Below the pieces are notes generated by a model. It searched no databases. It worked only from the letters and a program-made list of their open reading frames with translations, and was not told the origin of the DNA. Source: Flammeovirgaceae bacterium (GTDB taxonomy: Bacteria; Bacteroidota; Bacteroidia; Cytophagales; Cyclobacteriaceae). Taken from it: a stretch of DNA of 41,586 bases. A program made the translations under genes and the position numbers. Location of the stretch: NCBI GenBank assembly GCA_021300095.1, contig JAJTHV010000041.1, positions 1 through 41,586 on the forward strand. Direction: 5' to 3'. Within the stretch, counting starts at the first letter, position 1. Every line of letters starts with the position of its first letter. Shown here one piece after another: positions 1 through 41,586 of the stretch.

Positions 1-2317
1 CAGCCGTAGAACGATCCAATTCACTGTAGGCATTCGCCAATAGAGTCGGTTCTGGTTGGTAAAGTGCCAATCCATTTTCTCCTGCTTTGTACTGACGGAT
101 CAAACTAAGATCATCCAAAATCCAAAAAGACCGACCTGATGTTGCTGCTATCAAATCATTTTGATGCACACGCAAATCGGTGATCGGTGTGATGGGTAAA
201 TTCAATTGAAACGCGGACCAGTCTTTACCTCCATTCCATGAAACAAAAATACCTAACTCCGTTCCTGCAAAAAGCAAATCTCTTCGCTTGTCGTCTTCGC
301 GCACTACACGCGTAAACGCATTGTTCGGAATCCCATTGGTGATCTTTGCCCATGTTTTACCATAGTCAGTGGTTTTATATAGTCCTGGAGTATGGTCATT
401 AAATTTATAACGCGTGGTAGCGATGTAAGCCGTAGCCTTATCGAAAGGTGATACTTCAATAGCATTTATCAAGCACTCTTGCAAACCAGTCGGAGTAATG
501 TTTTGCCACGATGCTCCGCCATCGCGCGTGATATACACATATCCGTCATCGCTGCCGGTATAAATCACGCCTTTCTCATGTGGAGATTCAATCACATAAC
601 TTAATGTTCCATAATTCTCTGCACCTACGGCTTCGTTGGTATAAGGGACACCGGGTTTCCCTTGCTTGGACTTATCATTTCGTGTCAAATCCGGAGAAAC
701 TTCTTTCCAGGTTATACCCATGTCAGTTGTTTTCAACAGCAACTGAGAGCCATGATAAAATGCATTGGGCTCGTGCTTCGACCAGATAATAGGCGCATTC
801 CAATTATAGCGGTACTTCATGTCTTTTGCATCGCGTCCCAAATATTCAATAGGTGCCGCCATGATGTTGGTACTTGCTTTTGCTTTCACATCCAACAGAT
901 CAATTGTGCCTTGATAACTTCCACCCATCACATAGCGTGGATCATCGGGATTGAATGCCAAAAAAGCACTCTCACCACCGGCTGAAAAAGTCCAGCTGGA
1001 AGTAGAAATGCCTCCACTCGCAAACTCACGACTGGCAATGGATACAGAGCTATTGTCTTGCTGGCCTGCATAGATGCGATATGGGAATTGATTATCTACG
1101 TTGATGCGATAGAACTGTGCGGTAGGCATGTTGTTTTGTGTAGACCATGTCTTACCTCCGTTCACTGTTACTGCTGAACCGCCATCATCAGAGATGATCA
1201 TGTTTTTTGAGTTGCGTGGATTGATCCACAGGTTGTGATAATCTCCGTGTGTATTTGAAATGTTCTCCCAGGTTTTTCCACCGTCAATCGACTTTAAAGC
1301 AGGCGCACTCATTACATACAATGTCAATTCATCCAAAGGATCGGTGAAGAGTTCAATGTAATACCAAGCTCGTTGCAAAAGACGGTGATCGTTGGTCATG
1401 CGCGTCCAACTTTCTCCGGCATTTGTGGATACAAATAAACCACCCAGTTCTTTATCTGAATCACTTTCGACCAAAACATAAACTCGTTCTGAATTAGAGC
1501 GACAAACAGCCACTGCCATTTTACCTAATTGTGTTGGCAAACCCTTCTGAATTTTATTCCACGTAGCACCACCATCGGTCGATTTATACAAACCGCTGCC
1601 AGTTCCACCGCTGATTACCTTCCACGGTTGTCTTCCATATTCATTCATAGCGGCATACAAAATGCGTGGGTTGTTCATATCCATCGATAACTCTACACAT
1701 CCGGTTTTGTCATCCACATACAACACATTCGTCCACGTGTTGCCTCCATCCGTAGATTTGTAAACGCCTCGCTCTTTGGAAGGACCATACAACGCACCTT
1801 GTGCCGCTACAAAAACAGTATTCGGGTCTTGTGGATGAATCGCAATGCGCGAAATATGTTGGGTAGGATCCAGTCCCATTTTCTTCCAAGTCTTTCCGGC
1901 ATCGGTGGATTTATATACTCCGTCACCATGGTGTGTCATCACACCACGAACAGCATGTTCACCCATCCCCACATACACAACGTTCGGATCACTTTCGGAA
2001 ACAGCAATGGCGCCTACTGATCCCGTTTTAAAATATCCATCGGAAATATTTTTCCATGAAATACCTAAGTCGTCTGTTTTCCAAACTCCACCTCCGGTTG
2101 TTCCCATGTAATACGTATTGATATCGCCCACCACACCGGTGGCCGTTACCGATCGCCCTCCCCGAAAGGGACCAATGTTGCGCCACTTGACAGGGCTAAA
2201 GTAAGCATTGAAGTCGGTAGCAGGCACAACAGGCAATGCTTCCTTTTTGGGTTTTTGTGCAGAAGCGCTAATCACCAAAGTGATAGAGAGCGCCAAGAAT
2301 AGCGGTTTGCGGATCAT
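1..2317 (-). CDS. BNR/VPS10-sortilin-like repeat secreted protein (partial, 3' end outside window)
   Basis: Open reading frame entering from the left edge; 772 codons are visible from ATG at 2317 and no stop is reached. A signal peptide ([21 protein letters not shown]) is followed by many BNR/Asp-box-type motifs such as [50 protein letters not shown] and [12 protein letters not shown]. These form a beta-propeller of the WD40/YVTN/BNR-like (sortilin N-terminal) family. The early [11 protein letters not shown] motif is typical of the large Bacteroidota 'glycosyl hydrolase' BNR proteins of about 1,000 residues, so a C-terminal part is probably missing here. The enzymatic label on this family is not well supported; a secreted or outer-surface propeller is the safe call. 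Upstream to 2516 is non-coding. Confidence 0.85.
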
Positions 2318-2413
2318 AGTAATTAGTTAAGGAAATAAATATAAGAGATATTCTATTGCCAATCCGAAAAATGTGACAGGTGGAGCAACGACTTTCTGCC
2401 TGCGCATTGCCAT

Positions 2414-2443
2414 TTCAAAAAAAGCAGTAGAAAGAAATTTCTA
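2414..2443 (-). terminator. possible weak intrinsic terminator after the transglutaminase gene
   Basis: On the minus strand, downstream of the transglutaminase stop, a six-pair A/T-rich stem (TAGAAA at 2443-2438, loop TTTC, TTTCTA at 2433-2428) is followed after four bases by seven T residues (2420-2414). The stem is weak and lacks G/C pairs, so this is tentative. The rest of 2318-2516 shows no gene. Confidence 0.25.
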
Positions 2444-2516
2444 TTCCGGAAAAGCCACCTAGAAGAACGGAAACGGCATGTTTCTGAAATCCAATTACCA
2501 AGGCATGGCTATGAAT

Positions 2517-3470
2517 TTATTGCTGTTGCTGTTGGCGTTGCAGGTAAGCGTCATACGTTTCAAATACTCCTTTATTGAAACGCATTTGCTGCTCAGGCGT
2601 AAATGGTTTGAGTTTCAATTCTTCTTCTGTAAACGGCAGTGCGCTGAACTGAACCGACACTTCTAAAAGATGTTCCAGGGAGCCTTTGTAAGTTCCCTTC
2701 ACAGGGGTACAATCGGTAAAACTTCTTCCCACTGCTAAGCGAACGTGCCGCTCACCCGCCATACATTTGTTGGTTGGGTCAATACCTATCCAGCCTATAT
2801 CAGGCAACCATGCTTCCACCCATGCGTGCGTTGCCCCTTCTCCGCGCCACTCACTGGAGCCCGGGCAAATATATCCGCTCACATACCGACAAGGAATATC
2901 CTGCAAGCGCATCATGTACAAAAGCAAGTGAGCAAAATCCTGACAAACTCCCGCACGCAATTTCCACAGCTCATCAATATCGGTTTCGATCGTGGTGACC
3001 CCTTTTTTATATTCAAAAGTGGTGTAGATGTAATCCGACAATCGTAGCAATTCATCCAGTGGATGGAATTGTTTATTGATGACCGATACAGATTCAATAT
3101 CCTTCTGGTAATGGGTAGCTTCAGCCCGCAGGTAATCGTGAAAATCTGTTTTTATTTCCTCGTTGGCCAACTGTTTCCACACCTCGACAGCAGGTTGCTG
3201 CGGAGGCAAGAATGGCGCCAGCATTTCCACGCGTATAAAACTTTCAATCGAAAGCGCCTGATGTGGTTTAATGATCGAAAAAAAACCGGATGTATTTTCA
3301 AAATAATCAGGCAACTCAAATACTTCCGGTTGATGCGAAATCTCCAGCCGGTGCTCGATCACCCGCTGGTGCTGATCATGCAATGGATATAATTTTATTT
3401 GATTCGCAGAATCTACCACCCAATCGGTATACTGATAATGTGTACGGTGGTGAATATAAAATACAGGCAT
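2517..3470 (-). CDS. transglutaminase-like cysteine peptidase family protein (N-terminal bacterial transglutaminase domain + core)
   Basis: 317 residues with no signal peptide, so cytoplasmic. The N-terminal half (about 1-90) matches the bacterial transglutaminase-like N-terminal domain; the core carries the papain-like triad Cys176 (RAGVCQDFA), His215 (GATHAWVEAW) and Asp231 (IGIDPTN). It is the last gene of a three-gene operon: ATP-grasp, then alpha-E protein (15-base gap), then this gene. The triplet recurs across bacteria and is predicted, from published comparative genomics of ATP-grasp amidoligases, to make and cleave a peptide or amide product; the substrate is unknown. By family it is more likely a peptidase or amidase than a cross-linking enzyme. 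The C-terminal poly-Gln tail (QRQQQQQ) is low-complexity and probably unimportant. Confidence 0.9.
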   Translation of the reverse strand: MPVFYIHHRTHYQYTDWVVDSANQIKLYPLHDQHQRVIEHRLEISHQPEVFELPDYFENTSGFFSIIKPHQALSIESFIRVEMLAPFLPPQQPAVEVWKQLANEEIKTDFHDYLRAEATHYQKDIESVSVINKQFHPLDELLRLSDYIYTTFEYKKGVTTIETDIDELWKLRAGVCQDFAHLLLYMMRLQDIPCRYVSGYICPGSSEWRGEGATHAWVEAWLPDIGWIGIDPTNKCMAGERHVRLAVGRSFTDCTPVKGTYKGSLEHLLEVSVQFSALPFTEEELKLKPFTPEQQMRFNKGVFETYDAYLQRQQQQQ

Positions 3471-3485
3471 TGATACGTATCGAAA

Positions 3486-4406
3486 TTAAGAATAACCAAA
3501 GTAAACCATTGCCAATCGGGCATTCAGGTGATTAAACTGTTGGCGAATATCAGGAATTAATTTTTCAATTACAGATATATTATTCTCTTGTTGATAGGTA
3601 TTCATGGATTGTATCAGTTTCTGTAGCAACTCTTCTATTTCCTGAAAATGTTGCGGCTGTGAAAAATCAGCTAAACGCTGAAAATAGCGAAGCATTTGAG
3701 CCAAACTGTAACTGATCGAGTGTGGAAATTGCGTGTTAAATAAAACCTGATGTATGACTTCCTTCGCGTTCAATGCGTTTTTATAGTATTTGGTATGAAA
3801 CTCATATCCTGAAAGAGCATACAGCAGGTATTTCCAATGCACGGTTTCAACCTCTGCCTTCACCATTTGCTTGCGTTTAAACTCTACGATCTCCAGGTTT
3901 TGCAAGCACCGCTCCATATACTTTCCTAAATTTAAAAAAGTATACCCTTCACCACGATTCATCGTAACATCCAGGGTGCCATAGAAAATAATACTGTCGC
4001 GCAACAAAAAATCCAGCGCAGTTACCGGATCATTATTCATGATCAGGTCTTCTGTTTTTGGTTCTAAGATATGGTGGTAATAATCATTGAGTGCCTGCCA
4101 TAATTCTTTGGTGATGTAATCTTGCACAGAGCGCGCATTCTCACGCACACGCACGATGTTCGTAAACACAGAGCATTCATGCGGACGGCTCAACAATAAA
4201 TGATGTAACGCCTGGCGGTAATTCTCAACTTTAATTTTTTGCTCAGGTTGATCGCTACCAAATGAATCCGCCAGCAACTGCCAGTTATAGTCGAGCAATT
4301 CATCTTGCGAAGCAATGTAATCGGTGCGCAAGAGGCGCAATAAGTTATCGGTGCGCTCCAGATAACGGGCCATCCAAAAAACAGAATCGGCAACTCTACT
4401 TAACAT
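3486..4406 (-). CDS. alpha-E domain protein (DUF403)
   Basis: 306 residues beginning MLSRVADSVFWMARYLERT, the hallmark start of the alpha-E family, an all-helical protein of unknown biochemistry. It is encoded between the circularly permuted ATP-grasp gene (34 bases upstream) and the transglutaminase gene (15 bases downstream), which is the usual arrangement. The conserved N-terminal Arg, Tyr and Glu residues (RYLER) and the full length near 310 residues suggest an intact protein. It is inferred to work with the ATP-grasp enzyme in peptide or amide bond formation, or as a partner of the transglutaminase-like enzyme. No signal peptide or membrane segment is seen. Confidence 0.92.
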   Translation of the reverse strand: MLSRVADSVFWMARYLERTDNLLRLLRTDYIASQDELLDYNWQLLADSFGSDQPEQKIKVENYRQALHHLLLSRPHECSVFTNIVRVRENARSVQDYITKELWQALNDYYHHILEPKTEDLIMNNDPVTALDFLLRDSIIFYGTLDVTMNRGEGYTFLNLGKYMERCLQNLEIVEFKRKQMVKAEVETVHWKYLLYALSGYEFHTKYYKNALNAKEVIHQVLFNTQFPHSISYSLAQMLRYFQRLADFSQPQHFQEIEELLQKLIQSMNTYQQENNISVIEKLIPDIRQQFNHLNARLAMVYFGYS

Positions 4407-4440
4407 ACTTCCTCATGTGATGAATCTTATAACTAATCAA

Positions 4441-5886
4441 TTACCCCAACACCCACGTATCCTTACTTCCACCGCCTTGCGATGAATTAACCACCAACGA
4501 GCCTTCGCGCAAAGCCACTCGCGTCAATCCGCCTGGTACGATCTCGATTCCCTGCGGGCCGTACAACGCAAATGGGCGCAAATCCACATGGCGCGGTTGA
4601 ATTTTATTATTGATAAAACAAGGCACCGAAGAAAGTTGAATCATGGGCTGCGCAATAAACTGTCTCGGGTTTTTCTCAACCTCCGATTGGTAAGCCAAAA
4701 TCTGTTCATCACTCGCTGCGTGCCCCATCAGCATTCCATAGCCTCCACTTTCGTTGGTTTTCTTGATAACCATTTTTCGGATCTGCGAAAACACCAAATC
4801 AAAATGCTCGCGATTGTCCATGTAATAGGTAGGTACCGTTTTGAGAATGGGTTCTTCGTTCAGATAATATTTGATCATGCTGGGCACATACGTATACACC
4901 GCCTTGTCATCGGCCACGCCATTGCCGGGCGCATTGATGATGGCCACATTGCCGGCACGATAAGCGTAGTACAATCCGGAAACACCCAGCATGCTGTCGG
5001 GGTTGAAGACGAGTGGGTCGAGATACTCATCATCGACTCTTCGATAGATCACATCTACTTGCTTCAAACCGGCTGTTGTTTTCATGTACACTTTTGTGTT
5101 GTGCACCACCAAGTCGCGACCTTCTACCAACTCCACTCCCATCAATCGCGCAAGTGTTGTATGTTCAAAATAGGCGGAGTTATAAATTCCCGGTGTCAAC
5201 AACACTACGGTTGGATTACTCGTTTGCCGATTGGAAAGCGCTAGTAAATTTTTAAGCAAGAGATCCGGATAATCTTTCACCGAACGAACATTGTTCTTTG
5301 GCAATAAGCCCGGAAAAATTCGGTAGGTCATGTTTCGGTTCTCCAACATGTACGACACTCCCGATGGTGTGCGCAGGTTATCTTCTAACACATAAAAAGA
5401 ACCATCGCTGTCGCGGATGAGGTCGATGCCGGAGATGTGCGTGTAAATATCAAAGGGCACATCTACGTTCACCATTTCCTTCAGGTAATTTGGGCACGAG
5501 TAAATAAGCGATGCCGGAATAATTTTGTCTTTAATGATCGACTGTTCGTGATAAACGTCTTTCAAAAAAATATTGAGAGCTTTGAGTCGCTGGCGGATAC
5601 CCGCTTCAATGTGTGCCCACTCAGCTCCGGTAATGATCCGCGGAATAATATCAAAAGGAAATATTTTCTCGATTCCCTCACCATCGCTATAAACGGTGAA
5701 AGTAATACCTTGGCTCATAAAGAGCTTTTTGGCCAGCTCATCTTTTTGGGTCAAATCACCAAGCGATGCTTTTTCGAGGCTCTCCAAGAATACCTGATAG
5801 TGCTTTCTGATTTCATCGTGTGCCTGCATCTCATCCCATGTACCGGGAGGTGACTGATAGCCGGAAAGAAAATTAGTGAATGACAT
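4441..5886 (-). CDS. circularly permuted ATP-grasp protein (DUF404/DUF407)
   Basis: Predicted 481-residue member of the circularly permuted type 2 ATP-grasp family, seen in the start region (GYQSPPGTWDEM), the central DLIRDSDGSFYVLEDNLR and SGVSYMLENR motifs, the nucleotide-binding region (RKMVIKKTNESGGYGMLMG) and the C-terminal PRHVDLRPFALYG. ATP-grasp enzymes activate a carboxylate as an acyl phosphate and join it to an amine; the substrate here is unknown. I chose ATG 5886; a TTG at 5913 would add nine residues that do not look conserved. First gene of the operon with the alpha-E and transglutaminase genes. The last residues (QGGGSKDTWVLG) are the typical family C terminus, so the gene is complete. 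Confidence 0.92.
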   Translation of the reverse strand: MSFTNFLSGYQSPPGTWDEMQAHDEIRKHYQVFLESLEKASLGDLTQKDELAKKLFMSQGITFTVYSDGEGIEKIFPFDIIPRIITGAEWAHIEAGIRQRLKALNIFLKDVYHEQSIIKDKIIPASLIYSCPNYLKEMVNVDVPFDIYTHISGIDLIRDSDGSFYVLEDNLRTPSGVSYMLENRNMTYRIFPGLLPKNNVRSVKDYPDLLLKNLLALSNRQTSNPTVVLLTPGIYNSAYFEHTTLARLMGVELVEGRDLVVHNTKVYMKTTAGLKQVDVIYRRVDDEYLDPLVFNPDSMLGVSGLYYAYRAGNVAIINAPGNGVADDKAVYTYVPSMIKYYLNEEPILKTVPTYYMDNREHFDLVFSQIRKMVIKKTNESGGYGMLMGHAASDEQILAYQSEVEKNPRQFIAQPMIQLSSVPCFINNKIQPRHVDLRPFALYGPQGIEIVPGGLTRVALREGSLVVNSSQGGGSKDTWVLG

Positions 5887-5987
5887 TTCTCTAAAGATAC
5901 TAATCAGACTCAAACCTGCAAGAGGCCCGAACGAGAAATTATACTTGTTCGATCTAAAACTAAAACGAAACCGTTTGCAACTTTACT

Positions 5988-6026
5988 AAAAAAAACGGTG
6001 CCGGGTTTGTTCGACCCCGACACCGT
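5988..6026 (-). terminator. intrinsic terminator of the haloperoxidase-like gene
   Basis: Arms 5995-6005 and 6016-6026 pair over 11 positions with one mismatch (6001/6020), around a 10-base loop. The stem is GC-rich (ACGGTG, CGGG). Read on the minus strand it follows the stop of the PAP2/haloperoxidase-like gene by about 25 bases and runs directly into eight T residues (5995-5988). This is a textbook Rho-independent terminator and insulates the ATP-grasp operon downstream. Confidence 0.8.
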
Positions 6027-6050
6027 GAACCCTAACTAATAAAATCTCTT

Positions 6051-7616
6051 TTAGTTCGCTCCGTCTGTCATCGCATAGTTTACTGTATAACCTCCCACTC
6101 GTTTACCAAGCGATAATCCCTCTTTACAATCCGAGCGATAGTGAATCGCACCATACAAGCGTGAGTTAGAAGCTTCATCTGCCATACTATTAAAACCCGT
6201 GGTTCCTTGCGGGAATAGATAAGACAACACCGCAGCCGCTGATGCGGAAAATGTAGAGTGCCCCGAAACATACGCAGGGAAGTTTGGAATACCTGTGGTT
6301 GTTTTGATTGAAGGATCGAGTTGTGTTGGACGCGGATTGAAATAGAAGTACTTCGTATTCCAGCAAGCTACTGCAGCATCGTGCATCGCCATATTGAGCA
6401 AAGCAAACGCACGCGCAGCACGCACTTCACTCAACTTCGCATCGCGAATGAATTCTTCTGCTATGTCATTCCAGTGTCCAGGAGGAGTATACGTTCCTGC
6501 ACCATCAGCCCACTTATGCACAATGGCCATTTGCTCACGGGTTACGCCCGAAGCGTAACGTTTCACCTCGGCAAGCTCTTGCTTCATCTGATCGGATGAG
6601 GTGGAAGGTGGTGGCAACGGACGCTCACTCACAACTTGTGCTGGCGTCAGGTTCCATGCTTTTACATTTCCGAAAAACGGAAGCATCGGAGGGCGACTAG
6701 GCACATCCAAACTAATCCAAGGAATTTCACCCTTGGCGATCGCATCATTCTCAAACGCCTTCCATTGCGCAGGTGTCCCAATAGCGGCACCCATTCCATC
6801 CGTCCTGAATCGTCCGGTTCCTGCTGCGGTAATAAATCCAGCCACCGACTTACCTAAATTTAATCCGGCAGTAATATCACTTGAAGTTGCTCTTCCCGAC
6901 CACAACGCTGCGTTGCGCTGATCTGCCGCCAACTTGGTGATTTCTTCTACTGAAGCTGGAAATAAAACTTTCAACATTTCCGCAGCCGCTCCAGACATCG
7001 TTGCATCTTCGGATGGATACGGAGGTAAATCAATTTTTGGCATCAACGCTTGCACACCGTTGTCCACTTCATAAGGTGAATCGGGCCGGGTGGTTTTATA
7101 CAGATCTTTGTAATACCATGCAGCCTTTAACGCATCATAGATAGCGACACTTACATAACTATAAGCACGTGCGGCATACGGTGGATTAGAAAATGGAAAC
7201 TGTGGATTGCTGAATGGGTTTTCCGCGTCCGGTATAGGATAACTTCCATCGGGATTTGGAACCGGAGGCAAATTGTATTGCGCTACCAGTTTACGAAAGA
7301 TTTGATTCCAGCGTAACACACCGCCTACACTCCAATACTCGATGGTTTTCTTCTGGTCAGATGTCAATTTGCTCTGAATATCTTTTAGTGAAGCCAGTTC
7401 GGATAAATAAGCAGCTGAATTAGTAGACGTTGGTGCTGGAACGGAAATCTGATTGTTGGAAGTTAAAACAACCGGCAACCAGGTGCCTGCATTCGCATCC
7501 ACGTTCGTTGGCACATAGGGATACAGTGCTTCATTTCCGGTAATGTCCTTGCAGCTAAATGGCAATAAGACTAGGATCAGTGCAACGGCAAATAAGCGTG
7601 TAGTAAATAGCTTCAT
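6051..7616 (-). CDS. PAP2/vanadium-dependent haloperoxidase-like lipoprotein
   Basis: 521 residues. The N terminus is a lipoprotein signal (lipobox LLPFSC), so the protein is probably membrane-anchored and extracytoplasmic. The C-terminal third carries the three PAP2/vanadium haloperoxidase motifs: NPRP (Arg429), SGHS (residues 451-454, with His453 the likely acid-base residue) and R-x5-H-x-R-x-D (Arg486, His492, Asp496). The family binds phosphate or vanadate; members either oxidise halides with peroxide or are acid phosphatases, and sequence alone does not decide which. The usual Pro before SGH is Val here. It lies five bases after a barrel-protein gene, so the two are co-transcribed, and ends at a strong terminator (5988-6026). 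Confidence 0.85.
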   Translation of the reverse strand: MKLFTTRLFAVALILVLLPFSCKDITGNEALYPYVPTNVDANAGTWLPVVLTSNNQISVPAPTSTNSAAYLSELASLKDIQSKLTSDQKKTIEYWSVGGVLRWNQIFRKLVAQYNLPPVPNPDGSYPIPDAENPFSNPQFPFSNPPYAARAYSYVSVAIYDALKAAWYYKDLYKTTRPDSPYEVDNGVQALMPKIDLPPYPSEDATMSGAAAEMLKVLFPASVEEITKLAADQRNAALWSGRATSSDITAGLNLGKSVAGFITAAGTGRFRTDGMGAAIGTPAQWKAFENDAIAKGEIPWISLDVPSRPPMLPFFGNVKAWNLTPAQVVSERPLPPPSTSSDQMKQELAEVKRYASGVTREQMAIVHKWADGAGTYTPPGHWNDIAEEFIRDAKLSEVRAARAFALLNMAMHDAAVACWNTKYFYFNPRPTQLDPSIKTTTGIPNFPAYVSGHSTFSASAAAVLSYLFPQGTTGFNSMADEASNSRLYGAIHYRSDCKEGLSLGKRVGGYTVNYAMTDGAN

Positions 7617-7621
7617 ATCAA

Positions 7622-8569
7622 TTATTGATTTTCTTTATTAGCAAAATGAAAAGTGTAAAGTATGCCGCCCATGACGCTGAACGACTGGCCTACATTGAGG
7701 CCGTCTAAGGTGTATGAAATCTGAGCACGCACCGCAAAATTTTTAGGCTTGGGTAAATAGTACATTCCTAAAACACCCACTTTCAAAAAATTCATTCGGT
7801 TCGAAACAAAGGGCATATCTTGCCTGCGAATATCCCCACCGCCCAATGTGTTTTGTTGGGTCAAATTGATTTCTGTTTGTAAGGCATTTTTGTGGTAACC
7901 GATGCTATAGGTTGATGTGAATTGATTGGGCATCCACACCTGATTGGTAAAGTAGATGTTCCCATCTGTATAATACGATGGTCGATCCAGCGAAACATTG
8001 CTTCGCCATACATACGAGCCCGAAGCGCTTGCATACCATCCCTCGTTCAGCCGAAACGCAGCAGTTACCCGACCGGCAACTGTGGTGCTCTGCAAGCCAA
8101 TCGAAAGTGGCAAATAATCAGGGGTATAATTGGTAAGTGGTGTTGAAAATGCGCCAACACCAAATGCTGAAAATTTTCCGGAAGCCAATTCCTTCTCTGC
8201 AAATTGATATTTAATAGCCAGTGTCAAATCCTGAATACCATCCAACCCAACCAACGTGCCACCGCTGGCGCTGGTCTTCACATACGGTGCCATGGCAATC
8301 AGATTGATCTTATCAGTCAATCCATAATTACCCACCCACATCAATTGTGTGGTGGTAAGTGTGCCAATGTTTTGGTTATCTCTTTTTAGCGATCCCTCCC
8401 AATAGTCTTTCCATTGATCGTGTGTGTACATAAACCCAGTGCAGAAATCCTTCTTCGGCATCATCAGATGGTCGGTGATTGTTTGCGCGGTGGCTGAACA
8501 GAGCGAAGCAATCGAAATACTCACGGCAAGTAAATATCTTGTCATAGCTAGAAAATGGTTTAAGCGCAT
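7622..8569 (-). CDS. outer-membrane beta-barrel protein, transporter-like
   Basis: 315 residues with an N-terminal signal peptide ending near CSATAQ. The mature part is a run of alternating amphipathic strands ending in a Phe-rich strand (GGILYTFHFANKENQ), as expected of an outer-membrane barrel; its organisation resembles the 'MetA-pathway of phenol degradation' type putative transporters. Two ATG starts are possible, 8569 and 8545; the second gives a more standard signal peptide (MTRYLLAVSISIASLCSATAQ). First gene of an operon with the haloperoxidase-like lipoprotein, so it may export or import the substrate of that enzyme, but this is inference. A 13-bp palindrome lies just upstream. Confidence 0.7.
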   Translation of the reverse strand: MRLNHFLAMTRYLLAVSISIASLCSATAQTITDHLMMPKKDFCTGFMYTHDQWKDYWEGSLKRDNQNIGTLTTTQLMWVGNYGLTDKINLIAMAPYVKTSASGGTLVGLDGIQDLTLAIKYQFAEKELASGKFSAFGVGAFSTPLTNYTPDYLPLSIGLQSTTVAGRVTAAFRLNEGWYASASGSYVWRSNVSLDRPSYYTDGNIYFTNQVWMPNQFTSTYSIGYHKNALQTEINLTQQNTLGGGDIRRQDMPFVSNRMNFLKVGVLGMYYLPKPKNFAVRAQISYTLDGLNVGQSFSVMGGILYTFHFANKENQ

Positions 8570-8575
8570 ATCACT

Positions 8576-8588
8576 TGCATGACATGCA
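8576..8588. promoter_or_regulatory. 13-bp palindrome upstream of the barrel/haloperoxidase operon
   Basis: TGCATG-A-CATGCA, a perfect palindrome with one central base, ends seven bases upstream of the ATG at 8569. It could be an operator or a short hairpin in the leader, but palindromes this short also arise by chance. The rest of the 8570-8692 gap holds a CATCCGGATG palindrome and no gene. Confidence 0.25.
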
Positions 8589-8692
8589 TGGTAGAATAAA
8601 AGATTACCTCGTAGCCAAACAGCTACTACAGTTGATTAAAAATGATTGATTGAAATTAATCGCATCCGGATGGACGCAAAATGAAAAGAAAC

Positions 8693-9232
8693 TTAGGCCT
8701 CGGGAGGCTGCACAATGTGCTGGTTATATTGAAAACTATAAAGGTCGATCAATGAAATTGCCGGAGTGGTTGAAAAATCCCAGCCATATGTTACTCGCTC
8801 AAGAGCGGTTGTGCACGAAATAAAATCTTTGGCAAATGGTGTTATTGTTTTTGTGCTTTGCTTCGCACTGAAAGGTTTATCTGTAAACGTCTTTACATAA
8901 TCGGCCAGTGCCTGGTTGATGGTTTGCGTTTGCTGATCTTTTACGCAAACAATATACAAGGTATCACTTTGCAACTTCTGTTTCACCAATCGGTACACTT
9001 GGCCTTCGTGTTCAAATTCTCCATCCACACGCTCATAATCTCTGGAGTCGGTAGCATAAGGAATCGTAATCGGAACTTTAATTGTCACTTCCTGCTGATC
9101 GTAGTTTTCATTGTCAAATTGCTGACGTAGGGCAACTTCGGAAGAGAATCGCAAACCCACAAAAACGCCATAATAACCTACCACATTGAGCAGGAATATC
9201 ACGAGCAAAATCAGGGTAATGGTTCTTTTCAC
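8693..9232 (-). CDS. membrane-anchored hypothetical protein
   Basis: I do not recognise a named family. A GTG at 9232 gives a 179-residue protein beginning with one membrane anchor or uncleaved signal (KRTITLILLVIFLLNVVGYY) followed by an extracytoplasmic domain with a central charged, strand-rich region. A GTG at 9280 would add 16 residues ahead of the anchor; I favour 9232 because the Lys-Arg then sits directly before the hydrophobic segment. The layout resembles small Bacteroidota proteins with a short anchor and a periplasmic part. It follows the ABC permease gene in the same direction with a gap of about 60 bases (10 if the longer start is right), so a role with that permease is possible but unproven. 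Confidence 0.6.
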   Translation of the reverse strand: MKRTITLILLVIFLLNVVGYYGVFVGLRFSSEVALRQQFDNENYDQQEVTIKVPITIPYATDSRDYERVDGEFEHEGQVYRLVKQKLQSDTLYIVCVKDQQTQTINQALADYVKTFTDKPFSAKQSTKTITPFAKDFISCTTALERVTYGWDFSTTPAISLIDLYSFQYNQHIVQPPEA

Positions 9233-9290
9233 AATTTCAAATGTAGAACTTTCAATCAGAAAACCAAAAAAATTGAACACGGCTTCTAAC

Positions 9291-10652
9291 TTAATCGAAC
9301 CGAATGGCCTTCACGGGGCTAATTTTCACCATCCAGTGCGCGGGCAATAAAAGCACCAGCGATACAATTCCAAAAATGATCAGGTTCAGCACAATCACCG
9401 TCCACACCGACCATTCAATCGGCACATAACTCACATAATAGTCATGCGGGTTTAGTTTCATAATCTTAAATTGATCCTGCACCCAGCACAAACCAAGGCC
9501 TATAAAGTTTCCCCACACTAGGCCACGAGCAATCAAACTCATGCCACTGTACATAAATACCGACCGCACCGTTTGGTTGGTGGCACCCAGCGCTTTCAGC
9601 ACCCCCACCATCGGCACACGCTCCATCACCAAAATCAAAATCACAGAAATCATATTCACCGATATCACAATCAAAATGATAACCAGTAAAATTTTCACCT
9701 GCCTTTTCACCAAGTCCAGCCATTCAAACACCTGGATAAACCGATCGCGCACCGACTCCACATTCAAATCATAATCCATGGAAGAGGCAATTTTCACACG
9801 TGCATTTTCAAGCGCGGCCCGATCATAGTCAAACGAAAACAGGGATGCCGGCACCGGTTCTTCGTAAAGAATTGTGTCGATCTCTTCAGGCACCGAGCGC
9901 TGATTTAATAACCCACGCTTCCATAAATCAAATGCCCCAAACTGATTCATGTCTAACGTTACTTCTAGTCCGCCTGCTTCATTGGCATTCCAGCCATTCA
10001 GTTGCTGTACCATTCGCAGGTCGCCAATCAACACTTTGCCGTCAAAGTAGTCCGACAAATTAGTTTCATACAACCCCACAATTTTCAATCTGCGAAAGCG
10101 CGGAGGGTTTTGAAAAAAATGCAAAATAATATCATCACCTACCTTGGCCTCCATTTTATTTGCAATCACACGGCTCATCACCACTTCCCTTGAATACGTG
10201 GAGTCATTAAAATGAATGAAGCGCCCCTCCACCATGTTTTCCTTAAAATAGTCAGGCGACTCCGCAAAATTCGAAGTTCCTCGTCCTACTCCTTTAAAAA
10301 TTATTCCCAATACCTCCCCTTCCGTTTTAATTAAGCCAGCCTTGTGGCTATATTCCTGCACATGCTTTATAAACGGAAACCGAGCCGGATGCTCATATAA
10401 CCCAATGTGGAAATTAAAAGGCTGCTCTTCTACCGCATTGTTCATCGTAAACTTGGTAATCACCAAATGATTCGTAAACGAATAAATTTTTTGCTTTACG
10501 GCTGTTTGAAATCCCCTCATAATCAAAAACGAGACAATCGCAGCCGCCAGACCAATGGCGATGGTGGCCACAGCAATCGTATGAATAGTCGAGGCAAAAC
10601 CGCCCGAGGTACTTTGCCTAAGTCTTTTCGAAATGAAGTACGAAAGGTTCAA
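9291..10652 (-). CDS. ABC transporter permease, LolC/LolE (MacB-FtsX) family
   Basis: About 453 residues. An N-terminal transmembrane helix (about 20-45 in IAVATIAIGLAAAIVSFLIM), a periplasmic MacB-type core domain with the usual SPDYFKENMVEGR-like region, and three C-terminal helices with the FtsX signature (LVMERVPMVGVLKALGATN). This is the LolC/LolE-type organisation, whose members extract outer-membrane lipoproteins; other MacB-like permeases move different cargo. No ATPase gene is adjacent, so it must use one encoded elsewhere. The start is uncertain: GTG 10709 gives extra residues and would overlap the divergent namZ reading frame; TTG 10652 yields MNLSYFISKRLRQ, which resembles the normal start of this family, and is preferred. 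Confidence 0.85.
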   Translation of the reverse strand: MNLSYFISKRLRQSTSGGFASTIHTIAVATIAIGLAAAIVSFLIMRGFQTAVKQKIYSFTNHLVITKFTMNNAVEEQPFNFHIGLYEHPARFPFIKHVQEYSHKAGLIKTEGEVLGIIFKGVGRGTSNFAESPDYFKENMVEGRFIHFNDSTYSREVVMSRVIANKMEAKVGDDIILHFFQNPPRFRRLKIVGLYETNLSDYFDGKVLIGDLRMVQQLNGWNANEAGGLEVTLDMNQFGAFDLWKRGLLNQRSVPEEIDTILYEEPVPASLFSFDYDRAALENARVKIASSMDYDLNVESVRDRFIQVFEWLDLVKRQVKILLVIILIVISVNMISVILILVMERVPMVGVLKALGATNQTVRSVFMYSGMSLIARGLVWGNFIGLGLCWVQDQFKIMKLNPHDYYVSYVPIEWSVWTVIVLNLIIFGIVSLVLLLPAHWMVKISPVKAIRFD

Positions 10653-10689
10653 AGAATAACTAAATTTGATTTCCAGCAAATTAGATAAA

Positions 10690-12006
10690 ATGATTGACAC
10701 CACACACACTCAAGTACTTGGCGGCCTGCCCTTGCGAGGCGCAGTAGGGCACCGGGCTTTACGCTACAAGCCACGCCAAAAGGCAACAGTCAATTTAAAC
10801 AGTTCAAGCAAGCGTGTCTTTTCGCTGCAATCCCTGGCCGATGCCTCTTACATCAGGCACTGCGTCACGGCATGTCTGCTCATTCTATTCAGCTTCACCC
10901 CGTCACATGCGCAGAAAATACAAATGGGTGCCGAGCAACTCGATGTGCTGCTGGCTAAATTAGGTCAACAGCGCGTGGCACTCCTCGTCAATCACACCGC
11001 CACTATTGGCAAAACACATCTCGTAGATTCTCTTCAAAAAAGAGGTGTAGCCATTCAAAAAATATTTTCTCCTGAGCACGGCTTTCGAGGCGATGCCGAT
11101 GCTGGCGAAACCGTAAAAGATGGCACCGATGCAAAAACCGGTTTGCCCTTAGTGTCGCTCTATGGCTCTAACAAAAAACCTACAGCCGCCCAACTGGCCG
11201 ATGTAGATATTGTAATCTTCGACATTCAAGATGTAGGCGTACGCTTTTATACTTACATCAGTTCTTTGCATTACTTAATGGAAGCTTGTGCTGAGCAAAA
11301 CAAAAAAGTAATAGTGCTCGATCGCCCCAACCCTCACGGCAATATGATTGACGGTCCTATTCTCGATCCTGCCCTCAAATCATTTGTAGGCATGCACCCT
11401 ATTCCCATCGCGCACGGACTCACCATTGCCGAATATGCCCAAATGATTAATGGCGAAGGTTGGCTGGAAGGAAAGAAAAAATGCCCGCTCGAAGTAGTGC
11501 CCATGAAAAATTACAATCACGCCATGTTCTATTCCATTCCTATCAAGCCATCACCTAACCTGCCCAACGATCAGGCCATTGCCTTATATCCATCCACTTG
11601 TTTGTTTGAAGGCACGGCATTAAGTGTTGGGCGCGGCACACAACATCCCTTCGAATGGATCGGCCACCCCGATTTAAAAAATCAGCCGTTTCAATTTACA
11701 CCCATCACCATTGTAGGCATGGCCAAAAATCCACCTCACGAAAACAAAGTGTGTTACGGCATTGACCTGAGCAAAGAAAAAACCACTAACGAAATTTCAC
11801 TCAAGCATCTCATTCGTTTCTACCAACAATTTCCCGACAAGGAAAAGTTTTTCATTCCATACTTCGACAAACTGGCCGGCACTAAAACACTCAAAGAGCA
11901 AATCAAAAAAGGCATGAGCGAAAAACAAATTCGTGCCACTTGGAAAAAAGGCCTGACTGAATTCAAAAAGAAAAGAAGCAAGTACCTTATGTATCCGGAA
12001 AAATAA
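10690..12006 (+). CDS. namZ: exo-beta-N-acetylmuramidase NamZ family protein (DUF1343)
   Basis: The DUF1343/NamZ fold is clear from LLVNHTATIG, IFSPEHGFRGDADAGETVKD, FDIQDVGVRFYTYISS, VLDRPNPHG and LFEGTALSVGRGTQHPFEW. NamZ enzymes remove non-reducing-end N-acetylmuramic acid from peptidoglycan fragments. A signal-like hydrophobic segment (TACLLILFSFTPSHAQ) precedes the domain, so the product is probably periplasmic or extracellular. The start is abnormal: the only in-frame ATG (10690) lies about 60 codons before the signal peptide, and the region between is a dispersed non-coding repeat (10719-10845). No ATG, GTG or TTG exists in frame between 10690 and the signal peptide; an ATC (10852) is nearby. 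The GH5 gene follows 24 bases downstream. Confidence 0.88.
   Translation: MIDTTHTQVLGGLPLRGAVGHRALRYKPRQKATVNLNSSSKRVFSLQSLADASYIRHCVTACLLILFSFTPSHAQKIQMGAEQLDVLLAKLGQQRVALLVNHTATIGKTHLVDSLQKRGVAIQKIFSPEHGFRGDADAGETVKDGTDAKTGLPLVSLYGSNKKPTAAQLADVDIVIFDIQDVGVRFYTYISSLHYLMEACAEQNKKVIVLDRPNPHGNMIDGPILDPALKSFVGMHPIPIAHGLTIAEYAQMINGEGWLEGKKKCPLEVVPMKNYNHAMFYSIPIKPSPNLPNDQAIALYPSTCLFEGTALSVGRGTQHPFEWIGHPDLKNQPFQFTPITIVGMAKNPPHENKVCYGIDLSKEKTTNEISLKHLIRFYQQFPDKEKFFIPYFDKLAGTKTLKEQIKKGMSEKQIRATWKKGLTEFKKKRSKYLMYPEK
10719..10845 (+). repeat. dispersed hairpin-rich repeat, copy A
   Basis: About 127 bases that match 38071-38193 on the opposite strand along the whole length. Shared blocks include GGCACCGGGCT, CAAGCCACGC, a CAG-CAAT-TTAAA middle and CCGATGCC at the end. 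Hairpin 1: TGCCC (10727-10731) with GGGCA (10747-10751), enclosing TGCG-AGG-CGCA (10733-10743). Hairpin 2: GGCTT (10755-10759) with AAGCC (10768-10772). The two copies differ by one- or two-base indels that break the reading frame, so the element is not coding even though an ORF runs through it. It sits in the start region of namZ. Confidence 0.75.
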
Positions 12007-12030
12007 TTTCATCACCGAACTTCTTTTCTT

Positions 12031-14100
12031 ATGAAACGATTCTTGCGCATCCTCCGGATAATTGGGGTGATCAGCCTGGTGCTGATCGTATTTGGTTATT
12101 GGTATTTATTTACTGATAGTCCCTTTCCTTCTGTGGATACGCAAGGGTTAGTTCTAACCTCCAGCAAAAACATTCCGAAAGGAGCTGCTATATTGCATAC
12201 GAGCGACAGTCTCCAGAAAAACATAGTCGCACACGACGGGTGGTTTCGCGATCCGCTCGGTCGTGTGATGATTCTTCACGGCATCAACGTGAGCGGAAGC
12301 AGCAAAACACCCTTCGCACCTTCTATTCCCAGCCATCAGAAAGAAAATTTTTATGAAAGCGTATACACCGTTTCGTTTGTCGGTCGACCATTTCCTTTGG
12401 CCGAAGCCGATCAGCATTTCGCGCGTCTTCATCAGTGGGGTTATCGGTTTCTGCGTCTGCTCATCACGTGGGAAGCGATTGAACATGCTGGCCCCGGAAA
12501 GTACGATGAAGACTATCTCAACTACATTCAAGCCATTGTAAAAAAAGCGGCCGAGCATCACATCAACGTATTCATCGATCCGCATCAGGATGTGTGGAGC
12601 CGGTTTAGCGGTGGCGATGGCGCTCCGTACTGGACGTTGGAGAAAGCAGGCTTCGATCCACTCAAGTTTACAGAAACCGGTGCGGCCGTTATTCACAATA
12701 TAGAAGGCGATCCCTTTCCCAAAATGATATGGCCCACCAACTATGATAAGCTGGCTGCAGCCACCATGTTCACCTTATTCTTTGGCGGAAATGATTTTGC
12801 ACCCGCAGCAAAAATGGATAGCATTTCGGCACAAGACTATTTACAAACACATTACATCAACGCCATTTTACAGGTAGCACTTAAACTAAAAGGAATGCCC
12901 AATGTGATTGGCTTTGATACATTCAATGAGCCATCCACAGGTTACATCGGCATCAACGGTTTAGATTCACTCGGGCTACTCAAAAACGGATTGATGCCTA
13001 CGTACTTCGAGGGAATGGTGGCCGGTGGAGGAAACACAGTGGAAGTTGGTCACTATGAATTTAAGTTGACTGGCCCCACCGAAGTAGAAAAAGTAAAACT
13101 CAACCCCAATCATTTATCAGCCTGGAAAAAATCTTCTCCTGACATTTGGCAACAAGCCGGTGTGTGGGGCTATGATTCGCAAAACAAACCCGTTGTTTTA
13201 CAATCCGATTATTTTAAAATTAGAAATGGTAAGCGCGTCAATTTCACCGAAACGTATTTCAAACCATTCGCAATAAAATTTGCCGAAGCTATTCACTCGG
13301 TGGATAGCTCGTGGCTCATTTTCACCGAATCTGCTTTGCATACCGAGCTGCCGATTTTCGATCCGGAAGTAAGCCGACACATGGTCAATGCCGAGCACTG
13401 GTACGATGGCGCCACCCTATTATTAAAAGAATACTCTGCGTGGTTTGGTGTTGACACGCAAAAAGCAAAGCCGGTTTTTGGTAAATCAACCATCCGCGAA
13501 ACGTTTCATAATAACATGGCTTCATTCAAAGAAGAAACACAACGCACCCTCGGCAACCAACCCACACTGATCGGAGAATTTGGCATACCCATGGACTTGG
13601 ATGAAAGAGAAGCGTACATCACCGGCAACTATCAAGATCAGGAAGATTGTCTTGATCGATCATTTCGTGCAATGGAATCGAATCAACTCAGCTATACACT
13701 TTGGAATTACACCACCGACAATACCCACGCGCATGGCGATGGCTGGAATGGCGAAGACCTTTCGATCTTCAGCACGAATTCTCAAAAAACAAAATCAGCC
13801 AATTATAAAGGCGCCCGAGCAGTAGCAGCTGCCATTCGGCCTTATCCTTACAAAATAGCTGGTGAACCCATCAACTACTTCTTTGATAAAGACAAAGGCA
13901 TATTCTATCTCGAATTTACATCATCGAGTAATGAGAAAGTTCCTACTGAAATTTTCGTACCCGCTCTTCATTTCGAAAAAGGATTTGACGTGCAACACAC
14001 TCCCGGCCAATTAAAATTCGATAACAAAAACAGCCTCTTGTTGTTCTACCCCACAGCAGCAGGAGTGCAACGGCTGTTGATCAAACGAATAGCAGACTAA
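12031..14100 (+). CDS. GH5 family glycosidase, endoglycoceramidase/glucocerebrosidase-like (GH5_12-type)
   Basis: 689 residues starting with an N-terminal anchor or signal (MKRFLRILRIIGVISLVLIV). The catalytic domain carries DPHQDVWSRFSGGDGAPYW (about 183-201), FDTFNEP with acid/base Glu300, EHWYDG (455-460) and IGEFG with nucleophile Glu516, then a C-terminal beta domain. The HQDVWSRFSGG signature is characteristic of the GH5 branch holding fungal glucosylceramidases and steryl-beta-glucosidases and the endoglycoceramidases. A glycosphingolipid or steryl glucoside is the expected type of substrate, but this is family-based. The gene follows namZ by 24 bases and precedes nth by 20, so it lies in a co-directional run, though nth is functionally unrelated. 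Confidence 0.85.
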   Translation: MKRFLRILRIIGVISLVLIVFGYWYLFTDSPFPSVDTQGLVLTSSKNIPKGAAILHTSDSLQKNIVAHDGWFRDPLGRVMILHGINVSGSSKTPFAPSIPSHQKENFYESVYTVSFVGRPFPLAEADQHFARLHQWGYRFLRLLITWEAIEHAGPGKYDEDYLNYIQAIVKKAAEHHINVFIDPHQDVWSRFSGGDGAPYWTLEKAGFDPLKFTETGAAVIHNIEGDPFPKMIWPTNYDKLAAATMFTLFFGGNDFAPAAKMDSISAQDYLQTHYINAILQVALKLKGMPNVIGFDTFNEPSTGYIGINGLDSLGLLKNGLMPTYFEGMVAGGGNTVEVGHYEFKLTGPTEVEKVKLNPNHLSAWKKSSPDIWQQAGVWGYDSQNKPVVLQSDYFKIRNGKRVNFTETYFKPFAIKFAEAIHSVDSSWLIFTESALHTELPIFDPEVSRHMVNAEHWYDGATLLLKEYSAWFGVDTQKAKPVFGKSTIRETFHNNMASFKEETQRTLGNQPTLIGEFGIPMDLDEREAYITGNYQDQEDCLDRSFRAMESNQLSYTLWNYTTDNTHAHGDGWNGEDLSIFSTNSQKTKSANYKGARAVAAAIRPYPYKIAGEPINYFFDKDKGIFYLEFTSSSNEKVPTEIFVPALHFEKGFDVQHTPGQLKFDNKNSLLLFYPTAAGVQRLLIKRIAD

Positions 14101-14120
14101 CCGTGCATCGCAGTTTAATT

Positions 14121-14756
14121 ATGACCAAGCAGGAAAAAGCCGATAAAATCATTTCGATATTAGAAAAACTGTATCCCACAGTAGAAGTGCCCTTGCATCA
14201 CAAAGATGCCTACACACTTCTTGTGTCTGTTCTGCTTTCTGCGCAATGCACCGATGAACGTGTGAACAAAGTAACACCGCATCTTTTTAAAGCGGCCGAC
14301 AATCCTTACGACATGATGAAGCTTTCAGTCGAAGAGATTCGTGAAATCATCAAGCCTTGTGGATTATCGCCCATGAAATCCAAAGGCATTGCCGGGCTTT
14401 CAAAAATATTGGTAGAAAAATACAACGGGCAAGTGCCTGATACTTTTGAGGCGCTCGAAGCTCTTCCGGCAGTAGGTCATAAAACCGCCAGTGTGGTGAT
14501 GACGCAATGGTTTGGCAAGCCAGCCTTTCCAGTAGACACACACATTCACCGACTTGCGTATCGATGGACACTGAGCACCGGTAAAAGTGTGGAGCAAACC
14601 GAACGCGATTTAAAAAAAGTGATCCCCATCGAAAAATGGAATAAGGCGCACTTGCAAATCATCTACTTCGGCAGAGAATACTGTCCGGCACGCGGCCACG
14701 ATTGGAAAACCTGCCCGATCTGCAAAAAGTATATGCGTAAAGAGCTACGCGACTAA
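14121..14756 (+). CDS. nth: endonuclease III (DNA glycosylase/AP lyase)
   Basis: 211 residues from ATG 14121, the same length as the E. coli enzyme (a GTG at 14103 would add six residues). The helix-hairpin-helix LPAVGHKTASVV carries catalytic Lys121, and Asp139 sits in FPVDTHIHRLAY, matching Lys120 and Asp138 of E. coli. It removes oxidised pyrimidines and cuts abasic sites in base-excision repair. Odd feature: the C-terminal iron-sulfur loop has only three cysteines (Cys188, Cys198, Cys201) with wrong spacing, and nothing after Cys201 replaces the fourth ligand, so a normal [4Fe-4S] cluster is doubtful. The coding region ends 24 bases before palindrome copy 1. Confidence 0.95.
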   Translation: MTKQEKADKIISILEKLYPTVEVPLHHKDAYTLLVSVLLSAQCTDERVNKVTPHLFKAADNPYDMMKLSVEEIREIIKPCGLSPMKSKGIAGLSKILVEKYNGQVPDTFEALEALPAVGHKTASVVMTQWFGKPAFPVDTHIHRLAYRWTLSTGKSVEQTERDLKKVIPIEKWNKAHLQIIYFGREYCPARGHDWKTCPICKKYMRKELRD

Positions 14757-14779
14757 TTCCACTATAAATTGTCATTTTT

Positions 14780-14824
14780 CGAACCCCGCAAATTGAAAGT
14801 CAGACTTTCAATTTGCGGGGTTCG
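14780..14824. repeat. perfect palindrome, copy 1 (left flank of ATPase cassette)
   Basis: Arms 14780-14801 and 14803-14824 are exact reverse complements (22 bp each) around a single A at 14802. The inner 42 bases (14782-14823, beginning AACCCCGCAAATTGAAAG) recur identically at 16004-16045. On the plus strand the right arm is followed by a tandem CGTATTTTT repeat (14823-14840), so it can also act as an intrinsic terminator for nth. Confidence 0.95.
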
Positions 14825-14841
14825 TATTTTTCGTATTTTTG
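14812..14841 (+). promoter_or_regulatory. predicted Bacteroidota-type promoter of the ATPase gene
   Basis: TATTTTTG at 14834-14841 fits the Bacteroidota -7 box TAnnTTTG exactly. TTTG at 14812-14815 is a good -33 box at a spacing of 18 bases, and this TTTG is inside the right arm of palindrome copy 1. The ATG lies five bases after the -7 box, so the message would be nearly leaderless. Predicted by motif only. Confidence 0.45.
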
Positions 14842-14846
14842 CTATT

Positions 14847-16001
14847 ATGTTGCTTAGCCGCCTGAAAGAAAGAGAAATCAGAAAATACCTGAAGCATTTT
14901 CCCGCTGTAGGTATTACGGGGCCACGTCAATGCGGAAAATCAACGTTAGCCAAAGAAATCATTCGCAGTTACAAGAAAGCGATGTATCTGGATTTGGAAA
15001 ACCCGGAGGACAGAGCAAAACTCACAGATCCTTCTTTGTTCTTATCACAAAATCAAGGTAAACTGATCTGCTTCGATGAAGTGCAATTTATGCCTGAGCT
15101 GTTCATGATACTGCGTAGTGTGATAGATCGCACAAAGAAAAATGGGCAATTTCTTCTGCTCGGTTCCGCCTCGCCCGAACTATTGAAACAATCCTCAGAA
15201 ACATTGGCCGGCAGAATTGTGTACACCGAACTCAGTCCTTTTGGTCTTATTGAAACGATCGAGCTTCCCAAAGCTTCATTACAAAAACTATGGGTGCGGG
15301 GTGGCTTCCCCATGAGTTTCTTGGCGAAACAAGAAAACATCAGTTTTGTATGGCGCAAAAACTTTGTTCGTACCTTTTTGGAAAGAGACTTGTCCGCATT
15401 TGGAGTAGGTATCGCTCCTGAAAACATGCGCAGATTTTGGATGATGTGTGCTCACTTGCACGGCCAAGCACTTAATTTATCAAGCTTGGGTAACTCGCTT
15501 GGCATTACGCACCCTACCGTGAAACACTATGTAGACGTAATGGTTAACACATACATGCTGCGTAAAATTGAACCGTACTATGCCAACATCGATAAGCGCT
15601 TAAAGAAAAGTTCAAAAATCTATCTTGCTGATAGTGGGTTACTTCACACGCTACTCAACATCAGCAGCATCAATGATTTAATGTCGCACCCGGTAGCCGG
15701 ATTTTCGTGGGAAGGGTTTGTGCTCAGTCAGATGATGAGCCACTTACCAGACTGGGAGTTTTACTATGCCACCACGGCCGACCAAGCCGAAATTGATTTT
15801 GTTATAAAAAAAGGAAAACGGCTGGTAGCCATCGAATGTAAACTTTCTAAAGCACCCCGAGTGACAAAAGGATTCTATTACTTGTTAGCTGATCTAAAAA
15901 TAAAAGAAGCTTTTGTGGTTTGTCCAGTCGAAGAAGGATTTTCGATTAGTAAGCAAACAAGCGTAGTCAGCATCTCCGAACTTTTAAATAAACTACATTA
16001 A
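14847..16001 (+). CDS. AAA+ ATPase with DUF4143 (PD-(D/E)XK nuclease-like) domain, palindrome-flanked
   Basis: 384 residues from ATG 14847; the reading frame continues upstream through the palindrome, but no promoter-compatible start is there. N-terminal AAA domain: Walker A GPRQCGKST (25-33), Walker B LICFDEVQ (Asp77, Glu78) and a sensor Ser in LLLGSAS. Then a winged-helix-like segment (about 208-240) and the DUF4143 region, whose end has the nuclease-fold signature Glu289 ... Asp317 (AEIDFVI) ... Glu330-x-Lys332 (AIECK). All expected catalytic positions are present. Its cellular role is unknown; this ATPase family is abundant and often variable between related genomes. Stop codon and palindrome copy 2 are two bases apart; the gene separates nth from fmt. 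Confidence 0.9.
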   Translation: MLLSRLKEREIRKYLKHFPAVGITGPRQCGKSTLAKEIIRSYKKAMYLDLENPEDRAKLTDPSLFLSQNQGKLICFDEVQFMPELFMILRSVIDRTKKNGQFLLLGSASPELLKQSSETLAGRIVYTELSPFGLIETIELPKASLQKLWVRGGFPMSFLAKQENISFVWRKNFVRTFLERDLSAFGVGIAPENMRRFWMMCAHLHGQALNLSSLGNSLGITHPTVKHYVDVMVNTYMLRKIEPYYANIDKRLKKSSKIYLADSGLLHTLLNISSINDLMSHPVAGFSWEGFVLSQMMSHLPDWEFYYATTADQAEIDFVIKKGKRLVAIECKLSKAPRVTKGFYYLLADLKIKEAFVVCPVEEGFSISKQTSVVSISELLNKLH

Positions 16002-16003
16002 CA

Positions 16004-16045
16004 AACCCCGCAAATTGAAAGTCAGACTTTCAATTTGCGGGGTTC
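16004..16045. repeat. perfect palindrome, copy 2 (right flank of ATPase cassette)
   Basis: The 42 bases are identical to 14782-14823. Perfect arms of 20 bp (16004-16023 and 16025-16044) surround a single A at 16024. It starts two bases after the ATPase stop codon and could form its terminator hairpin, but no T-run follows on the plus strand. The fmt start codon is 15 bases downstream. Confidence 0.95.
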
Positions 16046-16059
16046 ATAAATCCACACAA

Positions 16060-16992
16060 ATGACTCCACTTCGCATCATTTTTATGGGCACGCCTGAGTT
16101 TGCCGTGCCGAGTTTAGAAATACTTATTGAAAACAAGTTTCAAGTGGTAGCCGTGATTACAGCACCCGATAAACCGCAAGGCCGTGGGCAAAAACTGACT
16201 GCGTCACCAGTAAAGGAGTGTGCGTTGAAGTACCACATCCCGGTGCTGCAACCTACCAATCTAAAATCGCCTGAATTTTTAGAAGAGTTAAAAAGTTATC
16301 AAGCCAATTTGCAAATCGTTGTTGCCTTTCGGATGTTGCCCGAAGTGGTGTGGGCAATGCCTGCCATCGGCACATTTAATTTGCATGGCTCACTCCTGCC
16401 ACAATACCGCGGAGCAGCTCCCATCAACTGGGCTATTATCAACGGAGAAAAAGAAACAGGCGCCACCACGTTTTTTCTCAAACACGAGATTGATACCGGC
16501 AGCATCATCTTTCAAGACAAAGAACCTATCCATGAAAATGATGACGTGGGCACCGTTTACGACCGGTTGATGAACAAGGGAGCGCAACTCGTTTTGAAGA
16601 CTGTGCGAGCCATTGAACAAGGAAACTACGCATCTACTCCACAGCCCAGTGGTATTGAAATAAAACACGCGCCTAAAATCTTCAAAGAAACGTGCGAAAT
16701 CAACTGGAATCAACCGAGTGAGCAAATCCGCAATTTCGTTCGGGGGCTGAGTCCCTACCCTGCCGCATGGACCTCATTGAACGGAAAAGTATATAAGGTA
16801 TTTCGGGTAACTCGTCTTCCTGTCAATGCAAGTAACTCATCTCTCTCCACGGGATCTATTCAAACCGATAACAATACGTATCTTTATGTCAAAACTTCAG
16901 ACGGCTGGATTTCAATAGAAGAGTTTCAACCGGAAGGTAAAAAGCGAATGGCGGTACAAGATTTTTTCAGAGGTAATAAAATAGAAATATAA
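16060..16992 (+). CDS. fmt: methionyl-tRNA formyltransferase
   Basis: 310 residues, typical of the family. N-terminal formyltransferase domain with [15 protein letters not shown], the folate-binding/active-site block [17 protein letters not shown], and DTGS further on; C-terminal oligonucleotide-binding-like domain ([11 protein letters not shown]). It adds a formyl group from 10-formyl-tetrahydrofolate to initiator Met-tRNA. I chose ATG 16060 ([10 protein letters not shown]); the longer frame from 16015 begins inside palindrome copy 2 and is spurious. Its stop codon lies only one base before folA, so the two folate-linked genes are co-transcribed. Confidence 0.97.
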
Positions 16993-16993
16993 A

Positions 16994-17494
16994 ATGATTA
17001 TTTCATTGATAGCGGCACGGACAAAAAACGGTGTAATCGGTAAAAACAACGATCTGCCGTGGCATTTGCCCGATGATATGAAATACTTTATGCAAACAAC
17101 CTCTACACACTATGTGGTGATGGGCCGAAAAAATTACGACTCGATTCCTGAAAAATTCAGACCCTTACCCAACCGAACCAATATTGTCGTAACCCGGCAA
17201 GTGGGGTTTACTGCACCGAAGTGTATTGTAGTGCATTCTCTGGCGGATGCTATTCAATTGGGCGAAAGTAATACGCAACACGAACTATTTATCATTGGAG
17301 GTGCTGAGATTTATCAACTCGCCATGCCGTTCGCTAATCGCTTGTACCTAACTGAAATTCAAACTGAGTTGGAGGGTGATACATTCTTCCCGTTTTTTGA
17401 TCCTAAAGATTGGAAAGAAGTTTCACGGAATCATCATCCGGCAGATGATCGTCACTTGTTTGCTTTTGATTTTGTCATTTACGAAAAAAATTAA
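16994..17494 (+). CDS. folA: dihydrofolate reductase
   Basis: 166 residues. The DHFR signature is intact: [18 protein letters not shown], with the catalytic acid Asp in place, then [10 protein letters not shown] and [11 protein letters not shown]. It reduces dihydrofolate to tetrahydrofolate with NADPH. The gene begins one base after fmt and is followed three bases later by a small membrane-protein gene, so the three are likely one transcript. Nothing unusual is seen. Confidence 0.97.
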
Positions 17495-17497
17495 CGC

Positions 17498-17872
17498 ATG
17501 GAAACACATAAAAGAGTATTAGCTATTTTGTTTATTGTTCATGGTTTTTTTCAAGCCATTGGCATGTTGATTCTTTCCATTTTCCTATCCGCCTTCCTTC
17601 CTTTTCTATTAACGGAAGCCGAAAGTGAGGCGCAAGAAATTCTGGAATGGGTTTTGCCATCCATCCAGATAATTAGTTTTGGAATTATTCTACTATTGGC
17701 TATCCCTTCCATCGTTGCCGGTATTGCCCTGCTGAATAAGAAAAAATGGGCATTAACTTTAATGCTCGTACTTGGTTGCATTAAACTTCTTTCCTTCCCG
17801 TTGGGGACAGCCCTTGGCATCTATAGCATCTGGGTTTATTCTGAAGATAAGAAAACAAATACACCCTTCTAA
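17498..17872 (+). CDS. small multi-pass membrane protein of unknown function
   Basis: 124 residues (METHKRVLAILFIVHG) with three to four hydrophobic helices (about 8-35, 50-76, 83-108) and a short charged tail (YSEDKKTNTPF). No family that I can name with confidence. It sits three bases after folA and four before the SDR start, so it is part of the same run, without an obvious functional link. Confidence 0.7.
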   Translation: METHKRVLAILFIVHGFFQAIGMLILSIFLSAFLPFLLTEAESEAQEILEWVLPSIQIISFGIILLLAIPSIVAGIALLNKKKWALTLMLVLGCIKLLSFPLGTALGIYSIWVYSEDKKTNTPF

Positions 17873-17876
17873 AAAT

Positions 17877-18680
17877 ATGCAATCGCTGTCTGCTAAAGTT
17901 ATTTGGATTACAGGTGCGTCATCCGGAATCGGTGAAGCATTAACGTATGAGCTGGCTCGCGAAGGAGCCTACCTGATCTTATCTGCACGAAGAAAAGAAG
18001 AATTGGAGCGAGTAAAAGGCAATTGCAAGGGAACGAACCCCGCGAACATTCATATTCTACCCATTGACTTAGCCAATGCTGAAACTTTGCAGTTAAATAC
18101 CGAGGCAGCTATTCAGATTTTTGGGCGAATTGATATTCTCATCAATAATGGTGGCATCAGCCAACGAAGCCTGGCAAAAGAGACAAAACTAGATGTAGAC
18201 CGTACGATTATGGAAGTTGACTACTTTGGTACAGTGGCACTCTCCAAATATTTGCTACCCCATTTTTTGCAACGTAAGGCCGGGCATTTTGTAGTAACCA
18301 GTAGCGTGATGGGAATCATCGGCACACCCTATCGCTCGGGTTATGCAGCTGCTAAACATGCGTTGCATGGTTTCTTTGATTCGCTTCGCGCAGAAGTATG
18401 GAAAGAAAATGTTTTCGTGACCATGATTTGTCCGGGATGGATTCGCACCAATGTAACGTTGAATGCCGTGACCGGAGATGGATCGAAGTTGAATCAGATG
18501 GACAAAACAACCGATCAGGGACTTTCGGCAGAATTTTGCGCAAGAGAGATTGTAAAAGCTATCAAAAAAAGAAAAGAAGAAGTGTACATCGGGGGGACTA
18601 AAGAAGTGTTTGCGGTGTACACAAAACGCTTTTTTCCGAAGCTTTTTTCACGCATCGTTCGCAAAGCTAAAGTGAGATAA
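17877..18680 (+). CDS. short-chain dehydrogenase/reductase (SDR)
   Basis: 267 residues from ATG 17877. Classical SDR: cofactor loop TGASSGIG (12-19), NNGG (90-93), catalytic Ser143, Tyr156 and Lys160 (YAAAK). The Arg-Arg after the second strand (SARRKEE) favours NADP(H). The C-terminal CPGWIRTNVT is typical of the DHRS7-like/'SDR family oxidoreductase' group acting on lipids or steroids; the substrate is not predictable. Four bases after the membrane-protein gene and 12 before msrB. The longer frame from 17772 overlaps the preceding gene and is rejected. Confidence 0.92.
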   Translation: MQSLSAKVIWITGASSGIGEALTYELAREGAYLILSARRKEELERVKGNCKGTNPANIHILPIDLANAETLQLNTEAAIQIFGRIDILINNGGISQRSLAKETKLDVDRTIMEVDYFGTVALSKYLLPHFLQRKAGHFVVTSSVMGIIGTPYRSGYAAAKHALHGFFDSLRAEVWKENVFVTMICPGWIRTNVTLNAVTGDGSKLNQMDKTTDQGLSAEFCAREIVKAIKKRKEEVYIGGTKEVFAVYTKRFFPKLFSRIVRKAKVR

Positions 18681-18692
18681 AAATAAATAAAT

Positions 18693-19145
18693 ATGGCCAT
18701 GCTGAAATGGATAGATGTGATTCGCTTTTCAAACAAAGGAAATCCCACACCGCCCAAACGCGTTGAAAAAAGCAATGCCGAGTGGAAGGGCCTCTTAACC
18801 TCCGAACAATTTCAAATTACACGATTGAAAGGAACGGAACGAGCCTTTACAGGCGAATATTGCGAGGCGCATGAACCTGGCCGCTATGCCTGCATTTGCT
18901 GCGACACTCCTCTCTTTGATTCACGCCTAAAATTTGAATCGGGCTCCGGGTGGCCGAGCTTTACACAACCGATAGAAGAAAATGTGGTAGCCTATCACAA
19001 AGATTCCAGCTACGGCATGGTGCGCGTGGAAGTGTTGTGCAATGTGTGTGATAGTCACCTAGGGCATGTTTTTCCGGATGGCCCCGAACCCAGCGGATTG
19101 CGTTATTGCGTCAACTCTGCTTCCATCAAGCTATTAAACGAATAA
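18693..19145 (+). CDS. msrB: peptide-methionine (R)-S-oxide reductase
   Basis: 150 residues. Zinc site Cys67-x2-Cys70 and Cys116-x2-Cys119, with the family signatures SGSGWPSF and SHLGHVFPDGP, and catalytic Cys139 in RYCVNSASI. It reduces methionine-R-sulfoxide in oxidised proteins. An N-terminal extension of about 25 residues (up to PPKRVEKS) precedes the domain; there is no clear signal peptide, so it is probably cytoplasmic. ATG 18693 or 18699 could start translation. Last gene of the run that begins with namZ. Confidence 0.95.
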   Translation: MAMLKWIDVIRFSNKGNPTPPKRVEKSNAEWKGLLTSEQFQITRLKGTERAFTGEYCEAHEPGRYACICCDTPLFDSRLKFESGSGWPSFTQPIEENVVAYHKDSSYGMVRVEVLCNVCDSHLGHVFPDGPEPSGLRYCVNSASIKLLNE

Positions 19146-19221
19146 CGTGCCAAAATTTACGTAGCTTGATAAAACAAAATAACTGCTATTCTGTTTATTA
19201 CTAAATAAAAAGTTTGACTAT

Positions 19222-19671
19222 ATGAAAAATTCACTTTTCATCTTATTATTAGCACTTTCTTCTTCGATCGTATTCGCCCAAACAGAGTCAGACGCGATTT
19301 TAGGAGTTTGGGAAACCGGTAGCGGCAAAGCCCGTGTGAAAATAGACAAAGTGGGCGACAAGTTTTACGGAAAAGTAGTTTGGTTACGCGAGCCACTCAA
19401 TGAGGAAGGCAAACCAAAAGTAGACAAGAATAATCCCGAGGAAAATCTTCGAACCGTACCGATTTTAGGCTACAAGCTAATCAAAGACTTTTCGTACAAA
19501 GGCGATAAAACGTGGGAAGATGGTACAATCTATGATCCTGAAAATGGTAGCACGTACAGTTGTACCATCAAAATGACAGACGAAAACACGTTGGATGTAC
19601 GAGGATTTATTGGTGTTTCCATTTTCGGCCGTACGGATGTGTGGAAGCGTGTTCAACTCAAGAAAAAGTAA
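19222..19671 (+). CDS. DUF2147 family secreted protein
   Basis: 149 residues with a signal peptide ending SSSIVFAQ. The pattern DAILGVWETGSGKARVKID, then GKVVWLREP, then LIKDF and TWEDGTIYDPENGSTYSC is the DUF2147 lipocalin-like fold found in many Bacteroidota and Proteobacteria; its biochemical role is unknown. It is separated from msrB by 76 bases without a hairpin and from the next gene by 33 bases. Confidence 0.88.
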   Translation: MKNSLFILLLALSSSIVFAQTESDAILGVWETGSGKARVKIDKVGDKFYGKVVWLREPLNEEGKPKVDKNNPEENLRTVPILGYKLIKDFSYKGDKTWEDGTIYDPENGSTYSCTIKMTDENTLDVRGFIGVSIFGRTDVWKRVQLKKK

Positions 19672-19704
19672 TCCTATATTTCCTTCAAATCGCTTTCGTT
19701 TTCT

Positions 19705-20745
19705 ATGAAGCTAATTTTATCTAGCCTTTTTGCCTGTTTAGCTACCCTTGCTTTTGCGCAAGAAGCAGATACCGTAGAAGATTATAGTATGTATGGCGAA
19801 GCGGAGTTAGCCGGTGGTGCTAAACGGTTTTGCACTTCAAAAATTTTTGATCTCAGTCCTAACAAATTGATTTCGATAGGCTATGACTTTCAAGGAAACT
19901 ATCAAGCGGACTTCGGAGGCGCTGTAAACATTCCATCGCAATCACTCAATAATCAACGGAACTACGGCTTGCGATTCGCTGCTAATGTGCCTGTCATTTC
20001 TAAAACGAATATCTTACTCAATCTTGGCGCTACCTATTGGGAAAATTTTTATAATTTCGGTGGAGCCATAGCAAATCCTCTTGCTCAATCTCTTCAGAAT
20101 CATGGGATGCGCTCAATGGGTATCAACTTTACGCTCTTCAAGCCTTTGAATGAAATAAATTTCTTGATCGTTAATGGCTCCGCTGACTTGAACGGAAATT
20201 ATTCGTTTTCAGACTTTCAATCAATCAATACGGCAAAAGTTTCAGCTACGGCCATTTATGGTTGGAAAAAACACGATCGCTTACAGTATGGTTTTGGTGT
20301 AGCGAGAGCCTACCGCATTGGAGAGTTAAACTATTTTCCGGTTTTCCTCTATAATTATACTTTCCCTAATAGAAAGTGGGGAGTGGAAGTTCTCTTTCCT
20401 GCACGCGCTGCTTTTCGCAGAACGTTTAACTCGAGAACACTTGCCTTCTTGGGTTATGAGCTCGAAGGAAATAGCTATCTCATCCGCAACCGCAGTAACG
20501 AGTTTACTGGAGGCATTGATAACTTAGAATTACGAAGAAGTGAATTGCGCATCCGGTTAGTATTTGAGCGATCAATCAAAGATTTCATTTGGGTTTCACT
20601 CCAAACTGGTCTGCGCTACAATGCGCGTTTTCATGTTGATAGCAAAGAATTTTTTCGAGGCTTTGGAGATCAGCCCTATTTCCTCGAAAATTCATTATCC
20701 AATGCGCTATTTGTCAATTTTTCGATCAATTTAGTCAGTCCTTAA
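19705..20745 (+). CDS. outer-membrane beta-barrel protein, DUF6268-like
   Basis: 346 residues with a signal peptide (MKLILSSLFACLATLAFAQ). The mature region is strand-rich with many aromatic-turn motifs (YGLRFAANVP, YRIGELNYFPVFLYN, LQTGLRYNARFHV) and ends in a typical barrel strand (LFVNFSINLVSP). The overall shape matches the DUF6268 outer-membrane group of Bacteroidota, though I rank the exact family lower than the barrel itself. Function unknown. No obvious link with its neighbours. Confidence 0.65.
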   Translation: MKLILSSLFACLATLAFAQEADTVEDYSMYGEAELAGGAKRFCTSKIFDLSPNKLISIGYDFQGNYQADFGGAVNIPSQSLNNQRNYGLRFAANVPVISKTNILLNLGATYWENFYNFGGAIANPLAQSLQNHGMRSMGINFTLFKPLNEINFLIVNGSADLNGNYSFSDFQSINTAKVSATAIYGWKKHDRLQYGFGVARAYRIGELNYFPVFLYNYTFPNRKWGVEVLFPARAAFRRTFNSRTLAFLGYELEGNSYLIRNRSNEFTGGIDNLELRRSELRIRLVFERSIKDFIWVSLQTGLRYNARFHVDSKEFFRGFGDQPYFLENSLSNALFVNFSINLVSP

Positions 20746-20801
20746 CTTCTTCATACCTAAAGAGAGTTTTTCTCAAACTAATTTTAGCACACATTTAGAG
20801 C

Positions 20802-20809
20802 TATTTTTG
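20802..20809 (+). promoter_or_regulatory. possible -7 promoter box upstream of the GH32 gene
   Basis: TATTTTTG fits the Bacteroidota -7 consensus TAnnTTTG and ends 21 bases before the GH32 ATG. No good -33 TTTG is seen at the normal distance; only a TTTTAG-like stretch lies upstream. Motif-based only. Confidence 0.35.
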
Positions 20810-20830
20810 TAGATTGTATTTTCTAATACT

Positions 20831-22324
20831 ATGCAAAATACATTTCTTCAAACTACAGGGTCTATCTTTTTTGCTTTCATCCTTTTAGGCTGCCAAAACC
20901 AAAAGACCGAAAGCAACATAACTTTTAATGAAACCTATCGACCTCAAATACACTTTACACCTGAAACCAATTGGATGAATGATCCGAATGGATTGGTGTA
21001 CCTCGATGGCGAATATCATTTATTCTATCAATACAATCCGTATGGTAACACGTGGGGACACATGAGTTGGGGACATGCCGTGAGCACCGACTTATTACAT
21101 TGGCAACATTTGCCCATCGCTTTGCGCGAATACCAGGATCGGATTACCAACGACAGCACGATGATTTTTTCAGGAACGGCCATAGTCGATAAAAATAATA
21201 CAGCGGGTTTCGGAGCAAATGCACTCATTGCTATTTTCACTTCCAATGTTCACAAAGACAATCAAGGGTTATTGCAACATCAAAGCCTCGCCTATAGCAC
21301 CGACAAAGGACGCACTTGGACGTATTACAAAGAAAATCCGATACTGAATATTCAACGAAAAGATTTTCGCGACCCAAAAGTTTTTTGGTACGAGCCCCAA
21401 CAGAAATGGGTGATGGCACTGGTAGTTCCCGATCGCTATACCGTTCAGTTTTACGATTCAAAAAATTTATTAAACTGGAACCTCACTGGTTCATTCACCG
21501 ACTCAGGCGATACCACTCGTATATGGGAATGCCCTGACTTATACGAATTGCCCATCGAAAATGAAAACAAAACCAAATGGGTGCTCTCACTGTCTGGAGG
21601 CCACCCGCAAGGACCGAAGTTTGTAGGAATGCAGTATTTCGTTGGGGAGTTCGATGGAAAGACTTTTTCAAAAGACACTTCCGATCACACTCCTAGCTAT
21701 GTTGACTTTGGAAAAGATTTCTATGCCGGTATTGTGTACAATAATCTTGATCATCCACAAAATAAAAAAGTAATGATTGGCTGGGTTAACAATTGGACGT
21801 ACGGAAATCAAATTCCTACTTCACCTTGGCGCAGTGCGATGTCTTTGCCACGCGAGTTAAGCCTGGCGCGTACTTCATCCGGATTTGTTTTGCAACAGAA
21901 ACTCATTGGTTTAGAAAAATTGCGTGGAGAAAGAATAACTTCCATTGAAAAAGAGATTTTGACTAGCCCGTTTGAATTGACCGCCACACTTTCGGAAGAA
22001 ACAGCCGTGGAGTTATTTACCGATGCCGGAGATCGGTTGGTAATTTCATATGTAAAAGGTGCGGTATCTGTAGATCGCATAAAAACAAAAACTGATTTTC
22101 ACCCTGATTTCGCTAGTGTAGAATCCTACGAGGTGCCTGGTTATCCGGCATCCGTAAAAGTACGATTGGTGGTAGATCAATCCATCGCTGAAGTTTTTAT
22201 CAACGATGGATTGGGTGTTATCACCGAGCAATTTTACTTTCAGCAACCAATGATGAAAGTTAAAACTGCAGGAGATTTAAAGATCACCGAGGCATTTCAC
22301 TTAAAAAGTGTTTGGGGAAAGTAG
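20831..22324 (+). CDS. GH32 fructan hydrolase (levanase/inulinase/invertase-like) lipoprotein
   Basis: 497 residues with a lipobox (FILLGC, Cys21), so anchored outside the cytoplasm. The five-blade GH32 propeller has all catalytic residues: nucleophile Asp51 (NWMNDPNG), transition-state stabiliser Asp181 (FRDPK) and acid/base Glu233 (WECPDL), followed by a C-terminal beta-sandwich (about 360-497). It hydrolyses beta-fructosides (sucrose, inulin, levan). No SusC/SusD pair or fructokinase is adjacent. It is followed by a weak hairpin near 22342-22370 and then the convergent lipoprotein gene. Confidence 0.93.
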   Translation: MQNTFLQTTGSIFFAFILLGCQNQKTESNITFNETYRPQIHFTPETNWMNDPNGLVYLDGEYHLFYQYNPYGNTWGHMSWGHAVSTDLLHWQHLPIALREYQDRITNDSTMIFSGTAIVDKNNTAGFGANALIAIFTSNVHKDNQGLLQHQSLAYSTDKGRTWTYYKENPILNIQRKDFRDPKVFWYEPQQKWVMALVVPDRYTVQFYDSKNLLNWNLTGSFTDSGDTTRIWECPDLYELPIENENKTKWVLSLSGGHPQGPKFVGMQYFVGEFDGKTFSKDTSDHTPSYVDFGKDFYAGIVYNNLDHPQNKKVMIGWVNNWTYGNQIPTSPWRSAMSLPRELSLARTSSGFVLQQKLIGLEKLRGERITSIEKEILTSPFELTATLSEETAVELFTDAGDRLVISYVKGAVSVDRIKTKTDFHPDFASVESYEVPGYPASVKVRLVVDQSIAEVFINDGLGVITEQFYFQQPMMKVKTAGDLKITEAFHLKSVWGK

Positions 22325-22341
22325 AATAAATAAAATAGAGT

Positions 22342-22370
22342 GTTCATTTATCGTCATAGGATAAATAACC
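22342..22370. terminator. possible bidirectional terminator between convergent genes
   Basis: Stem ATTTATC (22346-22352) with GATAAAT (22360-22366) around a seven-base loop, extended by GTT/AAC with one bulged base. A/T-rich, followed by a short T-rich stretch on the plus strand. It lies between the GH32 stop and the stop of the lipoprotein gene on the other strand. Confidence 0.4.
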
Positions 22371-22372
22371 TT

Positions 22373-22819
22373 TTACTTATTTAAGTCAAACTTAAAGTTT
22401 CCTACTACACTATTTGTACGACCTGTTAATGTGGAAGCATCAAATAAAAAAGTTAACACAAGCTTAGTAGAAGTAGATGACTCTACGCTAATTAGTAAGC
22501 CATCATTTCGCTTCAATTGAAAGCTACTGCCACTCGGTTCCAAAACAAAAGTGCCGGTTGCCTTCCAAATAGGTGCTACCGGATTGGTCACTTGTATGCT
22601 CTTATTCTCATTTAATGTAATGCGCATGGATGGAAATGACTTTGTCACATCCACTCCATCATAAGTAACTACGGAAGTATTCCACGTTCCGGCCAACTGC
22701 TTCAGAAAAAGTTGTTCAGCGGTTTCCTTTGCGGGCTCGCTACTCGAAGCACATGAATTTAACATGACAATCACCAGAAATAATATAGAAATTGAGAATA
22801 AGGTCTTTAAGCTATTCAT
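22373..22819 (-). CDS. small lipoprotein, lipocalin-like
   Basis: 148 residues. A signal peptide with a lipobox (VIVMLNSC) precedes a low-complexity Ser/Glu spacer (SSSEPAKETAE). The mature domain begins LAGTWNTSVVTYDGVDVT and has alternating strands, which resembles the lipocalin-like/'lipid-binding' domains common in Bacteroidota lipoproteins. No catalytic motifs are seen. Function unknown. Adjacent to, but not obviously linked with, the giant T9SS protein upstream on the same strand (72 bases). Confidence 0.65.
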   Translation of the reverse strand: MNSLKTLFSISILFLVIVMLNSCASSSEPAKETAEQLFLKQLAGTWNTSVVTYDGVDVTKSFPSMRITLNENKSIQVTNPVAPIWKATGTFVLEPSGSSFQLKRNDGLLISVESSTSTKLVLTFLFDASTLTGRTNSVVGNFKFDLNK

Positions 22820-22891
22820 AGTCGTACGAATTTATTTGTTTCAAACTAAGTGGAGTAAAATGAATTTTATAACATGAAGCTAAGTGCATGC

Positions 22892-25800
22892 TCAAAGCTT
22901 CAGTATTCGTATTGTTTTAATGCCTGAATCTGTAGTCAATTGAATGTAATAAAGTCCTTGATTTAGATCGAGCAGGTTTAGCTCATAGTTGCCTAACGAC
23001 TTTTCAAATAAGTCCGCTTCCAGTACTACACGACCTGCACCATCCACGATGATTGAATGAAGTGAAGTTAAACTTGGCGCTTCAATCATAAAAACATCTT
23101 TGCCTGGATTCGGGTATACACTAATCGACTTCCTAAATGCAGGATCATCTTCCAACGCAGTAACAAGTGCACCAACACCGGTAACTGCGATCTGATTGAT
23201 TCCAGCAGTAGCATTGGATGTAATATTAATCACACCATCATAGGGCTTGGGTGCATCAGGTGCAAAAGTAATATTCACAACCAGCGTGTTGCCCGGAGCA
23301 ATGGTTCCAGTAGTAACATCAACTGAATATCGGGCAGGAACATTAATCTGTGTGATCTCTAACGATGAATTACCGGCATTTGAGATGGTAAGAGGCCTTA
23401 CTAATGTATTCGGGATAATTACATTTCCAAATGTCATATCACCACTTAAGGAAATGACACGAGTCGTTGTGTTTCCTGAAACTGTTAATATCTGCGAAAC
23501 ATTTGATGCCGCACTATAATTACTATTTCCATTTTGTGAAGCAGTGATGGTTGTTGTTCCTTGTCCCACAATGGTAACCGTACTTCCAATAACCGTTGCT
23601 ACCGAAAGATTCGAACTGGTGTACGTTACTGTTAATCCCGAAGAGGCTGTCGCATTCAAAGAAAAGGGAGGATCGCTAACATTTTTTGCCACCAATGAAC
23701 CAAACGTAATGGTTTGTGTTGCCTTATTCACCGTAAGCGACTGGTTAACGGCTGTTGCAGCGTTATAATTAGCGTCTCCTCCCTGTGTTGCAGAAATGAT
23801 TGTGGATCCTGCGCCAACTATTGTCACCGTGCTTCCGGAAACGGTTGCCACTGCGGTATTACTACTACTAAAGCTAACAGGAAGTGCAGCAGAGCTAGTT
23901 GCCGAAAGGGTAAACAAGGCATCTCCAAATGTTTTTATAGGCAAGGTTGCAAAAGAAAGTGTTTGCGCAGCTTTATTTACAGTAAGCGTTTGTTGCACCA
24001 CCGGTGCCGCATTAAAGGTGCTGTTACCACTCTGCTGGGCGGTAATGGTTGTTACTCCAGCACCAATGATCGTTACTGTATTACCACTTATTGTTGCCAC
24101 TGAAGTATTTGAACTGCCAAAGGTTACAGGTAATCCAGAACTTGCTGTTGCCGAAATAGCAAACGCTGCATCGCCAAAGGTTTTCGCGAGAAGGGCATTA
24201 AATGTAATTGTTTGATTTTGTAAAGTAGGGTTTGAAACCGTGAGCACACGTTCTGCGGAAGCTGCGTTATAATTTACGTTTCCTGCCTGCGTTGCTGTCA
24301 TGGTGCTACTGCCCGCACCGACAATGGTCACGCTACTTCCGGAAAGAGTAGCAACGGCTGTATTGCTGCTGGTAAATATAATCGGCAAACCAGATGATGA
24401 CGTAGCTGTCAAGTTAAACGCTGGATCTCCTACTTGTTTAGCTGGTATAGCGGTAAACGAAATGGTTTGGTTAGCCTTGTTTACCGTAAGCGTTTGTTGA
24501 ACAATAGGAGCGCTGTTGATATTCGCATTGCCTCCTTGCGATGCTGTGATCGTGGTTGAACCTGCACCTACAATCGTAACTATGTTGCCGCTTACAGTGG
24601 CTACGGATGGGTTGTTGCTGCTATAACTAACAGCTAACGCGGAACTCGCTGACGCGCTGAGTCCAAATGCCGCATCACCAAAAGTTTTCGTTTGTAATGA
24701 ACTAAATGTGATGGTTTGATCTGCCTTATTTACTACAAGTGTCTGCTGGACATTCGCTGCAGCGTTGAAATTACTGTTCCCCGCTTGCGATGCTGTAATC
24801 ACTGTTGAACCAGCACCCATCAACGTGATCGTGTTTCCACTTACCGTTGCGATGGAAGTATTCGAACTGGTGAAGGTCACCGCTAATCCAGAGCTTGCAG
24901 TTGCTCCGACAATAAAACTTGCATCACCAAACGTTTTCACGGCAAGCGAACTAAATGAAATGGTTTGAGGTGCTTTGTTAACTGTTAATGTTTGTTGAAC
25001 AGTGGCTGCTGCATTAAAATTAGCATTACCGGATTGTGATGCTGTGATGGTAGCTGAGCCCGAATTGAGAATAGTTACCGTATTACCACTCACGGTCGCA
25101 ACTGAAGTATTGGAACTACTGAAGGTTACAGCCAAACCTGAACTTGTTGTCGCGCTCAAAGCGAAATTGGCATCGCCAAACGTTTTCGCGTCAAGTGCAC
25201 TAAACGAAATGGTTTGATTTGCTTTGTTGACTGTCAATAATTGCTGAACGCTAGTTGCAGCATTGAAGGTTGAGTTACCACTCTGAGAAGCGGTGATGGT
25301 GGTTGAACCTGCGCCTACAATCATTACCGTGCTTCCGCTTATTGTTGCTACAGAAGTATTGGAACTTGAATAAGTAATTGGTAATCCCGATGAAGCTGCT
25401 GCTGTTAAGTCAAAGTTGGGATTTCCAAATGTTTTAGCGGCAAGTGAATTAAATGTAATTGTTTGATCGAGTTTTCCAACTGTAAAATTCCACGTAGTTT
25501 TATTGCTGATGCCTGGTAATGTATTGCTCGCATCAGCAGCACTTCGTAAATACCCGGCAGAAATATTGACATAGACGCCCGTGCCAGCCGGAAGGTTCAC
25601 CGGAAAATTAAATGTGGCTGTTGCCCCACTAATGGTAATGGCACCTGAAAAATTACTAAGTGATGTTACTAACGCATCATTATCACTTCTCAAAATCGAA
25701 ATTGTACCAGTACCAATATCTACATTTTGATTAAAGGTGATGGAAAGATTGATCGAACCGTCCACTTCTGTGGCATTATCAACTGGTGTCAAAGATTGAA

Positions 25801-28800
25801 TTGCCATGGCAGGAGCTGCGTTGGTTACTGTCAATGTTTGTTGAACGCTCGCAGCCGCATTGAAATTAGTATTACCGGATTGTGACGCAGTGATGGTGGT
25901 TGAACCTGCACCCACAATGGTAACAGTGCTTCCGCTGATTGTTGCTACTGCAGTATTTGAGCTGGCGTAACTCAAAGTCAAACCGGATGAGGCAGTGGCG
26001 GTTAATCCAAAAGCAGCATCGCCTACTTGTTTGCCCGGCAATGCGTTGAAGGTAATGATTTGGTTGGCTTTATTAACTGTTAAGGTCTGTTGAACATTGG
26101 CAGCTGCATTATAATTTGCATTGCCAACTTGAGATGCGGTAATGATTGTTGAACCTGCTCCTACAATTGTAACAGTGTTGTTGCTTATGGTAGCAGCAGC
26201 CGGATTGGAACTTGCGTAGCTCACGCCTAATGTTGAACTCGCTGTTGCACCAAGTGAGAAGTTGGCATCACCAAACGTTTTCGCGGCAAGCGCGCTAAAT
26301 GAAATGGTTTGACTGGCTTTGTTGACTGTCAATGTTTGCTGAACATCGGCAGCAGCATTGTAGTTTGTATTTCCTGCTTGTGATGCGGTAATGATTGTTG
26401 AACCTGCCCCCACAATAGTAACGGTGTTGCCGCTGATCGTAGCAACAGACGGATTGGAACTTGCATAGCTTACACTCAATGCTGAACTAGCTGTTGCACC
26501 AAGTGAGAAGTTGGCATCACCAAAAGTTTTCGCGGCAAGCGCGCTAAATGAAATGGTTTGACTGGCTTTGTTGACTGTTAAAACTTGTTGAACACTCGCA
26601 GCTGCATTGTAATTCGTATTACCCGATTGTGATGCAGTAATAGTTGTTGACCCTGCTCCCACAATTGTAACGGTGTTGCCGCTTACAGTTGCAACAGCTG
26701 GATTGGAACTGCTGTAGCTAACACCCAATGCTGAGCTCGCTGTTGCACCCAGTGAGAAGTTGGCATCACCAAACGTTGTCGCGGCAAGCGCACCAAATGT
26801 AATCGTTTGATTGGCTTTGTTGACAGTTAATGTTTGTTGAACACTAGGCGCTGGATTAAAACTTCCATTGCCAGCTTGCGAGGCTGTAATGGTTGTTGAA
26901 CCCACTCCAACAATCGAGACAACACCGCCACTAACCGTGGCCACAGCGGTGTTTGAACTAGCGTAACTCACGGGCAAACCTGATGAAGCGGTAGCAGTTA
27001 GCGCGAAGGCAGCATCCCCGAAAGTTTTTGCAGCCAATGCATTGAACGTAATGGTTTGATTTTGTGGAGCTACTGCAGCCGTGGTGAAATTCCATGTTGT
27101 ATTCGTAGAAATTCCAGAAAAGAAATTATTTGATAAATCACTTACTCCAGATGTTATTTCAATCCAATAATCTGTGCTGGCAAGGGGCAAATCACTATCT
27201 GGATTAATTGTAATCATGTTGCCACTGACTGTTACCTGAGGGGAAGGGGAGGTGATGATAACATCTGCAGCGTTATTAGAAACCCTTCTGATTCTAAAGC
27301 TCGTAGTGTTGGCTATTGAAACATTTTCATCAAAAGTTATTACAAAACTGCTGCTTACAGGCACATTGATGGAATTATCGGCTGGAGAAAGTGAAACAAT
27401 AGAAGGAGGTGTAACATCGCCCACTGCTGCAGTAGTAAAGCTCCAGGATGTTGTATTGGTAATGCCCGCAAAGTCGTTTCCAGCAGCATCTTCAAAAGCT
27501 CCAGCCTCGATGTTCACATAATAGCCAATTAAATTTGTTAAGCTCAAATTCGGGTTAATCGTTACGGTTGTACCAGAAACCACCACATTTGGGCTCGGCA
27601 ATGGGTATGATTCAAAAAGCGCATTATCAGAAGCACGCCTGATGCTAATTGTTTTGGTTGCCACCGCTGTTATATTTTCAGAGAAGGTAGCAACCAGATT
27701 AGAAGTCACCGCTACTCCTGTTGCATTGTTTAATGGTGATAAACTTGAAATGGTGGGCGGTATTACATCGGCTGGAGCTGCGGTTGTGAAGTTCCAGGTG
27801 GCGGCATTTGTAATACCCAGAAAGTCGTTACCTGCGGCATCCTCAAATGCACCCACATCTACATTTACATAATAGCCAGTAGAATTAGCGAGGCTTCCCG
27901 TTGGGTTAATTGTAACCGTAGCACCAGAAACAACCACACTTGTATGAGGCAAGGTATACGATTCAAAAACAGAATTATCAGAACTTAGCCTGATGCTGAC
28001 TGTCTTGGTCGCGACTGCCGTCACGTTTTCAGAAAAGGTGGCAATCAGATTTGAAGTCACTGCTACTCCAGTTGCATTGTCTACTGGTGAATAAGATGAA
28101 ATAGTTGGTGGGGTTACATCAGCAGCAGCAGCAGTTGTAAATCTGAATATCGTTGCATTGCTTCCCAAGGTACCTCCCGGGTAATATGAATTAATACCGC
28201 CTACTTGATTGTAAATGGTTCGCGTATCAATCTGAACCCTGTACGCAACTGAGTATTCGAAGCTTGCTGTTGGATTAATTGTAACTACCCCGCCAGCTGT
28301 GGTCACATTCGAAGAAGGGATGGTGTAGGTTTCGAAAACACTATTGTCGGAGTTACGAATGATAGAAATTATTTCTGTGTTAGTAAGCGCAACCAGAGAG
28401 CCAAATGCAATGGTAAGATTGGTATTCACCGGTACATTGGTCGCGTCAAATGAAGGTGAAAGCAATTCTGGTTGAACGATAACATCTAACGTACGTGAAG
28501 GTCCTGAACCACAAGCGTTGGTAGGCGTTACGGTAATTGTTTTTGAGCCCAATGGATTGGGGAACCACGAAATAGATGCTGTATTTCCGCTGGGCGAAAT
28601 AAGCGCACCGGTTCCCCCACTCCACGCATACGTATTGCCCACTACATTGACAACGGAATAAGGGGTCAGTATAGATCGTGTTGGCGTTGCACTGCCTGTA
28701 ATAACGGAAGGCATTGCGGGCACATCATTAACAGTAATGGTGAAAGAATTTGACGCTCCGCTATAGCATCGGTTCGTTACCTCGATTGTATACGTTCCTG

Positions 28801-29998
28801 CCTGTGAAGGTTGAATGTTATTAAAGGTCATCGTGGTGAGTGCATCCGTATTCCCATCAAAATCGACTACAACCCCGTTCTTCTTTAATGTTCGCGTTGC
28901 CACTTCATCGCCAATTCCATATTCTGGAATAACTAAATTATCTCCAATACAAACTGAAAAATTAGAGGGCGCGGTATCTGAAATCGGGAAACAAAGGGTT
29001 TGAGACCTACTCCTCATTATTCCTTTAGAGACAGTAGTTAAAAAAATGTCACCACCAGAAAGCGTTGCACCTGGGCCTTCATAATACGCCAATCCTTCTA
29101 TTGCGGTAATGTCATCTGTGCGTCCACTTGGCACGCTCACCCATGATGTGCCATGATTTACCGACCTTAGTAAAACACCTCCATCACCACATGCATAAAG
29201 TCCGAAATTTGGACAGCAACCTGTTCCATTATTTACACTGGCATCATAATACGATGTAACCTTATTCAAGTTTGCAGTTGATCCGCTTGTCAGCGTAGAC
29301 CAAGTAGCGCCATCGTCAATTGATTTTAGTATCCATCCATTGTTACCAACAGCAAATAAGTCACCTGCTATTCCACCAATGGAACGAAAATCTCTTGTTC
29401 CAGAACCAGGTGTAGTAACAGTCCAAGTAGTCCCGCCATTACTACTACGGCAAACCGTTCGGTTTGCACCTACAGCAATTGCAAATGATCCGCTAAATGT
29501 CACTGAATTAAGAGCGTTAGTAGTATTGCTTGTTTGAGCTATCCATGTAGCTCCACCATCTGTTGTTTTAAAAATTTTCCCTGCCAACCCTACAACCCAA
29601 CCCGTTGTTGTGTTTTGCATGATTATATCCATCAGGCTTGGAGAACCGGAGATCGTAACTACACTCCAGGTAGAGCCTCCATCCGTAGAGCGAGCCACTT
29701 TATCAGCACCAACCGCAAGAATGGTATTGGTTCCAATTAATGTTACCGCTTTGAAGTTAGTTGTAACACCCGGATTAAAAATCGTTTCAACACTTCCGTT
29801 TCGTTTTAGGATCAAACCTTGATCCCCCACGGCAAACAGGTCGCGGCCACGCGATTCCATATCTCTAATTACTTTTGAACTTGGATTGGTAAGTGTCCAA
29901 GAATTCTGTGAGAAGGACGGAGTAATTGAAAAAAAACCGATGACTAGGATAATCACTATTCTAGCACATTGATAATAGTTTTGTTTAATGAGGTTCAT
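22892..29998 (-). CDS. giant modular T9SS-exported surface protein (2,368 residues)
   Basis: Signal peptide (residues 1-30), then a BNR/YCF48-like propeller (about 31-340; motifs such as RSTDGGSTWSVV and KTTDGGATWIAQ), an Ig/PKD-like part (about 345-510), four SbsA Ig-like (Big_5) modules (about 512-979), 13 near-tandem 83-residue MBG-like modules, one more Big_5 module between modules 5 and 6 (1395-1510), an Asp-box-free Ig-like 'choice-of-anchor D' domain (about 2179-2280) and a C-terminal T9SS sorting domain (about 2290-2368, ISVYPNPGKDVFMIEAP ... GLYYIQL). The layout is that of an adhesin-like fibre with a propeller head, exported by T9SS. ATG 29998 is the start. No adjacent exporter genes. 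Confidence 0.93.
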   Translation of the reverse strand: MNLIKQNYYQCARIVIILVIGFFSITPSFSQNSWTLTNPSSKVIRDMESRGRDLFAVGDQGLILKRNGSVETIFNPGVTTNFKAVTLIGTNTILAVGADKVARSTDGGSTWSVVTISGSPSLMDIIMQNTTTGWVVGLAGKIFKTTDGGATWIAQTSNTTNALNSVTFSGSFAIAVGANRTVCRSSNGGTTWTVTTPGSGTRDFRSIGGIAGDLFAVGNNGWILKSIDDGATWSTLTSGSTANLNKVTSYYDASVNNGTGCCPNFGLYACGDGGVLLRSVNHGTSWVSVPSGRTDDITAIEGLAYYEGPGATLSGGDIFLTTVSKGIMRSRSQTLCFPISDTAPSNFSVCIGDNLVIPEYGIGDEVATRTLKKNGVVVDFDGNTDALTTMTFNNIQPSQAGTYTIEVTNRCYSGASNSFTITVNDVPAMPSVITGSATPTRSILTPYSVVNVVGNTYAWSGGTGALISPSGNTASISWFPNPLGSKTITVTPTNACGSGPSRTLDVIVQPELLSPSFDATNVPVNTNLTIAFGSLVALTNTEIISIIRNSDNSVFETYTIPSSNVTTAGGVVTINPTASFEYSVAYRVQIDTRTIYNQVGGINSYYPGGTLGSNATIFRFTTAAAADVTPPTISSYSPVDNATGVAVTSNLIATFSENVTAVATKTVSIRLSSDNSVFESYTLPHTSVVVSGATVTINPTGSLANSTGYYVNVDVGAFEDAAGNDFLGITNAATWNFTTAAPADVIPPTISSLSPLNNATGVAVTSNLVATFSENITAVATKTISIRRASDNALFESYPLPSPNVVVSGTTVTINPNLSLTNLIGYYVNIEAGAFEDAAGNDFAGITNTTSWSFTTAAVGDVTPPSIVSLSPADNSINVPVSSSFVITFDENVSIANTTSFRIRRVSNNAADVIITSPSPQVTVSGNMITINPDSDLPLASTDYWIEITSGVSDLSNNFFSGISTNTTWNFTTAAVAPQNQTITFNALAAKTFGDAAFALTATASSGLPVSYASSNTAVATVSGGVVSIVGVGSTTITASQAGNGSFNPAPSVQQTLTVNKANQTITFGALAATTFGDANFSLGATASSALGVSYSSSNPAVATVSGNTVTIVGAGSTTITASQSGNTNYNAAASVQQVLTVNKASQTISFSALAAKTFGDANFSLGATASSALSVSYASSNPSVATISGNTVTIVGAGSTIITASQAGNTNYNAAADVQQTLTVNKASQTISFSALAAKTFGDANFSLGATASSTLGVSYASSNPAAATISNNTVTIVGAGSTIITASQVGNANYNAAANVQQTLTVNKANQIITFNALPGKQVGDAAFGLTATASSGLTLSYASSNTAVATISGSTVTIVGAGSTTITASQSGNTNFNAAASVQQTLTVTNAAPAMAIQSLTPVDNATEVDGSINLSITFNQNVDIGTGTISILRSDNDALVTSLSNFSGAITISGATATFNFPVNLPAGTGVYVNISAGYLRSAADASNTLPGISNKTTWNFTVGKLDQTITFNSLAAKTFGNPNFDLTAAASSGLPITYSSSNTSVATISGSTVMIVGAGSTTITASQSGNSTFNAATSVQQLLTVNKANQTISFSALDAKTFGDANFALSATTSSGLAVTFSSSNTSVATVSGNTVTILNSGSATITASQSGNANFNAAATVQQTLTVNKAPQTISFSSLAVKTFGDASFIVGATASSGLAVTFTSSNTSIATVSGNTITLMGAGSTVITASQAGNSNFNAAANVQQTLVVNKADQTITFSSLQTKTFGDAAFGLSASASSALAVSYSSNNPSVATVSGNIVTIVGAGSTTITASQGGNANINSAPIVQQTLTVNKANQTISFTAIPAKQVGDPAFNLTATSSSGLPIIFTSSNTAVATLSGSSVTIVGAGSSTMTATQAGNVNYNAASAERVLTVSNPTLQNQTITFNALLAKTFGDAAFAISATASSGLPVTFGSSNTSVATISGNTVTIIGAGVTTITAQQSGNSTFNAAPVVQQTLTVNKAAQTLSFATLPIKTFGDALFTLSATSSAALPVSFSSSNTAVATVSGSTVTIVGAGSTIISATQGGDANYNAATAVNQSLTVNKATQTITFGSLVAKNVSDPPFSLNATASSGLTVTYTSSNLSVATVIGSTVTIVGQGTTTITASQNGNSNYSAASNVSQILTVSGNTTTRVISLSGDMTFGNVIIPNTLVRPLTISNAGNSSLEITQINVPARYSVDVTTGTIAPGNTLVVNITFAPDAPKPYDGVINITSNATAGINQIAVTGVGALVTALEDDPAFRKSISVYPNPGKDVFMIEAPSLTSLHSIIVDGAGRVVLEADLFEKSLGNYELNLLDLNQGLYYIQLTTDSGIKTIRILKL
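23465..25468 (-). repeat. in-frame modules 6-13 of the giant protein (about 249 bp each)
   Basis: Eight tandem copies of an 83-85 residue unit (residues 1511-2178) with the core QTITFxxLxAKTFGDAxF, then SSNTxVATxSGxTVTIVGAGSTTITASQxGN and an ending VQQTLTVNKA. The units diverge mainly at the same positions. They are coding repeats in the giant surface protein, not a CRISPR array or satellite. Confidence 0.9.
25817..27061 (-). repeat. in-frame modules 1-5 of the giant protein (249 bp each)
   Basis: Five exact 83-residue units (residues 980-1394). Units 2 to 4 are the most alike. The stretch 26261-26330 recurs at a 249-base offset at 26510-26579 with one or two differences, which points to recent in-frame duplication. 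Confidence 0.9.
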
Positions 29999-30178
29999 AC
30001 AATGGGGTTTTTAGTAAATAAGGCGATGTAAAAGTGCCTTTAAACCCAGCGTTGGAGTATTGGGGAAATACCGTAAAGGTGATGAGGGGGTTCCCTTAGT
30101 GTAAGTTAAGAGTTGACAAGGGGCAATTAAAGAATGGCAAAGCGAAGCAAATTTTCATCAACTGCCTTTTGCAAATTG

Positions 30179-30820
30179 TCAACTGATTGACGTGAGGCCC
30201 TCTTTAATCGCGAACTTCACCAAATCAACATCATTCTTGAATTGCAATTTGTCCATCACATTTTTCTTGTGGACTTCCACGGTGCGTGGACTGATATGGA
30301 GGTGATCGGCTATTTCTTTGTGTGACAAACCCCTGCTGAATGCTTTAATGAAATCTAATTCTCTGTCCGAAAGCAATGCCATTTGACCACTCTTTCCTTG
30401 TGAGGCTTTGAGCAAAAGTTCGGTGAATTGCCCCGCATAAAATGTGCGTCCGGCTTTCAGTGCTTCGAGCGCTTCAAGATAGGTGTCTTTTCCTGAGTCT
30501 TTAGAAATCATTCCTTCCACTCCAATGTCGCGGCATTGCTTTACGGGGGCATCGTCTTTTAATGCGGTTAAAATCAGAATTTTGATTTTGGATTGTTTGG
30601 ATTTCAACCACTCTGCTATTTCTAATCCACTTTTTCCGGGAAGCTGGATATCCAGCACACAAATATCGGGAGCGGCTTCTTCCAGTTGAGAAAAAAATTC
30701 TTCGGCATTACCTGCTGTTGCTACTACCTTGAAACTCAAATTTCCAAGCAGCATGGCACGAATGCCATCGCGAATAAGCTTGTGATCGTCCACCAAAAAA
30801 ATACGGAGTGGTTGGTTCAT
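30179..30820 (-). CDS. NarL/LuxR-family response regulator
   Basis: 213 residues: receiver domain with acidic pair (DDH), phospho-acceptor Asp57 (CVLDIQLPGKSG), Thr85 and Lys107, then a LuxR-type HTH (about 148-213, LSDRELDFIKAFSRGLSHKEIA ... PRTVEVHKKNV). It overlaps the histidine-kinase gene by four bases (ATGA), so the two form a two-component system. Target genes are not known; the giant T9SS gene is downstream on the same strand after about 180 bases of DNA without a clear promoter. Confidence 0.93.
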   Translation of the reverse strand: MNQPLRIFLVDDHKLIRDGIRAMLLGNLSFKVVATAGNAEEFFSQLEEAAPDICVLDIQLPGKSGLEIAEWLKSKQSKIKILILTALKDDAPVKQCRDIGVEGMISKDSGKDTYLEALEALKAGRTFYAGQFTELLLKASQGKSGQMALLSDRELDFIKAFSRGLSHKEIADHLHISPRTVEVHKKNVMDKLQFKNDVDLVKFAIKEGLTSIS

Positions 30821-32775
30821 GAAATCTGGGGCAACTCGATAACAAATGTACTGCCTTTGCCAGGTTGGCTTATAACCGATACCCGTCCTTGATTTCGTTC
30901 AATTAATTCCTTCACCAGCAGCAACCCGATGCCTGCACCCTTTTCAACTGAATTGCCGATCTTCTGCGTGCTCTCTTCCATTTTAAATAACTTAGCTAAG
31001 TCATGCTCGTTCATGCCGATACCTTGATCGGATATTTTCAATTGCACTTTACCCAGCTTAACTTCAGTTGTCAAGTCAATATGCTGACCCGATTCCGAAA
31101 ATTTAATCGCGTTGCTAATCAGATTCCGCAAGGCAATAATCATCATGGATCGATCGGCCGTTACGTTGATCTCCGATGATACATGATTGAGAATACCTAT
31201 TTTTTTTCCTGCTGCCATCGTATCCAAATGTGCGATACTCTGTTGTGTTACCTCGTGTAAAGAAATCAGGCTCGGATTGAACGGCAACTTGCCGATTTGG
31301 ACCAGCGACCATTCCAACAGGTTATTTAACAGTCCTTTCAAATCTTTGGCAGACTGCAGTGTGCTGTCTAAAAATTCTTTTAATTCTTCTTTCGTAGCAT
31401 GTTGGCTGTTTTGACTCAAGCTTTCAATAATCGTATTGAATGCGTCCACAGGGTTTCGCAAGTCATGAGAAATCACGGCAAACATGCGATCTTTAAAACT
31501 ATTTAGCTTCCGGAGATCAGAATTTTTATCATTTAATTCCAACGCAACACGTTTTTTGAAATTATATCGATTATACAGCACCGCAGCTAAAATCAAAATG
31601 AGCACCGATATAATTGACAGACCGATTTGCCATTGTCGAGCCGATGCTGCCTCTAGAGTTTTTACCTGATTCAATTGTTCTAACTCGTGCATCTGTCGCT
31701 CTTTTCTTTCAAAATCGTAGGCGGCATTGAGCTCATCAATGGCGCGTTCTTTACTTTCTGTCAATACTGAATCTTTGTATTGCATTTGCTTCTCCAACGA
31801 TGCCAAGGCATTGGTCATATCTCCCTTGCCTTTGTAGGCATTGTACCTCGTTTGATATACATCGAAGTAATGATTCCACGCTACATCCGTTTGCACAATC
31901 CGCAAAGCGCTATCGCTATACTGAATTGCTTTATCATACTGTTTCAACCCAACAAAGGCATCAGACGTATTTTGATAAACAAAAAACTGATCGTACGTAG
32001 CACCGAGCAATTTATTCACAGCAAATTCCTCCTTGTATTTTTGAATTGAGCTTGTAAACTTTCCTTGCTCATAGTCGCTGATGCCCCATTGTGAATAACT
32101 GATGGCCTGACAACGTAAACAGTTAATTTTTTTTGCTAACCTCACCGCGACTGTCAATACGCTGTCAATGGAAGGATACTTCTTTTCAGCCGAATACACC
32201 GTAGAAATTGCGTTGAGTGCACGAATAATATTGATTGTGTCCTTTTGAAGAATACTTATGTCGATAGACTCGATATAATACTTCTTTGCCTCCGAAGCGC
32301 GCGCGTCTTGCAAAGCTAAATCATCGCCCAATCGCTTGAGGCTTCGGGCCAGCATTTTCTGGTCGCCAATTCTTCTGAATATCTTCTCTGCTTTCAAATT
32401 GAAAGACATAGCTTCAGCATATTTTGCTCGAAAGTTTAAGATATATCCTGCGCCAATGTAGGCCCGGCCAAGCGTAGGTTCATCGGTATCTTTTTCAAGT
32501 AATGGTATGGCTGCCTGATAATAAAATCCAGCGCTGTCGTACAATGCGCGGTCTAATGAAAGTTCGGCTTTCCAGAAGTAAAGGTGCCCTAATTTGTAGT
32601 TGTTATTGATTGCTGATTGACGGATCCAGTGATTGATCGCTAGTAAAACGCTATCGTTCCTTATCTTTCGAAGCTCCGGCATCTGAGCGATAAACTCATT
32701 TGCCTTACCTTCAAATTTAAATTCCTGCGCCAACAATGGAGCGGATATTATGAGGAGAAAAAATATCCTTTTCAT
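30817..32775 (-). CDS. TPR-containing membrane histidine kinase
   Basis: 652 residues: signal peptide (MKRIFFLLIISAPLLAQ), periplasmic TPR-like helical repeats (about 60-335), a coiled coil (335-380), one transmembrane helix (about 383-401), then HisKA with phospho-acceptor His437 (AVISHDLRNPVDAF) and an ATP-binding domain (NLISNAIKFSESG, DQGIGMNE, GAGIGLLLVKEL). The TPR sensor plus HisKA layout is common in Bacteroidota. It is unusual for a HisKA-type kinase to pair with a NarL-type regulator, which more often pairs with HisKA_3 kinases, although this is known in the phylum. The ligand is unknown. Confidence 0.92.
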   Translation of the reverse strand: MKRIFFLLIISAPLLAQEFKFEGKANEFIAQMPELRKIRNDSVLLAINHWIRQSAINNNYKLGHLYFWKAELSLDRALYDSAGFYYQAAIPLLEKDTDEPTLGRAYIGAGYILNFRAKYAEAMSFNLKAEKIFRRIGDQKMLARSLKRLGDDLALQDARASEAKKYYIESIDISILQKDTINIIRALNAISTVYSAEKKYPSIDSVLTVAVRLAKKINCLRCQAISYSQWGISDYEQGKFTSSIQKYKEEFAVNKLLGATYDQFFVYQNTSDAFVGLKQYDKAIQYSDSALRIVQTDVAWNHYFDVYQTRYNAYKGKGDMTNALASLEKQMQYKDSVLTESKERAIDELNAAYDFERKERQMHELEQLNQVKTLEAASARQWQIGLSIISVLILILAAVLYNRYNFKKRVALELNDKNSDLRKLNSFKDRMFAVISHDLRNPVDAFNTIIESLSQNSQHATKEELKEFLDSTLQSAKDLKGLLNNLLEWSLVQIGKLPFNPSLISLHEVTQQSIAHLDTMAAGKKIGILNHVSSEINVTADRSMMIIALRNLISNAIKFSESGQHIDLTTEVKLGKVQLKISDQGIGMNEHDLAKLFKMEESTQKIGNSVEKGAGIGLLLVKELIERNQGRVSVISQPGKGSTFVIELPQIS

Positions 32776-32877
32776 TAGCTAATATATAGGGTAAAGTACA
32801 GAAAAGCAGTCAGAAGAAAAAGCTTTTAAAAACCCGCCACTTAACTAATCATTTTAAAACCCTAAAATAAGCGTATT

Positions 32878-33297
32878 TCAGACTTTCTTATGATGCTCTG
32901 CCATTTCGATTACGGCTTTGAGCATACCCAACATACCTATCCCTAAACCCAAACAACCAATAGCTAATTCATTGAGGATTGGATTGCGGGAAATCAATGT
33001 GCCGAACAAACCGATGCCAACAAAAAACGCTACCATGATCGCCACTGCGAAAATAAACCGTTTCGCGTACTTCGGATTTTCAAAGACACGCTTCGAAATA
33101 TTGTTTTGGGTTTTCGTAGTGTCTTGCAAGGTAGAAAAACTTACGCCTAACCCCAGAAACATAAGTCCCTTGTTGATGTCGGGAAAAGAAACATCTCCAC
33201 TCATGATCATCTGACGATAGCAATAATAAATCGAAACGATCAAAAAAGGATATTGCAAATAACTGATGATGTGAAAAATCTTTTTAGCATCCGGCAT
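32878..33297 (-). CDS. four-helix membrane protein of unknown function
   Basis: 139 residues, with four hydrophobic segments (about 9-27, 44-58, 81-103, 108-132) and charged loops including FSTLQDTTKTQNNISKRVF. I do not recognise the family. It lies 39 bases after the M23 peptidase gene in the same direction and may be the last gene of that operon. ATG 33295-33297. Confidence 0.65.
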   Translation of the reverse strand: MPDAKKIFHIISYLQYPFLIVSIYYCYRQMIMSGDVSFPDINKGLMFLGLGVSFSTLQDTTKTQNNISKRVFENPKYAKRFIFAVAIMVAFFVGIGLFGTLISRNPILNELAIGCLGLGIGMLGMLKAVIEMAEHHKKV

Positions 33298-33336
33298 AGA
33301 AAGAAAAGTTTAGGTAAAAAAAGCAGTACAAGAAAC

Positions 33337-33858
33337 TCATTTTTTTGATATGTACGTGATAGGATTCAGATAAAACATTTTCTTCCAGCCTTGTTCGCTT
33401 TGATCAATTCGCCCTAAATAGGGAAATAAGGTAATAATGCTATAGTGCAGATGCGGAGGCTTGCCTTTGGCATTTCCTGTATCACCAACAGTGCCGATGC
33501 GAGCGCCAACCTTTACAAAAGAAAACATCTTTTCATCGATAGAATTCAAATGCGCGAAATAATGAACACGCCACTTTGCCCCCAGCACCAGCACTACTTT
33601 GCCGCCCACGTTCAATTCACCCGTCCACAAAACAATACCATCTGTTGATGATAGTACCGATACACCGCGCTTCGCGAAAATATCTACTCCTTTGTGAACG
33701 CCTGATTTTCCCCAGGGCGAATACCAAAAAGACTTTGCATGATAACTGGTTGCGTTCGCACCTTCCACCGGCATAACCATCCGCTGAGGTAAAAGAAACC
33801 CAATGAGAACAATGGCCAACAAAACATATTGCCACCGAATGCGCAGGCAAACAAACAT
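33337..33858 (-). CDS. M23/LytM-family peptidoglycan metallopeptidase
   Basis: 173 residues: N-terminal membrane anchor or signal (about 8-27), then the M23 domain with zinc ligands His55 and Asp59 (HKGVD), His103 (YFAHL) and His136-x-His138 (PPHLHYS). All catalytic positions are present, so it should be active on peptidoglycan cross-links or peptides. Four bases after the alpha/beta hydrolase gene, so co-transcribed. Confidence 0.93.
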   Translation of the reverse strand: MFVCLRIRWQYVLLAIVLIGFLLPQRMVMPVEGANATSYHAKSFWYSPWGKSGVHKGVDIFAKRGVSVLSSTDGIVLWTGELNVGGKVVLVLGAKWRVHYFAHLNSIDEKMFSFVKVGARIGTVGDTGNAKGKPPHLHYSIITLFPYLGRIDQSEQGWKKMFYLNPITYISKK

Positions 33859-33862
33859 TTTT

Positions 33863-34828
33863 CTAATGCTGATTTGATTTTCGATTTAAAAATTGATGAA
33901 TATCGTTTTTCCACGCATCACGATACTTCAACAGATATCTTTCATGACCTGCCTCGGAATAGATCTTCAGAAACTTCTCTCCGGCAAGGTTGGAGAAAAT
34001 CGCTTGAGTCTCTTCCCTACTCACCCGATTGTCTTTCGCTCCATAAAGTAATAAAGTCGGACAATTAATTTTTGATGCGTACGCAACAGGGTTGTGGCCG
34101 AATGCCCAAAACCCATTCTGAACTCCGCCCCAAAATACAATCATCGAAGCAAATGGAAATGAAGGCAGCTTCATAAGGCGAAAACGCGCTTGGACTGTTT
34201 GACACATGGTTCCAAACGGACATTCGATAATGATTCCTTTTACATGCATTGGATCATCGGCTAATGCTTTCATGAGAGCAACAGCACCCATCGAAACGCC
34301 AAATAAATAAATGGTTTGCTCGCCTTGTTTTTGTATGTATTCAAATGCCGTTCGCACTTGCGTTGCTTCCTCAAAACCAATGGTGGTTTGGTTTCCTTCT
34401 GAATTGCCGGAACCCATAAAATCAACTAACAAGGTGTTGTACCCAAATTGTTGGAATATTTCCGCATGATCCAGCAAGGAAGATTTTTCGGCTGCATAGC
34501 CATGAAATAAAATAATCGTTCCGATGGCATTCGCTTGTTTCACATACCAACATTCGATCTTGCGATTGCTCTGCAACACAACCGTTTCAAATGGAACTGC
34601 TGGCGTCTTCGAGCTAACAGGCCGTGGGTTTTGCACACCGGTAAAAAGCGACTTTAATGCAACAGATGATGCGTCATTATTGATCTTCTTGCCTAAGGCC
34701 GGCTCCTCAAAATGTGTAAAGCGGTAAGAGTGAATGATTGCCAATACATTTGCAAAGACAAAACCAACAGCCACCAACCAAATGCTGAATCTCACGATCT
34801 TCCTTTTGGTAAAGTGAAGCGCCATCAT
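33863..34828 (-). CDS. alpha/beta hydrolase
   Basis: 321 residues with an N-terminal hydrophobic segment (signal or anchor, about 14-30), then the fold: HGYAAEKSS oxyanion loop, nucleophile elbow GVSMGA, catalytic Asp in YGAKDNRVS and His in EAGHERYL. The BAAT/acyl-CoA or general esterase class cannot be told apart. Between the M23 gene (four bases) and the DUF2071 gene (seven bases). Possibly envelope-located because of the N-terminal segment. Confidence 0.9.
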   Translation of the reverse strand: MMALHFTKRKIVRFSIWLVAVGFVFANVLAIIHSYRFTHFEEPALGKKINNDASSVALKSLFTGVQNPRPVSSKTPAVPFETVVLQSNRKIECWYVKQANAIGTIILFHGYAAEKSSLLDHAEIFQQFGYNTLLVDFMGSGNSEGNQTTIGFEEATQVRTAFEYIQKQGEQTIYLFGVSMGAVALMKALADDPMHVKGIIIECPFGTMCQTVQARFRLMKLPSFPFASMIVFWGGVQNGFWAFGHNPVAYASKINCPTLLLYGAKDNRVSREETQAIFSNLAGEKFLKIYSEAGHERYLLKYRDAWKNDIHQFLNRKSNQH

Positions 34829-34835
34829 CGCAAGG

Positions 34836-35549
34836 TTATCGAATAATGCGTCCGGACTTCACAACAATCTCAGAACCCTCTGCCAGAAAAACAGATTTAG
34901 GTTTTTCATTTTTCAGAAAAGCAAAATCATTGCCATACACATCTCCAAAATCGACATCAATTTGTGAATCGATGGCCTGATAGACTTGCCATGTAGGATG
35001 CTCAACTCCGTATTCTGATGTTTTTGTTGGAGAAAGTTGCGTGTAACCCCAATAGTGCTCGGTAATAAATTCTTCTTCTGAATCCTTCTGCACTAAAGCA
35101 CTTTTGCTCTCAGCTGTAACCTTAAATGAGTTCCACGACTTCTTCTTCCACGCATACTCAACTACCAATCGATCTTCAGTTGTTGTCCATGAATGGCGCA
35201 TGGGCATCGTTTCATATTTTTCTCTATAAACCGTATTCGCAATAAAGGTCAGCGCTGGCTTTGGGACAATCTCTTTGATAAACACAACACCACGTTTCCA
35301 TTCACCATCATCCAGATAGCGAACATAAAATCGAAGGTTTACTTCTTCAAAATTTGAGTGAAATGGAATCTTAAATCCGAGCAGGCGCGTATTCAGAAAC
35401 ATGAAGCCAACCAAACTGACATAGCAAGTGTTATTCCACAAATCAATTTCAGTCTTGTACGGCAAATACTTTTTTAAAAGAGATGGATCGATCGCATAGT
35501 TCGCCATGGCCAACTTACGCCACTCTGCATCTAAAAAAGTCCTTGCCAT
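34836..35549 (-). CDS. DUF2071 (YqjF-like) family protein
   Basis: 237 residues starting MARTFLDAEWRKLAMANYAIDP; the DUF2071 signature is seen in DLWNNTCYVSLVGFMFLNTRLLG, FEEVNLRFYVRY and GVVFIKEIVPK, and it has no signal peptide. Biochemical function unknown. Eight bases after paaN in the same direction. Confidence 0.85.
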   Translation of the reverse strand: MARTFLDAEWRKLAMANYAIDPSLLKKYLPYKTEIDLWNNTCYVSLVGFMFLNTRLLGFKIPFHSNFEEVNLRFYVRYLDDGEWKRGVVFIKEIVPKPALTFIANTVYREKYETMPMRHSWTTTEDRLVVEYAWKKKSWNSFKVTAESKSALVQKDSEEEFITEHYWGYTQLSPTKTSEYGVEHPTWQVYQAIDSQIDVDFGDVYGNDFAFLKNEKPKSVFLAEGSEIVVKSGRIIR

Positions 35550-35557
35550 ACTCTGTG

Positions 35558-37228
35558 TTATTTCACCGGTTCACGATGACCAACCCATGTAAATCGTTTC
35601 GTTACATATTCGGGATTGGTGAATGATGCATTGCCGGAAGGATTACCACCCGTGACATGAAAATCAGAGAAGGCTGCATTTTGATTCATGTAAATGCCTC
35701 CCACCAAATTAAAGGATACAGGAGTTGCTGCCAACGCCATTTCATCTGCAATCTTTTCGCGAACAGTTGAGTCGGTGGTGTATGCACCGCACGAGATCGC
35801 TCCGTGTTGCTGTGCGAGCGATTGTGCCAACGCAATGGACTCATCTGTATTTTTTGTTTTGATGAGAAGCGCGATCGGCCCAAACAATTCTTTACCAAAA
35901 ATATCTTTCTTGCTGCCGTCTACTTCAATTACCACCGGAGTTGCTACACGTGCATTTTTAAATTGCGGATTTTCGAATGTGCGCGACTTCAACCAAACTT
36001 TGCCATCGATTTTTTCAGCATCGATTACGCGTGTGCTGGTATTTTTGTTTTGCACGGCACCTAACACAAATGGTCCGGCTTTTGGGTTGTCGATCAAGCC
36101 ATTGATGTTTGCCACAAACTTTTCTGCGAACTCATCAAATGAAACGGAGCCAGTTGGTGTTTTGATTCCACCAGCCGGGATGTAGAAGTTTTGCGGAGCG
36201 GTACACATTTGGCCGCTGTATAAATTGACTGAGAAAGCAAGATTCGCTGCTACCTTGTCTACATCTTCTACTGAATCTAAGATGACAGAGTTCACGCCTG
36301 TCTTCTCAGTGAAAACGGCTTTGCCGGGAAGTGCTTCTAAATAAGAACCAAATGCAGAATTACCGGTGAAGTCAATCAGCTTTACGCTAGGATGTTCAGC
36401 CAATTCTTTGGTGATCATTTTATCAAATGTGTCTGCGGCCAACTGGCAGGTATTGGGATCCAGATTGTTTTCCTGTAACACCTTTTGAATCTCTGCCACA
36501 AAGATGGCGATCGGCAGAATCGCACCTGGATGTGGTTTAACAATCACAGAATTGCCGGTGATTAAACTTCCGTAGATGCCGGTAACGGAATTCCACGTAG
36601 GGAAAGTTGAGCAACCGATCACAACCGAAATACCTTTTGGTACTGCACGCCACTCTTTGTTCAGTTGCAAATTGAATTTACCCATCGGCTTTTCCCAGAT
36701 CGCGCTGGATGGAAAGCGATTCAATTCTTCATACCCCGCAGCGATTGCTTCCAGCGCACGATCGGCTGCATGGGGGCCGGATGCCTGAAAGGCCATCATG
36801 TATCCCTGACCAGTGGTGTGCATAGTTGCATACGCAATTTCAAAGAAGCGGGCTTTCACACGCTCCAATGATTCCATCAAAATTCCGGCACGATCTTGCG
36901 CGGAAACTTTTCGCCATTGATGAAATGAATTTTGTGCGCGATCGATCAATGTGTTGGTTGAGAAAATAGGGTACGTAATTTTTAACTCTTCCTGCAAATA
37001 CGGAGATTCTTCCAGCCCGGCCCATCCTTCGGGATTGGCTTGCAACAATTCTTCAAATTTTTTGCCCAATGTATGTTTGAACTTGACTTGCCCATCGGCA
37101 TCGGCTGTCTCGCCATACACTGCGGGTGCGGGGTGTTCAACAAATGCAGCATAAAAGGTGCGTGCATGCAAAGCATTGATCGCTTTGGTGATAGTAGGTT
37201 GATGTTTTTCGAATAATGTCATAGTCAA
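35558..37228 (-). CDS. paaN: PaaN-type aldehyde dehydrogenase family protein
   Basis: 556 residues, the length of the stand-alone PaaN group. Aldehyde dehydrogenase fold with catalytic Cys in the GQMCTAPQNF block, substrate-pocket VIGCSTFPTWNSV and the C-terminal SGGNPSGN-like stretch VTGGNPSGNASFTNPE. The family is linked to phenylacetate degradation, where it is thought to oxidise the ring-opened semialdehyde, but no paaABCDE, paaK or paaG/J genes are here. It has no MaoC hydratase domain. It begins three bases after the DUF4197 gene. Alternatively it is a generic semialdehyde dehydrogenase. Confidence 0.85.
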   Translation of the reverse strand: MTMTLFEKHQPTITKAINALHARTFYAAFVEHPAPAVYGETADADGQVKFKHTLGKKFEELLQANPEGWAGLEESPYLQEELKITYPIFSTNTLIDRAQNSFHQWRKVSAQDRAGILMESLERVKARFFEIAYATMHTTGQGYMMAFQASGPHAADRALEAIAAGYEELNRFPSSAIWEKPMGKFNLQLNKEWRAVPKGISVVIGCSTFPTWNSVTGIYGSLITGNSVIVKPHPGAILPIAIFVAEIQKVLQENNLDPNTCQLAADTFDKMITKELAEHPSVKLIDFTGNSAFGSYLEALPGKAVFTEKTGVNSVILDSVEDVDKVAANLAFSVNLYSGQMCTAPQNFYIPAGGIKTPTGSVSFDEFAEKFVANINGLIDNPKAGPFVLGAVQNKNTSTRVIDAEKIDGKVWLKSRTFENPQFKNARVATPVVIEVDGSKKDIFGKELFGPIALLIKTKNTDESIALAQSLAQQHGAISCGAYTTDSTVREKIADEMALAATPVSFNLVGGIYMNQNAAFSDFHVTGGNPSGNASFTNPEYVTKRFTWVGHREPVK

Positions 37229-37231
37229 TTG

Positions 37232-37945
37232 TTATTTGGAACCAAATACCTTCTTCAACAAATCACTGGTGCGGGCAGCCGGATCTTGGCGGATGCTCTT
37301 TTCTTCTTTGGCAATCATGGTGAATAATCCCTGAATGGCCATATCGGTGGCGTAGTCGTTCAGGTTGGGATTTACTTTGGTGATGAAGGGAATACGGTTG
37401 TACTGATTAACCAAATCGCCATAGTATTTGGTGGCTTGCACTTTATCTAAGGATGCTTGCACAATGGGTTTAAATTTTTCTTTCAATTGTGCCGTGGTTG
37501 TCTTTTTAAGATACTGAGTAGCGGCATCGGGTTGGCCTTTTAATATGGCAAACGCATCATCGATCGTCATTTGTTTGATGGCGGCAAGAAAAATGGGCTT
37601 CGCTTCTTTCGCGGCTTCTTCGGCACCTCGATTTAAGGTAACTACAAATTTATCGACTTCTTTGCCCATGCCCAAAGCACGCAGCTTGGTTTCTACCATT
37701 TTCACATCTTGCGGAAAAGGAATTTTAATTTCAGGGTTTTTGTAATAGCCATCTAATTTAGAGATCAGATCGGTGCCTTTACTGACGCCATTGACCAATG
37801 CTTCTTTTAATCCATTGGTGACTTCAACGGTGGTGAGTGGCTTGCCTGTGCTTAATGCCTTTTTGGCATCGTTCAAAACTTTATCCAGCTGCGCAAACGA
37901 ACTGCTGCCAAAAAGCATGAGAAAGATGAAAATGTATTTTGTCAT
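37232..37945 (-). CDS. DUF4197 family secreted protein
   Basis: 237 residues with a signal peptide (MTKYIFIFLMLFGSSSFAQ). The helical family signature is visible: TTVEVTNGLKEALVNGVSKGTDLISKLDGYYKNPEIKIPFP, TIDDAFAILKGQPDAATQYLKK and DPAARTSDLLKKVFGSK. Function unknown; found in many Gram-negative bacteria. First gene of the operon that continues with paaN. Upstream is a gap of 253 bases holding repeat copy B. Confidence 0.88.
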   Translation of the reverse strand: MTKYIFIFLMLFGSSSFAQLDKVLNDAKKALSTGKPLTTVEVTNGLKEALVNGVSKGTDLISKLDGYYKNPEIKIPFPQDVKMVETKLRALGMGKEVDKFVVTLNRGAEEAAKEAKPIFLAAIKQMTIDDAFAILKGQPDAATQYLKKTTTAQLKEKFKPIVQASLDKVQATKYYGDLVNQYNRIPFITKVNPNLNDYATDMAIQGLFTMIAKEEKSIRQDPAARTSDLLKKVFGSK

Positions 37946-38070
37946 AAGTATAATATTCGTTTACGAAGGTACGGAATCAAAACTTAAACGCGGTGAAATA
38001 GTTATTCATATAGGCTGTACAAAATTTGATGCGAAGTAAAACATCTTTCGGTTCGCATTCATGGGGTGCG

Positions 38071-38193
38071 GGCATCGGCTAGGGATGGCAGTGGAAAGCC
38101 ACGCTGGCACAAAATTTAAATATTGGCTGACGCGTGTTGCGTGGCTTGAAGCGAACAGCCCGGTGCCCCCTGCGCCTCGCGGGGCAAGCCGCA
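38071..38193 (-). repeat. dispersed hairpin-rich repeat, copy B
   Basis: Reverse-strand copy of the element at 10719-10845 (123 versus 127 bases). On the minus strand TGCCCC (38186-38181) pairs with GGGGCA (38169-38164) around GCG-AGG-CGC, so the hairpin seen in copy A is kept while its spacing changes. Located between the flavoprotein and DUF4197 genes. The rest of the 37946-38198 gap shows nothing else. Confidence 0.75.
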
Positions 38194-38198
38194 AAAAA

Positions 38199-39461
38199 TT
38201 AAACTAACGTTTCGCGGGTAATCTCGCTCGTGTTTTTGCAACCTGCCAAACCCATTGTTAAATCAAAGTCGGCCAGAAAATTGCGAAGCACTTCTTTCAC
38301 GCCTTCTTCGCCTGCGAGTGTGAGGCCATAGACGTACGGGCGACCAATACACACGGCTGTTGCGCCCAGTGCAAGGGCTTTGAAAGCATCGGCACCACCG
38401 CGCACACCGCTATCAATCAAAATCGGAATCTGACCTGCCACTGCTTCTGCAATTTTGGGCAGCGCTTCGAACGTGCTGATCGAACCATCGACCTGCCGAC
38501 CACCATGATTGGAAATGATGATACCATCGATGCCGTGATCAATGGCGAGGCGCGCATCATCGGGATGCAAAATTCCTTTCAGCAAAATGGGCAGCTTGGT
38601 ATGCTGACGCAAAAATTTCAGGTCGTCCCATGTGAGAGCAGGATTGGAATAAATGCTGACAAACTTTTGCACAGCCTTAATGGGTCGTTTCGATTTTAAC
38701 TTTGAAAAGAATCCGTTGCCGGGATAATTTTTTGTCATGGTGATGAGTCCGCTGAGCAATTGATACGTGAGTTGTTGTTTGGCTTCGGGCTCAGCTTCGT
38801 CCATCAATTTTTGAAACACCGGATCGGACGTGTATTGTGCAATGCCGCGACCTTCCATGAAAGGCAGGTAGGCCATGTCGAGATCACGCGTGCGCCACCC
38901 TAGCATAGTAGTATCGAGTGTGACGGCAATGGCTGAACAGTCGCAACGCTCGGCACGTTGCACAAAGCTGGCAACGAGGTCGCGTGACTTGCTCCAATAC
39001 AATTGAAACCAGCGCGGGCTGTTGCCCATGGCTTCGGCTACTTGCTCCATCGGGCGCGATGATTGATTGGAAAAGATGTAGGGAATGTTCAATGAGGCTG
39101 CTGCTTTGCCAACGGCAACATCGGCTTGCGGATGAACCATTTCTAATACTCCAATGGGCGAAAGAAAAAAGGGCGATGGATATTTTTGTCCGAATAGTTG
39201 AATGCTGGTGTCGCGCTCGCTCACATTACGCAACATGCGCGGAATGATTTTGTATTTCTCGAAAGAGGCTCGGTTAGCTCGAATGGTTGACTCTAACCCC
39301 GCACCACCTACGATGTACGCTTTTGCCTGCGTGCTCATTTTAGCAGCGGCAGCTTCTTCTAACTTGATAGGATCAATCGGCACGATGGGCAAGCGACCGG
39401 CAAACCCGTTGGTATAAATTTCACGCTGACGATTGGCTCCGGAAGTGGAAGAGGCGATCAT
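38199..39461 (-). CDS. FMN-dependent alpha-hydroxy-acid oxidase, lactate 2-monooxygenase-like
   Basis: 420 residues of the lactate/glycolate oxidase TIM-barrel family. FMN and active-site motifs: SPIGVLEMVHP, QLYWSKSRD, LLKGILHPDDA, the catalytic His in IISNHGGRQVDG, and DSGVRGGADAFKALALGA. A long loop after the fifth strand (about DMAYLPFMEGRG through NPALTWDDL) resembles the insertion in lactate 2-monooxygenase rather than the shorter oxidases, which would give acetate, CO2 and water from lactate. The substrate is not proven. No signal peptide. Confidence 0.85.
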   Translation of the reverse strand: MIASSTSGANRQREIYTNGFAGRLPIVPIDPIKLEEAAAAKMSTQAKAYIVGGAGLESTIRANRASFEKYKIIPRMLRNVSERDTSIQLFGQKYPSPFFLSPIGVLEMVHPQADVAVGKAAASLNIPYIFSNQSSRPMEQVAEAMGNSPRWFQLYWSKSRDLVASFVQRAERCDCSAIAVTLDTTMLGWRTRDLDMAYLPFMEGRGIAQYTSDPVFQKLMDEAEPEAKQQLTYQLLSGLITMTKNYPGNGFFSKLKSKRPIKAVQKFVSIYSNPALTWDDLKFLRQHTKLPILLKGILHPDDARLAIDHGIDGIIISNHGGRQVDGSISTFEALPKIAEAVAGQIPILIDSGVRGGADAFKALALGATAVCIGRPYVYGLTLAGEEGVKEVLRNFLADFDLTMGLAGCKNTSEITRETLV

Positions 39462-39508
39462 GGTGTAAGATTAGATGTGAGACTTGAGATATGAGATTGG
39501 TGATTTGG

Positions 39509-39961
39509 TTATACTTTATTTTTCGTGTCGATGAGAATGGTAACAGGGCCATTGTTAACCAGCGCTATTTTCATGTCAGCACCGAACTCGCCCGTCTGCA
39601 CGTTTTTACCTAACTCTTTACCGAGAGCAGCAATCACTTTTTCGTAGAGCGGAATGGCTACGGGTGGCTTGGCGGCTTTGATATAGCTGGGGCGCATTCC
39701 TTTTTTGGTGCTCGCGTGCAAAGTAAACTGACTGACCAGCAAAATATCTCCACCATCGTCTTTTACGCTCACATTCATCACACCTTCGGCATCGTCAAAA
39801 ATGCGCAGGCCCACGAGTTTCCCACTAAGCCATTCAATGTCTTCATCGTTGTCGGCATCTTCGATACCGATCAATATGAGAAGTCCTTTGCCAATTTGCG
39901 ATTTGATGACGCCATTGATGGTGACGCTGGCTTCGGTGACACGTTGAACGACTGCGATCAT
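39509..39961 (-). CDS. dtd: D-aminoacyl-tRNA deacylase
   Basis: 150 residues beginning MIAVVQRVTEASV, with LLVSQFTLHASTKKGMRPSY (the SQFTL motif) and NNGPVTILID, the NGPVT signature that forms the cross-subunit active site. It removes D-amino acids (and Gly from tRNA-Ala) from mischarged tRNA. Three bases after the NAD(P)-binding protein gene, and so probably co-transcribed with it. Confidence 0.96.
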   Translation of the reverse strand: MIAVVQRVTEASVTINGVIKSQIGKGLLILIGIEDADNDEDIEWLSGKLVGLRIFDDAEGVMNVSVKDDGGDILLVSQFTLHASTKKGMRPSYIKAAKPPVAIPLYEKVIAALGKELGKNVQTGEFGADMKIALVNNGPVTILIDTKNKV

Positions 39962-39964
39962 ATT

Positions 39965-40609
39965 TTAATAAGCTTGCATTTCAATGGATGAATGGATGTG
40001 TTGACCGGGAGTCGTTTGTTGAGCATAAGCCACCAAGGCACGCGCTACTTTTATGGACTCGATGGACGCATATTTTTTCGGAATCAAGAATCCGAAAATT
40101 TTGTAGAAAGTCTGCGCGGCTTCTTCTCCCGTCCGTTGCTCCTGCCGTGGGCCGGTGAGCAAAGAGGGTTGCAAAATATGGTAGCTGTCGAAACCAATTT
40201 TACTGATGGCTTCTTCGACTTCACCTTTCACCTGATTGTAAAAAATGGAAGAGTTTTTATTGGCGCCTAACGCAGAGATCAGTAAATATTTAGTCGCTCC
40301 GTTTTGTTTGGCGGCTTGTGCCAATGCGAGTGGTGCATCGTAGTCTACTGCACGAAAGGCTTCTTTGGTTTTGGCTTTGCGCATGGTGGTGCCCAGGCAA
40401 CAGAAAACATCATCGGCTTTCACGGTTTGTAATGCCGCGGGTATAGCACTCAACTCGCAAACAATATTATTTAGTTTGGGATGCGCGATGGCTAAAGGCT
40501 TTCGGCTGATGGCCACTACGGATGAATAGGCATCGTTCTTCAGCAATAGGTCTAAGAGTTGGCTGCCAATCAATCCGGTAGTGCCGGCCACTAATGCTAC
40601 TTTGCCCAT
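39965..40609 (-). CDS. NAD(P)-binding Rossmann-fold oxidoreductase (HTATIP2-like)
   Basis: 214 residues with the N-terminal dinucleotide site VAGTTGLIGSQLLDLLL, CLGTTMRKAKTKEAF, LLISALGANKNSS and a Tyr/Lys pair (IFYNQVKGEVEE) in the usual place of atypical SDRs. Resembles the human HTATIP2/bacterial YbjT-like proteins, which have no firmly known substrate. It is encoded one base after a membrane-anchored protein gene and three before dtd. Confidence 0.88.
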   Translation of the reverse strand: MGKVALVAGTTGLIGSQLLDLLLKNDAYSSVVAISRKPLAIAHPKLNNIVCELSAIPAALQTVKADDVFCCLGTTMRKAKTKEAFRAVDYDAPLALAQAAKQNGATKYLLISALGANKNSSIFYNQVKGEVEEAISKIGFDSYHILQPSLLTGPRQEQRTGEEAAQTFYKIFGFLIPKKYASIESIKVARALVAYAQQTTPGQHIHSSIEMQAY

Positions 40610-40610
40610 G

Positions 40611-41132
40611 TTAGAATATCTGTTGAATTTCTTTCTTCAACTCCGATAATGAATGGTTGATCAAATCTACTTTCCGGTCTATCGACATTTGAAAAACTTG
40701 CTTGGCCAGATCGATGCTGGATGCATTGGCAGGCATTTGACCGGCTGCTTCGTTGATCAAAATGATAAGATCTTCTTTAGCATTTTTGATTTGATTCCAC
40801 ACCTCTTCGCTCATGTACACTTGTTGCGATACGTTGTGGTTATACTCGTTGCGCACTTCGTCTAACAATATTTTTTGAAAGTCGCGGGCCGAAAGGCCGG
40901 GGTTATTGAGTCGGATGAGCAGGTTTTGTGGCGAGATTCGTTCTAAAAACAAAACCATTCGCTCGTAGGCTTGCATCCGTACAGGTAAAATGGTTTCAAT
41001 GCTGCGGCCGCGTACTTCCAGCTTCTTCAAGTCAATTTCGCGCTGAATGAATGACCGCACCATCAGGTAAACGGCATAGAGCACAATCGCTGCCGGAATC
41101 AATAACTTTCCAAATTCGAGTAAGGCATTCAT
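40611..41132 (-). CDS. membrane-anchored protein of unknown function (DUF7935-like)
   Basis: 173 residues with one N-terminal transmembrane segment (about 8-28, LLIPAAIVLYAVYLMVRSF) and a long cytoplasmic helical part rich in Glu, Arg and Lys, including LLIRLNNPGLSARDFQKILLDEVRNEYNHNVSQQVYMSEE. Bacteroidota genomes carry this protein often; I cannot assign a function. First gene of the three-gene operon with the oxidoreductase and dtd. Divergent from the small acidic gene after 66 bases. Confidence 0.7.
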   Translation of the reverse strand: MNALLEFGKLLIPAAIVLYAVYLMVRSFIQREIDLKKLEVRGRSIETILPVRMQAYERMVLFLERISPQNLLIRLNNPGLSARDFQKILLDEVRNEYNHNVSQQVYMSEEVWNQIKNAKEDLIILINEAAGQMPANASSIDLAKQVFQMSIDRKVDLINHSLSELKKEIQQIF

Positions 41133-41198
41133 AGGAATTTTTTAATGGTCTATTATGTTCGAAATTTAGGTAATTTTATAGGAACAAATTGGTTTGTT

Positions 41199-41402
41199 AT
41201 GAATACGGAAAAATTAAAGGAATATCTGCATCAGATAGCTGATAATGTGAATAAGGATACACGCCTAGATGATATTTATGATCAACTGGCTCTGCTGGAA
41301 GATATTGACGAATCGGAAGAAGAGGAAAAAGCAGGTAAAGTAATCGCACAAGAAGAAGTGATTTTGCGGGCTAAAGAATGGTTAACATGTTCGACAACGT
41401 AA
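41199..41402 (+). CDS. small acidic protein
   Basis: 67 residues from ATG 41199, helical and strongly acidic (DIDESEEEEKAG), with no signal peptide. The reading frame overlaps the HesB/IscA-type gene by 16 bases, so translation may be coupled. It resembles short RelB-like antitoxin or accessory proteins, but no toxin is next to it and I make no assignment. The longer frame from 41145 starts in non-coding DNA and is rejected. Confidence 0.55.
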   Translation: MNTEKLKEYLHQIADNVNKDTRLDDIYDQLALLEDIDESEEEEKAGKVIAQEEVILRAKEWLTCSTT

Positions 41403-41586
41403 AACCCATTGGAATTAGTGCCCGTGCAGCAGCCGAGGTAAAAAAGATCATGCAAACCAAAAATATTCCGGCTGACTATGGCCTGCGACTTGGAATCAAA
41501 GGCGGTGGATGCGGAGGCGTTGCACTCATGATTGGCTTCGACAAGCAAAAGCCCACAGACTTAGCTTATGAAGTAGACGGCATTCC
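41387..41586 (+). CDS. iron-sulfur cluster assembly protein, IscA/HesB family (partial)
   Basis: 66 codons are visible from ATG 41387; the gene runs off the window. The start (FDNVKPIGISARAAAEVKKIM) and the GLRLGIKGGGCGGVALMIGFD block, with the first conserved Cys42, match the A-type Fe-S carrier family. The two C-terminal cysteines would be beyond the window end. Overlaps the small acidic gene by 16 bases. Confidence 0.85.
   Translation, partial: MFDNVKPIGISARAAAEVKKIMQTKNIPADYGLRLGIKGGGCGGVALMIGFDKQKPTDLAYEVDGI

Follow-up and report, generated by a model that had tools for sequence, protein, structure and literature searches.

A solitary ATPase gene enclosed by two palindromes

The window, which is the whole 41,586-nucleotide stretch of DNA that we analysed, carries an ATPase gene between nth and fmt, with a palindrome on each side of the gene. 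The features of the locus are as follows.

14121–14756, plus strand: nth (endonuclease III), left neighbour, assigned from the open reading frame list and a genus-wide protein match
14780–14824, no strand: upstream palindrome with 22-nt arms and a central A, the clade's form of the family dyad, half-site AACCCCGCAAATTGAAAG
14834–14841, plus strand: candidate promoter box TATTTTTG, a match to TAnnTTTG, between the palindrome and the ATG
14847–16001, plus strand: AAA_14-DUF4143 ATPase gene (PDC-S01 family), 384 aa, with a predicted winged helix and a PD-(D/E)XK motif
14919–14945, plus strand: Walker A region, residues 25–33 (GPRQCGKST)
15417–15626, plus strand: predicted winged-helix segment, residues about 191–260, from Foldseek matches to MarR/ArsR-type regulators
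15711–15842, plus strand: nuclease motif E289...E315-x-D317...E330-x-K332, from invariance in the alignment
16004–16044, no strand: downstream palindrome with 20-nt arms and a central A, a second copy that was also found in genomes G009 and G061
16060–16992, plus strand: fmt (methionyl-tRNA formyltransferase), right neighbour

The ATPase gene starts with the ATG at 14847 and ends with the stop codon at 15999–16001, and nth, the ATPase gene and fmt are all on the plus strand. Between the palindromes, the sole other open reading frame of at least 100 aa was one of 124 aa on the reverse strand, inside the ATPase gene. The sequence-only reading of this DNA had placed a 384-residue DUF4143 ATPase between nth and fmt, enclosed by two identical 42-base palindromes with a central A. 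The coordinates and the Pfam results agreed with this description, and bases 14782–14823 were the same as 16004–16045, with 98% identity over 45 bases. The gaps were also as it had given them, with 23 bases between the identical 42-base copy and the ATG (22 from the longer palindrome) and 2 bases between the stop codon and the downstream palindrome.

The arms of the upstream palindrome were 100% complementary over 22 nt, and both copies had the same centre, GTCAGAC. A search of the window's own genome (G000) with the 20-nt arm, allowing up to 3 mismatches, generated four arm matches, all at the two palindromes, and none for the reversed control. The fold of a 121-nt stretch with the upstream palindrome was 5.9 s.d. 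below that of its own shuffles. Since the arm is unique to two places in the genome and the fold lies far below the shuffles, the two palindromes are not a matter of chance. The arm sequence had no exact match in viral contigs.

The encoded protein combines an ATPase with a nuclease motif

Pfam analysis of the window protein revealed PF13173 (AAA_14, E 3e-29) followed by PF13635 (DUF4143, E 7e-44) and nothing else, so that the absence of a transposase or integrase domain, noted earlier from the sequence, was borne out. Seven PDC-S01 models of PADLOC matched the protein, with a best E of 5e-83. Of 63 proteins, 58 full-length ones were aligned, the window's included; the Walker A residues G25, R27, G30 and K31 and the nuclease residues E289, E315, D317, E330 and K332 were invariant in all of them. 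With AAA_14 followed by DUF4143 and intact Walker and PD-(D/E)XK motifs, the protein has the make-up of PDC-S01, which the accessible part of PMC12988326 describes as a fusion of an ATPase with a PD-(D/E)XK member. The same part ranks PDC-S01 as the fourth commonest defence across prokaryotes, with 29,494 bacterial and 9,986 archaeal copies, and states that most PDCs still await experimental validation. The DUF4143/PDC-S01 protein is regarded as a candidate antiviral ATPase-nuclease. DUF4143 ATPases had been said to be numerous, and the window's genome alone contained nine DUF4143 matches; seven phage records carried distant relatives.

The predicted structure had a pLDDT of 91 for the whole protein and 92 for a fragment of residues 160–384. 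Foldseek matched the whole model mainly to AAA+ proteins, in a list that includes Orc1/Cdc6, RuvB and MuB. The 160–384 model was matched, at modest E-values, to MarR-type regulators and to the nucleases McrC and Can2, and the best match of the fragment was a MarR-type regulator (E 6.5e-4, low TM-scores of about 0.27/0.41). No helix-turn-helix family was found above the Pfam cut-off in the window protein, and the PDB sequence search gave no match at E ≤ 1. The model indicates that the DUF4143 part could hold a MarR-like winged helix able to bind a two-fold palindrome.

Expression data exist for a Thermus gene with the AAA_14-DUF4143 pair. As given in the accessible text of PMC4406477, it was 6.6-fold up in the plasmid-carrying wild type, and no change over 4-fold was reported for it in the strain without Argonaute. 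The case demonstrates that a gene of this type is inducible, and does not indicate the route.

A palindrome with a common half-site precedes most DUF4143 genes

Two samples of DUF4143 genes were compared with other genes. The first comprised 62 copies with flanks from the own genome (four of its nine matches) and from relatives of the same genus and order, weak and partial matches being left out; the second comprised the best 80 of 498 DUF4143 copies from named GTDB genomes of many phyla. In the first sample, a long palindrome (score ≥12) lay within 100 nt upstream of 37 of the 62 copies and 10 of 276 other ORFs, and downstream of 3/62 and 35/289, respectively. At a dyad score of at least 9, 94 of the 142 DUF4143 genes (48/62 genus and order copies, 46/80 GTDB copies) had a dyad at their start, compared with 26 of the 394 other genes (p = 2.7e-44). 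The 142 copies are related sequences rather than independent draws. Control ORFs were started at their first ATG and ATPases at an ATG close to the start seen in the alignment, a difference that may depress the control rate. At least three of the 26 dyad-bearing control genes were themselves an ATPase or a scar site and were left in the count. Downstream, dyads were found for 14 of 140 ATPases and 54 of 426 other genes. The 48 ATPases without a dyad at this threshold (48/142) count against a universal rule, and no palindrome was found at C279, C342 and C284 of the own genome.

The dyads shared, across phyla, a common half-site of about ATCCTTGCAAATT in a fixed register to the centre. A one-base centre was present in 75 of the 94, and 13 of these 75 odd-centred dyads were centred at −19, with the right arm extending into the start codon. 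Among ten alphaproteobacterial plasmid copies, five reached a score of 9 and eight a score of 8.5; all eight were centred at −19 and had a ATCCTTGCAAATT-like half-site. A matrix built from 42 GTDB dyads gave a median of 22.6 for 33 order-level dyads and −13.3 for control dyads (n = 11; p = 5e-4), and 24 of the 33 scored at least 10. The three high-scoring control dyads were one ATPase site, belonging to a neighbouring locus, and two lone dyads (scars). The dyad pattern matched 66 times, and its reversal not once, in 1.53 Mb of loci that had been selected around these sites; for 32 of the 43 distinct dyad sites, a DUF4143 match followed within 200 nt.

Protein identity was correlated with half-site identity (rho 0.51, n = 32, 0/2000 permutations). 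Because of this co-variation and the predicted MarR-like winged helix, the upstream dyad is probably the protein's own DNA site and a putative autoregulatory operator. The upstream palindrome is a widespread family trait, and the palindrome pair is rare. The sequence-only reading had proposed a search for palindrome pairs around these ATPases; the upstream member is common, whereas a pair was seen in only 6 of 143 copies, and direct repeats of a non-dyad kind flank some copies elsewhere.

The upstream palindrome as a probable DNA site

A palindrome in front of a gene could act in DNA or in RNA. In the order-level set, 27 of the 62 ATPases had the box TAnnTTTG within −45 to +2, compared with 26 of the 256 other genes. 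We take TAnnTTTG to be the Bacteroidota −7 promoter element; the string is found in the Bacteroides promoter literature. Given the box at 14834–14841 as the −7 element, the palindrome would cover the −33 region. Mismatched pairs in the odd-centred dyads were A-A (29), T-T (26), G-T (17) and A-C (10); G-T was without clear excess over A-C, which suggests a DNA site rather than RNA. The symmetry through a one-base centre is too tight for a hairpin loop.

We weighed two other readings of the palindrome against that of an operator. As an RNA hairpin in the ATPase mRNA, it would govern translation or stability, and the strong RNA fold and the right arm that often runs into the start codon speak for this. 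We consider it improbable all the same, since the mismatches are mostly A-A or T-T without a clear wobble excess, the symmetry passes through a single base, a promoter box separates the palindrome from the ATG in the window, as in many order-level copies, and Rfam returned no family at gathering score within 14500–16300. Still less probable, in our judgement, is that nth and the ATPase gene each end in an ordinary intrinsic terminator and that the two share their sequence by happenstance. The hairpin is strong, and the upstream copy scores terminator-like, with a T-rich tail, so that it could terminate nth transcripts; but the downstream copy was not flagged, and dyads are enriched upstream of the ATPases and not downstream. 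Moreover, the half-site spans phyla and is absent from control dyads, ATPase and scar sites apart, and the palindrome sequence occurs at no other place in the genome. The terminator was rejected as sole explanation because of the lacking downstream enrichment and the common half-site.

The nth-fmt junction is filled, scarred or empty among relatives

An nth match was obtained in all 58 genus genomes drawn (58/58), consisting of distant paralogues alone in G006, G030 and G070 and of a short piece in G021. The nth-fmt junction could be read in 37 of 62 genus genomes, and the ATPase was sought there with the window protein. Four of the 37 junctions were filled, with two dyads in G000, G009 and G061 and one in G001. 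Five (G080, G011, G081, G012 and G078) had one dyad and no gene. The remaining 28 had neither gene nor dyad in sight, five of them having no fmt on the examined locus; one of the 28, in G008, has a stretch that by eye resembles half a decayed dyad. Junctions with no gene and zero or one palindrome, anticipated from the sequence alone, were thus present, and the gene is neither fixed between nth and fmt nor are the palindromes confined to unrelated genes as terminators.

Dyads at filled sites had 19–20 of 20 positions paired (17 in G001), and the lone dyads had 20 (G080), 20 (G011), 16 (G081), 13 (G012) and 12 (G078). There is a trend for lone dyads to decay after presumed gene loss, seen in five genomes of which two, G080 and G011, are still perfect. 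In L137, the locus of G080, a run of N lies at about 1745–1962 in fmt beside the lone palindrome, and the reading of fmt is incomplete. Eleven scar loci searched with DUF4143 proteins gave no match.

The identities of the ATPase, nth and fmt were 89%, 91% and 79% between G009 and G061, 75%, 80% and 72% between G000 and G009, and 73%, 81% and 75% between G000 and G061; the G001 ATPase was more distant (62–68%). Since divergence of the ATPase matches that of nth and fmt, the gene at this junction appears to be a resident and not newly moved. Identity drops to the right of the insertion when compared with G012, G078 and G080, with no sharp tract. A recent import of the ATPase was rejected, since there is no sharp identity tract and the ATPase tracks its flanks. 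The sequence-only reading had taken the gene and its palindromes for a compact cassette moved or copied as one unit; the empty sites and the flanking repeats described below fit this, whereas the ATPase at nth-fmt has diverged with its neighbours and appears inherited in place.

In a tree of nth and mutS, sisters were G012 and G000, G080 and G078, G081 and G009, and G011 and G071. The simplest history of the sequences would be an old resident gene that disappeared on four or more occasions, each time leaving one dyad behind. This history also implies many traceless losses (28/37 junctions) or allele exchange between lineages. At L106 (G059) and L128 (G063), an Xre/MbcA/ParS-type antitoxin gene, identified by Pfam in L106 and by likeness in L128, lies between nth and fmt, which indicates that the junction accepts different accessory genes.

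Lone dyads at other sites

Other junctions were read at mutS (30 of 55 with a match), wzx (21/31) and downstream of cinA (11/56). At the mutS site, G000 had a dyad and a paralogue, G078 and G080 had a dyad only, and G012, G011 and G059 had nothing. At the start of wzx, six of the 21 genomes were filled, three (G032, G081 and G008) had only a dyad and an ATG, and twelve had neither. At wecB in G024, a dyad adjoins some 80 nt with 80% identity to the ATPase 3' end and the following bases in G009; G013 is alike. From its sequence, we read this remnant as a direct trace of ATPase loss. Lone dyads were few and mostly lay at places where relatives carry the gene. It appears, as far as such comparison goes, that the ATPase gene was lost repeatedly at several sites with a lone dyad left as a scar. 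No downstream dyad was found at mutS, wecB or wzx in the filled relatives scanned (G070 left out), and hence not every scar can have arisen by deletion between two dyads.

The downstream copy

Six of the 143 copies had a downstream dyad similar to their upstream one, namely the window, G009 and G061 at the same nth-fmt locus, and G025:C33, L212 and G054:C18. In G000, G009 and G061, both dyads were intact, with 19–20 of 20 pairs. The two copies of G009, and likewise those of G061, have different centres with intact arms, and thus both copies seem to be kept on their own account. The downstream copy might instead be a passive duplicate, held identical by recombination or replication slippage and without function. 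The identical centre GTCAGAC in both window copies, as if homogenised, and the missing downstream copy in most relatives are consistent with this; we regard it as rather unlikely, since in G009 and G061 the arms have stayed intact with different centres, despite neighbouring coding DNA that is only about 70% identical to the window's. In L062 (G054:C18), about 17.7 tandem 55-bp dyad units stand at 3679–4654 directly behind a DUF4143 ATPase with two further dyads in front of it, indicating that the dyad can be amplified into an array.

A proposed self-regulating gene and its analogues

Taken together, we consider it fairly probable that the window carries a solitary, self-regulating DUF4143/PDC-S01 ATPase-nuclease with its own operator palindrome, and that the gene can be lost between the two copies. 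Sequence comparison demonstrates how widespread the dyad is, where it lies and that it co-varies with the protein, along with the filled, one-palindrome and empty sites. A dimer would bind the upstream palindrome through the winged helix in DUF4143 and would shut the promoter between the palindrome and the ATG, so that the nuclease would be made only once the protein leaves the palindrome on some trigger. In the window's orthologue group, a second site lies after the stop codon and would have been kept. A precise deletion between the two direct copies may remove the gene, after which the one remaining palindrome would decay.

By analogy, the closest worked-out case is CapW on the CBASS promoter, as described in the accessible part of PMC9122588. 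If the operator reading is correct, the likeness lies in a winged-helix dimer on a promoter palindrome that silences a defence gene, as in CapW/BrxR (PMC9122588). There, the regulator is a separate transcription factor with a site of about 19–24 bp (PMC9122588), whereas in the window the putative repressor is the ATPase-nuclease itself and the dyad spans about 40 bp. Like the window protein, Orc1/Cdc6 and other AAA+ winged-helix binders have an AAA+ part followed by a winged helix; the window protein differs in carrying an invariant nuclease motif after its predicted winged helix, and its putative sites are at its own promoter. Archaeal cdc6 genes often adjoin origin boxes. In REP/RAYT and IS200/IS605-like elements, end palindromes bracket the gene and lone palindromes occur elsewhere; the window unit differs in having no transposase domain, and its lone dyads are few and mostly found where relatives have the gene.

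Neither the dyad, nor lone copies, nor flanking repeats were found in the literature on PDC-S01 and DUF4143 that we surveyed, most of which was freely accessible text. A cognate DNA site readable from the sequence would predict the protein's target, how it is silenced and what is required of a trigger. Lone sites and flanking repeats also raise the question of whether this 'defence' family might be a mobile element as well, of a kind not yet described.

Direct repeats flank a part of the copies

Within 600 nt, direct repeats flanked 23 of the 134 copies and 3 of the 246 controls (p = 9e-9); with dyad repeats removed, the counts were 19/134 and 3/246 (p = 5e-7). The controls initially gave five, of which two were DUF4143 genes and were dropped. 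Repeats were 21–273 bp long. The cinA 3' end was repeated in G002 (243 bp) and G033 (124 bp), the wzx 5' end in G028 (31/31) and G013 (29/30) with a 10-nt remnant in G024, and the wecB 5' end in G009 (193 bp, 97%). The filled wzx sites of G009, G070 and G027 had no wzx-type repeat. At L059 (G009:C1) 3809–6599, a DUF4143 gene stands between a full wecB-like gene of 362 codons and a partial repeat ORF of 130 codons, and at L255 a 75-bp repeat extends to the stop codon of a DUF4143 gene. Two cinA matches at E ≤ 1e-15 were present in G002 alone among 56 genus genomes with cinA, the G033 repeat falling below this cut-off. The G002 and G033 repeats were 94% and 89% identical to their own neighbour copies and 83% to each other; as each is closer to its own neighbour, the two duplications look independent. 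In 11 of the 23 cases, the right repeat began within 8 nt of the ATPase stop codon. The repeat sequences suggest insertion of a unit that ends at the stop codon, with long and variable duplications. One-sided homologous import could yield similar repeats.

The gene and its dyad may be a minimal mobile element that inserts at gene boundaries and is later lost, leaving the dyad, possibly by a homing-like route in which its own nuclease and host repair duplicate neighbour sequence or the dyad. We hold both the element and this route to be possible, if doubtful. The excess of repeats over controls, the identification of repeats as pieces of the neighbour genes cinA, wzx and wecB, the apparent independence of the G002 and G033 duplications, the single genome with two cinA matches, the repeats close to the stop codon and the mosaics of filled, scar and empty states at four sites all point this way. 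Against it, the ATPase tracks its flanks at nth-fmt, there is no transposase or recombinase, the repeat lengths of 21–273 bp are unlike the fixed-length target duplication of transposons, and the repeats of neighbour genes could stem from one-sided import. Repeats of a downstream gene's start also come near the stop codon partly through short intergenic gaps, and among ten alphaproteobacterial plasmid copies none showed a repeat at E ≤ 1e-4.

Behaviour like that of att sites, with one copy when empty and two when filled, is seen at nth-fmt but not at mutS and wzx, where the filled copies scanned have one dyad. Insertion of a homing endonuclease gene disrupts the recognition site, whereas the dyads are intact in carriers, if the dyad is the site. 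Within-species empty sites were sought in Thermus plasmids, with no clean case (insertion sequences confound the comparison and the Thermus dyad is below threshold), and in the Sphingobium tra region, again with no clean case and with relatives of only 80–83% identity. A broader proposal, which we rate as unlikely but worth stating, is that DUF4143/PDC-S01 genes are transposase-free homing-like elements and that each subfamily has its own DNA palindrome, both as operator and as a site by which the gene is marked or received or which outlasts it. If true, the 'defence' label of PDC-S01 would partly reflect the behaviour of a selfish element.

Repeats on the 3' side of mutS

A lone dyad, AACCGTGAAAATCTAAAAT.., follows mutS at position 2389 of L170 (G018), with no DUF4143 match in that locus. 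A second ATPase family stands after GTAACTTACA-type repeats on the 3' side of mutS in L162, L163, L165, L171 and L176. By eye, similar repeats follow mutS in L164, L170, L174, L175 and L181, where the second ATPase was not seen. The L162 ATPase matched AAA_14 above the Pfam cut-off and ATPase_2 below it.
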